Shown one piece after another: positions 1-64,000 of a stretch of DNA of 64,000 bases. The translations under genes and the position numbers were made by a program. The notes under the pieces are model-generated. The model did no database searches and was not told the origin of the DNA. It saw only the letters and a program-made list of their open reading frames with translations. Source of the stretch: Thiothrix subterranea (GTDB taxonomy: Bacteria > Pseudomonadota > Gammaproteobacteria > Thiotrichales > Thiotrichaceae); assembly GCF_016772315.1 (NCBI RefSeq), contig NZ_CP053482.1, positions 496,001 through 560,000 on the forward strand. Direction: 5' to 3'. Numbering within the stretch: the stretch's first letter is position 1; the number at the start of each line of letters is the position of its first letter.

Positions 1-672
1 TTTGTACGTACCGGGCTGGGATTTGGCGGGGCAGCATTAGGCTTGCCGTTAATGTTATTTCTCAACCCTGACCCGTTGCTGTGGTTGCCAATTATTGGAA
101 CGCATCTGCTGTTTTTTTCCGGCCTGACCTTGAGCCAGCGTTTGCATAATGTCGATTGGGCGTATTTGCGGCACTCAGCTTGGTACATCATTCCACCCGC
201 CATTATTGGTGTATTCGGCCTGATCAGCCTGCCAACCTTGTGGCTGAATGTGTTTATTTATTCGGTTAGCCTGTTCTACGGTATTATCTGGATGCTGAAT
301 CGTGCGATCGAAAGCCATCAAGCTTGGGTAGACAAACTTTTGCTCATATTGGGCGGCTACGTGGCAGGCACGTCACTCACGGGCGCACCGCTCATGGTCG
401 CTGTGTATATGCGCCATGTAAGCAAGGAAAAATTACGCGATACCTTGTTTGTACTGTGGTTTGTATTGGTCAGTATCAAAATGACCACCTTCATCGCTTT
501 GGACGTGGAGATGAATTTCATGACGGCACTGCTGTTAATTCCGGTCGCGGCAATTGGGCACGTATTAGGGTTGAAAGCGCATCATGCCATTACCCGCAAT
601 GACATCACCTTCAAGCGCTGGATCGGTGGCGGATTAGCGATTGTCAGTGTGCTTGGGTTGCTTAATCTTTAA
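1..672 (+). CDS. TauE/SafE (TSUP) family permease, 5' end outside window
   Basis: The reading frame is open from the first base, so the N-terminus lies outside the window; 223 codons remain. The first visible residues contain GFGGAALGLP, the glycine-rich turn followed by a proline that marks the first helices of the TauE/SafE (TSUP) permease family. The remainder is almost entirely hydrophobic and could form about seven membrane helices, with a second half-repeat near LGGYVAGTSLTGAPLM, as expected for this internally duplicated fold. Family members export sulfite, sulfoacetate or related anions through the inner membrane; the substrate here cannot be read from sequence. The stop overlaps the convergent methyltransferase by 4 bases. 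Confidence 0.8.
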   Translation, partial: FVRTGLGFGGAALGLPLMLFLNPDPLLWLPIIGTHLLFFSGLTLSQRLHNVDWAYLRHSAWYIIPPAIIGVFGLISLPTLWLNVFIYSVSLFYGIIWMLNRAIESHQAWVDKLLLILGGYVAGTSLTGAPLMVAVYMRHVSKEKLRDTLFVLWFVLVSIKMTTFIALDVEMNFMTALLLIPVAAIGHVLGLKAHHAITRNDITFKRWIGGGLAIVSVLGLLNL

Positions 673-2225
673 ACCAACAGACCATGCCGCGCAAATACAC
701 TCAGCAAGTGCTTAACATTCGCTGCAATTTCTTTTTCCAAGCCTTTACCGCCAGTTTGTGCTTGTTTACCACCGGGGATTGGTAACGCCCCTCCGGTCAC
801 TTCCTCACACAAAAGTTGGGTAAGTTCGGGAACAGTGTGCGTGCCATCCAACACTTGCAATAAACGGCTAGAAAAATCATCAAGACTCAGGGCTTGATGG
901 CGAATACTCGCCACACTTTGCCAGCCTTCAGCCGCTTGCAAACGTGCCAAAGCGCTGACTTCAGGGCGTTCCGACCATTCGGGTTTGATTAAGCAGGGAT
1001 GTAAATGCCCATACACCGCACGATAACTGTACAAGCTGAACCACTCACTGACCAATTCGCTGCGAGCATTCGCAAATTGTTTGCCGCCAGCATCACGTAC
1101 CCGTTCAGCAGCATGGGCGTATAACTCGTTGAAATCCGGTGTGTAAGGGTGTACTTCCTGCAAATACAGCAAGGCGGCTTTGCTCAGAGGGTGCGTTACT
1201 GTCAGCTCAGTATTGTCTGGCGTCAAAAACGCCACCGGCTTGGTATTGCTCAGATTCGCTTTGCCTTTAAGCCGTAAATCCGCGCTGTAAAAAAACTCGG
1301 TGAACACATCCACATCCACTGCACGTTCCAATGTCACATCGGCACGGCATAATACACTTTTGCGGAATGCCCGCATTCGCACAAAATCCATCCATTGCTC
1401 GTGCTGCAACGGGTCTTCAATATCCCCCAAAGCGGCTTGCGCGGCTCCGCTCAGCGTAGTGTCGAACAAGGTGTGCAAATCGGTTTCACACACGTATTGC
1501 AATTCATGCCGCTGGGCATCAGCAAGGAATTCGCTAAATAAAAAAGCGTTGTTTTCGCCCGCCAAATATTCGTGCAACAAATAACTGGGGTGCGAACCGA
1601 GCAGGTAGGTAATCTCTTTTTGCACATAACGCTGGCTGTCAGCTTCCGCCCCCACCAAGGCTTGTTGCAAACGCTCTAAAGCGGCAATCGCGGCACGGTA
1701 TTTAGCCGCCGCACCTGTTACCTCGCGGGTCGCGTGCAATAATAAATCACGCAAACTTCCCCGCATCCGCCAGCCGGGAAGTAAATTATAACTGATGTAA
1801 GCCAGCCCGTGCGGTGTCAAGCATTCACGCGCCACCGCCAAGATTTTTTCACGGACTACCGCAGGGACCCAGGAATACACACCGTGGGCAATGATGTAAT
1901 CAAACTGCCCCAACGCGGCAGGGTCAATTTCCAAAATATCGCCGACATCCAAACGAATATTTTGCAGCGGTAATTGCTCGACAATGCGCTGCCCGATCGC
2001 CACTTGCGCCCCCGATAACTCCACCCCTACAAATTCGCTATGGGGTAAATGCCACGCCATCGGGATTAAATTACCGCCGGTTGCCGAACCCAATTCCAAT
2101 ACCCGGCATTGTTGCGGTGAGGCAGTCGGAATCCCGAATAAACGCCCTAAAGTAGCCAGATTGCCGGGGTGCGTTTCGGGGAAAGGATTGGTTTCGTATG
2201 CAAGTTCGTCATAAAAATCGACCAT
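669..2225 (-). CDS. Class I SAM-dependent methyltransferase with methyltransferase regulatory domain
   Basis: Predicted 518-residue cytoplasmic protein. Near residue 43 it has VLELGSATGGNL, the glycine-rich motif I of Rossmann-fold SAM methyltransferases, followed by an acidic motif II and FDYIIAHGVYSW (motif IV region). The longer C-terminal half matches the layout of proteins with a methyltransferase regulatory domain, which follow the catalytic domain in many Gram-negative bacteria; the substrate is unknown. The frame stays open upstream to a TTG at 2246, but ATG at 2225 is preferred because AGGA lies 11 bases before it and the protein then starts MVDFYDELAYETNPF, which is typical. It lies 28 bases after the small membrane protein and is probably cotranscribed with it. 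Confidence 0.85.
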   Translation of the reverse strand: MVDFYDELAYETNPFPETHPGNLATLGRLFGIPTASPQQCRVLELGSATGGNLIPMAWHLPHSEFVGVELSGAQVAIGQRIVEQLPLQNIRLDVGDILEIDPAALGQFDYIIAHGVYSWVPAVVREKILAVARECLTPHGLAYISYNLLPGWRMRGSLRDLLLHATREVTGAAAKYRAAIAALERLQQALVGAEADSQRYVQKEITYLLGSHPSYLLHEYLAGENNAFLFSEFLADAQRHELQYVCETDLHTLFDTTLSGAAQAALGDIEDPLQHEQWMDFVRMRAFRKSVLCRADVTLERAVDVDVFTEFFYSADLRLKGKANLSNTKPVAFLTPDNTELTVTHPLSKAALLYLQEVHPYTPDFNELYAHAAERVRDAGGKQFANARSELVSEWFSLYSYRAVYGHLHPCLIKPEWSERPEVSALARLQAAEGWQSVASIRHQALSLDDFSSRLLQVLDGTHTVPELTQLLCEEVTGGALPIPGGKQAQTGGKGLEKEIAANVKHLLSVFARHGLLV

Positions 2226-2253
2226 AACAGCGGGCTTCCTACGCAAGGCAACG

Positions 2254-2742
2254 TCAATGAATTGGCAATGCTACCACCATCCTGAATTCCACACGGGCAT
2301 TACCTGCCGCTTTTAGCCAGAAATTTTGCACTGCCAATTGATGCGTAGGGGTTTGCTTGAATTGCATGGTGTAAGTGTCATCCACCGCCACGACTCCCAG
2401 TTCTGCGCGAACCGGAGCTGACTGCCATACCACCATCCCATTGCGCACATTCAGGATATACGCCACGCCCTCACGCCCGTTTAAACGCTTTTGAGTCGTC
2501 AACGTTTTCAGGTTTTGTTGCATCACAGGGTCATCAACTGGGCTGAAACGCCCATCGTCTTGGTATTCCAAACTTCCCAACAAATCATACAGCAGCTCGC
2601 CCTGTACTTCAGGGTTCGCTGCCAGCTTATAAGGGAACACCAACAGAACTGCTGCTAAAAACGTTAGCATCAATCCTGTTAGGGCGATCCCCAAAGCAAA
2701 ATGACGGGCGATGTTACGCTGCGCCGCGTACCGTCGTTGCAT
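2254..2742 (-). CDS. Small membrane protein resembling a lone periplasmic sensor domain
   Basis: 162 residues. A basic N-terminus (QRRYAAQRN) is followed by one strong membrane helix at about residues 17-38, then a soluble segment of roughly 120 residues predicted outside the membrane. This segment contains VAYILNVRNGMVVWQS, resembling the PhoQ/PAS-like extracytoplasmic sensor domains of histidine kinases, which carry a similar strand pattern and an NxxG-VVW-type core. The protein stops where such a kinase would enter its second membrane helix. It could therefore be a standalone sensor or the remnant of a truncated kinase; no HAMP or kinase domain follows, and the next gene is the methyltransferase. 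The function is not known. Confidence 0.65.
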   Translation of the reverse strand: MQRRYAAQRNIARHFALGIALTGLMLTFLAAVLLVFPYKLAANPEVQGELLYDLLGSLEYQDDGRFSPVDDPVMQQNLKTLTTQKRLNGREGVAYILNVRNGMVVWQSAPVRAELGVVAVDDTYTMQFKQTPTHQLAVQNFWLKAAGNARVEFRMVVALPIH

Positions 2743-2833
2743 AGTATTCCAACCTATCTAACACTCTAATACTTAGATTATAGACCAGAATAAGAAAAAT
2801 GAATCGAAACTGAACGAAAGAGTCCGCAAAAGT

Positions 2834-4204
2834 TCAATCGCCGCGATAAACGGCTTCTAAATAGTGATAAACGGCAAATAAGCCCATCGCCTCCCCACCC
2901 ACCGGACGACCGGCGCGTTCACGGGTATTCCAGGCCATCACATCAAAATGCGCCCAAGGTGTGGACTCCGGCACAAATTCATTCAGGAATAATGCCGCTG
3001 TAATTGCACCGCCATAGCTCCCGCCGCTGTTGGTAAAATCGGCACAGCCACTTTTCAACTGATCGAAATACGGGCGATGCAACGGCAGATTCCAAATCAA
3101 TTCTTCCGCATCCGCCGCTACCGCTTGCAGTTTAGCGGTCAATGCTTGGTTATTGCTGAAAAACACGGGGATTTCTGTCCCCAACGCCACCCGTGCTGCG
3201 CCGGTTAACGTCGCAAAATCCAACAGCAAATCCGGCTTGTGACTCACCGCATCCGCCAATGCATCACACAACACCAAACGCCCCTCGGCATCGGTATTAT
3301 CCACTTCCACCGATTTACCCGCGCGGGTTGCCAAAATGTCGCCGGGGCGAAACGCATCCCCGCCAATCGCATTGTCAACCGCCGGAATCAGCACCCGTAA
3401 CTGCACCGGAAGCTGCAACTGCATAATCAATCGCGCCAAGCCCAGCACATGCGCCGCGCCACCCATATCTTTCTTCATCAAACGCATGTATTGCGACGGT
3501 TTAATGTCCAAACCGCCGGTATCAAAACACACGCCCTTGCCCACCAACGTCACCGCCGGATGCTCAGAATTACCCCATTGCAAAGTCAGCAAACGCGGCG
3601 CATGAGCACTGGCACGCCCCACCGCATGGATAGCGGGGTAATTCTTCGCCAGCAACGCATCGCCCACAATTTCGCTGAAATCGGCATCAAACGCACGTGC
3701 CAATTCCTGCGCAGCGGCAGATAAATGCTCCGGCATCATGTGATTCGCGGGTTGATTCACCAAATCCCGTACCAATGCCACCGCTTGCACAAAGGCTTTG
3801 GCACGCGCTTGCTGATTTTCCACGAATAACACCGGGCGGGCTTTATTATCCGGCTTGGTGTAATACTCAAAGCGGTAATAGCCTAAACCCCAGCCAATGC
3901 TCGCTTGTAACTGCGCCTCTGCCGACCAATCGCACGCCAGATGGTAATGTCCGCCTGGCAATTTGTTCGGCAATGCCGCCAACGCCCAACGTACTCCAGC
4001 GTCGGCGCTATAGCCCACCAGCACTTTACTAATGCCACCCTGCCCGTCTGGAATCAAGCACAGTTGCCCTGCATTCGCCTTAAAATCATGCAATTTTGCC
4101 CATTGCCGTTCCGCCTCAGGCAGAGAGGCGCTAAACGCCTCCCACGTTGTCGGCAATAACGGATGAATCGCCACCGAATGTGCCGGTTTTTCGTGTGTAA
4201 ACAT
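2834..4204 (-). CDS. Leucyl aminopeptidase family (M17) metallopeptidase
   Basis: Predicted 456-residue cytoplasmic aminopeptidase that removes N-terminal residues from peptides. The C-terminal catalytic domain carries the M17 signatures: GVCFDTGGLDIKP, KKDMGGAA and NTDAEGRLVL, which provide the lysine, aspartates and glutamate that hold two metal ions. The divergent N-terminal domain is typical of the family. The open frame extends to 4405, inside the upstream gene, but the start is placed at the tandem ATGs at 4207/4204 because GGGGG lies immediately before them; the second gives the better spacing. It follows the glycosidase-like lipoprotein by 16 bases and is probably in the same operon. 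Confidence 0.9.
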   Translation of the reverse strand: MFTHEKPAHSVAIHPLLPTTWEAFSASLPEAERQWAKLHDFKANAGQLCLIPDGQGGISKVLVGYSADAGVRWALAALPNKLPGGHYHLACDWSAEAQLQASIGWGLGYYRFEYYTKPDNKARPVLFVENQQARAKAFVQAVALVRDLVNQPANHMMPEHLSAAAQELARAFDADFSEIVGDALLAKNYPAIHAVGRASAHAPRLLTLQWGNSEHPAVTLVGKGVCFDTGGLDIKPSQYMRLMKKDMGGAAHVLGLARLIMQLQLPVQLRVLIPAVDNAIGGDAFRPGDILATRAGKSVEVDNTDAEGRLVLCDALADAVSHKPDLLLDFATLTGAARVALGTEIPVFFSNNQALTAKLQAVAADAEELIWNLPLHRPYFDQLKSGCADFTNSGGSYGGAITAALFLNEFVPESTPWAHFDVMAWNTRERAGRPVGGEAMGLFAVYHYLEAVYRGD

Positions 4205-4220
4205 CATTTCCCCCTGAATC

Positions 4221-5921
4221 TTAACGCTTACAGCCATCCCACCAGCACGGGGTGCTGTTGATAAAGTCGAGTAATGCTTGGTATTTCGGTGCTTGACTGG
4301 TCGGTTGCGTAATGTATTCCTTCGTACCCCATGGCCCGTGCTTGGTAAAAGTACGCGGCGCGGTGTAATGCATAAACAATGTACCACCCTCGGCTTTCCA
4401 AGCATTCAACAAACGGTCGTAAACACCGCGCATCCTAGGGTCACGGTTAGCCGCAAACAACACCGGATTAGGGAACTCATCATCGCTTTTGGTTTTGAAA
4501 TCCGCCAAACCCTGCCCTGCTTCATACGCCACCAAGCGCAAACCGTATTTATCGGTAATCGCTTTTTGCATCCGCACATAACCCATTTCTTTGTCGAGTG
4601 AATGGCGGTAAATCGGGTTATTAATCAAGTCAAAGGCTTCTTCAACCGTTCTGACATTGCGAAGTTCCGCATGACCACCGAACACATACGGGCCAATCGC
4701 GAAGGCATCCACGTGTTTGTAAGCGTCTTGATGGCTCAACACGGTTTCGGTCAACTTATCATTCACCGTCCAGCCCGCCAAAATACGCACCAAACGCTCA
4801 GAACCGCCGTACACGCTTTCCCAAATCTTGAAAATTTCTACGGAACGTTGCGAATAATAACGGTGTCCGGCACGCTGCGCATTGGAATCCAGCCCTAAAC
4901 GCATCCCTTTATCAATCATGTAGTTAGCTTGGGTGAAAATCGTATTCCACGCCTCGTTGCTGTATTCGATGTGCGGCTTGAGATTGCTATTCAAGTGCTG
5001 TTTCACATAAGACGCAAATTCACGCACGTAATTATCGTCTGCCTCGTGCGGCAGCGTAAACCACGGGTCAGCATTCAAACGGTTGGCGAGTTCCACCTGA
5101 ATTTCCAGCGGTGCGCCGCGCGTGGCTTCTTTGCCACCCCAGGTTGCCTTGCTCAATTGATTGCGATCTGACCAAGCGCGTTCATCACTGCGGGTCACGC
5201 CACTCATGTTCATAAAGCGAATCGAGCGAAAATCTTTCATGAATGCCATGAAATCAGGATTGAAAATAATGCTATCGGCATGTTCCACAAACGATTTGAA
5301 ATCCCCACACGCGGCGGCAGAGGCCACACGCTGAAACGGATTACTCGCACAAATCCCGCCCGGTGGCAGAATGCGGATGTTGCGCACGTAGTTTTGTGGA
5401 TTACTGCGGGTAATCAGCAACGATGTATTCAACATGCCATCATCACCGGCTGCAATGGTAATACTGTCACGACCCGGTTGGCGCTCGACCAAGGCAGCAT
5501 CATTCATGTACTGAATCTCGCCTTCGCCGTCATACAACACGGTATACGTGCCTTCAGGAATAACCGCAGCGGGTAAATTGGAAAGGAAACGTGTCCCCGC
5601 TTGCCCGCCATTTAAATTGGCAGGCCAACCATTGGTGTCGTAAACCACATTGCCTTTGGTCAACCAGGGGCTGGCTTCCTGAAAGGGCATCGCTGCCCGC
5701 ATCAGGTCGATGAAAGGCATACTCGCATCGCTTTCCAAAATCTCGTTAGTATTCATGCCCAATGGGGAGGCTGAATTATTCGTGGAAAATGCACCTTTCG
5801 CCGCAGACAAAGAGGTAGAACCCGTTGTCGCCGTTTTGCCGCCGGTAGTCGTACCGCAGCCCGTTATACCCAGTGACAACACGCCACCCATAATCACCAA
5901 TCGGGTCAGTTTCGCCAGCAT
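4221..5921 (-). CDS. Lipoprotein with glycoside-hydrolase-like TIM barrel
   Basis: 566 residues. The N-terminus is a lipoprotein signal ending ITGC, so the mature protein should be lipidated and held at the envelope. After a Ser/Thr/Gly-rich linker the protein has features of clan-A glycosidases: HIEYSNEAWN, where N-E matches the acid/base region of GH5-like barrels, and a later LVAYEAGQGL that could supply the nucleophile glutamate. Similar bacterial proteins are often annotated as cellulose-binding, but I know of no proven activity. ATG at 5921 has AGGA six bases upstream. Polysaccharide binding or cleavage is an inference from the fold and the two glutamates. Confidence 0.7.
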   Translation of the reverse strand: MLAKLTRLVIMGGVLSLGITGCGTTTGGKTATTGSTSLSAAKGAFSTNNSASPLGMNTNEILESDASMPFIDLMRAAMPFQEASPWLTKGNVVYDTNGWPANLNGGQAGTRFLSNLPAAVIPEGTYTVLYDGEGEIQYMNDAALVERQPGRDSITIAAGDDGMLNTSLLITRSNPQNYVRNIRILPPGGICASNPFQRVASAAACGDFKSFVEHADSIIFNPDFMAFMKDFRSIRFMNMSGVTRSDERAWSDRNQLSKATWGGKEATRGAPLEIQVELANRLNADPWFTLPHEADDNYVREFASYVKQHLNSNLKPHIEYSNEAWNTIFTQANYMIDKGMRLGLDSNAQRAGHRYYSQRSVEIFKIWESVYGGSERLVRILAGWTVNDKLTETVLSHQDAYKHVDAFAIGPYVFGGHAELRNVRTVEEAFDLINNPIYRHSLDKEMGYVRMQKAITDKYGLRLVAYEAGQGLADFKTKSDDEFPNPVLFAANRDPRMRGVYDRLLNAWKAEGGTLFMHYTAPRTFTKHGPWGTKEYITQPTSQAPKYQALLDFINSTPCWWDGCKR

Positions 5922-6010
5922 ATTAAGTCCTTTTCGTCGATTATTGCTTGTGATTTACCGTTTGCAACGAAGTCTAGCACGGGGTTTGCACTCGATGCGA
6001 CGAATATGCT

Positions 6011-6039
6011 TTGCCTGCATGATGCACACCCATTACAAT
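6011..6039 (+). promoter_or_regulatory. Putative sigma-70 promoter for ndk-rlmN-pilW
   Basis: TTGCCT at 6011-6016 and TACAAT at 6034-6039 are separated by exactly 17 bases, close to the sigma-70 consensus. The site lies 45 bases before the ndk start in an intergenic gap of 162 bases that separates ndk from a divergent lipoprotein gene. Sequence match only. Confidence 0.55.
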
Positions 6040-6083
6040 TGCGCCCTCAATTATAGCCTTAACTTTTTACTGGAGTATCCCGC

Positions 6084-6515
6084 ATGGCGATCGAGCAAAC
6101 CATTTCCATTATCAAACCTGACGCAGTGGCTAAAAACGTGATCGGTCAGATCTACAGCCGTTTTGAAAACGCTGGTCTGAAAATCGTTGCTGCAAAAATG
6201 GTTCACCTGAGCCAAGAACGCGCTGAAGGTTTCTATGCTGTACACAAAGAGCGCCCGTTCTTCGGTGATTTGGTGGCATTCATGACCTCTGGCCCTGTCA
6301 TGGTGCAAGTGCTGGAAGGTGAAAATGCGGTTGCTAAAAACCGCGAATTGATGGGTGCAACTAACCCTAAGAATGCAGACACTGGTACAATCCGTGCAGA
6401 CTTCGCTGATTCCATTGACGAAAATGCCGTTCACGGTTCTGACAGCGCAGAAAATGCCGCGATTGAAATCGCTTACTTCTTCGGTACAGACGGTCTGTGC
6501 CCACGCACTCGTTAA
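6084..6515 (+). CDS. ndk: Nucleoside diphosphate kinase
   Basis: 143 residues, the normal length. It moves the gamma phosphate of ATP to nucleoside diphosphates through a phosphohistidine. His117 in NAVHGSDS is the phosphorylated residue, and the N-terminal [11 protein letters not shown] motif is the family signature. TGGAG lies before the ATG at the expected distance. It is the first gene of the conserved block that continues with rlmN 19 bases later. Confidence 0.97.
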
Positions 6516-6534
6516 TTTAAGGTAAACGTCATCT

Positions 6535-7641
6535 GTGTCTGACACTGTTAAGAAAGTCAATCTGCTGGATTTTAGCCATGAAGGGCTGAAAGCGTATTTC
6601 ACCTCCATCGGTGAAAAGCCGTTTCGTGCCACCCAAATCATCAAATGGCTGCACCAGCTTAATGTCGACAGTGTTGACCAGATGACCAATATCAGCAAAC
6701 CGCTGCGCCAATTTTTAACGGATAATGCCGTGATTCGCGCCCCGGAAATTGTAATGGATCAGCAATCCGCCGATGGCACCCACAAGTGGTTGCTGCGGCT
6801 GGACGATGGCAATGCCATTGAAACCGTGTTCATCCCCGAAGACGATCGCGGCACGCTGTGCATTTCCTCGCAAGTCGGCTGTGCGCTGGATTGCACCTTC
6901 TGCTCCACCGCTCGCCAAGGTTTCAACCGCAATTTAACGACGGCAGAAATCATCGGGCAATTATGGGTCGCCAAACGCACCTTGCAAGCTGACCCCAAAG
7001 GCGCTCGCGTCGTCAGCAACGTGGTGATGATGGGCATGGGCGAACCTTTGCTGAATTTCGATAACGTCATCAATGCCTTACGCTTGATGATGGATGATAA
7101 TGCTTACGGTCTGAGCAAACGCCGCGTTACCCTCAGCACCTCTGGCGTATTGCCTGCGTTGGATCGTTTAGCCGATACGCTGGATGTTTCGCTTGCCGTT
7201 TCCTTGCACGCACCGAATGACACATTGCGTGACCAACTCGTGCCATTGAACCGCAAATACCCGATCAAGGACTTGCTCGCCATGTGCCGCCAGTTCTTGG
7301 AGAGAAAGACCACCGAACGCAATCACATTACGTGGGAATACGTGATGCTGGATGGCATCAACGATAGCGATGCCAACGCCCACGAACTCGCCAAAATACT
7401 GAAAGGCATTCCCTCGAAAATCAACCTGATTCCGTTCAACCCGTTTCCCGAAACGCGCTATAAACGTTCTAGTAACAATCGCATACACCGTTTCCGTGAT
7501 ATTCTGACCGAAGCAGGTTATACTGTCATCACCAGAAAAACACGGGGCGAGGATATTGATGCTGCTTGCGGGCAACTTGCAGGTCAGGTCAATGACAAAA
7601 GTCGCCGAGAGATACATTTCGCACGCATCGAACGGTCATAA
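6535..7641 (+). CDS. rlmN: Dual-specificity RNA methyltransferase RlmN
   Basis: 368-residue radical-SAM enzyme that methylates C2 of A2503 in 23S rRNA and A37 in some tRNAs. The cluster cysteines are Cys116, Cys120 and Cys123 (CALDCTFC), and the methyl-carrying cysteine is expected at Cys345 in DAACGQL. Cys109 corresponds to the other conserved cysteine of the mechanism. GNxHTGE-type features of methylthio enzymes are absent, while GMGEPLLN is the SAM-binding GGE-like segment. The start is GTG at 6535; only a weak AAGG stands before it. Located between ndk and pilW as in many gammaproteobacteria. Confidence 0.96.
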
Positions 7642-7648
7642 AATAGCA

Positions 7649-8380
7649 ATGAAAATAATAACGTATGCATTGTTGGCGCTGTTGATTAGCAGCATGGGCG
7701 GCTGCTCCAACACAACTTCCAGCACTGATGACAAAACGGGCAGTTATTACACCCAACTAGGCATCGGTTACTTGCAGAAAGGGCGTTTGGATTTAGCCAA
7801 TATGAATCTGGAAAAAGCCTTGGCGCAAGATTCGCGTTCCGCACCGGCACACCATTATTATGCTTTACTTCAAGAACGTTTGAAGGATGATGCTAAAGCG
7901 AATAAACACTTCCGCAAAGCACTCAGTCTTACGCCCAACGATTCCGATTTACTGAATAACTACGGCTCACACCTGTGTCGCACGCAACAGTATGCCGCCG
8001 CAGAAACGGCTTTTCTCAAAGCGCTCAGTGATCCGCTCTATAAAACGCCGGAATTTGCCTACACCAATGCAGGCATTTGCACCAAAAAAGCGGGCAATGT
8101 GGCAGCAGCAGAAACGTATTTCCGCCAAGCACTGGAAAAAAACGACCGTTTCTCGGAAGCGCTTTACCAGATGGCCAGATTGCACCATGAAAAAGGTGAG
8201 CCAGCCAAGGCAGAAGCGTTTATTTACCGCTATAATGAAGTAGCACCGGCAACCCCGGACAGTTTGCTGCTGTGTTACCAAGTACAAACACGCTTGAATG
8301 AAACGGATAAAGCGGATGCCTGTGCCAGCACCTTGCGGGAAAAATTCCCCGATAGCAGCGCTGCCAGCCAAATTGATTGA
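7649..8380 (+). CDS. pilW: Type IV pilus biogenesis/stability lipoprotein PilW (PilF)
   Basis: 243 residues. The start is set at ATG 7649, just after rlmN, because it begins a lipoprotein signal (KIITYALLALLISSMGGC) with the lipidated cysteine near residue 19. The open frame upstream overlaps rlmN and lacks a signal. The mature part is a chain of TPR repeats (for example YYTQLGIGYLQKGRLDLA and SDLLNNYGSHLCRTQQYAAA). The family is an outer-membrane pilotin needed for assembly of the PilQ secretin multimer. This position between rlmN and rodZ is conserved. It implies that the organism makes type IV pili, although no other pilus genes lie in the window. Confidence 0.93.
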   Translation: MKIITYALLALLISSMGGCSNTTSSTDDKTGSYYTQLGIGYLQKGRLDLANMNLEKALAQDSRSAPAHHYYALLQERLKDDAKANKHFRKALSLTPNDSDLLNNYGSHLCRTQQYAAAETAFLKALSDPLYKTPEFAYTNAGICTKKAGNVAAAETYFRQALEKNDRFSEALYQMARLHHEKGEPAKAEAFIYRYNEVAPATPDSLLLCYQVQTRLNETDKADACASTLREKFPDSSAASQID

Positions 8381-8396
8381 TTAAACTGGAGGACAC

Positions 8397-9566
8397 GTGA
8401 CAGAGACAGCCCACTCAGTCGAAGAAAGGACATCTGCTGCGGTGCAACCCGGCGACCTGACCGCCCTGCTCGTGGCTTGCCGCGAAAAAGCGGGACTTGA
8501 CATCGAACAAGCAGCGGAAGAACTGCACCTGTCCACTCATATTATTAAAGCACTGGAGCGGGAAGATTTCGCTCACCTGCCCGAACCGCCTTACGTTCGG
8601 GGCTATTTGCGCGGCTATTCTAAACTGGCAGACATTGACGCTAAAGAGCTGATTCGCACTTATGAAGCCCTGCGCGGCGCAAAACCCGATGAAATTGCCC
8701 ATCACTTTGCCCCCGCTAGACCGCTCAACAAAGTGGCACAGCCCATGATGTCAACCTCCACCCTGAAATTCATCGGGTTTGGAGCGTTAGTATTATTATT
8801 GGGATTATTTTCCATGATTCCGGGGGTGCGTGACTGGGCAAATCATACTTGGTCATCGTTTTCTGCACAAACCAATCCGCCCGACACCCAACAACGCCCG
8901 CCGTCCGCCATGGAAGCTTACGTCGCGCAAAAAGAAGCCATGGAACGTGAAAAAGCCGCTGCCGAACAACAAGCTCAGCAAGCAGCAACACCCAGCGTTC
9001 CCACACCAGCGCCAGCACCTATTTCTGAAGTGGTAGCAACCGCACCAAGCGATCAAGCGACGCAGAATCCTGCCACGCCCGCAATACCAGCACCGGAAGC
9101 AACGGTTACAAGCACTCAAGATACCGCTGCGCCAACCGAGGCTAAAGCGGCTGAAACAACCGCCGTAACGCCCGCTCCTGCAACAACGCCCGCAACACCA
9201 GCACCAAATACCGCTGCAATGCCAACCGTTACTGCTACTGCGTCAGAAACACCCGTCACACCACCGGCAACAACCCCGACCGATACCGCTGCAACGCCAA
9301 CCGATGCCACCACGCCGCCCATTGCCGGTGAAGTCAGCATCAAAATGGAATTCGCCGAAGAAGTCTGGATGCAAATCAAAGGTGATGATAAAAAGACCTT
9401 GTTCGAGTCCCTCAACACGGCTGGCAACATTAAAGAATTCAAAGCCACACCGCCGTTGAATGTCAAAATCGGTAATGCACCGGGCGTTAAGATTTTCGTC
9501 AATGGTCAACCCTTCGATTTGACCACACACACCAAAGGCAGCGTTGCCCGTTTCCGAGTCGAGTAA
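8397..9566 (+). CDS. rodZ: Cytoskeleton protein RodZ
   Basis: 389 residues: a helix-turn-helix domain at about 20-92 ([14 protein letters not shown] through ELIRTYEAL), one membrane helix at about 122-143, a long Ala/Pro/Thr linker at about 155-300, and a C-terminal DUF4115 beta domain ([15 protein letters not shown] onwards) in the periplasm. RodZ links MreB filaments to the cell-wall synthesis machinery and maintains rod shape. The start is GTG at 8397 with GGAGG four bases before it. The linker is unusually long and repetitive in composition. In many relatives ispG follows rodZ; here hisS follows directly after 2 bases. Confidence 0.95.
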
Positions 9567-9568
9567 GC

Positions 9569-10849
9569 ATGAGCAAAAATATCCAATCTATCCGGGGGAT
9601 GAATGACATTCTGCCGGATGCTACCCCCGCATGGCAGTACCTTGAAAACACTGCCCGCACCTTGCTGAATCGCTACGGCTACAGCGAAATCCGTATGCCT
9701 ATCGTCGAGCAAACCGATTTGTTTTCGCGTGCTGTCGGCGAAGTGACCGATATTGTTGAAAAGGAAATGTACACCTTTACCGATCGCAACGATGACAGCT
9801 TAAGTTTACGCCCGGAAGGTACGGCTGGCTGTATTCGTGCCGGAATTCAACACGGGCTGCTGCATAATCAGCAACAACGCCTGTGGTATACCGGCCCGAT
9901 GTTCCGCCATGAACGCCCCCAAAAAGGCCGTTACCGTCAATTCCACCAAATTGGCGTGGAAGCGTTCGGCATGGCGGGGCCGGATATTGACGCCGAACTC
10001 ATCTCCATGACTGCGCGGTTATGGAAAAGCCTTGGGCTGCGCAACTTGCGTTTGGAATTAAACACGCTAGGCACGCCCGAATGCCGTCATACTTACCGTG
10101 AATTACTGGTGGAGTATTTCACCGCGCATCACGATGCACTTGATGAGGATTCCAAACGCCGCCTGCACACCAACCCGTTGCGAATTTTGGACACCAAAAA
10201 TCCTGACCTGAAGGAAATTGTAGCCGCAGCACCCAGCCTGCACGATCATTTGGATGCGGTTTCCCGCGAACACTTTGCGACATTGCGCTCCTTACTGGAC
10301 AGCATGGGCATTGCCTACGAAGTCAACCCGCGCTTGGTACGCGGGCTGGATTATTACACCCACATGGTATTCGAGTGGGTAACGGATGATCTCGGCGCAC
10401 AAAGTACCGTCTGTGCAGGCGGGCGTTACGACGGCTTGGTGGAACAATTGGGCGGCAAACCGACCCCCGGTGTGGGCTTCGGCATGGGTTTGGAACGCCT
10501 GATTCTGTTGCTGGAAACCCAAGGCATTACTCCACCCGTCACCGCCCCCGATGTTTATTTGATCATGGCAGGCACAGCCGCGATTCAAACCGGCTTGACA
10601 CTGGCAGAAACATTGCGTGATGCCCTGCCCGACTTGCGCCTGATCAGCAATGGTGGCGAAGGCAGTTTCAAAACCCAAATGAAACGGGCTGATAAATCTT
10701 CCGCCAGCTTTGCCCTGATTCTGGGGGAAAATGAAGTGGAACGTGGCGAAATCGGCCTCAAACCCTTGCGTGACGGCGGTGAGCAGATTACGCTCCCGCT
10801 CAGCCAAGTGGCGCAACACCTTGCTGTTTTGCTTGAAAAAACACAATAA
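9569..10849 (+). CDS. hisS: Histidine--tRNA ligase
   Basis: 426 residues, normal length for bacterial HisRS. It charges tRNA-His. Class II motif 2 is seen in [17 protein letters not shown], and the histidine-specific motif appears as [13 protein letters not shown]. Motif 3 ([13 protein letters not shown]) follows, then the anticodon-binding domain. The gene starts 2 bases after rodZ, suggesting coupled translation. Confidence 0.98.
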
Positions 10850-10884
10850 ATACCAACTTAACTCAATAATTCAGGGGCAAACTC

Positions 10885-11511
10885 ATGTCTGATTACAAAA
10901 CCGATGATGAAAAAGTCGAAGAACTCAAAGCTTGGTGGAAAGAAAACGGCACTTCCGTCATAGCCGGTATCGCACTGGCAATTGGCGGTTTATTCGGCTG
11001 GCAATATTGGAAAGACTACCAAGAAACCACGGCGGCAGAAGCCTCGGCGCTCTATGCCAAAGTCGAAAAAGCCAGTGAAACCTCATTGGAACAAGCGCAA
11101 ACAGACATCCAAGCCTTGCAAAGCGGTTACGCCTCCACCCCGTATGCGGCGATTGCCAGCATGAAAGCGGCGCAGCAATACGCTGAAAAAGGCGAATACG
11201 AACCGGCAGCCACCGCCCTGCGCTGGGTCATCGACAATAGCAAGGAAGCGGATTTCAAACACCTTGCCAATATCCGCCTCGCCCGCGTTTTGCTTGCCAT
11301 GAAAAAAGTGGACGAAGCGCAAACGCTCATCACCCAAACCTACCCTGAGGCGTATCAAGCACTGATTGACGAGCTGAAAGGCGACATTTACGTTGCCCAA
11401 AATAAACCCACCGACGCACGCGCGGCTTATGACAAAGCCATGCTGGGCGCGGCAGGCAGTTCCAGCGAATTGATCAAACTGAAACGTGACAACCTCGGTG
11501 AGGGAACCTAA
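10885..11511 (+). CDS. yfgM: YfgM family tetratricopeptide membrane protein
   Basis: 208 residues with an N-terminal cytoplasmic tail, one membrane helix at about 24-45 (SVIAGIALAIGGLFGWQYW) and a periplasmic helical TPR-like domain. E. coli YfgM (also called AncA) associates with the SecYEG translocon and the PpiD chaperone and helps substrates fold after export. Its position between hisS and bamB is the usual one, and a GGGG-containing ribosome site lies before ATG 10885. Confidence 0.93.
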   Translation: MSDYKTDDEKVEELKAWWKENGTSVIAGIALAIGGLFGWQYWKDYQETTAAEASALYAKVEKASETSLEQAQTDIQALQSGYASTPYAAIASMKAAQQYAEKGEYEPAATALRWVIDNSKEADFKHLANIRLARVLLAMKKVDEAQTLITQTYPEAYQALIDELKGDIYVAQNKPTDARAAYDKAMLGAAGSSSELIKLKRDNLGEGT

Positions 11512-11521
11512 CAAGGACACC

Positions 11522-12682
11522 ATGAAACACATTAGCGTCGCCCTGCTCGTCGCTGTCGCCTTATCGGGTTGCGGCACACTCTCACAAATGACCACAGCGG
11601 TTATTCCTGCCAAAACGGAAAACCCACCGAAAGCCTTGAAAGAAGTCAAAGCCACTGCCACCGTGCGCACCTTATGGCAAGTCAGCACGGGCAGCAGCAG
11701 CGGCAAAGACTACGTGCGCATCCACCCCTCAGTGGATGACAGTGCCGTATTAGTGGCTGGCGGGCGTTCAGCCAGTGCGTGGAGCAAAGCCAACGGCGGG
11801 CAGATCTGGCAAACCACGCTTGAGGGTGGTGTGACCGGCGGCGTCAGCAGCGGCGCAGGTGGCGTATTCCTCGGCACTGGCAACGGCAATGCGCTTGCAT
11901 TGGAGCGGCAAACCGGCAAAATTCTCTGGTCAACGCCCTTGGGCAGTGAAGTATTGGCAGCATCAGCGCCTAATAACGGTGTTGTAGTATTCCGCACCAG
12001 TAATGGCGGTTTGCACGGCCTTTCCACCCAAAACGGGCAAGTTCTCTGGCGTGAAGGGCGCAAAAGCCCAACGCTTTCGTTGCGTGGCGCAAGCACTCCG
12101 ATTGTCGTGGGCGGCATGGTCATCGCCGGTTTCGATAACGGTGTGGTCACAGCTTTCGACATGCAAAGCGGCAAAGGGCTGTGGGAAGTTACCCTGTCCG
12201 TGCCACGCGGCAGCAGCGATCTTGACCGCATGACCGACGTGGATGGCGAGATGAAAGCCTTGGGCGAAGCGCTGTTTGCCGCGAGTTACAACGGGCGAAT
12301 TGCAGGCATCAATATGCGTGACGGCAGTGTCGCCTGGGCAGCGCCCTACTCCAGCTATACCGGCGTGGATGCCGACCCGAACGGCTTGTATACCAGCAGT
12401 GACGCGGGTGATCTGTGGAAACTGGAACCGCTTTCCGGCAACCCGGTGTGGAAAATGGATGACCTGCAACGTCGCCAACCCACTGCGCCAGCGCTACTTG
12501 GTCAATACCTCGTCATCGGCGATTACCAAGGCTACTTGCATTGGATCAATACCAGCAACGGGCAAGTGGCGGCACGCACCCAAGGCGATAAAACCGGCTA
12601 CACCGTCGCCCCCGTTAAAGACGGCAATGTTGTTTATACCTTAGGGAAAAGCGGCTTACTCGCGGCTTTCAGCATCCAATAA
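11522..12682 (+). CDS. bamB: Outer membrane protein assembly factor BamB
   Basis: 386-residue lipoprotein of the BAM complex, which inserts beta-barrel proteins in the outer membrane. The lipobox is VALSGC near residue 17, and the body is an eight-bladed propeller with PQQ-like repeats such as ALERQTGKILWSTPLG and AFDMQSGKGLWEV. The start is placed at ATG 11522 rather than the upstream in-frame position at 11486, because only this gives a signal peptide; AAGGA precedes it. The 3' end overlaps the convergent uracil-DNA glycosylase by 27 bases. In many gammaproteobacteria der follows; it does not here. Confidence 0.95.
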   Translation: MKHISVALLVAVALSGCGTLSQMTTAVIPAKTENPPKALKEVKATATVRTLWQVSTGSSSGKDYVRIHPSVDDSAVLVAGGRSASAWSKANGGQIWQTTLEGGVTGGVSSGAGGVFLGTGNGNALALERQTGKILWSTPLGSEVLAASAPNNGVVVFRTSNGGLHGLSTQNGQVLWREGRKSPTLSLRGASTPIVVGGMVIAGFDNGVVTAFDMQSGKGLWEVTLSVPRGSSDLDRMTDVDGEMKALGEALFAASYNGRIAGINMRDGSVAWAAPYSSYTGVDADPNGLYTSSDAGDLWKLEPLSGNPVWKMDDLQRRQPTAPALLGQYLVIGDYQGYLHWINTSNGQVAARTQGDKTGYTVAPVKDGNVVYTLGKSGLLAAFSIQ

Positions 12683-13291
12683 GCCAAGCCAAGCGGGGTG
12701 TGCTGCCAAGGCTTGCAGCGCATCCTGCAACAAGGTTTTTCCCGGCTCAGTACGAAACCACGTCGACAAACCCGACGGATGCGGCAACGGCAGCAAATCG
12801 ACTTCGCGTCCGTCGATCACCGTGCGATGGCATTTCCCCACCACTTCATCCAACTTTTTGGCGCTAAGAAATTGGCTAATGGCTAACTTGCCAATCAAAA
12901 TCAGCAGTTGCGGGCGCAATAGGCGAATTTCAGCATTCAGCCAGCGTGAGCAATTCGTCACCTCTTCCGTGGAGGGAACGCGATCACCGCCTTGCGCTTG
13001 CTTGCCCGGAAAACACCGACAAACTGCCGCCATGTAAACCCGTTGCCGAAATGCCGTTTCATCTAACCCAATCCCTTCAAACCATTTGAAGAGGGTTTTG
13101 CCTGCTGTCCAACCAAACGGGCGCATGACCTTGGCTTCGTGGATACCGGGCGCTTGCCCGATGGACATCACGGGTGACACAACGGGTTCGCCAGTAATGA
13201 CCGGGCGGATCATCAGCGGGCAAAGCGTGCATTGGCGCAAGGCTTGTTGGTGTTGCACCAAATCGACGGGGGCATACGCGGGCAAAGTCAT
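12656..13291 (-). CDS. Uracil-DNA glycosylase superfamily, iron-sulfur type (family 4/5-like)
   Basis: 211 residues. It shows the pattern of iron-sulfur uracil-DNA glycosylases: CTLC near the N-terminus as first cluster ligands, further cysteines in CRCFPGK and in VTNC, motif A as GQAPG, and motif B as HPSGLS. These enzymes cut uracil from DNA and start base-excision repair. Motif A has Gln rather than Glu of the usual GEAPG, so the exact family (4, 5 or a related branch) is uncertain. The ATG at 13291 shares its A with the dehydrogenase stop (TGATG), which is better than the upstream TTG at 13300, and suggests translational coupling. Confidence 0.82.
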   Translation of the reverse strand: MTLPAYAPVDLVQHQQALRQCTLCPLMIRPVITGEPVVSPVMSIGQAPGIHEAKVMRPFGWTAGKTLFKWFEGIGLDETAFRQRVYMAAVCRCFPGKQAQGGDRVPSTEEVTNCSRWLNAEIRLLRPQLLILIGKLAISQFLSAKKLDEVVGKCHRTVIDGREVDLLPLPHPSGLSTWFRTEPGKTLLQDALQALAAHPAWLGLLDAESRE

Positions 13292-14493
13292 CACAAGCAA
13301 ACCCGAATCAGGTGCGCAATATCGGTATCGGTCAACGTAATCGGGTTGGTTTTCATGCTGGAACCGCGTGAATGCGCCACGATTTTCGGAATATCCGCCT
13401 CCGTGACCCCAAAATCTGCCAAGCCTGGCAATTGCAATTGATGCGCCCAGGTGGTCAGCGTGTGTACCAAAAACACCCGCGCCCCGACCGGATCAACATG
13501 GCTGCGCCCTCGGAACAATTTACCGACCGTGGTGTATTTTACCAATGCGGGGTTCTCGGGTTCATTGGCCTCCATCAAGTCAATGTTTAAGCGCGTGGCT
13601 TCAGCCACCAACATGCCGCAGCCGACTCCGTGGGCAATCGGATGAAACGCTCCCAGCGGTGCGACCACGCCATGCACCGAACCCAGCCCCGTTTGCGCCA
13701 AACAAATGCCCGATAACAGAGCAGCGTAAGCCATTTTGCCGCGAGCCGCGCTATCACTGGGGTCATGGTAGAAATTTAGCAAGCTATCGCGCACCGCTTC
13801 CATGCCCGACAACGCCAGCGCATCGGTCAACGGATTGGCACGGATGGACACGTAAGCTTCCAGCAACTGGGTGAACGCATCCATGCCATTGGCTGCAATT
13901 TGTGCAGGTGGACAAGTTGCCAGCAAATCGGGGTCAATGATGGCGTATTCGGCAACCAAGCGATCATCCCGAAACGATTTCTTGAAACCGTGTTCGCCCT
14001 GCACCGACAGCACCGCGTTTTTGGTGGCTTCTGAACCCGTGCCAGCCGTGGTAGGCACAGCGATGAACGGTGTGGCAGCGCCTTGATACGGCAATTCGGG
14101 GCCGACACCTTCCAAATGATCCAGCACCGAATTGCCGGGTTTGAGCAGCCCCGCCAACGCTTTGGCAGCATCCAAGGGACTGCCACCGCCAATTCCAATG
14201 ACCGCATCAAAATCCATATCCGACAAGGCATTACAGGCGGCGACGGTGGTATCCACCCATTGCGGGGAAGGCTCTTGCGTCACGCGCCGAATTTCCCAGC
14301 TAAAACCAGCCGCTTGCAGCTCGTGAAACAACGCCTCAGCAGCCACAGAATCCGTGAAGGAGCCAGCCCCGGTGATAATCAGCAAACGTTTGCCGTATTG
14401 CGCGGCAATCGCGGGCAACTTACGGATAGCACCTGCGCCGAATTCGATACGTGGCAAGCGGGCGATGGAAAAAGAGGCAAGCGTGGTTTGCAT
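13291..14493 (-). CDS. Iron-containing alcohol dehydrogenase
   Basis: 400 residues of the type III (iron-dependent) alcohol dehydrogenase family. The N-terminal NAD(P)-binding domain has VIGIGGGSPLDAAK at about 98-111, followed by PTTAGTGSEAT. The helical metal domain has NGMDAFTQLLEAY (aspartate ligand) and GSVHGVVAPLGAFHPIAHG with the histidine ligands. Members oxidise or reduce simple alcohols and aldehydes; the substrate is unknown. The start is ATG 14493, with CGGAG seven bases upstream; the frame upstream to 14541 lacks family similarity. It forms a coupled pair with the uracil-DNA glycosylase. Confidence 0.9.
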   Translation of the reverse strand: MQTTLASFSIARLPRIEFGAGAIRKLPAIAAQYGKRLLIITGAGSFTDSVAAEALFHELQAAGFSWEIRRVTQEPSPQWVDTTVAACNALSDMDFDAVIGIGGGSPLDAAKALAGLLKPGNSVLDHLEGVGPELPYQGAATPFIAVPTTAGTGSEATKNAVLSVQGEHGFKKSFRDDRLVAEYAIIDPDLLATCPPAQIAANGMDAFTQLLEAYVSIRANPLTDALALSGMEAVRDSLLNFYHDPSDSAARGKMAYAALLSGICLAQTGLGSVHGVVAPLGAFHPIAHGVGCGMLVAEATRLNIDLMEANEPENPALVKYTTVGKLFRGRSHVDPVGARVFLVHTLTTWAHQLQLPGLADFGVTEADIPKIVAHSRGSSMKTNPITLTDTDIAHLIRVCL

Positions 14494-14613
14494 CAGGCGA
14501 CTCCGGTTGAATAAGCTTAAGCGCAGGCAAGCATGACGCATCCAAGCAACTAGCGCAACGCCTGCACCTGCGCCATAATTCGCGCTTGATTCCTAGCAAA
14601 CCGACGCGAATCC

Positions 14614-15303
14614 ATGAAAAAAGCAGTCATTCTTCTCAGTGGCGGACTCGATTCCACCACTGTTCTTGCCATTGCCAAAGCGCAAGGCTATGAACCCTAC
14701 GCGCTCTCGTTCCGCTACGGGCAGCGCCACAGCATCGAACTCGCGTCCGCGCAACGGGTGGCGGCGGCGATGCAGGTCAAGGAACATGTCATTGCTGATA
14801 TTAACCTGCGTGCTTTTGGTGGTTCGGCGTTGACGGCTGATATTGCTGTTCCGAAAGGGCGTGATACTGCCGCGATGGAAGCGGATATTCCGATCACCTA
14901 CGTCCCCGCTCGCAATACGATTTTTCTATCGTTCGCGCTGGGCTGGGCGGAAGTGTTGCACGCTAACCATATTTTTGTGGGGGTGAATGCGCTCGATTAT
15001 TCGGGCTACCCCGATTGCCGCCCGGAATTCATCAGCGCGTTTGAAACGATGGCGAATCTTGCGACCAAAAGCGGGGTTGAGGGCAATAAGCTCACTATCC
15101 ATGCGCCGCTGATTGAGATGAGCAAGGCGGATATTATCCGTAAAGGGTTGGAACTGTGCGTGGATTATGGCCTGACCAGCAGTTGTTATGACCCCGGTGA
15201 TGACGGCAAACCGTGCGGGCAATGCGATTCCTGCCTGCTGCGTGCCAAAGGCTTTGCGGAGGCGGGCGTTGCTGATCCGTTGTTGCTGCACTATGACCTG
15301 TGA
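14614..15303 (+). CDS. queC: 7-cyano-7-deazaguanine synthase QueC
   Basis: 229 residues. It makes preQ0 from 7-carboxy-7-deazaguanine, ATP and ammonia, a step in queuosine tRNA modification. The ATP-binding loop [10 protein letters not shown] is at residues 7-16, and the C-terminal zinc site is visible as [18 protein letters not shown] with four cysteines. Normal length. No other queuosine gene is in the window. Divergent from the iron alcohol dehydrogenase across a 120-base gap. Confidence 0.97.
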
Positions 15304-15366
15304 CCGTCTACAGATCAAAATACCGCACGAGCACAAACTTCCAGTAGAATCATTGCGTGGAGTTGA

Positions 15367-17789
<2,423 letters not shown>

Positions 17790-17832
17790 CAATATCAGGG
17801 CAACCCGCCAAGCGGACAAGGAGATGTTTCAC

Positions 17833-20092
<2,260 letters not shown>

Positions 20093-20227
20093 TCATTCCT
20101 ACGAGAGGTTTGCGGACATCCAGCAACTGTGGATACAAATTTTCGAATATTTTTACCATACGTTAATTTGACCGATAAACGGTGATTTTGCAAACAGTAA
20201 TTGCCAAACCAATCACTGTCATCTACC

Positions 20228-20241
20228 ATGATAACTATCAT
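20228..20241. promoter_or_regulatory. Candidate VapB/VapBC operator palindrome
   Basis: ATGATA and TATCAT flank a 2-base spacer, a perfect palindrome 17 bases before the vapB start. AbrB-fold antitoxins with their toxins bind palindromes at their own promoter, so this is a likely autorepression site. Inference from position and symmetry. Confidence 0.5.
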
Positions 20242-20258
20242 CAAACCGGAGATTTACC

Positions 20259-20489
20259 ATGCCGCAAACAGCTAGATTATTCATGTCAGGGCGTAGCCAA
20301 GCGGTACGCCTACCCAAACAATTCCGCTTTCAAGGCAATGAAGTCTTTATTCGGCGAGTAGGCGATCAAATCATCCTCTCACCCAAGCCCGCAAGTTGGG
20401 ATGATTTTTTCAACGACACGCAACGTCCTACCGCCGATTTCATGGCTGAACGGGTAGATTTGCCACCGCAAGAACGGGTGTTGTTTTGA
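20259..20489 (+). CDS. vapB: VapB-type antitoxin (AbrB/SpoVT fold)
   Basis: 76 residues. The N-terminal half (ARLFMSGRSQAVRLPKQFRF) is the swapped-hairpin AbrB DNA-binding fold of VapB antitoxins. The C-terminal tail (ASWDDFFND through ADFMAERV) should wrap the toxin and block its active site. CGGAG lies at a good distance before ATG 20259. The stop shares a base with the toxin start, so the pair is translationally coupled. A palindrome just upstream may be its operator. Confidence 0.9.
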   Translation: MPQTARLFMSGRSQAVRLPKQFRFQGNEVFIRRVGDQIILSPKPASWDDFFNDTQRPTADFMAERVDLPPQERVLF

Positions 20490-20890
20490 TGAAACGTTAC
20501 ATGCTAGACACCGATACCAGCAGCTACATCATTAAAAATCGCCCAGAGCAAGTCGCCAAGCGTTTCCGCACCCTAAAAATGGAACAAATCTGCATTTCCA
20601 TCATTACCTACGCAGAATTGCTCTACGGTGTGGAACGCTCATCCTCAGAACGGGTAAACCGCCCCATTATCGAAAATTTCGTCGCACATCTGGATGTATT
20701 GGATTGGGATAAAGACGCAGCCGACCACTATTCCCGCGTTCGCGCCCAACTGGAGCGAAGCGGCACGCCCATCGGCGGTATGGATATGCAAATCGGTAGT
20801 CATGCCCTCAGCCAAGGCATTATTTTAGTCACCAACAATACGCGGCACTTTGAACGGATTATCGGTCTGCAACTCGAAACGTGGGTGTAA
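20489..20890 (+). CDS. vapC: VapC-type PIN-domain toxin ribonuclease
   Basis: 133 residues with the PIN-domain acids: LDTDTSSYI near the N-terminus, a glutamate in YAELLYGVERS, and the aspartate in GGMDMQIGSHAL; the final NNTRHFERI is the usual VapC close, with N-T in place of the common N-x-R/D motif region. VapC toxins are Mg-dependent endoribonucleases, often cutting initiator tRNA. The ATG at 20489 overlaps the vapB stop (TGATG). The last 66 bases overlap the 3' end of tilS on the opposite strand. Toxin activity depends on intact acids, which look present. Confidence 0.9.
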   Translation: MKRYMLDTDTSSYIIKNRPEQVAKRFRTLKMEQICISIITYAELLYGVERSSSERVNRPIIENFVAHLDVLDWDKDAADHYSRVRAQLERSGTPIGGMDMQIGSHALSQGIILVTNNTRHFERIIGLQLETWV

Positions 20891-22108
20891 GCCGATCAAC
20901 CGCTCCCCCACATACACCAACGGCAGCCGCTCCCGCTCCCACGGCGGCACACCCCACTCTTGCAACAAATGCTTAAGGCTATGATGCCCGCCACGCTCTG
21001 GCAAATACACGCTCTCTCCCCCTTGCCGAAAACGTACCGTGACAACTTCAGGATACCCCGCCTCCGCCACCAAGGTGCGCCCCAACGATGCAATCACCAA
21101 CGGCTCTCGCGTCTCCCACACCAACACCTGCTGGGGGTCATGCGCAGACAACGGCGACATTGCATACACATCATCCCGATAACGGCGAATTTCGCAGCCA
21201 TTCCACCGTACACATGGCGTAGCATCCGCCCGCGCCTGCAACACATCACACAACACTTGACGCAGCTTTTTCTCCTCCGGCAAACGAAAACCACCCTGTG
21301 TCAACCATTCGCGCAACACCGCTTTTTGCATCGCCCCATCCAGCGTCAACAATCGGCTAACGGATAACGTATCCGGCTTAGTACCTTGCAAACTCGGCAA
21401 TTTCTCACGCAAAAAACCTGCCAACAACTGACGGCTTTCGCCTTGTAACCGCGCCGCCCGCGCCAAGGTCTTACCCGCCGCAGGCCAACGTTGTTCCAAT
21501 AGTGGCATCACCTGATTACGTAAAAAATTACGATCAAAACGGCTGTCTTGATTACTGGGGTCGTTTATGAAATTCAGCTCATGCTGTTTGGCATAGGCCG
21601 CCAATTCCGCCCGACTGCATCCCAACAGCGGTCGCCCCAACGCCCCGGATGCAAATGGTCGAATTTCCGGCATCGCTGCCAACCCATCTACGCCACTCCC
21701 GCGCAGCAAATGCAGCAACAAGGTTTCCGCCTGATCGTTCTGATGATGCGCCGTCAACACAATTTCACCTGCCTGCAAGTGTTGCAGGAAAGCCGCGTAC
21801 CGTGCCGTCCGCGCCACCGCTTCCACACTTGCTCCCGCCGGAATCACCAATTCCAAGGCTTCCACCACCAGCGGTATTTCCAAAACCGTGCACACCTCAC
21901 GGCAATGTGCCGCCCATGCCGCAGACATGGCCTGCAAACCGTGATCAATGTGCAGCGCACGAAACCTAAGGTGAGGATATTGCCCGCGCAGACTTGCACA
22001 AGCATGAAGTAAAACATGCGAATCCAGCCCGCCACTGAACCCAATCCAATAACTAGCGGCTGGATACCGTTGAAAAAACGCGACTAAACTATTCCTCAAA
22101 CTGCCCAA
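20825..22108 (-). CDS. tilS: tRNA(Ile)-lysidine synthase TilS
   Basis: 427 residues. TilS attaches lysine to C34 of the tRNA-Ile CAU anticodon so that it reads AUA; it is normally essential. The N-terminal PP-loop is [11 protein letters not shown], followed by ALHIDHGLQ and [14 protein letters not shown]. The C-terminal TilS_C domain runs through [30 protein letters not shown]. The start appears to be TTG at 22108 (or TTG at 22099), overlapping the accA 3' end by 20 bases. The gene ends inside vapC: 66 bases are shared on opposite strands, so its last 20 or so residues may differ from relatives. Confidence 0.93.
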
Positions 22109-23042
22109 AGCCCATAATGCGCTGGTAACGCTGATCCAACAATTTGTCGATATTCATGGTCTTCAAATTGCGCAGATTAGCATCGAGCGCCTCGCCGATA
22201 TGTTGCGCCGCCGCTTCCATATCACGGTGCGCCCCGCCCAATGGCTCAGGAATAATCTGCTCAATCAACCCCAGTGATTTCAGACGATCCGCCGTAATGC
22301 CCATTGCATCGGCAGCATCCGCCGCTTTTTCCGCACTTTTCCACAAGATCGACGCGCAACCTTCCGGCGAAATCACCGAGTATGTCGCGTATTGCAACAT
22401 CATCACCCGGTCGCCCACCCCAATGGCTAATGCACCGCCCGAACCGCCTTCGCCCACCACGGTACAAATAATCGGGGTACGCAATTTCGCCATCTCGTAC
22501 AAATTGCGGGCAATCGCTTCACTTTGACCGCGCTCTTCCGCGCCGATACCGGGGTATGCGCCGGGCGTGTCGATAAAGGTAATGATCGGCAGTTGGAATT
22601 TTTCTGCCATGTGCATCAAACGCAAAGCCTTGCGATACCCTTCCGGGCGCGGCATACCAAAATTGCGTTTGATATTTTCGTTGGTATCGCGCCCTTTCTG
22701 ATGCCCGATGACCATGACAGACTGACCGCGAAACCGTGCCATGCCGCCAATAATCGCCTTATCATCTGCAAAGGCACGATCACCATGCAACTCTTTGAAA
22801 TCGGTGAATAAATAACGGATTAAATCCAGCGTATACGGGCGTTTTGGGTGCCGCGCAAGCTGCGAAATCTGACGCGGGGTCAGTTTGGAAAAAATGGAAC
22901 GGGTCAACGAGGCAGCTTTTTCTTCCAGCTTGCCAATCTCTTCGCTCAGGTTAATTTCAGCGTCACCGACGTAACGCAGCTCTTCGATCTTCGCCTGTAA
23001 TTCGGCGATCGGTTGTTCAAAATCCAGAAAATCCGGGTTCAT
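22089..23042 (-). CDS. accA: Acetyl-CoA carboxylase carboxyltransferase subunit alpha
   Basis: 317 residues, the expected length. With AccD it forms the carboxyltransferase that makes malonyl-CoA for fatty acid synthesis. Visible motifs include [43 protein letters not shown] and [13 protein letters not shown], all family hallmarks. The order accA-tilS is common in gammaproteobacteria; here the two overlap by 20 bases. Confidence 0.98.
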
Positions 23043-23113
23043 GCCTGTTGTTTATCCGTTGACCCATGTAATCAAGCAATTAATTTTACAGTGCTTGCGC
23101 CCAGATTACGACT

Positions 23114-23884
23114 TTAAAAATACTGTTCTGTGGTGATATGCCCCGGCTTGTGGCGCAAATGGCGCTGCATCCCGCGATTGCCCAGCAAGGCTTTCATATC
23201 ATTGAGCATATTATGGTTGCCGCACAGCATGACGTGGGTATCGTCGGCGGTAATGGTTGTGCCTGCCGTTTGTTCCAATGTGCCAGATTCTAGGTGAGTG
23301 GTAATACGCCCTTCCAGCCCGTGCGCATTGGCTTCGCGAGTCACACAGCTAATAAAACGGAATTGTTCAGGGTATTGTGTAGCAAACGTTTGGATCAAAT
23401 CAGCATACGCCAACTCATTCACCAACGGTACACCGTGTACCAACACGATTTTCTGGAAACGCTGCCAAGGCTGTGGGGTTTTGAGGATCGACAAATAAGG
23501 CCCTAAACCTGTACCTGTGGCAATCATCCATAGATTTGGCACAGCGGGGATTTCATCCAACACGAAAAAGCCTTTGGCAGGTTGCGAAATTTCGAGGCTA
23601 TCACCCGGCTGCAATTGCGCCAAAGCGTTAGAGAGTTTGCCGTTGGGAACGATATTGTAGAAAATTTCCAACGCTTCTTCATCAGGCGCATTGATTAGCG
23701 AGTAGGATTTCGCCACTAGCTCCGTACCGTCTGCGGTGGGGATAGGCAGTCGCAAAGTGACGAATTGACCCGCTGTAAACGGTAGCGCTTCGGTGCGAAT
23801 ACGCAAGGTCAATAAACGCTCAGTCCAGCGTTGATTGCTTAGTACTTCAGCGTTGTGCCAGGTGGTGCGAATGATTCCGGTCAT
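23114..23884 (-). CDS. fpr: Ferredoxin--NADP reductase
   Basis: 256 residues. The FAD domain has AKSYSLINAP (an RxYS-like FAD contact with Lys in place of Arg) and the NADP domain has MIATGTGLGPYLSIL, then VHGV and CGNHNMLND. It ends with an aromatic (EQYF), like bacterial-type Fpr. It moves electrons between NADPH and ferredoxin or flavodoxin. Its first 38 bases overlap the end of the upstream flavoprotein gene on the same strand. Confidence 0.92.
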   Translation of the reverse strand: MTGIIRTTWHNAEVLSNQRWTERLLTLRIRTEALPFTAGQFVTLRLPIPTADGTELVAKSYSLINAPDEEALEIFYNIVPNGKLSNALAQLQPGDSLEISQPAKGFFVLDEIPAVPNLWMIATGTGLGPYLSILKTPQPWQRFQKIVLVHGVPLVNELAYADLIQTFATQYPEQFRFISCVTREANAHGLEGRITTHLESGTLEQTAGTTITADDTHVMLCGNHNMLNDMKALLGNRGMQRHLRHKPGHITTEQYF

Positions 23885-25487
23885 GGTGAGCCTCCAGCAT
23901 TTGGGTAGCTAATGCCTCAGCGACGCGGATACCATCCACGCCTGCCGAGAGAATTCCGCCAGCATAACCCGCGCCTTCGCCAGCCGGAAAAAGCCCTTTA
24001 ACGTTTAGGCTTTGCAAATCCTCACCGCGCGTCATGCGCAGTGGCGAAGACGTGCGCGTTTCCACCCCGGTTAATACCGCGTCATACATCGAAAAGCCCT
24101 TGATTTGCCGTTCAAAGGCAGGCAACGCTTCCCGAATCGCTTCAATCGCGTAACCCGGCAAACTGGTTGCCAAATCGGTCAAATGCACACCGGGCTGATA
24201 CGATGGCTCGACAGAACCCAATTGCGTCGATGCTCTGCCCTTGAGAAAATCGCCTACCAATTGCCCCGGTGCAGAATAATCGTGACCGCCCAATTCGTAA
24301 GCGCGGGATTCCCATTGGCGTTGAAATTCCATCCCTGCCAGCGGGTTGCCGGGGTAATCACTTGGGGTAATGCCGACCACTATGCCCGCGTTGGCGTTGC
24401 GTTCTGCCCGCGAATATTGGCTCATGCCATTGGTGACAACCCGCCCAACTTCAGAGGTTGCCGCCACCACTTGCCCACCCGGACACATGCAAAAACTGTA
24501 CACCGAGCGCCCATTTTTGGCGTGATGCACCAGCTTATAATCCGCCGCACCCAGCAATTCATTGCCTGCATGTTTGCCAAACCGTGCCTGATCAATCAGC
24601 GTTTGCGGGTGTTCAATCCGAAAACCGAGCGAAAACGGCTTCTGTTCCATAAACACACCGCGCTCATGCAACATCGCAAACGTGTCCCGCGCACTATGCC
24701 CCAAGGCCATAATCACTTGATCGGTACGCAGTTGCTCCCCACTCTCTAGCGTCAAGCCACGCACCTGACCGGCTTCGATCAAAACATCGGTCACTTGCTG
24801 CTGAAAACGGATTTCACCGCCCAAAGCTTCAATCTGCGCCCGCATGTTTTCCACCATTTTCACCAGACGGAAGGTGCCAATGTGCGGTTTGCTAACATAG
24901 AGGATTTCTTCGGGAGCGCCCGCTTTGACGAATTCGGTTAAAACTTTGCGCCCGTAGTGCTTGGGGTCTTTGATCTGGCTGTAGAGTTTGCCATCGGAAA
25001 ATGTACCAGCACCGCCTTCGCCGAATTGCACATTCGATTCGGGATCAAGCTGATTTTTACGCCATAACGCCCAGGTATCCTTGGTACGTTCGCGGACTTT
25101 TTTGCCACGTTCCAGAATAATCGGGCGCAAGCCCATTTGCGCCAACACCAAACCTGCCATCAAACCACACGGGCCAAAACCGACGACAACAGGGCGAATA
25201 GCGGGTGCTTCTTGCACATGCGCCACAAAACGGTAAGTGGTATCAGGGGCAATTTTAACGTGAGGGTCATCGGCAAACTTAGCCAATAGCGTAGCTTCAT
25301 CAGGCAGCACAGCGTCTATGGTGTAAACCAACACAATCGCGTCACGCTTGCGGGCATCGTAACCGCGTTTGAAAACGCTAAAACTTAACAGGTCAGCCGT
25401 CGCAATGCCTAAACGTTCGGCAATCGCCACAGACAGGGCATCGGCGGGGTATTCCAGCGGCAGGCGCAATTCGGTGATACGTATCAT
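23847..25487 (-). CDS. NAD(P)/FAD-dependent oxidoreductase, uncharacterised dehydrogenase family
   Basis: 546 residues. After an N-terminal domain of about 90 residues (IRITELRLPLEY, RGYDARKRDAIVLVYT) comes a Rossmann FAD site VVGFGPCGLMAGLVLA, then GEGGAGTFSDGKLYSQI and a C-terminal GEGAGYAGGILSAGVDG that closes the flavin site. The layout fits a widespread FAD-dependent dehydrogenase family with no defined substrate. ATG 25487 is chosen because the upstream open frame would run through the tRNA terminator at 25521-25558. It overlaps fpr by 38 bases, so the two are probably cotranscribed. Confidence 0.85.
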   Translation of the reverse strand: MIRITELRLPLEYPADALSVAIAERLGIATADLLSFSVFKRGYDARKRDAIVLVYTIDAVLPDEATLLAKFADDPHVKIAPDTTYRFVAHVQEAPAIRPVVVGFGPCGLMAGLVLAQMGLRPIILERGKKVRERTKDTWALWRKNQLDPESNVQFGEGGAGTFSDGKLYSQIKDPKHYGRKVLTEFVKAGAPEEILYVSKPHIGTFRLVKMVENMRAQIEALGGEIRFQQQVTDVLIEAGQVRGLTLESGEQLRTDQVIMALGHSARDTFAMLHERGVFMEQKPFSLGFRIEHPQTLIDQARFGKHAGNELLGAADYKLVHHAKNGRSVYSFCMCPGGQVVAATSEVGRVVTNGMSQYSRAERNANAGIVVGITPSDYPGNPLAGMEFQRQWESRAYELGGHDYSAPGQLVGDFLKGRASTQLGSVEPSYQPGVHLTDLATSLPGYAIEAIREALPAFERQIKGFSMYDAVLTGVETRTSSPLRMTRGEDLQSLNVKGLFPAGEGAGYAGGILSAGVDGIRVAEALATQMLEAHHDRNHSHHLAQR

Positions 25488-25520
25488 GGGGCTTGGTCGG
25501 TGCGCTAATAACGTTAATAC

Positions 25521-25558
25521 AAAAAAGCCCTTACAGACAATAACCTGCAAGGGCTTTT
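25521..25558 (-). terminator. Rho-independent terminator after tRNA-Ser
   Basis: On the minus strand AAAAGCCCTT pairs with AAGGGCTTTTTT across a 16-base loop, ending in a T run. It lies 34 bases after the 3' end of tRNA-Ser and before the flavoprotein start, so it should end the csrA/tRNA transcript. Confidence 0.8.
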
Positions 25559-25592
25559 GATACAATCATGTCAAAAACATGACGTATGAATA

Positions 25593-25683
25593 TGGCGGAG
25601 AGGGCGGGATTCGAACCCGCGATGGGCTTTTGGCCCATACTCCCTTAGCAGGGGAGCGCCTTCGGCCACTCGGCCACCTCTCC
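25593..25683 (-). tRNA. tRNA-Ser (anticodon GCT), reads AGC/AGU
   Basis: 91 bases on the minus strand beginning GGAGAGGTGGCCGAGTGG and ending with encoded CCA. The acceptor arms GGAGAGG/CCTCTCC pair fully. The anticodon loop CTGCTAA sits between CTCCC and GGGAG, giving GCT (complement at 25647-25649). A long variable arm (ATGGGCC/GGCCCAT) and the T-arm GGGTTCGAATCCC are typical of serine tRNAs. Its place just after csrA is conserved in gammaproteobacteria. Confidence 0.97.
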
Positions 25684-25735
25684 GGTACTGGTTGAAGGCG
25701 GCAAGAATACCTTCAAATCGGCTTAGCGTAAAGCT

Positions 25736-25936
25736 TTAATTTGCATTTTCTTCAATCGCGACCGGCTCAAGGTGTTCGTGCCGAATGCGTTCAAAGATTT
25801 CTTCGCGATGTACGGCAACATCTTTCGGTGCATTGATTCCCAAGCGAACTTGATTACCTTTTACCCCTAAAACCGTAACGCTGATATTATCCCCAATCAT
25901 GAGGGTTTCCCCTACCCTCCGTGTTAGAATCAACAT
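25736..25936 (-). CDS. csrA: Carbon storage regulator CsrA
   Basis: 66 residues, typical length. [16 protein letters not shown] at the N-terminus and [10 protein letters not shown] in the middle are the RNA-contacting parts of this dimer, which binds GGA motifs in mRNA leaders and changes their translation or stability. ATG 25936 starts exactly at the family N-terminus, with GGGAG upstream; the open frame further upstream is not supported. The 208 bases between this gene and the lysC terminator hold no other gene that I can see. Confidence 0.97.
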
Positions 25937-26144
25937 ATCGCATAATCTCCCTATTGCTGCATTTATGTATCCCAAAAGCCCCGTGATACATCTAAAACAT
26001 CATCACAGTCGTTGGTAGCATCAACCATCCCATATTAGCACTTAACTGAGGCTTAACTATTTGCATGAAAGTTGCGTTTTTACCAATGTATTCTTTATAC
26101 AACAAGCATTAATTAAACCACCTAACACATTCATGCATAGACAA

Positions 26145-26183
26145 AAAAACCCGCTGGTCATTCAAGACACCAGCGGGTTTTTT
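26145..26183 (-). terminator. Rho-independent terminator after lysC (bidirectional)
   Basis: Arms AAAAACCCGCTGGT and ACCAGCGGGTTTTTT pair perfectly around a 9-10 base loop. A and T runs flank both sides, so it can work in both directions. It lies 19 bases past the lysC stop and separates lysC from csrA. Confidence 0.9.
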
Positions 26184-26201
26184 AAGCAATTTATTCGGAA
26201 A

Positions 26202-27434
26202 TTAAGCGGCTGTTTGCGCTAAGCCAAACGCTTGATGCAACACCCGCACAGCGAGTTCCAAATATTTCTCATCGACAACGACCGCCACTTTAATTTCCGA
26301 CGTGGAAATCATGCGGATATTAATGCCCTCGTCTGCCAATGTTTTGAACATTTTGCTGGCAACGCCCGCATGAGAACGCATTCCTGCGCCCACAATGGCT
26401 ACCTTGGCAATATTTTCATCGCCTGTGCATTGCTTTGCGCCCAAGGTTTCGCCGGTTTTACACAGAATGTCACGCGCTTTGGCGTAATCGTTTTTGTGTA
26501 CCGTGAAGGTGAAATCGGTCGAACCATCAGAACCAATGTTTTGCACAATCATATCGACTTCGATATTGGCATCCGAAATCGGCCCCAGAATCTGGTAAGC
26601 AACACCGGGGCGATCGGGTACACCCGTTACCGTCAATTGAGCTTCATCACGATTGAACGCAATCCCACGGACTGAGACTTCTTCCATTACTTCTTCCTCA
26701 CGAGTGACCAGCGTGCTTTTGCCCTGACCAAATTCGTCAAAGCTGGAGAGCACGCGGATAGGCATATCATATTTGTAGGCAAATTCAACCGAACGAATTT
26801 GCAGCACCTTGGAGCCTTGGCTGGCCATTTCCAGCATTTCTTCCAAGGTCAGGCGCGGAATGTGACGCGCTTTGGGTTCGACACGCGGGTCGGTGGTGTA
26901 AACGCCATCCACGTCGGTGTAAATCTGGCATTCGTCAGCTTTTAATGCCACTGCCAAAGCCACGCCCGTGGTATCCGAACCGCCGCGCCCTAAGGTGGTA
27001 ATGCTGCCATCTTCGGTCACACCTTGGAAACCTGCTACCACCACCACTTTGCCTTCCGCCAAATCTTTACGGATTGGCTCGGCGTCAATGTCGCGAATCC
27101 GCGCTTTGGTATAAGCATCATCAGTCAAGATGCGTACCTGCGCCCCGGTGTAAGAACGCGCAGGCTGGCCTTTCTTTTCCAACGCCATTGCCAGCAAGCC
27201 AATCGTGACTTGTTCGCCGGTGGACAGAATCGCGTCTTTTTCGCGCTCCGAACCTTGTGGGTTAATGGCGTTGATGAGCGCGACCAGTTTATTGGTTTCA
27301 CCCGACATCGCGGAAACCACCACGATCACATCATTGCCCTGTTGTTTCCAGCGGATTACCCGGTCAGCCACAGCCTCAATACGCTCAGGTGTGCCAACCG
27401 ATGTACCGCCGTATTTCTGTACGATCAGTGCCAT
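26202..27434 (-). CDS. lysC: Aspartate kinase
   Basis: 410 residues. It phosphorylates aspartate at the head of lysine, threonine and methionine synthesis. The N-terminal VQKYGGTSVG and the middle TLGRGGSDTTGVALA and TDVDGVYTTDPR are the catalytic signatures; two ACT domains follow (for example GVPDRPGVAYQILGPI and VGAGMRSHAGVASKMF), where lysine or threonine feedback normally acts. Length and layout fit the monofunctional pseudomonad type. It is located between alaS and csrA. Confidence 0.97.
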   Translation of the reverse strand: MALIVQKYGGTSVGTPERIEAVADRVIRWKQQGNDVIVVVSAMSGETNKLVALINAINPQGSEREKDAILSTGEQVTIGLLAMALEKKGQPARSYTGAQVRILTDDAYTKARIRDIDAEPIRKDLAEGKVVVVAGFQGVTEDGSITTLGRGGSDTTGVALAVALKADECQIYTDVDGVYTTDPRVEPKARHIPRLTLEEMLEMASQGSKVLQIRSVEFAYKYDMPIRVLSSFDEFGQGKSTLVTREEEVMEEVSVRGIAFNRDEAQLTVTGVPDRPGVAYQILGPISDANIEVDMIVQNIGSDGSTDFTFTVHKNDYAKARDILCKTGETLGAKQCTGDENIAKVAIVGAGMRSHAGVASKMFKTLADEGINIRMISTSEIKVAVVVDEKYLELAVRVLHQAFGLAQTAA

Positions 27435-27476
27435 TGTTTACTGTTTACCTTCAAAACACTTCTAAATTAAACCCGA

Positions 27477-30089
27477 TTAAACGCGCTCAGCAACCCAGCC
27501 CTGTACGCTGGCTAACGCGGTGGGCAATGCTGCCACATCCGTGCCGCCGCCTTGTGCCATGTCCGGGCGACCGCCGCCTTTGCCACCCAGTTGCGCAGCC
27601 ACAAAGCCCAGCAAATCACCGGCTTTGACTTTGGCGGTTTCGTCTTTGGTGACACCTGCCACCAAACTGACTTTGCCATCCGCTACCGTGGCGAGAATCA
27701 CCACCGCTTTGCCCAATTTGTTTTTCAACTGGTCAACGGTGTCGCGCAAGGATTTGGGATCAGCCCCTTCCAGATGCGCTGCGAGGACGCGCATTCCGCC
27801 CACTTCCACTGCTTGATCGGCAAGGTTGGAACCGGCTTGGGAAGCCATTTTGCCTTTAAGCTGTTCCAGTTCCTTTTCGAGAGCGCGGCTTTTTTGCAGC
27901 ATCGCGTCAAGCTTGTCCGTCACTTCCACTGGATTGGATTTGAGCAAACGTGCGACGTTATCCAAACGGCTGGTTACTTCCGCAAGCCACGCCAGCGCAT
28001 TCGCGCCAGTCACAGCTTCGATACGGCGCACACCGGCGGCAACCCCGCCTTCGCTGACGATTTTGAACAAGCCAATGTCACCAGTACGGTTAACGTGACA
28101 ACCGCCGCATAATTCCGTGGAGAAACCGATTTTCAAAACACGCACTTCATCGCCGTACTTTTCGCCGAACAATGCCATTGCACCAGCTTGCTTGGCGGCT
28201 TCCATGTTCATAACTTGCGCAGAAGTCGCAGCATTGGCACGGATTTCGCGGTTGACGATGGCTTCTACCTCAGCAATTTGCTCGGCGGAAACGGGATCAG
28301 GTTGCGAGAAGTCAAAACGCAAACGGTCAGGTGTCACCAATGAGCCTTTTTGCTCAACGTGCGTACCCAATACTTGGCGCAGTGCGGCGTGCATTAAGTG
28401 CGTGGCGGAATGGTTGAGAATGATGGCTTGGCGGCGTTCGGCATCCACTTCGGCGGCAACGTTTGCGCCAACAGCCAATGTGCCGGATTCCAGCGTACCG
28501 ATATGGATAAAGGTTGCGCCCTGCTTGCGGGTATCGGTAACGCGGAATACTGCATCCCCCGTGTGCAACACGCCAGTATCGCCCACCTGACCACCGGATT
28601 CGGCATAGAATGGGGTGTGATCCAGCACGATACGCCCTTCATCACCGGCTTGCAGGCTCGTTACCGCGTCGCTACCACGGAACAGCGCGGTAATGGTGGA
28701 CGTTTCCGCCAATTGCTCGTAACCGTGGAATGCCGTTGCGCCACTCACATCCAACTTGTCGCCGTAATCCGCACCGAATTTACCGGCAGCACGGGCGCGT
28801 TCGCGTTGCGCATTCATTGCCGCTTCAAACCCGGTTTCGTCCAGTTTGAGGTTGCGTTCGCGGGCAATATCACCCGTCAAGTCCACCGGGAAACCGTAAG
28901 TGTCATACAACTTGAACACGGTCTCGCCGTCAATGGTATCGCCGGACATGCCCGCAATCGCCTCTTCCAGAATCTTCATGCCCTGTTCAAGGGTTTCGGC
29001 AAAGCGACGTTCTTCTTTTTCCAACGCCTGTTCGACCAAAGGCTGGGCAGCGGCAAGCTCAGGGTAAGCTTTGCCCATTTCATCCACTAACGGCTGTACC
29101 AGCTTGTGGAAAAACGGTGCTTCCATGCCCAGTTTGTAACCGTGACGGATAGCGCGGCGAATAATCCGGCGCAATACATAACCACGACCTTCATTCGACG
29201 GCAATACCCCATCCACAATCAGGAAGGAGCAAGAACGGATGTGGTCAGCAATTACTTTCAATGACGGGCTATTCGGATCGGCATTTTTCGCCAGTTCCGT
29301 GCCTTTTTTGAGCAGCGTTTGGAACAAGTCGATTTCGTAGTTGCTGTGAACGCCTTGCATCACCGCCGCCAGACGCTCCATGCCCATACCGGTATCAACG
29401 GAAGGCTTAGGCAGCGGACGCATTTCGCCATCCTTGGTACGCTCATACTGCATGAACACCAAGTTCCAAATCTCGATGTAACGGTCGCCGTCCTCTTCCG
29501 GTGTTCCCGGTGGCCCACCCCAGATATGTTCGCCGTGATCGTAGAAAATTTCGGTGCAAGGCCCGCACGGCCCAGTATCACCCATCTGCCAGAAATTGTC
29601 GGAAGCGTAACGCGCTCCCTTATTATCGCCGATGCGGGTAATGCGATCCGTTGGCACACCGATTTGCTGCGCCCAAATGTTATAGGCTTCGTCGTCGTCC
29701 GCGTAGACCGTCACCCACAGCTTGCCTTTGGGCAATTTCAGCACTTCGGTGAGGAATTCCCACGCATACTGAATCGCATCGTGTTTGAAATAATCGCCAA
29801 AACTGAAGTTGCCGAGCATTTCAAAAAAGGTGTGGTGACGTGCAGTGTAACCAACATTTTCCAAGTCATTGTGCTTACCGCCCGCACGCACGCAACGCTG
29901 CGAAGTCGTCGCACGGTTATAGGCGCGTATGTCGTCGCCCAAAAACACGTCCTTGAATTGCACCATGCCTGCGTTGGTGAACAGCAAGGTCGGGTCATTG
30001 CCCGGTATCAACGAGCTGGACGGAAGGATTTCATGGCCTTTGCTGGCGAAAAAATCGAGAAAATGTTGTCTGAGTTCAGCAGTATTCAT
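27477..30089 (-). CDS. alaS: Alanine--tRNA ligase
   Basis: 870 residues, normal length. The class II core includes [17 protein letters not shown] and [13 protein letters not shown]; the editing domain has [12 protein letters not shown] and the zinc ligands in [12 protein letters not shown]; the C-terminal domain ends with [14 protein letters not shown]. It charges tRNA-Ala and hydrolyses mischarged Ser/Gly. The start overlaps the recX stop as ATGA. Confidence 0.98.
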
Positions 30090-30526
30090 TGGAAAGCAGC
30101 TTTAATCGCATCGGTATAAAAACCGCGCCCGGCAAGAAATCGAGATTGCCGGGCGCGTTCCTTGTAATCAGCCGGGATTTCCCCGCCAAATTTCTTGATC
30201 CGTTGTTCACAGGCCAGATCGTGCCAGTCGACATCGGCTTCTGCCAATGCCTGAGCCGCCGTGGTGTCATCCACGCCATGCTCGCGTAATTCATAGTTAA
30301 TCCGCTGCGGACCACGCCCCCGCGAGATTGACGAACGGACAAAAGCAGCCGCGTAACGGGCATCATCCAGATAACCCAGCGACTGCAATTTATCCAAGAG
30401 CGCGTTCAAGCTGATAGTATCGCACTCGCAACGCTGACGCACTTTTTGCGCGAGTTCATGGCGAGAATGCTCACGCTGCGCCAACAAGCGCACCGCTACC
30501 GTTTCGCATTCCCGCCCATTAGTCAT
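30086..30526 (-). CDS. recX: Regulatory protein RecX
   Basis: 146 residues of three-helix repeats ([22 protein letters not shown], then [14 protein letters not shown] and [15 protein letters not shown]). RecX binds inside RecA filaments and limits their growth. It follows recA with a 1-base overlap (TAATG) and overlaps alaS by 4 bases, so it is probably expressed by coupling to recA. Confidence 0.94.
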
Positions 30527-31581
30527 TAAACAACGTCATCAAGACCGGCATCGCTGTCGGCTTCTTCGGTAACGGTGGCGGCAAAACCGGGCGCATTCAT
30601 GCAAGCTTCGCGGATAGCTTTTTCAATTTCAGCCGCCGCAGCCGGATGCTCTTTCAAATAATTGCGAGCATTATCCTTGCCTTGACCGATTTTTTCACCT
30701 TTATAGCTGTACCACGCGCCAGCTTTGCCGACCAGCCCTTGCTTGGAACCGAGGTCAACCAATTCGCCTTCGCGAGAAATGCCTTCGCCGTACAGAATTT
30801 CAAATTCGGCTTGTTTGAACGGTGGCGCGACTTTGTTCTTAACCACTTTGACGCGGGTTTCAGAGCCAGTAATTTCGTCACCCTTCTTAATCGCACCAAT
30901 GCGGCGAATATCGAGACGCACGGAAGCGTAGAATTTCAGCGCGTTACCGCCCGTAGTGGTTTCCGGGTTGCCGAACATCACGCCGATTTTCATCCGAATC
31001 TGGTTGATGAAAATCACCAAGGTATTGGAACGCTTGATATTACCGGTGAGTTTGCGCAGGGCTTGTGACATTAACCGTGCTTGCAAACCGACGTGAGAAT
31101 CACCCATATCGCCTTCGATTTCAGCCTTTGGCGTGAGCGCTGCAACCGAGTCGACCACCACCATATCCACTGCGTTGGAACGCACCAGCATGTCGGCAAT
31201 TTCCAACGCCTGCTCGCCGTTATCCGGTTGGGACACCAGCAAGTCATCGACGTTAACGCCGATTTTTTGCGCGTAAATCGGGTCAAGCGCGTGTTCCGCA
31301 TCAATGAACGCCGCTGTGCCGCCCATTTTTTGGCATTCGGCGATCACTTGCAGCGTCAGAGTGGTTTTACCGGAAGATTCCGGGCCGTAAATTTCGACAA
31401 CACGTCCTTTGGGCAGGCCGCCAATACCAAGGGCAATGTCCAGCCCTAATGAGCCAGTAGAAATCACGTCGATGTCGCGGGCAGCACTGGAGTCGCCCAT
31501 GCGCATCACAGTGCCTTTACCAAACTGACGTTCAATCTGGCCTAGGGCGGCGGCGAGGGCTTTCTTTTTGTTCTCGTCCAT
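30526..31581 (-). CDS. recA: Recombinase RecA
   Basis: 351 residues. Walker A is [10 protein letters not shown] and Walker B is VVVDSVAAL; the DNA-binding loops and [20 protein letters not shown] signature are complete. It promotes strand exchange and triggers LexA self-cleavage. A strong ribosome site (AAGGAG) lies before the ATG. I looked for a CTG-N10-CAG LexA box upstream and did not find a convincing one. Confidence 0.99.
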
Positions 31582-31690
31582 GCGGACACTCCTTAATAAA
31601 GGTAAATTCTGTGTGGGTGGTATGAAAGCGGGGATTATTTCATAACGGGTAGCAGCAAGCCAATGCCGAAAGATGAACGTCGATCATTTA

Positions 31691-31699
31691 TGGTATAAT
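31691..31699 (+). promoter_or_regulatory. Extended -10 element of the Uma2 gene promoter
   Basis: TGGTATAAT is a perfect extended -10 hexamer (TG, one base, TATAAT). It lies 54 bases before the Uma2 start, in the recA/Uma2 divergent region. No good -35 is seen 17 bases upstream, as often for extended -10 promoters. Confidence 0.5.
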
Positions 31700-31753
31700 C
31701 AGCGACTTGAAACAACCGCAAACCGCCTCAGTACTCGACCGGGAGAACAGCGT

Positions 31754-32389
31754 ATGTCACTTGCCTATCAATTAGACACACAACAACGTTACACCTATCA
31801 GGATTACCTGCGCTGGCCTGATGATGTGCGTTATGAATTGCTGGACGGTGAACCGGTGATGATGTCTGCGCCTAGCACGATGCATCAACGGGTTATTCGC
31901 GAACTGGTACGTCAAATCGGCAATTTTTTGTTGGGCAAATCCTGCGAAGTTTTTCCTGCACCGTTTGATGTTTGCTTCGCCGCTGCCGATGCGGCGGATG
32001 ACCAGATCAACAATGTGGTGCAACCTGACATCAGCGTGATTTGTGACGGCAACAAAATCCATGACAAAGGGTGCAAAGGTGCGCCCGATTGGATCATTGA
32101 AGTGCTGTCGCCTTCCACTGCATCCAGAGACCTGATCCACAAGCTGCGGCTGTACGAACGTTATGGGGTGCGGGAATATTGGGTGGTGCATCCGATAGAC
32201 CGAGTGGTGATGATGTGGCAATTGTCCGCCGATAGCGGGCGTTATGGCGCGGTGTTGATCGAGGAAACGCAGGGTATGCAAGCATCCGGGCTGTTTCCCG
32301 ATTTGGTGCTGGAATGGGATGTGCTGTTTCCACCACCGAAGCCGCTGGTTTATGTGAAAGAGCCACCGCCGGGGGGTTATTATTCATGA
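31754..32389 (+). CDS. Uma2 family (DUF820) putative restriction-like nuclease
   Basis: 211 residues. Uma2 proteins adopt a PD-(D/E)XK nuclease fold. Here the core is VVQPDISVICD and PDWIIEVLSPSTASRD, with the conserved Asp and Glu, then LRLYERYGVREYWVVHP. The family is expanded in cyanobacteria and some filamentous gammaproteobacteria and often sits in accessory regions; its biological role is not established. ATG 31754 has GGGAG eight bases upstream. The gene faces the TIR gene tail to tail, 47 bases apart. Confidence 0.87.
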   Translation: MSLAYQLDTQQRYTYQDYLRWPDDVRYELLDGEPVMMSAPSTMHQRVIRELVRQIGNFLLGKSCEVFPAPFDVCFAAADAADDQINNVVQPDISVICDGNKIHDKGCKGAPDWIIEVLSPSTASRDLIHKLRLYERYGVREYWVVHPIDRVVMMWQLSADSGRYGAVLIEETQGMQASGLFPDLVLEWDVLFPPPKPLVYVKEPPPGGYYS

Positions 32390-32436
32390 TAAGGAAAGAA
32401 CATCCACCGGATGACAAGCCGTTGCAAAGGGCAAAA

Positions 32437-33504
32437 TTACTGACCGGAACGGACTAACCGCACATGATTGCCGTCGTAACGGTCGAACCAAAGGTCATTA
32501 CCATCGTAAAAGTTGACACCCCAAGCGTAGGAAGCATCTTTCGCTTTGGACGACCAGTGCAGCAACCCAAATGCAGGTGTATTCGGAAATACTTGCAAAT
32601 CAATCGTCGGGATTTGGTAATTGTGACCACAAGTCTTGTACCATGCCGTTGACTGCGGTATGCCGTTGCTGCAATACACAAGTGTACGTAACTCATCTTT
32701 AGTAGGCATCCGCCAATCGCTATAGTCTGCGAAGCTGACACCTGATTCAAACTCCGACATAGCATCATCCCACTTGTATTTGGCTGCTTCTCCAGTACTA
32801 CAATCCACACCACTTTGACCTTCAATGCATTGCTTCCACATCAACCCACTTTTAGTATCAGTTACCGTGCCGTCATTGTGAATGATGTAGTGGGATGAAG
32901 CTACAGTTTGGGGTATTGCTGTAGGAGCTTGCCCTGCAAGCGATTCTTTCTTCACAGGTTTGCCTTGTTGCATGGAAGAATCGCCAGCAAGGCTAGCTCC
33001 TACAGAATATTTCCAATAATACCCACCACAGCCAAGAACTGCCGCGAACAGGAATAGTGAGGGTAGCCACGGGAATTTTTTGGGTGGTGGCGAAGATAGC
33101 GGTTGAGACCCACGACCTAGCAGCCCATAAATTTGTGCTGCTAGTTCAATAAAAACTGGACTATCGCTTTTGCCATTCCAACGAGTGAAGTTACCCGCCT
33201 GCCGCATAGCGAAACCAAATGGCGGCTCAATATCATCAATCTTGATGGGCAACAACACGTTACGGCTTTTGCCATTACTGGCTTCTTCGAGCACCCATTC
33301 AGAATCTACAGAACCCTTCGACCATACCACCACGACACACCTGCTTTCACGAATGGCTTGGTCAATCTTGCGATGCCAATTCTCCCCTGTATGAATAGAT
33401 TGATGATCCCAAAACACTGACCAGCTCTGTTGCGCTAACGCTTGAAACAGCGGCTGCAAACGCTCACGGTCTTGGCTCGAGTAACTGAGAAAAATGTCGT
33501 GCAT
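32437..33504 (-). CDS. TIR domain - membrane helix - DUF1566 (Lcl C-terminal) protein
   Basis: 355 residues. Residues 1-130 form a TIR domain: HDIFLSYSSQDRE at the start, FWDHQSIHTGENW, and SEWVLEEA with Trp70 and Glu73/Glu74, close to the site of the catalytic Glu in TIR NADases. One membrane helix follows (about 145-162). Residues 167-195 are encoded by a REP-like inverted repeat. From about 205 there is a DUF1566/Lcl C-terminal domain (DTKSGLMWKQC, DYSDWRMPTKDELRTL), a C-type-lectin-like fold usually outside the cell. The topology suggests TIR inside and sensor domain outside; the function is inferred, perhaps in defence or signalling. Confidence 0.85.
   Translation of the reverse strand: MHDIFLSYSSQDRERLQPLFQALAQQSWSVFWDHQSIHTGENWHRKIDQAIRESRCVVVVWSKGSVDSEWVLEEASNGKSRNVLLPIKIDDIEPPFGFAMRQAGNFTRWNGKSDSPVFIELAAQIYGLLGRGSQPLSSPPPKKFPWLPSLFLFAAVLGCGGYYWKYSVGASLAGDSSMQQGKPVKKESLAGQAPTAIPQTVASSHYIIHNDGTVTDTKSGLMWKQCIEGQSGVDCSTGEAAKYKWDDAMSEFESGVSFADYSDWRMPTKDELRTLVYCSNGIPQSTAWYKTCGHNYQIPTIDLQVFPNTPAFGLLHWSSKAKDASYAWGVNFYDGNDLWFDRYDGNHVRLVRSGQ
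32920..33004. repeat. REP-like inverted repeat pair inside the TIR gene
   Basis: Arms at 32920-32950 and 32975-33004 are inverted copies (TGTAGGAGCT outer ends, GCGATTCTT inner ends) with about four mismatches. Each arm has its own palindrome (GCTTGC/GCAAGC and GCTAGC/GCTGGC), as in paired REP units. The whole 85-base unit is read through in frame, giving residues 167-195 of the protein (linker after the membrane helix). Confidence 0.8.
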
Positions 33505-33653
33505 ACTGATAACTGATAGAGAATCCCCGATGAACGGATAATAAACGATATGCGGCGGAATTTCTGTGAAATTGGCTCAGTCACCAGAAATGTTGCGTTG
33601 CAGCAAAAAAACTATCGACAATCGCCCCATAAACTAGCTATTGTGATACACCT

Positions 33654-35489
33654 ATGAATATCACCAGCTCAGACAAGTGGAATCCCTTACCTATGCAACA
33701 GCCAGTACCAACACCGACGCACACGGTTGACCCCGTGCAATTACAAACCAACATCACCCGCGCCATGCTCCTGTGGCAACGCTTTGTTGCTCGTATGATG
33801 AGCGATGCCGCCAGCAAGCAGGGCAAAGATGCCGGACAAGGCGATAACAGTTTCAACACCGCCATTGCCAAATGGGGCGTGAATTTATTCTTGCACCCCA
33901 CTGCCGTCATGCAAGCGAATATGGCACTGCTTACCAGCCAAACCAAACTGTGGCAACACAGCACCGCACGCGCACTAGGCTTCGGGAAATTGTCACCGGG
34001 CGTGCCTGCGATTACCGACAAGCGTTTCAAACACCCGGCATGGCAAGAACACCAATTCACCGAAGTGCTGCTCCAGTCTTACCTGAATATGTCAACCTAC
34101 TGGCGGACATTGGCGCAAACTGCTGGTGGCTTATCCGAACAGGATGCAAAAAAAGCCGAGTTCTTCATCAATAGCATGATTGATGCACTTTCGCCGAACA
34201 ATTACTCGCACACCAATCCACAAGTCTGGCAAACCATCCTCGAAACCAATGGTGAAAACCTCGTTAAAGGCATGGAAAACCTGCTGGATGACTTCCAAGA
34301 CGGTCAATTGCGTATCCGCATGACTGACATGAAAGCGTTTGAACTGGGGCGCGATATTGCCACCACGCCCGGCAAAGTCGTGTTCAAGAATGAACTGCTG
34401 GAACTGCTCCAATACACACCAACTACCGCCAAAGTCCGTCAACGTCCGGTCTTGATCGTACCGCCTTGGATCAACAAGTATTACATCCTCGACCTGCGCG
34501 AAAAGAACTCGTTCGTCAAATGGGCGGTGGAACAAGGCAACACCGTCTTTATGATTTCGTGGGTCAACCCTGACAGCCAGCACCGCGACTTAAACTTTGA
34601 AGACTACATGCAGGCAGCGATTGCGGCGATGGATGCGGTCGAAGCGGCGACTGGCGAACGTGACCTGAACCTGATCGGTTACTGCTTAGGCGGCACACTG
34701 ACCGCAGCGACCCTTGCGCACCTGAAAGCCAAAGGTGATGAGCGGGTAAAAAGTGCCACCTTCTTCACCACCTTGCTGGACTTTGCCGAACCCGGTGAAA
34801 TTGGCGTGTTCCTGAGCGAAGAACAGGTCGGTTCACTGGAAAAACGCATGGACAAAACCGGCTACCTCGATGGCAAAGACATGGGTACAGCTTTCAACAT
34901 GCTCCGCGCCAATGACCTAGTTTGGTCGTTCTTTGTGAACTTGTATTTGCTCGGCAATGACCCGATGCCTTTCGACCTGTTGTATTGGAACTCAGACAGC
35001 ACAAGAATGCCAGCGGCGATGCACAGCTACTACCTGCGCAATATGTACCTGAACAACTGCCTGAGCCAAGCGAATTGCCTCACCCTTTCCGGTACACCAA
35101 TTGATTTGCGCACCATTGATACTCCGGCTTACTTTGTTTCCACCCACGATGACCATATTGCGCCTTGGCGCAGTACGTATGCAGGCGCAAAACTGTTCGC
35201 AGGCCCGGTGCGCTTTGTGTTAGGGCAATCCGGTCACATTGCAGGCATTGTGAACCCTGCTGCCGCCAACAAATACGGTCACTGGGTCAATGATACGCAA
35301 GAAAAGCTAGATGACACGGCGGAAGATTGGCTGTTGGATGCCACCAAAGTGGATTTGTCTTGGTGGCATGACTGGAATCGCTGGGTAGCAACCTTCTCCA
35401 GCGAAGAAGTCGATGCGCGTATTCCCGGTGCAGGCAAACTGGAAGTACTGGGTGATGCACCCGGTACTTACGTGCGGCAGAAGGTCTAA
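33654..35489 (+). CDS. phaC: Poly(3-hydroxyalkanoate) synthase, class I
   Basis: 611 residues, the typical class I length. It polymerises hydroxyacyl-CoA to polyhydroxyalkanoate storage granules. The lipase-like box is GYCLGG with catalytic Cys344; the Asp is in STHDDHIAPW and the His in GQSGHIAG. The PPWINKYYILDL segment is highly conserved. No phaA or phaB is in the window. The start at ATG 33654 lacks a good ribosome site; a second ATG 13 codons later is possible. The 3' end overlaps pncC by 4 bases. Confidence 0.95.
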   Translation: MNITSSDKWNPLPMQQPVPTPTHTVDPVQLQTNITRAMLLWQRFVARMMSDAASKQGKDAGQGDNSFNTAIAKWGVNLFLHPTAVMQANMALLTSQTKLWQHSTARALGFGKLSPGVPAITDKRFKHPAWQEHQFTEVLLQSYLNMSTYWRTLAQTAGGLSEQDAKKAEFFINSMIDALSPNNYSHTNPQVWQTILETNGENLVKGMENLLDDFQDGQLRIRMTDMKAFELGRDIATTPGKVVFKNELLELLQYTPTTAKVRQRPVLIVPPWINKYYILDLREKNSFVKWAVEQGNTVFMISWVNPDSQHRDLNFEDYMQAAIAAMDAVEAATGERDLNLIGYCLGGTLTAATLAHLKAKGDERVKSATFFTTLLDFAEPGEIGVFLSEEQVGSLEKRMDKTGYLDGKDMGTAFNMLRANDLVWSFFVNLYLLGNDPMPFDLLYWNSDSTRMPAAMHSYYLRNMYLNNCLSQANCLTLSGTPIDLRTIDTPAYFVSTHDDHIAPWRSTYAGAKLFAGPVRFVLGQSGHIAGIVNPAAANKYGHWVNDTQEKLDDTAEDWLLDATKVDLSWWHDWNRWVATFSSEEVDARIPGAGKLEVLGDAPGTYVRQKV

Positions 35490-35962
35490 TCCACGAGCAT
35501 CTGGAATACGCCTTGTAGCGCGTATTGTACCGCCTGATAGCGTACCGCTTCCCGATCACCTTCAAAGTATTGGGTAGCGGTGCGTACTTTCCCACCCTGC
35601 GCCGCCCAGCCGAAACAGACCATGCCGACAGGCTTGGTTGCTGTACCACCACCCGGCCCCGCAATGCCACTGACCGATACCGCCACCTGCGCCCGCGAAT
35701 GCAGTAACGCACCGGTTGCCATCGCAGCAGTCACGGCTTCGCTCACTGCACCATGTTCTGCCAAGGTTGCCACAGGCACACCCAACATATCCTGCTTGGC
35801 TTCATTGCTGTAGGTGACAAAACCGCGCTCAAACCATGCCGAACTGCCTGTCAGGTCAGTACACAGCTTGGCAATCCAACCGCCCGTGCACGATTCCGCC
35901 GTCGTGAGCATCCAGCTTCTGGCTTGCAATGCCGTTGCCACTTGTGCCAGCAAAGCTTCCAT
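35486..35962 (-). CDS. pncC: Nicotinamide-nucleotide amidase (CinA C-terminal type)
   Basis: 158 residues corresponding to the CinA C-terminal domain alone. TAESCTGGWIAKLCTDLTG and VSGIAGPGGGT are the family signatures. The enzyme deamidates NMN to NaMN, recycling it for NAD synthesis. ATG 35962 shares its base with the sppA stop (TGATG), better than the TTG upstream. It is the last gene of the rluC-gph-sppA-pncC run. Confidence 0.94.
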   Translation of the reverse strand: MEALLAQVATALQARSWMLTTAESCTGGWIAKLCTDLTGSSAWFERGFVTYSNEAKQDMLGVPVATLAEHGAVSEAVTAAMATGALLHSRAQVAVSVSGIAGPGGGTATKPVGMVCFGWAAQGGKVRTATQYFEGDREAVRYQAVQYALQGVFQMLVD

Positions 35963-36906
35963 CAACGCAATACAGTACGCGGGGTGGCATCGAGCGAAAT
36001 CATCGACTGCACGGAAGTTTCGACCCGCTCACTCAAACGCTGAATCAAGTCCTTTTCGGTGGTGAAATTCACCATTTCTTCGGCTTTGATCAATTCACGC
36101 GCCACGTAAGCATCGCTGCCCAAGCCATCAATCAAACCCAGTTTGACCGCATCTTCACCCGTCCAAAACAGGCCAGAGAAAATATCGGGATTGTTTGGTA
36201 AACGTTCACCACGCCCTTCTTTCACCACCTTGATGAACTGCTGGTGGGTTGTATTCAACATATTATTGACGTGTGCCACCTGCGTTTCATTTTCAGGCAG
36301 AAACGGATCAAGCATCCCTTTATTTGCCCCCGCAGTGTACAAACGGCGTTCAACGCCTAACTTTTCCAGCAATTCAACCGCACCGAAATTATCCATACGC
36401 ACGCCAATCGAACCGACAATGCTGGCTTTATCCGCATAAATCTCGTCGGCTGCCACGGCAATGTAATAGCCACCGGATGCGCATAAATCAGACACGACCG
36501 CGTAGACAGGGATTTCCTTGTATTTGGCTTTCAAGCGCTTGATTTCATCATTAATAATACCCGACTGTACCGGGCTACCACCGGGGCTATTAATGCGCAA
36601 AATCACGCCTTTGGTTTTTTCGTGCTCAAATGCTTCTTTCAGCGCAGGGATCAGCATCTCGCCGCTGGCTTCTGCACCATCCATAATCACGCCGTTAATG
36701 TCGACCACCGCCGTAATTTTGTCGGCAGCCGTTAATTTAGTATCCGACGCGCCACTACCGATCAGCGCAATCAAGCCAACCAGCAAATACGCCACAAAAA
36801 ACAGCTTGAAAAAGATCCCCCAACGCCGCGCCCGTCGCTGCTCTTTGACAGATTCCATTGCCACATCTTTGAGGGCTTGCAATGCTTGTGTATTTTCTTC
36901 GTTCAT
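35962..36906 (-). CDS. sppA: Signal peptide peptidase SppA, S49 family
   Basis: 314 residues, the short (single-domain) type. One N-terminal membrane helix (about 32-52) anchors it, with the catalytic part outside. Ser144 in DLCASGGYYIA and Lys196 in AGANKGML are 52 residues apart, the same spacing as the Ser-Lys dyad of B. subtilis SppA. It cleaves leftover signal peptides. ATG 36906 overlaps the preceding stop as ATGA. Confidence 0.93.
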   Translation of the reverse strand: MNEENTQALQALKDVAMESVKEQRRARRWGIFFKLFFVAYLLVGLIALIGSGASDTKLTAADKITAVVDINGVIMDGAEASGEMLIPALKEAFEHEKTKGVILRINSPGGSPVQSGIINDEIKRLKAKYKEIPVYAVVSDLCASGGYYIAVAADEIYADKASIVGSIGVRMDNFGAVELLEKLGVERRLYTAGANKGMLDPFLPENETQVAHVNNMLNTTHQQFIKVVKEGRGERLPNNPDIFSGLFWTGEDAVKLGLIDGLGSDAYVARELIKAEEMVNFTTEKDLIQRLSERVETSVQSMISLDATPRTVLR

Positions 36907-37568
36907 TCTGTAACCTTTTGTTTTTCTAACCAATCAGGAATATGCGTCACATCATCCACGTGTCCACGCGGCTGCGCTTGCCGTAACCGTTCTAAATCAT
37001 GCACGCCATAACTGACCGCCAGTGAATCCATCCCGATAGCCAGTGCCATGTGTAAATCGTATTCGCTGTCACCGATCATCAACGCATCATGCGGCGCTGC
37101 ATCATAGTCTGTCAAAATCTCTTCCAGCATTTGTGGATGCGGCTTGGAACGGGTTTCATCGGCACAGCGTGTGATCGGAAACAACTCACGCAACCCAGTT
37201 TCGTCCAATACCTTATCCAAACCCCGGCGAGATTTACCCGTCGCTACCGCCAAGTCGTAGCCTTGTGCGGCGAGTGTGTGCAAGGTTTCACGCGCACCGG
37301 CGAACAATTCGCTACCGTGTGTGGTACGCACCAAAAATTCTTGGCGATACTCATCCGCAATCGCCCGAATCAAGTTCGAGGGTGCTTGAGGGTACAAGGC
37401 GCGAATCGCTTCATCCAAGCCCAAGCCGATAATGTGGCGAATTTCCTGATCAGTGCGCGATTCTGCGCCCACCAACTGAATCGCATTGCGCATACATTCG
37501 GTGATGTGCGCCGCTGAATCCATCAACGTGCCATCCCAATCAAAAATCAACAGGGAATAAGGTTTCAT
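36903..37568 (-). CDS. HAD-family phosphatase, phosphoglycolate phosphatase-like
   Basis: 221 residues. The HAD motif I is FDWDGTLMD with the nucleophile and general acid; ATGKSRRGLD supplies motif II/III Thr and Lys, and MIGDSEYDLHMA is motif IV. HAD-IA phosphatases next to rluC are common in gammaproteobacteria; the substrate is uncertain. It overlaps rluC and sppA by 4 bases each (ATGA), so the run is tightly coupled. Confidence 0.88.
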   Translation of the reverse strand: MKPYSLLIFDWDGTLMDSAAHITECMRNAIQLVGAESRTDQEIRHIIGLGLDEAIRALYPQAPSNLIRAIADEYRQEFLVRTTHGSELFAGARETLHTLAAQGYDLAVATGKSRRGLDKVLDETGLRELFPITRCADETRSKPHPQMLEEILTDYDAAPHDALMIGDSEYDLHMALAIGMDSLAVSYGVHDLERLRQAQPRGHVDDVTHIPDWLEKQKVTE

Positions 37569-38527
37569 TCGGTACGCTCAACTGCGTTAATTTTTATATT
37601 GATCAATACTTCTTTTAAATCATCGGGTAACGGCGCTTCGACCACATAACGCCGCCCAGTGGCTCGCAAGGTAAAATCCACGCTGGCAGAATGCAAAAAC
37701 AAACGTTTTAAGCCCATCTCACGAAACTTGCGATTCAAGGCGAAATCGCCATAACGGTCATCACCCAAAATCGGATGCCCCAAATTTTGCAATTGCACCC
37801 GGATTTGATGCATTCGTCCGGTGAGAATTTGTGCTTCCAGCAACGACGCGCCGTGCAGATTTTTCAGCGACGAGAAAATGGTTTCCGACACTTTGCCTTC
37901 GCCCTCTTCCACGCGCTGCACTTTCTGGCGTGTGCCTTCTTCCTGACTCAAATCCATGGTTACATGTTGGCGACCGTGTTTCCAACGTCCGGCAACCAAG
38001 GCTTTGTAGCGCTTGTCGATCTTGCCGTCGCGAAACAAACCGTGCAATTCGGTCAACGCTTGGCGCGATTTCGCCAGAATCACCACGCCGCTGGTGTCGC
38101 GGTCAATGCGATGCGCCAATTCTACATACGGTAAATTTTCGCGTAACTGGCGAAATGCTTCAATCAAGCCCAATTTGTAACCGCTACCACCGTGTACCGG
38201 CAAACCGGAGGGCTTATTGATGAAAATAAGCTGCTCATCTTCGTGTAACACGGCATCTGCCAGCACTGCCAACAACGCTTCAGATGCCAACGCAGGCTTA
38301 TCCGGCGGGTTCACTTCGGTTTCTAACTTGATCGGCGGAATCCGAATAATTTCACCTAATTCAAGCTTTTTTTCCGGCTTCACTCTTTTTTTATCAACAC
38401 GCACCTCGCCCTTGCGCACAATCCGGTATAAGGCGCTTTTGGGCAGTTGCTTCAAATGCCGCAGCAGGAAATTGTCGATGCGTTGCCCGACTTCGTTTTC
38501 AGTAACTGTGTAATATTCGACGGCCAT
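37565..38527 (-). CDS. rluC: 23S rRNA pseudouridine synthase RluC
   Basis: 320 residues: an N-terminal S4 RNA-binding domain (VGQRIDNFLLRHLKQLPKSALYRIV) and an RluA-type catalytic domain with HRIDRDTSGVVIL, whose Asp is catalytic. RluC modifies U955, U2504 and U2580 of 23S rRNA. ATG 38527 is chosen over the open frame to 38545. It is divergent from rne, as in E. coli. Confidence 0.94.
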   Translation of the reverse strand: MAVEYYTVTENEVGQRIDNFLLRHLKQLPKSALYRIVRKGEVRVDKKRVKPEKKLELGEIIRIPPIKLETEVNPPDKPALASEALLAVLADAVLHEDEQLIFINKPSGLPVHGGSGYKLGLIEAFRQLRENLPYVELAHRIDRDTSGVVILAKSRQALTELHGLFRDGKIDKRYKALVAGRWKHGRQHVTMDLSQEEGTRQKVQRVEEGEGKVSETIFSSLKNLHGASLLEAQILTGRMHQIRVQLQNLGHPILGDDRYGDFALNRKFREMGLKRLFLHSASVDFTLRATGRRYVVEAPLPDDLKEVLINIKINAVERTE

Positions 38528-39061
38528 AGTGAAAAAACATACCAACTAAATTTAAATGCAAATTGAATATAATTAACCGAATTGATATATTCGCAACAGG
38601 CAAACGTTAAGGTGCAAACCTGACACAATGGGTTCGATCAAATCAGAACACGATGATATGACCCATGCCTGATTGATTCAATCACAAATTCTAGCGGCCA
38701 GAACATTCCCCCAGAATTTGTGCTGGGGTAAACAGGATAAAGCATCCTGACCCCGATAACTCAACGCCTGTTATGCAGTTTAAAAAGTAAGCAAACAGGT
38801 GTGGCATTAACAGCAGAACTTGTTGCTGATGTCTGTTGCAAGAATGCGCCAGCGGTTTACAATTTTCATGCGCCCTTATGAGGCAGTTCCATGACCCGTA
38901 ACAACCGAACGATTCTTTCTGAAGGTAGGCCCGATTAAGGTTAATCCATAGCTTGGCGAAAAGAACATTTCTAACGCTTTGATATTAAACGAAATAAACT
39001 AATCGACTCCACCTGAAACAAACAGGTAACAGGTGCTGCATAACCAAGGCTTATGTAGTAC
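38528..39061 (+). promoter_or_regulatory. rne leader and rluC/rne divergent region
   Basis: 534 bases without a credible gene. The first 80 bases are AT-rich (TATAAT at 38568) and probably hold promoters for both genes. The rest would be an unusually long rne 5' leader with several inverted repeats (38683-38754 and 39011-39027). E. coli rne also has a long structured leader through which RNase E limits its own mRNA; the same role is inferred here. Confidence 0.6.
38683..38754 (+). promoter_or_regulatory. Two stem-loops in the rne leader
   Basis: CACAAATTCT (38683-38692) pairs perfectly with AGAATTTGTG (38713-38722). Directly after it, GGGGT (38725-38729) and CAGGAT pair with ATCCTG and ACCCC (38745-38754) with an AAA bulge on one side. 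The two hairpins stand about 300 bases before the rne start and may be the feedback element sensed by RNase E. Confidence 0.55.
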
Positions 39062-42000
39062 ATGAAACGTATTTTAATTAATGCAACCCAACCCGAAGAA
39101 ATTCGCGTTGCCATGGTTGATGGGCAACGCCTATACGACCTCGATATTGAACATTCCCTACGCGCTCAGAAAAAGGCCAATATTTACAAAGGGGTAATTA
39201 CCCGCGTTGAACCCAGCTTAGAAGCAGTTTTTGTTAACTATGGCGCACAACGCCACGGTTTCCTCTCCTTCCGCGAAGTTGCGCCTGAATTTTACAACCC
39301 GAATGCCAAGTACACCGGTCGCCCTAACGTCAAAGACGTGATGCGCGAAGGCATGGAAATTCTGGTACAAGTCGACAAAGAAGAACGCGGCAACAAGGGC
39401 GCAGCCCTGACCACCTACCTCAGCCTTGCCGGGCGTTATTTGGTGTTAATGCCCAACAACCCTAAAGCGGGCGGGGTTTCTCGGCGTATTGAAGGCGATG
39501 ACCGCCAGCAAATCAAGCAAACCCTGAGCGAGTTAGACATCCCCGACAGCATGGGCGTGATCGTGCGCACAGCAGGTATCGAGCGCGATGCCGAAGAATT
39601 GTCATGGGATTTGGACTACCTCAAAACCCTGTGGAATGCCATCCAACAAGCCTACCAACAGCATAAAGGTCCGACGCTGCTGTATCAGGAAAGCAATGTC
39701 ATTATCCGCGCTTTGCGTGACTATTTCCGCCGCGACATCGGTGAAATTGTTATCGACAATGACAAGGTATTCAACCAAGCGCGTGATTTTATGCAGGCGG
39801 TGATGCCGCACAATATCCGCAAGCTCAAGCTTTACACAGATGGCACGCCGCTGTTCAGCCGCTTTCAGGTGGAAAATCAGATCGAAACAGCGTATCAGCG
39901 CACCGTTGCCCTGCCCTCTGGCGGCGCAATTGTCATTGACCATACCGAAGCGCTAATTTCCATCGACATCAACTCGGCGCGTGCCACCAAAGGGCATGAC
40001 ATTGAAGAAACCGCGCTCAATACCAACCTCGAAGCGGCGGACGAAATTGCCCGTCAATTGCGCTTGCGTGACTTGGGCGGCTTGGTGGTGATCGACTTTA
40101 TCGACATGCTGCCCAGCAAACACCAGCGCGAAGTCGAAAAACGCTTGCGTGATGCCATGAAACTCGACCGCGCACGGGTACAAGTCGGGCGCATTTCCCG
40201 CTTTGGCTTGCTGGAAATGTCGCGTCAACGCTTGCGTCCGTCACTTGGCGAATCCAGCCAAATCGTCTGCCCACGTTGCACCGGTCAAGGCCACATCCGC
40301 AGCACCGACTCAATGGCGCTGTCCATCTTGCGCTTGGTCGAAGAAGAAGCCATGAAGGAAATGACCGGCAAAGTCATTGCCCGCCTGCCGGTTTCCGTTG
40401 CGACCTTCTTGCTGAACGAAAAGCGTCAAGCGATCACCGACATTCAACAGCGTCGCAATGTCGATTTGACCATTATTCCTAACCCATACATGGAAACGCC
40501 GCATTACGACATCAGCCGTATCCGCAATGACAATCTCGAAGACGAGGAAACAGTCACCAGCAGTTATCAATACATCCCCGCACCACCGGCGGCGGAAGAA
40601 ACTGTCCGGCAAGAAGCTAACCAGCACCAAGTCGCTGCGGAAGCCGCTGTTACCAACGTCATGCCCAGCACGCCTGCGCCGCAACACGCCCGCAGCCAGC
40701 CAGCAGAAGTAAACGTTGCCGCAACACCGGTTGTTCCGACCATTACGCCAATCAAAGGCCCAGGGCTAATGCGGCGTATTTTCGGCAGCCTATTCGGTAG
40801 CAGCCCAAGTGTTGATCAAGCAGCAGAAGCGGCTGAAAGCCAAGCAGAAGCTGCCGCACCCGCAGTCCCCAAGCGTAACGACCAACCACAACCGCGTGAC
40901 CGTCGCAACAACGAACGGGGCGGCGACCGCAACGATCCGCGCAACCGTAACCGCAACAATGGCAAAAGCGAACCGGCAAACGATGTCGACCGCCCCGCTA
41001 ACGATGACACTCGCAATCGCAATGCTCAGGAAAATCGTCAGAACCGTCAAAATCGCCCCGACGAACGTCCCCAAGAACCGCGTAACAATGAACGTGTCAA
41101 CGAGCGTAATTCCGAACCGCGCAACACTAACACTGAGCGCAGTAACGAACGCGCCCCTGAACGCAACAACGGTAACGAGCGCAACAACGACCGCCGCAAT
41201 AACCGCAATCGCAACGAACGCGAGGAAGTGGCGGGCGACACCAACAACAACCGCCGTCCGCCACGCGAACAACGCCCACCGCGTGTACAACCGCAAGACA
41301 CACCAGCGGTAGCCACACCGATTGAAGAGCAAGCGCCGGTAGAAATTGTATTGCAAGCACCCCGCGAAACTCGCGATGGCAACCGTGATAATGGTCAAGC
41401 GCAACAACCTCGGCGTGATCGCTCACGGCGTGAATCCCGTAACCGCAACGCCGCAGCACCTGAATTCACCGTGCAAGAGCAAGACAGTGGCGCCGCCTTT
41501 GTGGAGGATGCACCCATTGCAAAGCCGCCGCGTCAAGCAGTCGTCAGCGCTAACGCACCAGAACCAACAGCAGAAGTTGCCAGCAATGTCACACCCAAGC
41601 AAGCAGCGCCACTGGCAGAAGATACCGACATCGACACCGACACCGATGATCTAAACGACGCGCCAGACGCAGAAGAAGGTGATGATGCACGGGAAGAAAC
41701 CGGTAGCACGCAACCACGTGGCCCACGTGAACGCCGTGGTCGGACACGTCGCCCGCGTGGTAATCAAAACCGTCAGCAACGCCCGCCACGCCCTGCCGGA
41801 TCCGAGATCGAACAACCGTTCGCCCCGGAAAACATGGAACCGTTCATCATCGACTTGACCGCGACGCAACCCATGCATCAACCGCGTTACGAGCGTCAAC
41901 CCGCGAAGGCTGAAATCAAGCCGGAACCTGTTCCAGAACCCGCAGTAATTGTGGAAGCTGCACCTGCACCAGAGCCGACGCCGGAACCTGTCGCAGTGAA

Positions 42001-42274
42001 AACCGCACCAGAACCAGTGCGTGAACCTGTCGTAGTGGAAATCGCGCCTGAGCCAGCACCAGAACCTGTTGTGGTAAAAACTGCACCGAAACCAATACCT
42101 GAACCTGTCCTGGTGGAAACTGCGCCGCAACCGATGCAGAAATCAAAACCAGCAGTTGTTCCTGTCATGGCAGAGGAAAGCACACCTGAACCAGAACCTG
42201 TTGTTGAAACCCCAAAAGCAGCAACACCTCCCATGAAAAAACGGCCTTCATGGATGCACACTGATCAGGATTAA
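39062..42274 (+). CDS. rne: Ribonuclease E
   Basis: 1070 residues. The N-terminal catalytic half has the S1 domain ([24 protein letters not shown]), the metal-binding Asp302 and Asp345 in [13 protein letters not shown] and VVIDFIDM, and the zinc-link CPRC (Cys403, Cys406). From about residue 560 it becomes disordered and rich in Arg, Asn, Pro and Glu, the degradosome scaffold; a short cluster ([12 protein letters not shown]) near 570 resembles the membrane-targeting helix. Near the C-terminus a PEPV-type repeat occurs. RNase E starts most mRNA decay and processes rRNA and tRNA. The 3' end is 19 bases from the convergent phosphatase. Confidence 0.97.
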
Positions 42275-42293
42275 TCCCCTCAGTATGCGCTGA

Positions 42294-42773
42294 CTAGCAA
42301 TGATGGCGGCGGATATGGTCTAACAAACCTGCCGCCGCATCTTCCACCATGTCCAACACCCGCTCAAAACCACGTTCTCCACCATAATAAGGGTCTGGCA
42401 CTTCATCGACATTCCAATGCTCGGCAAATGTCATAAACAAACGCACCCGTTCTTGCTGTGATACTGCCAGCAAATCTTTTAAATCTTCCAAATTCGTGCG
42501 ATCCATTGCCAGCACGTAATCGAATTCCTCAATATCTTCTGAGGTTACTTTTCGCGCCCGCTGCCCCGATAAGTCCAATCCACGATTTTTTGCGGCGGCC
42601 TGTGAACGTTTGTCGGGGGGATTGCCGATGTGATACGCATGTGTACCCGCCGAATCAATCAGAATGCGATCCGCCAACCCTTGCGACTGCACCAAACGCT
42701 CAAACACGCCTTGCGCCGTGGGTGAACGACAGATATTGCCCATGCATACAAACAGAACCTTAACTTGTTTCAT
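42294..42773 (-). CDS. Low molecular weight protein-tyrosine phosphatase
   Basis: 159 residues. VLFVCMGNICRSPTA carries the CX5R phosphate loop (Cys10, Arg16), and the general acid Asp is in PDPYYGG. Such enzymes dephosphorylate tyrosine kinases of capsule synthesis or arginine phosphates; an exopolysaccharide operon is in the window but about 13 kb away, so no link is claimed. Confidence 0.93.
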   Translation of the reverse strand: MKQVKVLFVCMGNICRSPTAQGVFERLVQSQGLADRILIDSAGTHAYHIGNPPDKRSQAAAKNRGLDLSGQRARKVTSEDIEEFDYVLAMDRTNLEDLKDLLAVSQQERVRLFMTFAEHWNVDEVPDPYYGGERGFERVLDMVEDAAAGLLDHIRRHHC

Positions 42774-42795
42774 AAAATCTTCCTAATGCTTACTG

Positions 42796-43788
42796 TTATC
42801 GCTTCGCCGGACGCACATGAATATGCCCCGGCGGATGTTTAATCACCAACGGCTGCGCACAATGTGGGCAATTGGTATATGTCTGCAAGCGCGTTTCCTG
42901 TTTGACTTCCTCGAATACCAAACGCGCATCCGCACGGCTAATGCCTATCTTGACGCGCATTTTTTCCAAATAACGCAAGCCGCCAAAATCCAGCTTGCCA
43001 TTTTCCATGGCACGTACCAGTTCAAAACGGAAACTTTCACGGCGACGCTTCAATTCATTGATCATGCCAGAGGCAAGAATGGCAGCAGGCAACGCCGCAA
43101 TCGCAATGCCGGTGATGATAATAGTGCCACTAAACACTTTTCCTACTAGCGTTACTGGCACTACATCACCATAACCAACCGTTGCCACCGTCACCGCCGA
43201 CCACCACAATGCGCGAGGAATACTACCGAATTTATCCGGTTGAATGTGACCTTCCACCAAATAAATACCCGTCGCAGACAACAACACCAACATGCACAAA
43301 ATGAATAAAGCCGAGATCAAGTTATCCGCCTCTTGTCGCAATACTGCCAACAACAGCGCCAGAGAATGCGAATAGCGGGTCAATTTCAACAAGCGCAACA
43401 AACGCAAGCTACGCAACACGCGCAGATCAACTAACCCAAAAAATAAACTGAGGTAAAAAGGCAACACCGCCACCAAATCGACCAGTGCCATCGGTGACAA
43501 CAAATAACGAATGCGCCCACGCATGGGATGCTGAAACGCAATGTGCTCAGATTCCACGCAAATCCAAGCCCGTAATACGTATTCCAGCGTGAAAATAGCC
43601 ACCGAACACACTTCAAACCATTCAAAAAACGGGGCATACGCCTCGTAAATAGCGTGCTCAGACTCCACCACCACGGCAACGACATTCGCCACGACCAAAA
43701 CCATTAAAAAATGGTTCAGAAACGTTGCCCATGCCCCGCCTTTTTGCACCTCCAACGCCAAATATAGCCACTGACGCGCCCTCAGCAT
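42796..43788 (-). CDS. Voltage-gated-type potassium channel (ion transporter family)
   Basis: 330 residues with six membrane segments. The voltage-sensor helix is arginine-rich (LRVLRSLRLLRLLKLTRYS) and the pore has the potassium filter TVATVGYGD. The cytoplasmic tail ends in CPHCAQPLVIKH, a possible metal knuckle. It should conduct potassium across the inner membrane. ATG 43788 is preferred; a TTG at 43803 would overlap the coiled-coil gene. It lies 11 bases after that gene, so the two are likely cotranscribed. Confidence 0.9.
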   Translation of the reverse strand: MLRARQWLYLALEVQKGGAWATFLNHFLMVLVVANVVAVVVESEHAIYEAYAPFFEWFEVCSVAIFTLEYVLRAWICVESEHIAFQHPMRGRIRYLLSPMALVDLVAVLPFYLSLFFGLVDLRVLRSLRLLRLLKLTRYSHSLALLLAVLRQEADNLISALFILCMLVLLSATGIYLVEGHIQPDKFGSIPRALWWSAVTVATVGYGDVVPVTLVGKVFSGTIIITGIAIAALPAAILASGMINELKRRRESFRFELVRAMENGKLDFGGLRYLEKMRVKIGISRADARLVFEEVKQETRLQTYTNCPHCAQPLVIKHPPGHIHVRPAKR

Positions 43789-43799
43789 CTGTGCTCTAC

Positions 43800-44132
43800 T
43801 CAAAAGTGCCGCCGGATTTTTTGATACAACTCGGACAATTCTTCGCCCAACTCGTGTAACTCTTCTGCCACTTCCAAACGAAGATCTTCCACCTTATCGC
43901 TGATTTTATGCTGGAGTTTATCCACGTCCTCACCCAAATCATGAATTTCCTCTTTTGCTTTCAGGTTCAATTCCCAGCCGGTATCACGCAAACGCACCTG
44001 CATAGCGTCCCATTTGGTTTCCAAATGCGCCCACTCTTCGCGGGCATCCAAACCCAATACATGCAGACGCACACGCAACTCCTCACGCTCATTGGTCAGG
44101 GCTTGCATTAATTGCTGTAATTTTTCGTTCAT
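43800..44132 (-). CDS. Small charged coiled-coil protein
   Basis: 110 residues, almost wholly helical by composition: many Glu/Lys/Leu in heptad-like order (NEREELRVRLHVLGL, VDKLQHKISDKVEDLRLEV). No signal or membrane segment. I do not recognise the family. AGGAGG eight bases before the ATG is the strongest ribosome site in this part of the window. Being first in the pair with the potassium channel, it may be a regulatory partner; this is inference. Confidence 0.75.
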   Translation of the reverse strand: MNEKLQQLMQALTNEREELRVRLHVLGLDAREEWAHLETKWDAMQVRLRDTGWELNLKAKEEIHDLGEDVDKLQHKISDKVEDLRLEVAEELHELGEELSELYQKIRRHF

Positions 44133-44277
44133 GGCATCAACCTCCTGTGTTATTTACCCTGATAACTATACACTTTCAGCCAAATTAAGCACGGGCATTG
44201 CTCAAAGAATGGAACTTTTCAGCCGACACACGGCTCTATGAATTTGATTTTGTTTTACACCGACGTAAGGGCTTGTT

Positions 44278-45114
44278 ATGAAAAAAATAGTATTATCACT
44301 GGTGGTGATTGCTGGCTTAGGGTTATCGGCGTGTGCTCCGATGAATCAGCAAACCTCACCCACCCCAACGGTCGTTCCCGCTAAAGATTTAAACTGGATT
44401 GCCGACAAAGTATACCGCAACGAAACCAGCGGCAACCCGGCCTTGCTGGTGGTGTGGAATGACCGCGAAGAATTCGCCTCCCTCGGTATCGGGCATTTCA
44501 TCTGGTATCCGGCAGGACATCGCGGCCCTTATACCGAAACCTTCCCCGGCCTAATCGACTACACCAAAGCGCAAGGCGTACCCATCCCGCAATGGCTGAC
44601 CAACCGCAACGTGCGCACCGCGCCTTGGGCAAACAAAGCCGCGTTTGAACGTGCTCGCAATGACCCAGAAATGCAGCAATTGCGCACGTTCCTGCAACAA
44701 ACCATGAATATTCAGGCAAATTATATGTCTGAACGCCTCACCCGCGCCTTACCCACGATGCTAGAACAGGTTGCCCCGCAAGACCGTGATCGCGTCTTGC
44801 AAAACTACCAAGCGGTCGAAAAAACCCAACGCGGGCTGTATCCACTGCTGGATTACGTCAATTTCAAAGGCGAAGGCACTAGCCCAACCGAACGCTACAA
44901 CGGTCAAGGCTGGGGCTTGCTGCAAGTACTGTTGACCATGCGCCCGGTTCAAGCAGGCCCGCAAGCGTTGGATGAGTTCGCGCGTGCCGCCGAAGAAGTT
45001 CTAGTGCGTCGTATCGCCAACTCTTCACCCGAACGCGGCGAAGCCAAATGGCTCCCCGGCTGGCGCACCCGCCTGAACACTTACCGCGCACAAGCACTGT
45101 TAAGCGCTTATTGA
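44278..45114 (+). CDS. Conserved lipoprotein with lysozyme-like segment
   Basis: 278 residues. Signal and lipobox LSAC put the lipidated cysteine at about residue 19. After it, IADKVYRNETSGNP and FASLGIGHFIWYPAG recall the Glu and GIGH patterns of GH24-type muramidases, although the spacing differs; YNGQGWGLLQVLL follows later. I recall similar hypothetical proteins in gammaproteobacteria but know no function. AAGGG stands six bases before the ATG. A terminator follows at 45174-45202. Confidence 0.75.
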   Translation: MKKIVLSLVVIAGLGLSACAPMNQQTSPTPTVVPAKDLNWIADKVYRNETSGNPALLVVWNDREEFASLGIGHFIWYPAGHRGPYTETFPGLIDYTKAQGVPIPQWLTNRNVRTAPWANKAAFERARNDPEMQQLRTFLQQTMNIQANYMSERLTRALPTMLEQVAPQDRDRVLQNYQAVEKTQRGLYPLLDYVNFKGEGTSPTERYNGQGWGLLQVLLTMRPVQAGPQALDEFARAAEEVLVRRIANSSPERGEAKWLPGWRTRLNTYRAQALLSAY

Positions 45115-45173
45115 GTTCAACATCAGTAACCGCTTATCTTTAAAACCCTAGCGGTCAGAAACGTCAACCTTGC

Positions 45174-45202
45174 TACGCCAGCCTTGTCTGGCGTATTTTT
45201 TT
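45174..45202 (+). terminator. Rho-independent terminator
   Basis: TACGCCAG and CTGGCGTA form an 8-bp perfect stem with a 6-base loop, followed by seven T. It lies 60 bases past the lipoprotein stop and 57 bases before the peroxidase start. Confidence 0.9.
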
Positions 45203-45258
45203 GCAAAAATAACCAATGGATTTTTTTCAACGGATTGAGCAACTCAAGGATTCATGAC

Positions 45259-46980
45259 ATGCAAACTATCAATAATTACACCCGTTCATCTTCACAAGGA
45301 TACGGGCGAACAGAAAGTACCAATAAATCATCTAACGCATCGTTAAAAATGCCAGCCGTTAATTCAGTAGCCCAATGGTCGGGTTACAACGGCGGCAACA
45401 AAAACATTTTTCAAAGTGTCGCGAATTTGATTCAGCAACTGCTGGCGCAAATTGAAAATAAACACAACCCTAAACCACAGCCACAGCCACAGCCACAACC
45501 CGCTGAATACCGCAGCGTGGATGGCACGGGCAACAACAAGAAAAACCCAACATGGGGTTCGGCAGGCATACAACATCAGCGCCGCATTCCCCAAGACAGT
45601 AGCCGTGAACCCGGTGGCTCTACAGAGCAGCGCCTGCCTAACCCACGTGAAGTCAGCAATGCAGTCGTTGCACAAGATGGTACAAATACCGTTAATCAAA
45701 AAGGCTTAAGCGATCTCTTCTGGATGTGGGGACAATTCCTCGACCATGACATGACTTCAACGCCAACCAGCAGTACCGAAAAAGCACCGATTGCTATTCC
45801 AGCCGGTGATCCACAATTCGACCCAACCGGCACTGGAACGGCGTCTATTCAACTCGCTCGCAGCACCGCAACCTTGGATGCGAATGGGCAACGCCAGCAA
45901 AGCAACAGTATCACTGCGTTTGTGGATGGCTCTAACGTCTATGGTTCTGACGCAGCCTATGCCGATTCGCTGCGCTCTCATGAAGGCGGCAAGATGAAAG
46001 TCTCCGCTGGCGACTTAATGCCCACCAATGAACAAGGGCAATTCCTCGCAGGGGATGCACGTTCTAACGAAAACATTGGCTTAGCGTCAATGCATACCTT
46101 ATGGGTGCGCGAACACAATCGTCTTGCCGATGAAATTTCGCAAAAAAATCCCAAAATGAGCGATGAACAAGTCTATCAGGAAGCCCGTAAAGTCAACGTC
46201 GCACAAATGCAGGCGATTACCTACAACGAATTCCTGCCCAACCTGATCGGTAAAGACGCCATTCCGAAGTACACCGGCTACAAGTCCAATGTTGATCCGT
46301 CGATTGACAATGCTTTCGCCACCGCAGCATTCCGTATGGGTCACACCATGCTCTCCTCGAACCTGTTGCGTTTGGATGAAAATGGTCAAACCATTGAGCA
46401 AGGCAATGTCGCGCTAAAAGATGCGTTCTTCCGCCCGGATAAAGTTGTTGAAGCGGGTATCGACCCGATTCTGCGGGGAGCGGCGTCGCAAACCGCGCAG
46501 GCTGTCGACCCAATGATTGTGGATGACGTGCGTAACTTCCTCTTCCCACAAGGTGGATTAGACCTCGCTGCCGTCAACATCCAACGTGGACGTGACCACG
46601 GTTTAGCAGGCTACGGCGACACCCGCCAAGCTTTGGGTTTACGCCCAGTGAACAGCTTTGATTCCAATGTCTGGCGCGAAGGCTTTGGCGAGAAACTGGC
46701 GAGTGTGTACGATAAACCAGCCGATGTTGACCTGTGGGTAGCTGGCTTGGCAGAAAAGCCGGTCGGTGATTCCTTATTCGGGCAAACATTTACCAAAATC
46801 ATGAGCGATCAATTCACACGCTTACGTGATGGTGATCGTTTCTGGTATGAAAACCAGTTCTCCGGCAAAGAACTGCAAGCCATCAAAAACACCAAACTTT
46901 CTGACATTATCGAGCGCAATACCGACTTCGATAATGTACAGAAAAATGCGTTTGTGGCCTCTAACGCTCACTTAGCTTAG
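45259..46980 (+). CDS. Animal-type haem peroxidase
   Basis: 573 residues of the peroxidase-cyclooxygenase superfamily. FWMWGQFLDHDMT gives the distal His163 with the haem-linking Asp162; LWVREHNRLADEI gives the distal Arg284; AAFRMGHTMLSSNLL gives the proximal His362; NIQRGRDHGLAGYGD follows. The first 80 residues are Ser/Asn-rich, with a PQPQPQPQ tract before the domain. No classical signal peptide or RTX repeat is evident, so location is uncertain. Such enzymes oxidise halides or thiocyanate to antimicrobial products. ATG 45259 has AAGGA upstream; the open frame upstream crosses the terminator. The end overlaps cbbY by 9 bases. Confidence 0.9.
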   Translation: MQTINNYTRSSSQGYGRTESTNKSSNASLKMPAVNSVAQWSGYNGGNKNIFQSVANLIQQLLAQIENKHNPKPQPQPQPQPAEYRSVDGTGNNKKNPTWGSAGIQHQRRIPQDSSREPGGSTEQRLPNPREVSNAVVAQDGTNTVNQKGLSDLFWMWGQFLDHDMTSTPTSSTEKAPIAIPAGDPQFDPTGTGTASIQLARSTATLDANGQRQQSNSITAFVDGSNVYGSDAAYADSLRSHEGGKMKVSAGDLMPTNEQGQFLAGDARSNENIGLASMHTLWVREHNRLADEISQKNPKMSDEQVYQEARKVNVAQMQAITYNEFLPNLIGKDAIPKYTGYKSNVDPSIDNAFATAAFRMGHTMLSSNLLRLDENGQTIEQGNVALKDAFFRPDKVVEAGIDPILRGAASQTAQAVDPMIVDDVRNFLFPQGGLDLAAVNIQRGRDHGLAGYGDTRQALGLRPVNSFDSNVWREGFGEKLASVYDKPADVDLWVAGLAEKPVGDSLFGQTFTKIMSDQFTRLRDGDRFWYENQFSGKELQAIKNTKLSDIIERNTDFDNVQKNAFVASNAHLA

Positions 46981-47727
46981 TTTCTGCAATAGCGCAAGCG
47001 TGACGTAGGTATGTGTGCCTGCGTCACCTTGCAACACCGTGAACGGCGCATCCGCCTCGCCAAACTGATCAACCACCAATACTGCTTTGCTGAAATCGTG
47101 GTCACGGGTGTAATCATTCACCGTCACCACCGTTTTCAAATTAGCGGCGGTGGACGAGCGAATACCGTTATCCGAATCTTCAAACGCCAAGCACTCCTCA
47201 GGTTCTAACCCCATTTGCTGCATCGCATACTCATAAATATCCGGCGCGGGCTTTTTCTTAGGCACGATGTCGCCCGCCGCAATGCACTCAAACCAAGCAA
47301 TGGATTCTTCACCCAAGGTGGCTTTCAGCAAGTAAGTCACGTTTTCTGGCGTAGTCGTGGTCGCAATTCCTAAACGCAAACCCGCCGCCCGCGCTTCCCG
47401 AATCAAGCGTTCCGCGCCGACGCGCAACGGAATTTCGCCCGCTTGCAACATTTCCAGATAAAAATGCGTTTTGCGTTTATGCATCCGTGCCGCGAACTCG
47501 GCAATGCCTTCGGCGGGTGCAAAATCTGGCAAATATTTTTCCACAAAATAGCGGATACGTTCTTTACCGCCGGTGACTGTCAACAAGTCGGCGTACAATG
47601 CGACGGTCCAATCCCAATCCAAACCGGCTTCGGCAAAGGCTTTATTGAAGGCGGGGCGATGTCCATCACGTTCGGTATCGGCAAGCGTGCCATCGACGTC
47701 GAAAAGCAAGGCGGTGAGCTGTGGCAT
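46972..47727 (-). CDS. cbbY: CbbY-type HAD phosphatase (xylulose-1,5-bisphosphatase-like)
   Basis: 251 residues. FDVDGTLADTE, LTVTGGKERI, KRKTHFYLEML and AAGDIVPKKKPAPDIY match CbbY, which removes xylulose-1,5-bisphosphate, an inhibitor of Rubisco formed as a side product. This suggests a Calvin cycle in the organism, although no Rubisco gene is in the window. Related HAD sugar phosphatases cannot be excluded. Confidence 0.85.
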   Translation of the reverse strand: MPQLTALLFDVDGTLADTERDGHRPAFNKAFAEAGLDWDWTVALYADLLTVTGGKERIRYFVEKYLPDFAPAEGIAEFAARMHKRKTHFYLEMLQAGEIPLRVGAERLIREARAAGLRLGIATTTTPENVTYLLKATLGEESIAWFECIAAGDIVPKKKPAPDIYEYAMQQMGLEPEECLAFEDSDNGIRSSTAANLKTVVTVNDYTRDHDFSKAVLVVDQFGEADAPFTVLQGDAGTHTYVTLALLQKLS

Positions 47728-47773
47728 AATGATTATCCTGATAATGTTGTGTGCCGGATTCTAGCCCATTATG

Positions 47774-48460
47774 TTACAACGCTTCAAACTGAATCGAAGT
47801 GCGCAATTCCCCTGCAAACAACGCATCAAAACCAACCGAGCCGCGCTGTTGCTGCACGCTAAAACCGGTTTGTACTGCCGGGGTAACACCCGCCACTTTC
47901 AGCAAATCGGCGGGGTATTCGATTTGCATGGAAACCTGCATCGGATAATAACCGTCCAAAAATTTGCGCATATACGGCCCGTTGAGCAATACATACGTGC
48001 CATCGTCCTGAATTCGCAGTGCACGGGTACGCGCTTGCAAACAAACCCGCGCATTAGCGCCAACTTTGCTGAGTTGCAGGCTGGAACCTTCCACCCACGC
48101 CTTCCCAATATTGCGCTGCTCAGTAATTTTCATATCGCGGATATAGCCATCGCGGAAAGTAATTTGCATCGCCGCAGCCTGATCCAGATTGTCATGGCAT
48201 TGTTCGAGTTGCGCCCAGCCTTCCTGCAAAGATTCAGCAGTAATTTTGACTTTGTTTTGATGATGATGAAGCGCTTCACCCGCCGGTGCAGTTGCTAAAA
48301 AATCGAGTTTCCCTTCATTAATCACTACCGGCGGCGGTTCGGAGGTATCCGACTCAAACCACTTTTCCAATGCTTCACGTTCGGCATCAACGGCAGGCGA
48401 TTCTGCCCAGACCGGCAATCCCACTAAAGGCAAACACAGCAAGAATCCATAGAAACGCAT
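47774..48460 (-). CDS. Exported protein of unknown function
   Basis: 228 residues. A signal peptide is visible (FYGFLLCLPLVGLPVWA, cleavage after AWA-type site VWA). The mature part has no motif I recognise; it has two cysteines (EQCHDNL and RVCLQAR) that could form a disulfide, and strand-like alternation suggesting a beta-rich fold. It is between cbbY and scpB on the same strand but with gaps of 46 and 61 bases. Its function is not known. Confidence 0.7.
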   Translation of the reverse strand: MRFYGFLLCLPLVGLPVWAESPAVDAEREALEKWFESDTSEPPPVVINEGKLDFLATAPAGEALHHHQNKVKITAESLQEGWAQLEQCHDNLDQAAAMQITFRDGYIRDMKITEQRNIGKAWVEGSSLQLSKVGANARVCLQARTRALRIQDDGTYVLLNGPYMRKFLDGYYPMQVSMQIEYPADLLKVAGVTPAVQTGFSVQQQRGSVGFDALFAGELRTSIQFEAL

Positions 48461-48521
48461 AGCCGCTACTCTCAGCCAGTGATTAAAGTTCGACTATGGC
48501 GAAACCATCAATGCTGGTCAA

Positions 48522-49073
48522 TTATCCCAACAACTCCAGTTGTAACTTATCCACGTCAAGCGTTTGCATGTCCGCCAAACTCGGCAATTCATCCAATGAT
48601 TTGAGGTTGAAATAATCCAGAAAGTGACGGGTGGTCCCCAACATTTCTGGTCTACCGGGGACGTCTTTATGCCCGATGACCCGCACCCAATCGCGTTCCA
48701 ACAAGGTTTTAATGACATTGGCATTCACCGCCACACCGCGCACCTCTTCGATTTCGGCACGGGTAATCGGTTGCCGCCAAGCAATCAGCGCGAGTGTTTC
48801 TAAAAACGCACGGGAATATTTTTGCGGGCGTTCATCATGATGGCGTTGTACCCAAGGCTGAAATTCGACGCGAGTTTGCAAACGAAACCCGCTCGCCGTT
48901 TCCTTGAGTTCAAAGCTTTGCCCAGCACTCGCTGTTTGTAAAGTGTGTAACGCGCTCCGAATCGCGCCCCGCGAAATGCCTTCTTCCGGCAAGAAATAGT
49001 GTTCCAATTGTTCCAGTGACAATGGCTGGTCGGCGGTCAACAAAATGGCTTGCAAAATTGTGCTCAACTCCAT
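48522..49073 (-). CDS. scpB: Segregation and condensation protein B
   Basis: 183 residues with two winged-helix domains: the N-terminal STILQAILLTADQPLSLEQL and the C-terminal RAFLETLALIAWRQPITRAEIEEVRG, which is the family signature. ScpB with ScpA and SMC forms the bacterial condensin. It starts in a TAATG overlap with scpA. Confidence 0.95.
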   Translation of the reverse strand: MELSTILQAILLTADQPLSLEQLEHYFLPEEGISRGAIRSALHTLQTASAGQSFELKETASGFRLQTRVEFQPWVQRHHDERPQKYSRAFLETLALIAWRQPITRAEIEEVRGVAVNANVIKTLLERDWVRVIGHKDVPGRPEMLGTTRHFLDYFNLKSLDELPSLADMQTLDVDKLQLELLG

Positions 49074-49870
49074 TACATCACCGCCGTCGCCGCACGGATA
49101 TACAGCCGCGCATACGCTTCATCACCTTGCGTGACATCAATCAAGTGCGCTTTGAGCAATTCCAACACCGCCATCAATGTCACCACCACGCCACGTCTGC
49201 CCTCTTCCACCCGAAACAATTGCTCAAATGGCACAAATTGTTGCGTCTGCAACGCCGCCAGTATCAACGTCATGCGCTCGCGGATCGACAAATGTTCACG
49301 CCGAATTTCGTGATGCGTAAACATATCCGCACGTTGCAAAACGCCCTGAAATGCCAGCAATAATTCACGCAATGACGCTTCGGGCGGCGGACGTGGCACT
49401 TTCGGAAAATCCGCAACGGTTTGCGCCACCCAATGATTACGTTCCAAACGCGGCAACGTATCCAAATCCGCTGCGGCTTGTCTACACTGTTCGTATTCCT
49501 GCAACTGGCGCATTAATTGCGCACGCGGATCGTCTTCTTCCTCAATCACCACTTGGCGGGGCAATAACAACCGTGACTTGATTTCTGCCAAGAGCGCCGC
49601 CATCAGCAAGTACTCAGCCGCAAGATCAAGCTTGAACTCTTGCATCAACTCCACATAAGCAACGTATTGCTCAGTAATAGCCGCAATCGGAATATCGCAG
49701 ATGTCGAAGTGTTGCCGCCGAATCAAATACAACAATAGATCCAACGGCCCTTCAAACGCTTCCAAAAACACTTCGAGCGCATCGGGGGGAATGTACAAAT
49801 CCGCTGGCATGGCGATAACTTGCTCGCCACGCACCACTGCGAAGGGTATTTCCCGCTGAATGGCACTCAT
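49073..49870 (-). CDS. scpA: Segregation and condensation protein A
   Basis: 265 residues, the kleisin subunit. FEGPLDLLLYLIRRQHFDICDIP and AAEYLLMAALLAEIKSRLLLP are characteristic, and the C-terminal winged helix follows. Its ATG overlaps the trpS stop (TAATG). An SMC gene is not in the window; many gammaproteobacteria with ScpAB use it from another locus. Confidence 0.95.
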   Translation of the reverse strand: MSAIQREIPFAVVRGEQVIAMPADLYIPPDALEVFLEAFEGPLDLLLYLIRRQHFDICDIPIAAITEQYVAYVELMQEFKLDLAAEYLLMAALLAEIKSRLLLPRQVVIEEEDDPRAQLMRQLQEYEQCRQAAADLDTLPRLERNHWVAQTVADFPKVPRPPPEASLRELLLAFQGVLQRADMFTHHEIRREHLSIRERMTLILAALQTQQFVPFEQLFRVEEGRRGVVVTLMAVLELLKAHLIDVTQGDEAYARLYIRAATAVM

Positions 49871-51090
49871 TAGAGGTGATGGGTGAAATGCAGCGCTTCC
49901 ATCACATCTGCCAAGGTTTCACGCGCCACTTGACGCGCCGACTCTGCGCCTTCACGCAAAATGGCACGCACCCGCCCCCGGTCTTGCTCGAATTCGGCAG
50001 CACGGCGTTGAATCGGGGCAAGCTCGGTTTGCACGGCCGTAATCACCGGCTGTTTGCATTCGAGGCAACCGATTCCGGCACTGCGGCAACCTTCCTGCAC
50101 CCATTGCTTGGTAGCGTCATCCGAATACACCTCATGGAATTGCCACACCGGACACTTTGCCGGATCGCCGGGGTCAGTACGTCGCCCGCGTGCCGGGTCG
50201 GTCGGCATGGTGCGGATTTTCTTATCCACGCTTTCAGGGGATTCGCGCAAGGCAATCGTATTGTTGTACGACTTCGACATTTTTTGCCCATCCAGCCCCG
50301 GCATTTTGGACGCTTTGGTCAACGCCGCCTGCGGTTCCGGCAGGATGATTTTGCCAGAACCTTCCAAGTAACCGAACAAGCGCTCGCGATCACCCAGTGA
50401 CAAGTTTTGCTGCGATTCCAATAATGCCCGCCCGACATTCAAGGCTTCGCCATCGCCTTGTTCCTGATATTGACGGCGCAAATCACGGTACATTTTCGCC
50501 TGTTTCTTGCCCATTTTATTAGCGGCTTGTTCGGCTTTTTGCTCAAAATCCGGTTCACGCCCGTACAAATGGTTGAAACGCCGCGCGACTTCGCGCGTTA
50601 ATTCAATGTGCGCCACCTGATCTTCGCCCACCGGCACACGGTCGGCTTTGTAGATAAGAATGTCAGCCGACTGCAACAGCGGGTAGCCAAGAAAACCGTA
50701 GGTAGCGAGATCACGCTCCTTGAGTTTTTCCTGTTGGTCTTTGTAGGTAGGCACGCGCTCTAACCAACCCAGCGGGGTAATCATCGACAATAGCAGGTGT
50801 AATTCCGCGTGTTCCGGCACGTGTGACTGGGTAAAAATCGTCGCAGAACTGGGGCTAATACCCGCTGCCAACCAATCGATCGCCATGTCTTCGACGTGCT
50901 GGGAAATACTGCCCGGCGTTTCATAATGGGTGGTTAGCGCGTGCCAGTCCGCCACAAAAAAGAAGCACTCGTAATTGAGTTGCATCTCAACCCAATTTTT
51001 CAAGACACCGTGATAATGCCCCAGATGTAACAAGCCCGTCGGACGCATCCCAGAAACGACACGTTGATTTTGCGAAGGTGTAGTACTCAC
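49870..51090 (-). CDS. trpS: Tryptophan--tRNA ligase
   Basis: 406 residues. Class I motifs are LLHLGHYHG and QKMSKSYNN. It is longer than the compact form of about 335 residues because an insertion of about 70 residues (from EQKAEQAANKMGKK to EPQAALTKASKMPG) lies before KMSKS, as in pseudomonads and xanthomonads. GTG 51090 is chosen because AAAGG lies six bases upstream and the frame further upstream overlaps the M50 gene. It charges tRNA-Trp. Confidence 0.95.
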   Translation of the reverse strand: MSTTPSQNQRVVSGMRPTGLLHLGHYHGVLKNWVEMQLNYECFFFVADWHALTTHYETPGSISQHVEDMAIDWLAAGISPSSATIFTQSHVPEHAELHLLLSMITPLGWLERVPTYKDQQEKLKERDLATYGFLGYPLLQSADILIYKADRVPVGEDQVAHIELTREVARRFNHLYGREPDFEQKAEQAANKMGKKQAKMYRDLRRQYQEQGDGEALNVGRALLESQQNLSLGDRERLFGYLEGSGKIILPEPQAALTKASKMPGLDGQKMSKSYNNTIALRESPESVDKKIRTMPTDPARGRRTDPGDPAKCPVWQFHEVYSDDATKQWVQEGCRSAGIGCLECKQPVITAVQTELAPIQRRAAEFEQDRGRVRAILREGAESARQVARETLADVMEALHFTHHL

Positions 51091-51106
51091 AGCAAACCTT
51101 TGTTGA

Positions 51107-51778
51107 TCAAATAATGGAGATAAGCAAACCGTAAAGTGTACCAATAATCGGCCCGATAATCTGGTCTAGTACACCCAGAAGTAACAAAACAATCAGAATC
51201 GGAAAGCCATAGGGTTCAATTTTATCCAATACATCGGCCACACCACGCGGCACCAAACCTGCTAACACGCGCCCTCCATCCAACGGCGGTATCGGCAATA
51301 AGTTCAGCACCAGCAATACCAAGTTAAACACCAAACCGATTTGCGCCATGGTGACAAAACCATCGGCAATATTGGCATCGGGTATCACTGCCATAAAAAC
51401 CGGCATCATCAGCACCCAAAACAACGCCATCAGCAAATTAGACAGCGGACCGGCTACCGCCACAATCGCCATATCGCGGCGTGGATTGTGTAAATTGCGC
51501 GTATTTACCGGAATCGGTTTTGCCCAACCAAAGGCGAACGGTTGCCCCATAGTTAGCATCGACATCAGTAACATGCCCAAAGGTAATGCCACCGTGCCAA
51601 TCGGATCAATGTGTTTGAGGGGATTAATGGTCAAACGCCCCAGCATTTTCGCCGTGCTATCGCCAAGTTTATTGGCAACCCAACCGTGCGCCACTTCGTG
51701 CAGGGTAATCGCAAACAATACCGGAATCGCCCCCGCCACAATCAGGCGAATGACATAACCTATATCCATACCATCCAT
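51107..51778 (-). CDS. Site-2 protease family (M50) membrane protein
   Basis: 223 residues, mostly membrane helices. The zinc-binding HEVAH is in the first helix region, and LLPIPPLDGGRVLAG gives the third metal ligand (Asp). This is the short form without PDZ domain, found beside scpA and trpS in many bacteria. It cleaves membrane proteins within the bilayer; the substrate is unknown. Confidence 0.92.
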   Translation of the reverse strand: MDGMDIGYVIRLIVAGAIPVLFAITLHEVAHGWVANKLGDSTAKMLGRLTINPLKHIDPIGTVALPLGMLLMSMLTMGQPFAFGWAKPIPVNTRNLHNPRRDMAIVAVAGPLSNLLMALFWVLMMPVFMAVIPDANIADGFVTMAQIGLVFNLVLLVLNLLPIPPLDGGRVLAGLVPRGVADVLDKIEPYGFPILIVLLLLGVLDQIIGPIIGTLYGLLISII

Positions 51779-51780
51779 GC

Positions 51781-52407
51781 TTAATGCTCCACCAGCCAGT
51801 CAATATTGCCCTTGCCTTCGCGCAAGATCACGGGGCGGGCATCCATTAAATCCACCACGGTAGTGGGTTCATGCCCGCAGAAACCGCCGTCAATGATCAA
51901 ATCGACTTGATGTTCCAACGACAACCGAATTTGGTAAGGGTCGATCATCGGCAAATCATCGCCGGGTAAAATCAAGGTGCTGGACATCAACGGCTCATTC
52001 AATTCCTGCAACAGGGTCTGCGTCACAATATGATCAGGCAAACGCACCCCAATGGTTTTGCGTTTAGGGTTCTGCAAGCGCCGAGGCACTTCGCGGGTCG
52101 CCTGTAGAATGAAGGTGTAAGGCCCCGGTGTCAAAGATTTAATCAGGCGATAATTCATATTATCCACTTGACCGTAGAGGGAAATTTCTGACAAATCCCG
52201 ACAAACTAGGGTGAAATTGTGCTTATTATCCAGCCTACGAATGCGTTGAATACGCTCCATCGCCGCCTTGTCGCCCAAATGACAACCAATGGCATAACTG
52301 GAATCGGTCGGAAATACCACCACGCCACCGTCGCGGATAATCGTTACCGCTTGGCGAATTAAGCGTATCTGGGGGTTTTCTGGATGAATTTGAAAATACT
52401 GACTCAT
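51781..52407 (-). CDS. yciO: YciO/Sua5 family protein (threonylcarbamoyl-AMP synthase-like)
   Basis: 208 residues of the YrdC/Sua5 fold. VVFPTDSSYAIGCHL and KRKTIGVRLPDH are family marks, close to YciO. YrdC and Sua5 make threonylcarbamoyl-AMP for the t6A tRNA modification; YciO has weak or uncertain activity of this kind. It is two bases from the M50 gene. Confidence 0.9.
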   Translation of the reverse strand: MSQYFQIHPENPQIRLIRQAVTIIRDGGVVVFPTDSSYAIGCHLGDKAAMERIQRIRRLDNKHNFTLVCRDLSEISLYGQVDNMNYRLIKSLTPGPYTFILQATREVPRRLQNPKRKTIGVRLPDHIVTQTLLQELNEPLMSSTLILPGDDLPMIDPYQIRLSLEHQVDLIIDGGFCGHEPTTVVDLMDARPVILREGKGNIDWLVEH

Positions 52408-52458
52408 TGTACAATTATCGTTTAGAATGGTTAACTTTAACCGATTATACCAATACGT

Positions 52459-53088
52459 ATGAAGTTCCTGTTTGACTTTTTCCCGGTTGCACTCTTCTTT
52501 CTGGCGTATAAGTTCTTTGCCGAACTACCGCCCGCGTGGATTGCCGCCGCCAATCAGTTACCGCTGATGACACTTAACCAGACTGAACCGAAAGATGCCA
52601 TCTTATTGGCGACACTGGTGATCATTTTGGCGACTATCGTGCAAAATGCCCTGTATTTTGCGCTGCACCGCCGCTTTGAACGGATGCATTTGATCACGTT
52701 AGCCATCCTGATTGTATTTGGCACGCTTACCTTATTCCTAAAAGACCCCATTTTTATTAAGTGGAAAGTCAGCATTATCAATTGGGGTTTCGCACTGGCT
52801 TTCTTGCTCAGTCAATACATAGGTGCTCGCAAAACCTTGACGGAGCGCATGATGTCGAGCGCGATTCAAGTTCCTGCCCCTGTTTGGATTACGACCAATC
52901 GGCTGTGGGTAGGCTTTTTTGTCTTCATCGGCGTGCTCAATCTGGTTGTGGCTTACGCTTTCAGTGAAGAAATTTGGGTGGACTTCAAACTGTTCGGCGT
53001 CTTAGGGTTAACCTTTGCGTTCATCATTGCGCAAGTGTTCTACCTGCAAAAACACGCCCTTGAAACGCCCGAAAATACCACCAAATAG
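52459..53088 (+). CDS. yciB: Inner membrane-spanning protein YciB (septation protein A)
   Basis: 209 residues with about five membrane helices; FLFDFFPVALFFLAYKF at the N-terminus is the family signature. YciB interacts with cell elongation and division proteins in E. coli and affects envelope integrity. It heads the plus-strand group yciB-yciI-ppiC and is divergent from yciO. Slightly longer than the usual 180 or so residues. Confidence 0.93.
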   Translation: MKFLFDFFPVALFFLAYKFFAELPPAWIAAANQLPLMTLNQTEPKDAILLATLVIILATIVQNALYFALHRRFERMHLITLAILIVFGTLTLFLKDPIFIKWKVSIINWGFALAFLLSQYIGARKTLTERMMSSAIQVPAPVWITTNRLWVGFFVFIGVLNLVVAYAFSEEIWVDFKLFGVLGLTFAFIIAQVFYLQKHALETPENTTK

Positions 53089-53115
53089 TTAACAAACGTT
53101 AAGGACACGACACTC

Positions 53116-53415
53116 ATGTTATATGTCATTATTGGCGACGATGTTGAACACAGTCTGGCGCAACGGCTTGCCGCCCGCCCAGCACATCTGGAACGGCTTC
53201 ATGCGTTACGGGATGCAGGCCATCTGCTACTCGCAGGCCCCAACCCCGCGATCGACAGTAACGATCCGGGTGAAGCGGGCTTCAGTGGCAGCGTGATCAT
53301 TGCTGAATTCGACTCACTGGAAGCGGCACAACGCTGGGCAGACGCTGACCCTTACGTGGCAGCAGGGGTTTACCAGCGCGTTACCGTCAAACCGTTCAAA
53401 AAAGTTTTACCGTAA
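53116..53415 (+). CDS. yciI: YciI family protein
   Basis: 99 residues: LYVIIGDDV at the start, [22 protein letters not shown] and [18 protein letters not shown] are the conserved parts, including the His-Asp pair of this ferredoxin-like fold. The function is not established; the family may act on small acidic compounds. AAGGA precedes the ATG. Confidence 0.92.
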
Positions 53416-53437
53416 ATCAACGAGGACAATACTCACC

Positions 53438-54304
53438 ATGCGTTTTAACAAAACTACAATGATCGCAACCGGGCTGGTTGGATTAACGCTGCTGGCAACC
53501 AATCTGTATGCGGAAGACACAACCGTTGTCGCAACCGTTAACGGTACAGACATTACCCAAGAAACTTTGGATACCGTTGTCAAGATGGTCGGCGGAATGC
53601 CCGGTGCACAAGTTGACACCAAATCGGTACTAGATGATCTGATTATCACCGAGTTAGCACGCCAAGAAGCGAACAAAGCGGGGCTGGTTGAACGTCAAGA
53701 AATCAAAGACAAAATCAAAGATGCCACCGATCGCCTGATCCTGAATACTTGGACACAGGAAAAAGCAGCGTCTTTCAAACCCAGCGAAGATGAGCTGAAA
53801 AAAGCCTACGAAGAGCGCACCAGCGGCGACAAAGTGGAATATAAAGCCCGTCACATCCTGATGAAAACCAAGGAAGAAGCCGAAGGCATCATCAAAGAAC
53901 TGGAAAACAAAGTCGATTTTGCTGACTTGGCCAAGAAATCTTCCGATGGCCCCTCTTCCACCCAAGGCGGCGATTTAGGCTGGTTCAAAGCCAGCACCAT
54001 GGTCAAAGCGTTTGCTGAAGCAGTCGCCAAAATGGAACCCGGCACCATTACCAAAGAACCTGTGCAAACCGAATTCGGCTGGCACGTCATTAAATTGGAA
54101 GAACGCCGTGACGTCAAACCACCTGAAATGGAAGCTTTGAAACCGCAAATCGAACGTGAATACCAGCAGAAAAAAATGTTGGCTTACATGGACGAGTTAA
54201 AAGCCAAAGCAGACATCAAAGTCACGCTGCCAGCAAAAGCTGCTAAACCAGCCGCCGATGCAGCGCCTGCCGCGACTGAAGCTAAACCCGAAGAAAAGAA
54301 ATAA
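53438..54304 (+). CDS. Periplasmic peptidyl-prolyl isomerase, parvulin (PpiC) family
   Basis: 288 residues. A signal peptide (LVGLTLLATNLYAED) precedes a helical chaperone-like N-terminal part and a parvulin domain with YKARHILMKTKEEA, GGDLGWFKASTMV and TEFGWHVIKLEE. The C-terminus is an Ala/Lys/Pro tail. It speeds proline isomerisation and helps export folding, as PrsA or SurA relatives do. ATG 53438 is the signal-peptide start with GAGG upstream. Confidence 0.92.
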   Translation: MRFNKTTMIATGLVGLTLLATNLYAEDTTVVATVNGTDITQETLDTVVKMVGGMPGAQVDTKSVLDDLIITELARQEANKAGLVERQEIKDKIKDATDRLILNTWTQEKAASFKPSEDELKKAYEERTSGDKVEYKARHILMKTKEEAEGIIKELENKVDFADLAKKSSDGPSSTQGGDLGWFKASTMVKAFAEAVAKMEPGTITKEPVQTEFGWHVIKLEERRDVKPPEMEALKPQIEREYQQKKMLAYMDELKAKADIKVTLPAKAAKPAADAAPAATEAKPEEKK

Positions 54305-54360
54305 GGGAAACCCCCTCTCGCTCCCTTCCCTGATAAGGGGAGGGCTGGGGAGGGGTTTCT
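54305..54360. repeat. GC-rich hairpin repeat, possible terminator
   Basis: GAAACCCC (54307-54314) pairs with GGGGTTTC (54352-54359), and inside it CCCTTCCCT (54323-54331) pairs with AGGGGAGGG (54336-54344) around a GATA loop. It starts at the ppiC stop and ends in TTTCTTT, so it may act as a weak terminator. Similar CCCTCCCC hairpins are dispersed repeats in many bacterial genomes. Confidence 0.65.
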
Positions 54361-54388
54361 TTAACCACCACCAACTAAAGGAGCCGTC

Positions 54389-55417
54389 ATGAAAGCAGAC
54401 TGGAAAAACTTTCTTATTGATCACGGGGCAGAATTCGCAGGCGATTCACTCATCTCCTTTGGTAATCCCGAACGCGAGCGCCGCATCCCGCCACAAGGCG
54501 CGATTCTTTGTGACCTTGCACATTTCGGTCTCATCAGTGTCAGCGGTGAAGATGCCACCACTTTTTTGCAAGGTCAGTTGACCAACGACATTAACCAAGT
54601 CAGCGACACCCAATCCCAACTGAGTGCGTATTGCACCCCCAAAGGACGGGCATTAGCGACGTTTTTTATTACCAAGCGCCAAGGCATTTACTACCTCAGC
54701 GTAGCGCGTGATTTGCTCGAACCCATCCTCAAGCGCCTGCGTATGTACGTGATGCGCTCCAAAGTGGCGCTCGAAGATGCCAGTGCCAGCTTGGTACATT
54801 TTGGATTCGCCGCCCCCGACGGTGACAAGCGTTTGCAAGAAATCCTCGGAAAAGCACCGGCTCAGGCTTACGAAACCTTGCAAATCAATAGCCTGACGAT
54901 TATGCGTCAACCGGCGCCAATTCCGCGCTTCAAGATTTTAGGCGAATTGGATGAAGCCCGAAAACTGTGGGAACGCCTCAACGTTAATGCCGCTTGCGTC
55001 GGGCGCAGCAGTTGGGAATATTTCAACGTCATGTCCGGCGTGCCAATGGTGACGCAAGCCAGCAGCGAAGCGTGGGTTCCGCAAATGCTGAATATGCACC
55101 TGATCAACGGTGTCAGCTTCACCAAAGGCTGTTTCCCCGGTCAGGAAATTGTTGCACGCCTGAAATATCTGGGCAAAAGCAAACGCCAGATGTACCGGAT
55201 TGGTATTCCACATTGCGTTAATGTCCCCGCCATCGGCACTAACCTTGCCAGCGATGCGGACGCAGAGGCAGGCACGATTCTCAATGCCACCCTGAATCCC
55301 GATGGTTACGTCGAAGCTTTAGCGGTAATGAAAATTGCAGAAGCAACCAAACCATTGCACTTGGGTGAATACAAGGTCAACGTTTTAGAATTGCCTTACG
55401 CGCTGGAAACCGAGTAA
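54389..55417 (+). CDS. ygfZ: Folate-binding protein YgfZ
   Basis: 342 residues of the GcvT-like fold. The signature KGCFPGQEIVARLKYLG includes the conserved cysteine used in iron-sulfur cluster repair, and TTFLQGQLTNDI is typical of the N-terminus. It supports assembly of certain iron-sulfur enzymes. AAAGGAG lies before the ATG. The 3' end overlaps the convergent glycosyltransferase by 22 bases. Confidence 0.94.
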   Translation: MKADWKNFLIDHGAEFAGDSLISFGNPERERRIPPQGAILCDLAHFGLISVSGEDATTFLQGQLTNDINQVSDTQSQLSAYCTPKGRALATFFITKRQGIYYLSVARDLLEPILKRLRMYVMRSKVALEDASASLVHFGFAAPDGDKRLQEILGKAPAQAYETLQINSLTIMRQPAPIPRFKILGELDEARKLWERLNVNAACVGRSSWEYFNVMSGVPMVTQASSEAWVPQMLNMHLINGVSFTKGCFPGQEIVARLKYLGKSKRQMYRIGIPHCVNVPAIGTNLASDADAEAGTILNATLNPDGYVEALAVMKIAEATKPLHLGEYKVNVLELPYALETE

Positions 55418-56550
55418 GTGTTAGGCGTTGTGCCTAGCAGTTGCTGGTATGACTGGATGACAGCATCCAAACTGTAACGCGCGGCAACCCGTTGTCGCGC
55501 TTGCTGCCCCAAGCATTCGCGCTGTTCAACCGCTTGATGCAAAACGTTTGACCAAGCGTTTGCTAAGGCTGCGGCATCAGCCACGGGCACAATCTTTCCG
55601 GTATCTGCCACAAATTCGGCAATATCGCCCACATCGGTTGCCACACAAGGCACACCCAGTGCCATCGCTTCTGCCAAAAATAGTGGGAATGCCTCGCGCT
55701 GTGAAGACAAGGTGGCAATATCCAATGTGGCAATCAAGCGTTGTGCATCAGTCCGCACCCCCAACAAATGCACCTTCGCACGATCAGGCAATGCCTTCAG
55801 CAACGGTTGTAGCGCTGGATTGTGAGTATCCATCCCCTCACCCGCTAATAAAAAATGTACATCCTCACCCCTTTCTTGATACAGGCGAATCGCATTCAAC
55901 AAGTTCGGAATATCTTTTTCCGGCACGTAACGGGTCAAACTCCCAATCACTCGCGCATTGGTCGGAATGCCTAGTTCCTGACGCACACTCACGTAATCCG
56001 CTGCTTGTTCACGGTTATTGCCCAACGGAATCCCATTAGCAATCACTTGCGCGTGTTTCATGGCATAACCCAATTCCGCATGACGCTGCATACTCCGGCG
56101 CGATACGTATACAATGTGATGCGGGAAACGTGACAACCAGCGCCCTGCTTTGAGTACCAACGCATGTTGCGCCCGCTCCAAGGTCGCTTTTTCGGGGGTA
56201 TGGTGCATTCCCCACAGCAAAACCGGGCGGCAACCCGCAAACAACCATGCCAGCGTCGCGAATAGATTACCGTGGTGCATCCAGCCATGAATCACTTGCG
56301 GCTTGATTTTCCGCACCAAACCAAACAAACGCGGTAGCAACCAAGGTAACTTCGCCAGCCGGTTTATCCCCAAGACATGCACCGGAATCCCCGCTGCGGC
56401 AAACTGTTGCTGCACACCCTCGACTTCCACCAACGCAATCACCACCGGCGCATAATCGCGACTGAAGTCGGAACTCGCCAAATTCAACAAGGCTTTTTGC
56501 GCCCCGCCGACACTCAGCGAGGTGATGATGTAGAGCATGGTGTTGCCCAT
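55396..56550 (-). CDS. Glycosyltransferase family 4 protein
   Basis: 384 residues with the two-domain GT-B fold. The N-terminus has ITSLSVGGAQKALLNLA, and the C-terminal donor domain has VIGSLTRYVPEKDIPNLLNAI and EAFPLFLAEAMALGVPCVATDVG, where the Glu pairs with the nucleotide sugar. It should add a sugar to the polysaccharide repeat unit. ATG 56550 has GAGG five bases before it and overlaps the flippase end by 37 bases. It is the last gene of the operon. Confidence 0.9.
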   Translation of the reverse strand: MGNTMLYIITSLSVGGAQKALLNLASSDFSRDYAPVVIALVEVEGVQQQFAAAGIPVHVLGINRLAKLPWLLPRLFGLVRKIKPQVIHGWMHHGNLFATLAWLFAGCRPVLLWGMHHTPEKATLERAQHALVLKAGRWLSRFPHHIVYVSRRSMQRHAELGYAMKHAQVIANGIPLGNNREQAADYVSVRQELGIPTNARVIGSLTRYVPEKDIPNLLNAIRLYQERGEDVHFLLAGEGMDTHNPALQPLLKALPDRAKVHLLGVRTDAQRLIATLDIATLSSQREAFPLFLAEAMALGVPCVATDVGDIAEFVADTGKIVPVADAAALANAWSNVLHQAVEQRECLGQQARQRVAARYSLDAVIQSYQQLLGTTPNTYSVSSA

Positions 56551-57962
56551 GTGAACCTCGCTTTGATTAATTGCCGTACCTGACCAATATCCAACAACCA
56601 CACCAAGACCGCGTAGCTTGCCATCCCCAACAGGATTTTTAACACCACCACATACGCATTATGCACAGCTAAAACAGGTATCTGCTCCATCAGCGCATAC
56701 ATCCCCACCGCTGCCAGCAAAATTTTTCCGATGTCCAACACAGGAATGTTTAACGCGAAATATTGCCTGCCAAGGTAATAGCCATACACCACGCAAATCA
56801 GGTAAGCCGCCAGCGACGCCAACACCGCCCCTAACAAGCCGTATTCAGGAATCAGTACCAAATTCAGCAACACATTCACCACGGCTGCCACACCCACCAC
56901 TTTGACCGCACCGGCGGTGTATTCTGCCAACTGAAACGCCAGCGACACGTAGAACAAGTAGGTGCAATTCGCCAAAATCGCCAAGCCAATCCACGGCAAT
57001 AAACGCAGCGAAGAGGGTACAAACTCAGCACCCACCAACAATGGAATAAACGCCTCAGCAATCCCCAACAAACCCAAAATCGCTGGAATCGACACCCCCA
57101 TCAACAACACAAAATACTGTTGAAGCCGTGCCTCTGCCTGCTCGCGCCCCGCTTGTTCCAAGGTACGAATCACCAGCGGATACGCCGCCAAATTCAGTGA
57201 ACTGGTCAACATCATTAAAATCTGAAACGGCAAATTATACGCCACCGCATATTCCCCCGCCTGCGCATACCCCAACAACCAACCCACCATCACCCGATCA
57301 GAGGCATGGATAATTTCCAACAATACAAACGACAAACTTAACGGCAAACCGTAGACCAACAACGCTTTAAGCACACCGCGATCCAACTCACGCCAAGCAG
57401 GACGAAAATGCCGCCACAACGCCCCCGACAATACCAATACCAACAAAACGCCCAGCACCACGCCGCCAATCGCGCCCAGCCACGCATATCCTAGCCACAC
57501 CAACAGCAATCCGCTGCCCATCGTCAACACAGTGCGCCCAACTTCTGCCCACAAATAGTGATTTACTTTTAAGGTAATGGAATTAATGCGCTGATACGCC
57601 TCATAAAATGCTGAACTCAAAAATACCAGAAAAAAGCCTGTCGCCACCGCAACCTGCCCAGTTAACCACGCAAACAATGCCGCCAGCACGCCCACCAGTA
57701 ACGCAATCACCAACACCGATACGCTGATTAAATGTTCAACCGCCCCCGCGCTCAATTCCTGCTTATCCCAAAAACGCATAATGCCGACGTACAACCAGCC
57801 AAACGCAAACAAACTGACACTCGATGCCACCACCAAAATGGTGGTAAAAATCCCGTATTCCTCAGCCGACATCCAGCGCGTATACGCCGCCAACACCACG
57901 AAACTCGCCAACGCCGGAGCCAATTTTGCCAACAAATAAATCAAGCTGTGTTTAACGTACAC
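56514..57962 (-). CDS. Oligosaccharide flippase (Wzx-like, MOP superfamily)
   Basis: 482 residues with about 12-14 membrane helices. The N-terminus (LIYLLAKLAPALASFVVLAAYTRWMSAEEYGIF) is typical of polysaccharide flippases, which move lipid-linked oligosaccharide across the inner membrane. GTG 57962 is the only reasonable start. It lies 12 bases after the preceding glycosyltransferase. Confidence 0.9.
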   Translation of the reverse strand: MYVKHSLIYLLAKLAPALASFVVLAAYTRWMSAEEYGIFTTILVVASSVSLFAFGWLYVGIMRFWDKQELSAGAVEHLISVSVLVIALLVGVLAALFAWLTGQVAVATGFFLVFLSSAFYEAYQRINSITLKVNHYLWAEVGRTVLTMGSGLLLVWLGYAWLGAIGGVVLGVLLVLVLSGALWRHFRPAWRELDRGVLKALLVYGLPLSLSFVLLEIIHASDRVMVGWLLGYAQAGEYAVAYNLPFQILMMLTSSLNLAAYPLVIRTLEQAGREQAEARLQQYFVLLMGVSIPAILGLLGIAEAFIPLLVGAEFVPSSLRLLPWIGLAILANCTYLFYVSLAFQLAEYTAGAVKVVGVAAVVNVLLNLVLIPEYGLLGAVLASLAAYLICVVYGYYLGRQYFALNIPVLDIGKILLAAVGMYALMEQIPVLAVHNAYVVVLKILLGMASYAVLVWLLDIGQVRQLIKARFTWATPCSTSSPR

Positions 57963-57974
57963 GATGTAACGCTC

Positions 57975-59042
57975 TCATGCGGCTAACCACGCATCCGCCA
58001 CCGCCACAATATCATTCGCTCGCACGGATTCCTGCGCTTGTTGCCGCAACCGTTCGCGCTTATCATCATCAAAAAACAGCTCATCAATTCCCGCTGCCAG
58101 TGCCGCCACATTGCCTTTTTCCACCAACAAACCGTTCTCACCGTGACGAATAATTTCACGCGGCCCCGTCGGGCAGTCGGTAGACACAATCGGACAGCCC
58201 AAGGACAGCGCTTCAATCAATACCAGCGGATAGCCTTCATAATCGCTGCTCATCACCTGAAATTCGGCTTTCGCCATGTATTTGTAAGGATTCGCATCAA
58301 ACCCCACCAAGACCACCCGCGCTTCCATGCCCAACGCTTTAATTTTCTGCTCCAGCAATGTTTGTTGCGAACCACGCCCCACAATCAACAATTTACAGGC
58401 TTGTTGTGCCTTGCTGCGGGCGAACGCTTCAATCAGTAAATCAAACCGCTTTTGCTTTTCCAAACGCCCGACCCCAAGGATAAAACGCCCTTCAAACCCA
58501 AGCGTTTCCTGCGATTTTTCACGAATCAGCCGCGTATTCACCGGGTTATAAATGCAATTCACATTGCTTAAATGCGCCTGTTTTTCGAGTAAATTCTGCA
58601 TTTGCCGTGACACCGCAATCACCCGTTTCGCACGCGGATACAACCAGCGAAACGCCAGCCATTCGCTGCGCGTCATGGTGCCAGGATCAAGGTGGATGGA
58701 AAGCACGGCATCCGAGCAAGCCAGTGCACACGGCACATTTGCCGCTTCCAAAAACGAAAAGATATGATCAAACTTTTCACGTTGAAATAACTGACGGAAT
58801 TGCCATGCGCGTTGCAACAACAAACTAATCTGGGTAAACAGCCCGCCTTGGCGTTCGGGAATATCCAAATTAATCATCCGTACCGGCAACTCGTAGCGCG
58901 TAATCTCAGGCGGCAATCGCGCAAACTTAATCACCGTGACCTCGTAATTACGCTGACGAAACTCCTCCGCCAGATCCACCGCGACCTTTTCCGCCCCACC
59001 GGGAGCAGCCAGTTCAGCAATGACAATAGCGATCTTTTTCAT
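57975..59042 (-). CDS. Glycosyltransferase family 4 protein (paralogue of 62007 gene)
   Basis: 355 residues, GT-B fold. AAPGGAEKVAVDLA at the N-terminus, NCIYNPVNTRLI in the middle, and YPLVLIEALSLGCPIVSTDCP then GPREIIRHGENGLLV mark the donor site. It is clearly related to the GT4 at 62007-63074, which has the same length. It overlaps the polymerase gene by 4 bases. Confidence 0.9.
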   Translation of the reverse strand: MKKIAIVIAELAAPGGAEKVAVDLAEEFRQRNYEVTVIKFARLPPEITRYELPVRMINLDIPERQGGLFTQISLLLQRAWQFRQLFQREKFDHIFSFLEAANVPCALACSDAVLSIHLDPGTMTRSEWLAFRWLYPRAKRVIAVSRQMQNLLEKQAHLSNVNCIYNPVNTRLIREKSQETLGFEGRFILGVGRLEKQKRFDLLIEAFARSKAQQACKLLIVGRGSQQTLLEQKIKALGMEARVVLVGFDANPYKYMAKAEFQVMSSDYEGYPLVLIEALSLGCPIVSTDCPTGPREIIRHGENGLLVEKGNVAALAAGIDELFFDDDKRERLRQQAQESVRANDIVAVADAWLAA

Positions 59043-60241
59043 GTTGTCAGGGATACCTTATTGGAATATTTCGCATTAGCTGCGTTATTTTTAATATAAA
59101 AATTCAGTGCAGTCAGGGTATAGGTGAACCAAATGTACATCCGGTCTTGCAGCGTCAGCGACATTTGCCCGATCGCCACCACCAATAACATCAACAGTAA
59201 CAGCCAACGTTCATCGCCCGGCAAGCGCCATGCCAAACTCAGCACAATGCCGATCACCGTCAAATACAACACCACGCCAACAATGCCCTGCTCAGCCGTA
59301 ATCGCCACAAAACTGTTATGCGCCGTATAGTCGACATTGTACGGGTTGATAATGCGCCGGAAAGACCCTAAGCCGTGACCATAAAGTGGGCTTTCTTCCC
59401 ATTCCTCATACGCATTCGCCCATATTACGCTGCGCTCATTCAAAGTACCGCTGGAAATTTCCTTGCCGGTCGAAAAGATGCGCTCAATGGTTTTTTGCGG
59501 AATCACATTCGCCACCGCAATCAACGCCACCACCATCACCAGCCCACTGGCGGCTTTTCCCAACACACCCGCCCGCAAAATCGTCGGCAAAAATCCGGCG
59601 AATCCCAACACCATAATCACCGCCCCCGTGCGCGATCCCGTGATCAAAATCGTAAACGCCGCCGCAGGCAAATACAGCCCCCCCAACAAACGCCACCACC
59701 ACGCTTTGACCTGTGTCAGCAAATAAATCGCCAACGGTATCACCATCGCCAATTTAACCGAGACCTCATTGGCATCGAATTGCTTGATTTCATGACGCAC
59801 CGTATTCGCCGTGATTTGGTAATCTTTGACCATCAAATACACCAGCCAAAACGATCCCAACACCAAAGCGATATACAGCTTGTTAACATCCTGCACAGTT
59901 GTGACCAATTGAAATAGCAATAAACTGATCATCAAGATATACAGATTGCTTTTTAACGCTTGATCACTGCTCACCGCTTGCGTGGTTTCATAAGGAACGG
60001 GCATTTCCGACCAGGTATACGACAACATCACCCACGCCACATACAACAACACTGCCGTGTGAAACACCCGCAGCGCATGAAGCCCATTGCCCATCATCAA
60101 CAACAGCGCCGTCAAACCAAACGCCATCAACCCCGCGATTTTCACCAGCGACATACCCGCCACTTCCACCGCACCGTCGGTGGGCAAAGCGAATACCAAC
60201 ACCATCATGAAAAATACCGCCGCGTTATGTACATGATTCAT
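59039..60241 (-). CDS. O-antigen ligase / polymerase family membrane protein
   Basis: 400 residues with about ten or more membrane helices. The periplasmic signature LYGHGLGSFRRIINPYNV followed by AHNSFVAITAEQGIVGVVLYL is that of the Wzy_C family. It may polymerise repeat units (Wzy) or ligate them. With the flippase beside it, a Wzy-type pathway is most likely. Overlaps the genes on each side by 4 bases. Confidence 0.88.
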   Translation of the reverse strand: MNHVHNAAVFFMMVLVFALPTDGAVEVAGMSLVKIAGLMAFGLTALLLMMGNGLHALRVFHTAVLLYVAWVMLSYTWSEMPVPYETTQAVSSDQALKSNLYILMISLLLFQLVTTVQDVNKLYIALVLGSFWLVYLMVKDYQITANTVRHEIKQFDANEVSVKLAMVIPLAIYLLTQVKAWWWRLLGGLYLPAAAFTILITGSRTGAVIMVLGFAGFLPTILRAGVLGKAASGLVMVVALIAVANVIPQKTIERIFSTGKEISSGTLNERSVIWANAYEEWEESPLYGHGLGSFRRIINPYNVDYTAHNSFVAITAEQGIVGVVLYLTVIGIVLSLAWRLPGDERWLLLLMLLVVAIGQMSLTLQDRMYIWFTYTLTALNFYIKNNAANAKYSNKVSLTT

Positions 60242-62022
60242 AAACTTGCCAAACGCTCGCCCAATGCCTGCCGGACTTGCATTAGTAACGCAGGCTGGTT
60301 ATCCCAATCGCCGAAGTGACGCGCAATACGCCCCAATTGCTGATTCACAAATTCGGTTTCACCGACCTGCAACAGCAAATCGATGTACATATAATCTTCC
60401 ACCGAGGCGCGTATCCATTTCAGCCGCAACGACGCGAACGGCGCGTCAACCCCCGTTTGCGCCCGTTTCGCGGGGTAAACCAACAAACCATCCCCATTGA
60501 ATACTATTCCCGGCGGATTATCGCTGATGAAACTTGCCGCATCCTGCCAAATATCGGTATTTTCCGCCCATGCCAACGTATCCCAATAGCCCAAACCCGT
60601 CACGCCATAACGGTGAAACAACCAGGTCGGAATCCGGTAATTAATCGCGGGAAAATCCAATTGCCACACGGGAGGATAATTGCCCTTTAACACATCGGCA
60701 CGCGGATTGAGTTGCTGATACGCTTTGAAATCCAGCACTAAAGCAGTGTATGCCCACACCTCCTCACCCGCTGCCAAGCGCTGTGCCGTGACATTTTTAC
60801 CCAGATGATCCACATCGCGCCACAAGTCGTAGAACTTCGGAATCCACACATCCACCGCCCCGGTCAACGAACCCAACGCAAGGTCTTCATTTAAGGGCGG
60901 CTCACTCACCTGATAGCGAATTTTTTCACCTTTTGGCAAGGGCATTTCATCGAAAAACGCCCCCCAGCGCCGCGCATACGCATACGCCTCACGGGTATCC
61001 GGCTCATCCACAAACGAAGGATCGGTGTAACACCGCTCTGCGCCTGCGTGTGCCGCACACCAACCGGCATACTCCCGCATAAAACGCTGCGCCTTATCCC
61101 GGTCTTTACCCAATGGATCAGCAAACGGGTAACTGTCCGCAAACACATAGGTATACGCCGTAGCGTGCTTGTCCTGCATGTAATGACGCATGTTTTCCGT
61201 GACCGTCCCCAGCCCCGCAAATTCACGCTGAAAATCGGGTTTGCCATCCGCATCGGCTTCGGGGGAGGCATCCCACAAACTTTCCGGCGACAAATAATGA
61301 TCCAGCATGAAATCGTTGTAAGCACGAATCAAACGGTTATCCGCCGCCGTTTCTCCCGTGCGCTCAAACCCGTAAATCTCTGCCACCCGATAGCCATTCG
61401 TGCCAAACACCGTGCGCAACGGCGAACGCGCAGGCAAAGTAAAATTCCACACCGTCAATTGCACCGGCAATTCGACTGATGCCACCCCATCCGCACTCAC
61501 TGTCACGTTTGCGTTGTACACCCCCGGCTTGGTATCAGCAGGCACATGCACATCCACCCACACCGGCAAGTTTTCACCCGCACTCAAATTCTGTGGGAAT
61601 GCCCGATAAGCGCTCGTCACGTCAGGAGAAGTATTTGCTGCTGGCAATAAAATATCCGGCCATGACTGCGGTGCATACGGCGAATGCGGAGATGGCGTAC
61701 TGACTTTCACATACCGTTCCCGAAAAACCTCCACCTTATCAATTACATCACCCGCTGCATTGCGTAACGGCGACAGGTTCACCCGCACATTCTCCGCTCC
61801 CGTTTGCCCCGCCGTAATGACAAACTGGAAACCTTCGTACTCATTACGGGCAGCGAAAATCGCCACACTATCCGCCCCCACCACTGGCTCGAACGGCGCA
61901 AAACGTTCCAACACGCCAATCGCTTTCACCTGCAAATCCGGCACTGACGGCTCAGGGGAACAAGCGCTCAATCCCAACGCCAGCCACACGTAGCCGTACC
62001 AAGATTTCAGAGTGCCAGCCAT
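60238..62022 (-). CDS. DUF4091 glycoside-hydrolase-like lipoprotein
   Basis: 594 residues. A signal with lipobox LSAC (Cys21) precedes a beta-sandwich part (VNLSPLRNAAGDVIDKVEVF) and a barrel related to GH123-like/DUF4091 proteins: SFVDEPDTREAYAYARRW, GVTGLGYWDTLAWAENTD, FNGDGLLVYPAKR. The Asp-Glu pair in VDEP is the likely acid region of these enzymes. It would be an envelope lipoprotein that cuts or trims a glycan, perhaps the polymer of this operon. It overlaps the next GT by 16 bases. Confidence 0.82.
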   Translation of the reverse strand: MAGTLKSWYGYVWLALGLSACSPEPSVPDLQVKAIGVLERFAPFEPVVGADSVAIFAARNEYEGFQFVITAGQTGAENVRVNLSPLRNAAGDVIDKVEVFRERYVKVSTPSPHSPYAPQSWPDILLPAANTSPDVTSAYRAFPQNLSAGENLPVWVDVHVPADTKPGVYNANVTVSADGVASVELPVQLTVWNFTLPARSPLRTVFGTNGYRVAEIYGFERTGETAADNRLIRAYNDFMLDHYLSPESLWDASPEADADGKPDFQREFAGLGTVTENMRHYMQDKHATAYTYVFADSYPFADPLGKDRDKAQRFMREYAGWCAAHAGAERCYTDPSFVDEPDTREAYAYARRWGAFFDEMPLPKGEKIRYQVSEPPLNEDLALGSLTGAVDVWIPKFYDLWRDVDHLGKNVTAQRLAAGEEVWAYTALVLDFKAYQQLNPRADVLKGNYPPVWQLDFPAINYRIPTWLFHRYGVTGLGYWDTLAWAENTDIWQDAASFISDNPPGIVFNGDGLLVYPAKRAQTGVDAPFASLRLKWIRASVEDYMYIDLLLQVGETEFVNQQLGRIARHFGDWDNQPALLMQVRQALGERLASL

Positions 62023-63074
62023 TGCTCTGCTACCTTTTCAATATCCAGATACTCCACAGAGAGAGCGGCATGTTGTTGAAACTGTTGATGTAAATTTTCA
62101 TCGAGACAAACCCGATCCAAGGCGATTGCCAGTGCTTGCGGATCATTTGTCGGCACTAACAAACCATTTTCGCCATCACGGATAATCTCACGCGGCCCGG
62201 TTTCACAATCGGTCGAAATCACCGGACGCCCCAGCCCCAACGCTTCAATCAAAATCACCGGAAAGCCTTCGTGCAAACTCGACAGCACCAAACACCGCGC
62301 CTTCGCAATATACGGGTAAGGGTTGCGCATAAATCCCGGCATCAACACCTGCGCTTCCAGCCCTAAGCGCTTAATGTGTTGCTCCAAGCTCGCCCGTTCT
62401 GAACCCTCGCCCAAAATCAATAGTTTAAACGTTTGCGAAGCCTGTGAATGCGCGTAAGCTTCTAACAAACTGGGGAAGTTTTTTTCAGGACTCAAGCGCC
62501 CTGCCGCCACAATATAAGCGCCATTCACGCTAACAGCGGGACGTTCCGTCGCCAATTCACGGATGCGATACAAATTCACCGGGTTATACAAACAATTAAT
62601 ATTTTGCAAACCCAAGTGTTGCTGGAAAATACGCATCCCCTCTCTGGAAACCGCGATCACTTTTTTCGCACGCGGGTACAACCAACGTGCAAACAGCCAA
62701 TCAAACCGCGTAAAGTTGCGCTCAGGGTTACAATGATTCGCCGCAATGGTTTGGCGACTCGCCAAAATGGCAGGAAAGCTGGCATGTTCCATCACGCTGA
62801 TAATGGTATCAAAATGCCTTACGTTAAAAATGCGCCGAAGCTGACTGGCACGGTCTAAAAAATTGAATACCTTGGGCAAAAACCCCGCTTTGGAAGGACA
62901 CTGAATGTCAATCAGCTCCCCCGCATACGGGTAATAGCGCTGCCTGCCATCAAACAGAATCAGCGTCACGTCATGCTGCTTAGCAAATTGGAAGGACAAA
63001 TCAGACACCACCTTTTCTGCGCCTCCCATGCCCAGCGAGTAAACCACCAAGGCGATTTTTCTGCGCACTGTCAT
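62007..63074 (-). CDS. Glycosyltransferase family 4 protein
   Basis: 355 residues, GT-B fold. LGMGGAEKVVSDLS, NCLYNPVNLYRI, VAAGRLSPEKNFPSLLEA and FPVILIEALGLGRPVISTDCE are the acceptor and donor site motifs. It resembles the GT4 at 57975. It starts with a 4-base overlap of the upstream gene (ATGA). Confidence 0.9.
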   Translation of the reverse strand: MTVRRKIALVVYSLGMGGAEKVVSDLSFQFAKQHDVTLILFDGRQRYYPYAGELIDIQCPSKAGFLPKVFNFLDRASQLRRIFNVRHFDTIISVMEHASFPAILASRQTIAANHCNPERNFTRFDWLFARWLYPRAKKVIAVSREGMRIFQQHLGLQNINCLYNPVNLYRIRELATERPAVSVNGAYIVAAGRLSPEKNFPSLLEAYAHSQASQTFKLLILGEGSERASLEQHIKRLGLEAQVLMPGFMRNPYPYIAKARCLVLSSLHEGFPVILIEALGLGRPVISTDCETGPREIIRDGENGLLVPTNDPQALAIALDRVCLDENLHQQFQQHAALSVEYLDIEKVAEQWLAL

Positions 63075-64000
63075 GAACTGATCACCAGCGGTTGGCTAAA
63101 AAAACGGTTTAACTTCACCACCCAACGATCCACGATCCCCAAACGCCGATGCACATGCACCGCATCCGCCACCGATACTGGCGAACTCACGCCCAACGTG
63201 TGCATTCCATTCATATCGTGTTGACCATCAGGCAGGTAAGCACTGACCAGTTGTTCGCGGTAGGTATTCACATCCAGTTGCTGAATCCGATTAATATTCA
63301 GGCCACGCCCGTAGGTTCCCGCGCAATTTTGTGACGGTCGATACCACTCCCCTGCTGCGTTAAAAATACGCCCCGCCGGACGCGCTCGTGCCGCACTTGC
63401 CACCACCGGATTTTGCGGATGCGCCTGCCATTGCGTGCTCAAAGGGTCATCCGCATGAAACAAATACAAGGCTTCACTGGGCGAACAGCGTTGATCGTGG
63501 CGCATACTCGCAAACAGCCACCAACGTCCCTCGTATTCCATTAAGGTCGCATCGTAAGCTTCCACGCCTGTCATCAGGTTCTTCTCAAACACCCAACGGT
63601 GCGGAAAGTCTTCGCAACGGTAAACCTCCACCGTGTGATTGCCCGCCGTTTCAGGAATCATGTAATAGTTACCCTGATGCTGAAACACAAACGGATACGA
63701 CAGGTGGTAGGACTTTTCCAAAATAGTCACGGGTTCAGTATGCGAACCGTCGGCATTCAAGCGCACGCAAGCCAAATGCCCAATGCCCCGTGCGTAAATC
63801 AATTCCTCAAAAAACACGTATTGCTCACCGGCGTGCTCGACCACAAACGGGTCAGCCCAAAAGCGATCACGCGGCGGAAGCCATTTACGAAATTGTTCCA
63901 ATGCACCCGCCTCGGTCACTTGTCCAGTGGCTTTGCTGAGCAAAATCCATTGTTCTGCGCGAAACAGGGAAATGAATAATTTATTGAGGAAATTGCAGAG
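63071..64000 (-). CDS. GIPC-transferase-like protein, N-terminus outside window
   Basis: The frame is open to the right edge, so the gene is cut there; 309 codons remain (63943 is only an internal TTG). The visible part, FRAEQWILL then PPRDRFWADPFVV, EQYVFFEEL, KSYHLSYPFVF and YMIPETAGN, matches proteins annotated as glucosamine inositolphosphorylceramide transferase-like, a five-bladed beta-propeller often fused to a formyltransferase-like domain. It ends with a domain rich in RPSQNCAGTYG. Whether it makes glycolipids or the first sugar step of the polysaccharide is unknown. First visible gene of the operon. Confidence 0.78.
   Translation of the reverse strand, partial: LCNFLNKLFISLFRAEQWILLSKATGQVTEAGALEQFRKWLPPRDRFWADPFVVEHAGEQYVFFEELIYARGIGHLACVRLNADGSHTEPVTILEKSYHLSYPFVFQHQGNYYMIPETAGNHTVEVYRCEDFPHRWVFEKNLMTGVEAYDATLMEYEGRWWLFASMRHDQRCSPSEALYLFHADDPLSTQWQAHPQNPVVASAARARPAGRIFNAAGEWYRPSQNCAGTYGRGLNINRIQQLDVNTYREQLVSAYLPDGQHDMNGMHTLGVSSPVSVADAVHVHRRLGIVDRWVVKLNRFFSQPLVISS

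Follow-up and report, generated by a model that had tools for sequence, protein, structure and literature searches.

The window, a 64,000-nucleotide stretch of DNA from the sulfur bacterium Thiothrix subterranea, carries two tail-to-tail genes between its core flanks, recA (positions 30526-31581, minus strand; named from the original prediction and from sequence) and a phaC-like gene (33654-35489, plus strand; named from the original prediction), both flanks delimited by their reading frames and by synteny. One of the two, hereafter the window gene, is a single intact reading frame (32437-33504, minus strand) that starts with ATG and encodes 355 amino acids; the other belongs to the Uma2 family (31673-32389, plus strand; Pfam 3.5e-34, PADLOC 1.9e-51). 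We compared the recA-phaC site across 16 genomes of the genus, the window's own (G000) included, nine of which were readable there. In five of the nine (G002, G004, G005, G014 and G015) recA and phaC lie 0.2-0.3 kb apart, and because the two adjoin directly in these genomes, the window locus is an accessory insertion, in agreement with the original prediction, which had placed the gene in an accessory patch between recA and phaC. The two genes are 2.1 kb apart in G000 and G013, where they enclose the Uma2 and TIR-Lcl genes, and 3.3 kb apart in G001, where they enclose a helicase-like gene (identified by eye). In G006, a different TIR receptor adjoins phaC, recA being outside the stretch read. 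The recA, alaS and phaC genes of G004 (L204, contig C5) are found on a 446-kb contig that is publicly recorded as a plasmid.

Across the G000 and G013 copies, the window gene is 99.81% identical (2 of 1068 bases differ, leaving the protein unchanged), a value that tops those of recA (97.9%), phaC (97.1%) and Uma2 (95.1%) and thus suggests that the gene was swept or moved recently. The Uma2 neighbour had been anticipated by the original prediction, but it lies tail to tail with the window gene, so the two do not form one operon, an arrangement that their convergence rules out. By PADLOC, this Uma2 gene matches the candidate family PDC-S03. Among the matches listed, 11 of the 29 family TIR loci have a Uma2 gene no more than 5 kb away, as against 0.92 expected from the density of such genes; the G000 and G013 loci are a single event. 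A PADLOC scan of 98 neighbouring reading frames from 14 TIR loci returned mainly candidate families among the matches listed (25 of 45 families): the Uma2-type PDC-S03 in eight frames, PDC-S01 in four, and the others as single matches. No STAND, MoxR or vWA NTPase was found in the window protein by Pfam or among its direct neighbours Uma2, recA and phaC, and no ThsA-like gene was recognised among the latter.

A TIR half, a palindromic linker and a lectin-fold half

The window protein consists of a TIR_2 domain (aa 4-109), a weak membrane segment (~aa 144-164) and an Lcl_C/DUF1566 domain (aa 212-352; 32449-32871, minus strand). That TIR and DUF1566 share one polypeptide was the core of the original prediction; Pfam indeed returned TIR_2 (4.6e-22) and Lcl_C (3.3e-27) above their curated cut-offs, and only TIR and Lcl_C families were matched at E <= 1. 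Within the single 4.08-Mb genome G000, there are 14 TIR_2 and 13 Lcl_C matches.

An AlphaFold2 model of the TIR half (aa 1-138; mean pLDDT 86), whose domain of ~130 residues is encoded at 33115-33504 on the minus strand, found its best PDB match by Foldseek in AbTir with bound 3AD (7uxu, E 9e-6). When Foldseek matches were re-ranked by VIA-align, the Hydra TRR-2 TIR came first (4w8g; Z 17.0, rmsd 2.2, 123 residues aligned), and AbTir scored Z 13.8 (rmsd 2.4, 123 aligned). In a sequence alignment, W70 and E74 of the window protein correspond to the WxxxE motif of AbTir (WTNYE), with E74 at the position of the catalytic Glu of AbTir. The original prediction had pointed to Trp70 and Glu73/74 as lying near the NADase position. 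Trp70 and Glu74 held up: E74 is invariant in all 26 family TIRs aligned (27 were found, L087 being left out), and position 70 is Trp in 24 and Tyr in two. Glu73 did not, as this position varies. E74 is thus a candidate catalytic residue of the window TIR. The domain also matches ThsB_TIR (Pfam 3.7e-06), and the ThsB profiles of PADLOC matched weakly.

The sensor half was likewise modelled (aa 196-355; AlphaFold2, mean pLDDT 85). Its best match was the C-terminal domain (CTD) of Legionella Lcl (8q4e; E 3e-4, Z 12.2, rmsd 3.7, 117 aligned). Further down the list come two targets of diversity-generating retroelements (DGRs), a variable protein of Treponema (2y3c) with Z 8.1 (rmsd 4.7, 134 aligned) and Mtd of a phage (1yu3) with Z 8.0 (rmsd 3.2, 114 aligned); these scores are middling, of a level common to many C-type lectins. 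Structure prediction of both halves, proposed alongside the original prediction, thus agreed with known TIR structures for the one half and with the Lcl domain of Legionella for the other.

Between the halves, hydropathy predicts a membrane helix at about aa 144-164 (33013-33075, minus strand), just after the proline-rich PPPKKFPWLP. With a Kyte-Doolittle score of 1.39 for aa 144-162 this stretch is weak; relatives mostly score 1.4-2.5 at the same place, and L069, L078 and L077 fell under the threshold of 1.3. Weak hydrophobicity counts against a receptor reading, as do the Glu within the hydrophobic stretch of L069 (G004), a relative 72% identical to the window protein, and the absence of a detected helix in L077. 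In the sibling L072:9145-10044 (G013), whose TIR domain is 82% identical to that of the window protein, a TIR domain, one helix and a CxxCH cytochrome c follow each other in a single chain. Attachment of c-type haem occurs outside the cytoplasm; the same TIR-helix layout in this sibling therefore argues for a C-terminus outside the cytoplasm and lends indirect support to the helix and outward-facing Lcl sensor of the original prediction. Lcl_C is found, too, on L079 and L080, two proteins with a signal-like N-terminal stretch. The domain need not face outward, since five TIR-like Lcl_C proteins (L084, L086, L090, L093 and L094; TIR likeness by BLAST in three, by eye in two) have no detected helix. 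The linkers of these helix-less proteins resemble a second translated dispersed repeat (GEGE...GVGVREN), that of L094 in part.

The linker between helix and sensor (32919-33005, minus strand) is an inverted pair of GTAG-type REP palindromes, with 87% complementary arms at 32919-32948 and 32976-33005, which translate in frame as VGASLAGDSS...KESLAGQAPT. Its DNA fold has a z score of -5.7, and none of 200 shuffles was equally stable. Scanning the 16 genus genomes with one REP consensus (at most two mismatches, such that older copies escape) gave 94 copies in 12 genomes as compared to none for a reversed-pattern control. Thirteen of the 94, which are not independent events, lie within TIR-TM genes, including three of the four copies of G000; one of these 13 precedes the helix. 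Among the 92 copies other than those of the window, 58 are in reading frames of at least 200 aa, where 55 read VGAS-AGDS or ESLAGQAPT, and the remainder are in shorter frames or in none. By sequence, the hosts include apparent housekeeping genes, namely feoB, mutL, priA, gcvP and ackA (L136, L140, L145, L149, L164, L166 and L181, from several genomes). Intragenic GTAG REPs, often in opposed pairs, are translated in frame, flexible linkers tolerating them, according to the part of PMC3733652 drawn on here. Between G000 and G004, the linker has a dS of 0.11 as against 1.04 for the TIR and 2.31 for the Lcl half, which would fit a palindrome that is conserved or restored at the DNA level. RAYT (Y1_Tnp) had no match in G000 and a partial match within a REP cluster of G012.

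One TIR half, many C-termini, and different receptors at fixed loci

Across the genus, the TIR half recurs joined to Lcl, FGE-sulfatase, Sel1-like, DUF4384-like and cytochrome c C-termini. Run on representatives, Pfam identified FGE-sulfatase in L076 and cytochrome c with CxxCH in L072, and returned matches under the cut-off for Sel1 (L202) and DUF4384 (L085); FGE in further members was assigned by BLAST, and PEGA and other Sel1-like ends by inspection. By Pfam, the Lcl half is in turn attached to a caspase whose start is signal-like (L085) and, in L095, to a kinase that has a helix. Three genomes hold divergent pairs of a TIR-TM-DUF4384-like and a caspase-Lcl_C gene (L085:8470-10966, L087 and L088; by Pfam in L085 only). 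At the DNA level, a leader upstream of the window gene (33505-33565, minus strand) matches sibling TIR genes elsewhere in the genus: nine of ten comparisons place the start of homology between -46 and -66 relative to the ATG, and that with G007 places it at the ATG itself; the first block of homology stops at aa 110-143, past the TIR domain, in nine and at aa 232 for the Lcl gene of G004.

Such a range of C-termini bears on what the family senses. The Sel1-like, DUF4384 and cytochrome c ends are not obvious antigen sensors, and a general stress receptor, in which the C-terminus would sense an abiotic envelope or redox state and the TIR domain would make an NAD-derived second messenger, fits them equally well. 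The existence of a TIR-TM-cytochrome c sibling speaks for such a receptor, as does the recurrence of Sel1-like C-termini in the family (by sequence, one representative being under the Pfam cut-off). For a housekeeping sensor of this kind, however, an accessory location, receptors that differ between related species at one site and a DGR-hypermutated sibling (see below) would be unusual, and we consider it distinctly unlikely as an account of the window protein.

The full-length TIR-TM-Lcl arrangement is rare, being present in three of the 16 genus genomes (G000, G013 and G004), and some relatives are broken: one in G006 has an in-frame stop between coil and helix, and the Lcl frame of L081 is interrupted. 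Rarity and decay would be expected if the window gene were a drifting hybrid, i.e. a recombination leftover whose orphan fusion has no selected receptor function. Against this, the reading frame is intact, the TIR domain has a dN of 0.06 as against a dS of 1.04 between G000 and G004, and another genus has TIR-TM-Lcl with a TIR domain of the other main clade, which together make a drifting hybrid very improbable. This last protein, L237, came from a sample of 369 genomes within the class (E <= 1e-30; at most five candidates scored per genome in listed genomes with more), which gave at least one further TIR-TM-Lcl, from another genus of the same family, as well as the Lcl match L236. Thirteen plasmid records matched the window protein, none of them over 80% of it.

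In a tree of 29 TIR domains, L237 falls into the other main group (split 100/99), on a very long branch; the TIR-TM-Lcl architecture thus likely arose twice, a likelihood short of proof given that long branch. The window TIR groups with TIR domains whose proteins end in cytochrome c, PEGA-FGE or FGE (92/75) and away from that of the other Lcl protein, L069, and so sensor type does not track TIR ancestry.

At three loci, the third being the recA-phaC site described above, genomes of the genus carry different receptors. At locus 1, the cytochrome c receptor of G013 (L072) and a coil-Sel1 receptor of G000 (L097) lie between shared flanks, one of which is 97.2% identical over 8,582 bp and the other 93-95% identical; G005 (FGE) matches G013 at 77-84% on both flanks, and G004 (PEGA-FGE) and G008 (Sel1) each match on one side. 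The cytochrome c gene of G013 and the PEGA-FGE gene of G004 share 85% identity between -299 and aa 195, after which their sequences are unrelated, which argues that the sensor was replaced behind a retained TIR half. Between different loci, the FGE halves of G005 and G006 are 91% and their TIR halves 70% identical. At locus 2, the TIR-TM-Lcl gene L069 of G004 occupies the site that in L099 (G000) and L096 (G009) holds TIR-TM-Sel1 and a DGR; given this different locus, L069 is ruled out as a syntenic orthologue of the window gene. That REPs drive every exchange was not borne out, as several exchanged members, among them G013 cytochrome c and G005 FGE, have no copy of the REP pattern at the joint.

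Closely related species that differ in their receptor at the same locus could also speak for kin or self recognition, whereby a polymorphic lectin would read the surface molecules of neighbours, and cells that do not match would be held back or killed through the TIR domain. Thiothrix forms filaments, and allorecognition typically involves polymorphic loci. Yet no ligand- or immunity-like gene is recognisable among the direct neighbours Uma2, recA and phaC, and use against invaders would account at least equally well for the DGR targets and the Uma2 neighbours; kin recognition therefore appears rather unlikely to us.

Relation of the lectin end to diversity-generating retroelements

Genome G000 has three RVT_1 matches, one of which, at 3.87 Mb, contains the motifs IGSLTSQ and YMDD, which mark DGR reverse transcriptases (RTs). 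Along with the RT, this DGR comprises a template, an HRDC protein and an FGE target; the start called for the target overlaps the 3' end of a TIR-TM-Sel1 gene (L202). Its template and target differ at template adenines in 12 of 13 cases. In G011, a TIR-coil-TM-FGE gene is itself the DGR target (L076:9087-12596, with VR, HRDC, RT and TR), with 16 of 17 changes at template adenines. Relatives of the RT were found at E <= 1e-30 in seven of the 16 genomes (G000, G004, G008, G009, G010, G011 and G012); they are not always beside a TIR-TM gene, some residing in MoxR-like loci as judged from sequence. In G009, the HRDC gene of the DGR carries a REP pair where its G000 counterpart has a gap, and a shortened DGR RT (L096:6184-6789) continues directly into sequence resembling a template, which looks like the result of a deletion by recombination.

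A second G000 template (L201:9238-9336) is located at 1.481 Mb between two Lcl genes, from which it differs at adenines in 18 of 21 and 17 of 20 cases, with no RVT_1 match within 1.1 Mb. The 3' end of the window gene (32439-32535, minus strand) is homologous to this template: in a gapless comparison, differences fall at 15 of 30 adenines and at 12 of the 67 remaining positions (p 0.0016 by Fisher's test, without correction, for one Lcl end among 14 compared), so that 15 of its 27 changes from the Lcl-type template are at A. An Lcl end unrelated to DGRs is ruled out by this concentration of differences at adenines. Among 11 control Lcl ends away from the template, ten had odds ratios above 1 and six had p < 0.01, the window gene being a seventh (alignments were limited to 29 bases for L088 and 35 for L090; L081, L095, L101 and L203 left out). 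The adenine bias is thus common to most Lcl ends compared and may in part reflect surface positions varying under selection. We regard the 3' end of the window gene as related to a DGR variable region from which it has diverged.

The window gene is ruled out as an active DGR target: neither an RT nor a template was found beside it, and its copies are nearly identical. None of the three RVT_1 matches of G000 is near 0.53 Mb, the window locus (L105) has no adenine-biased repeat pair, and a search of G013 with the DGR RT gave no match at E <= 1e-15.

Proposed function and comparison with known systems

The window protein is probably a conflict receptor of the membrane that pairs a TIR domain with a lectin sensor open to replacement. 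Its TIR domain, with W70 and E74, would reside in the cytoplasm, one helix would cross the inner membrane, and Lcl_C would face the periplasm or beyond. There, Lcl_C, perhaps as a trimer by analogy with Legionella Lcl, may bind a ligand such as a phage or competitor surface glycan, a protein or an envelope fragment. Ligand binding would gather TIR domains, leading to NAD+ cleavage or an NAD-derived signal, and the affected cell would stop, which would benefit the filament. What is replaced would be the sensor, through other C-termini on the same TIR half, other receptors per site and DGR hypermutation of some lectin ends. The link of the window gene to defence is circumstantial, made up of the Uma2 enrichment, the presence of family members in or beside DGR loci, and receptors differing at fixed sites. 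More tentatively, Thiothrix could possess a repertoire of immune receptors with a Toll-like layout whose sensors are renewed both by exchange at fixed loci, helped by REPs in some cases, and by DGR hypermutation of lectin tips; the window gene might then represent a "frozen" specificity that left its DGR and spread.

TIR effectors and DGR-diversified lectins are already known separately in bacterial conflict systems. If the receptor reading is true, a single-chain TIR-lectin family whose members vary from species to species at the same sites would give bacteria an equivalent of polymorphic receptor families. How bacteria might perceive threats beyond the cytoplasm, and whether mobile palindromes contribute to the making of receptors, would thereby become testable. 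In the literature, preprints being outside its scope, we found neither a TIR domain together with DUF1566 nor Thiothrix together with a diversity-generating retroelement.

The nearest described systems are the DGR-diversified putative antigen sensors of multicellular bacteria (PMC10907252, PNAS 2024), in which, as far as the portion of that report used here goes, conflict effectors including TIR are combined with a C-terminal C-type-lectin fold; one target joins CHAT and TIR, and transmembrane segments in some would place the lectin in the periplasm. Those systems are built on STAND NTPases or MoxR/vWA, whereas in Thiothrix TIR, helix and lectin form one chain without an NTPase, and the window gene, unlike the antigen sensors of that work, has no adjacent DGR. 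DUF1566 and Thiothrix are not mentioned in its main text. Cyanobacterial DGR variable proteins similarly carry effectors, TIR-like ones included, on a C-terminal CLec, some with transmembrane or secretion signals (PMC7517822, in the part considered); these are mostly kinases and mostly predicted to be cytosolic, and that part of the source yielded no TIR-helix-lectin receptor exchanged at fixed loci.

On the sensor side, the CTD of Legionella Lcl is a DUF1566 domain and a trimeric glycosaminoglycan binder (PMC11162425, in the sections consulted). Its fold is shared by the window sensor model; Legionella Lcl itself, in contrast to the window protein, is a surface collagen-like adhesin without TIR. 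In-frame translation inside genes, as in the window linker, is common to Rickettsia palindromic elements and GTAG REPs (PMC3733652 and PMC10969869, both in excerpt). Unlike the intragenic REPs in the excerpt of PMC3733652, whose main text does not mention Thiothrix, the window REP forms the sensor linker of a receptor family.

On the effector side, the window protein shares the TIR fold and the candidate catalytic Glu with ThsB of Thoeris and other bacterial TIR effectors and, unlike them, has a predicted helix and a putative sensor of its own. The top two VIA-align rows for the TIR model are TIR domains of Hydra Toll-related receptors. Animal Toll-like receptors have a leucine-rich-repeat ectodomain, signal through adaptors and run in a chain order opposite to that of the window protein. 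What the two have in common is a likeness of layout only, with TIR inside, a single helix and, as predicted for the window protein, a recognition domain outside.
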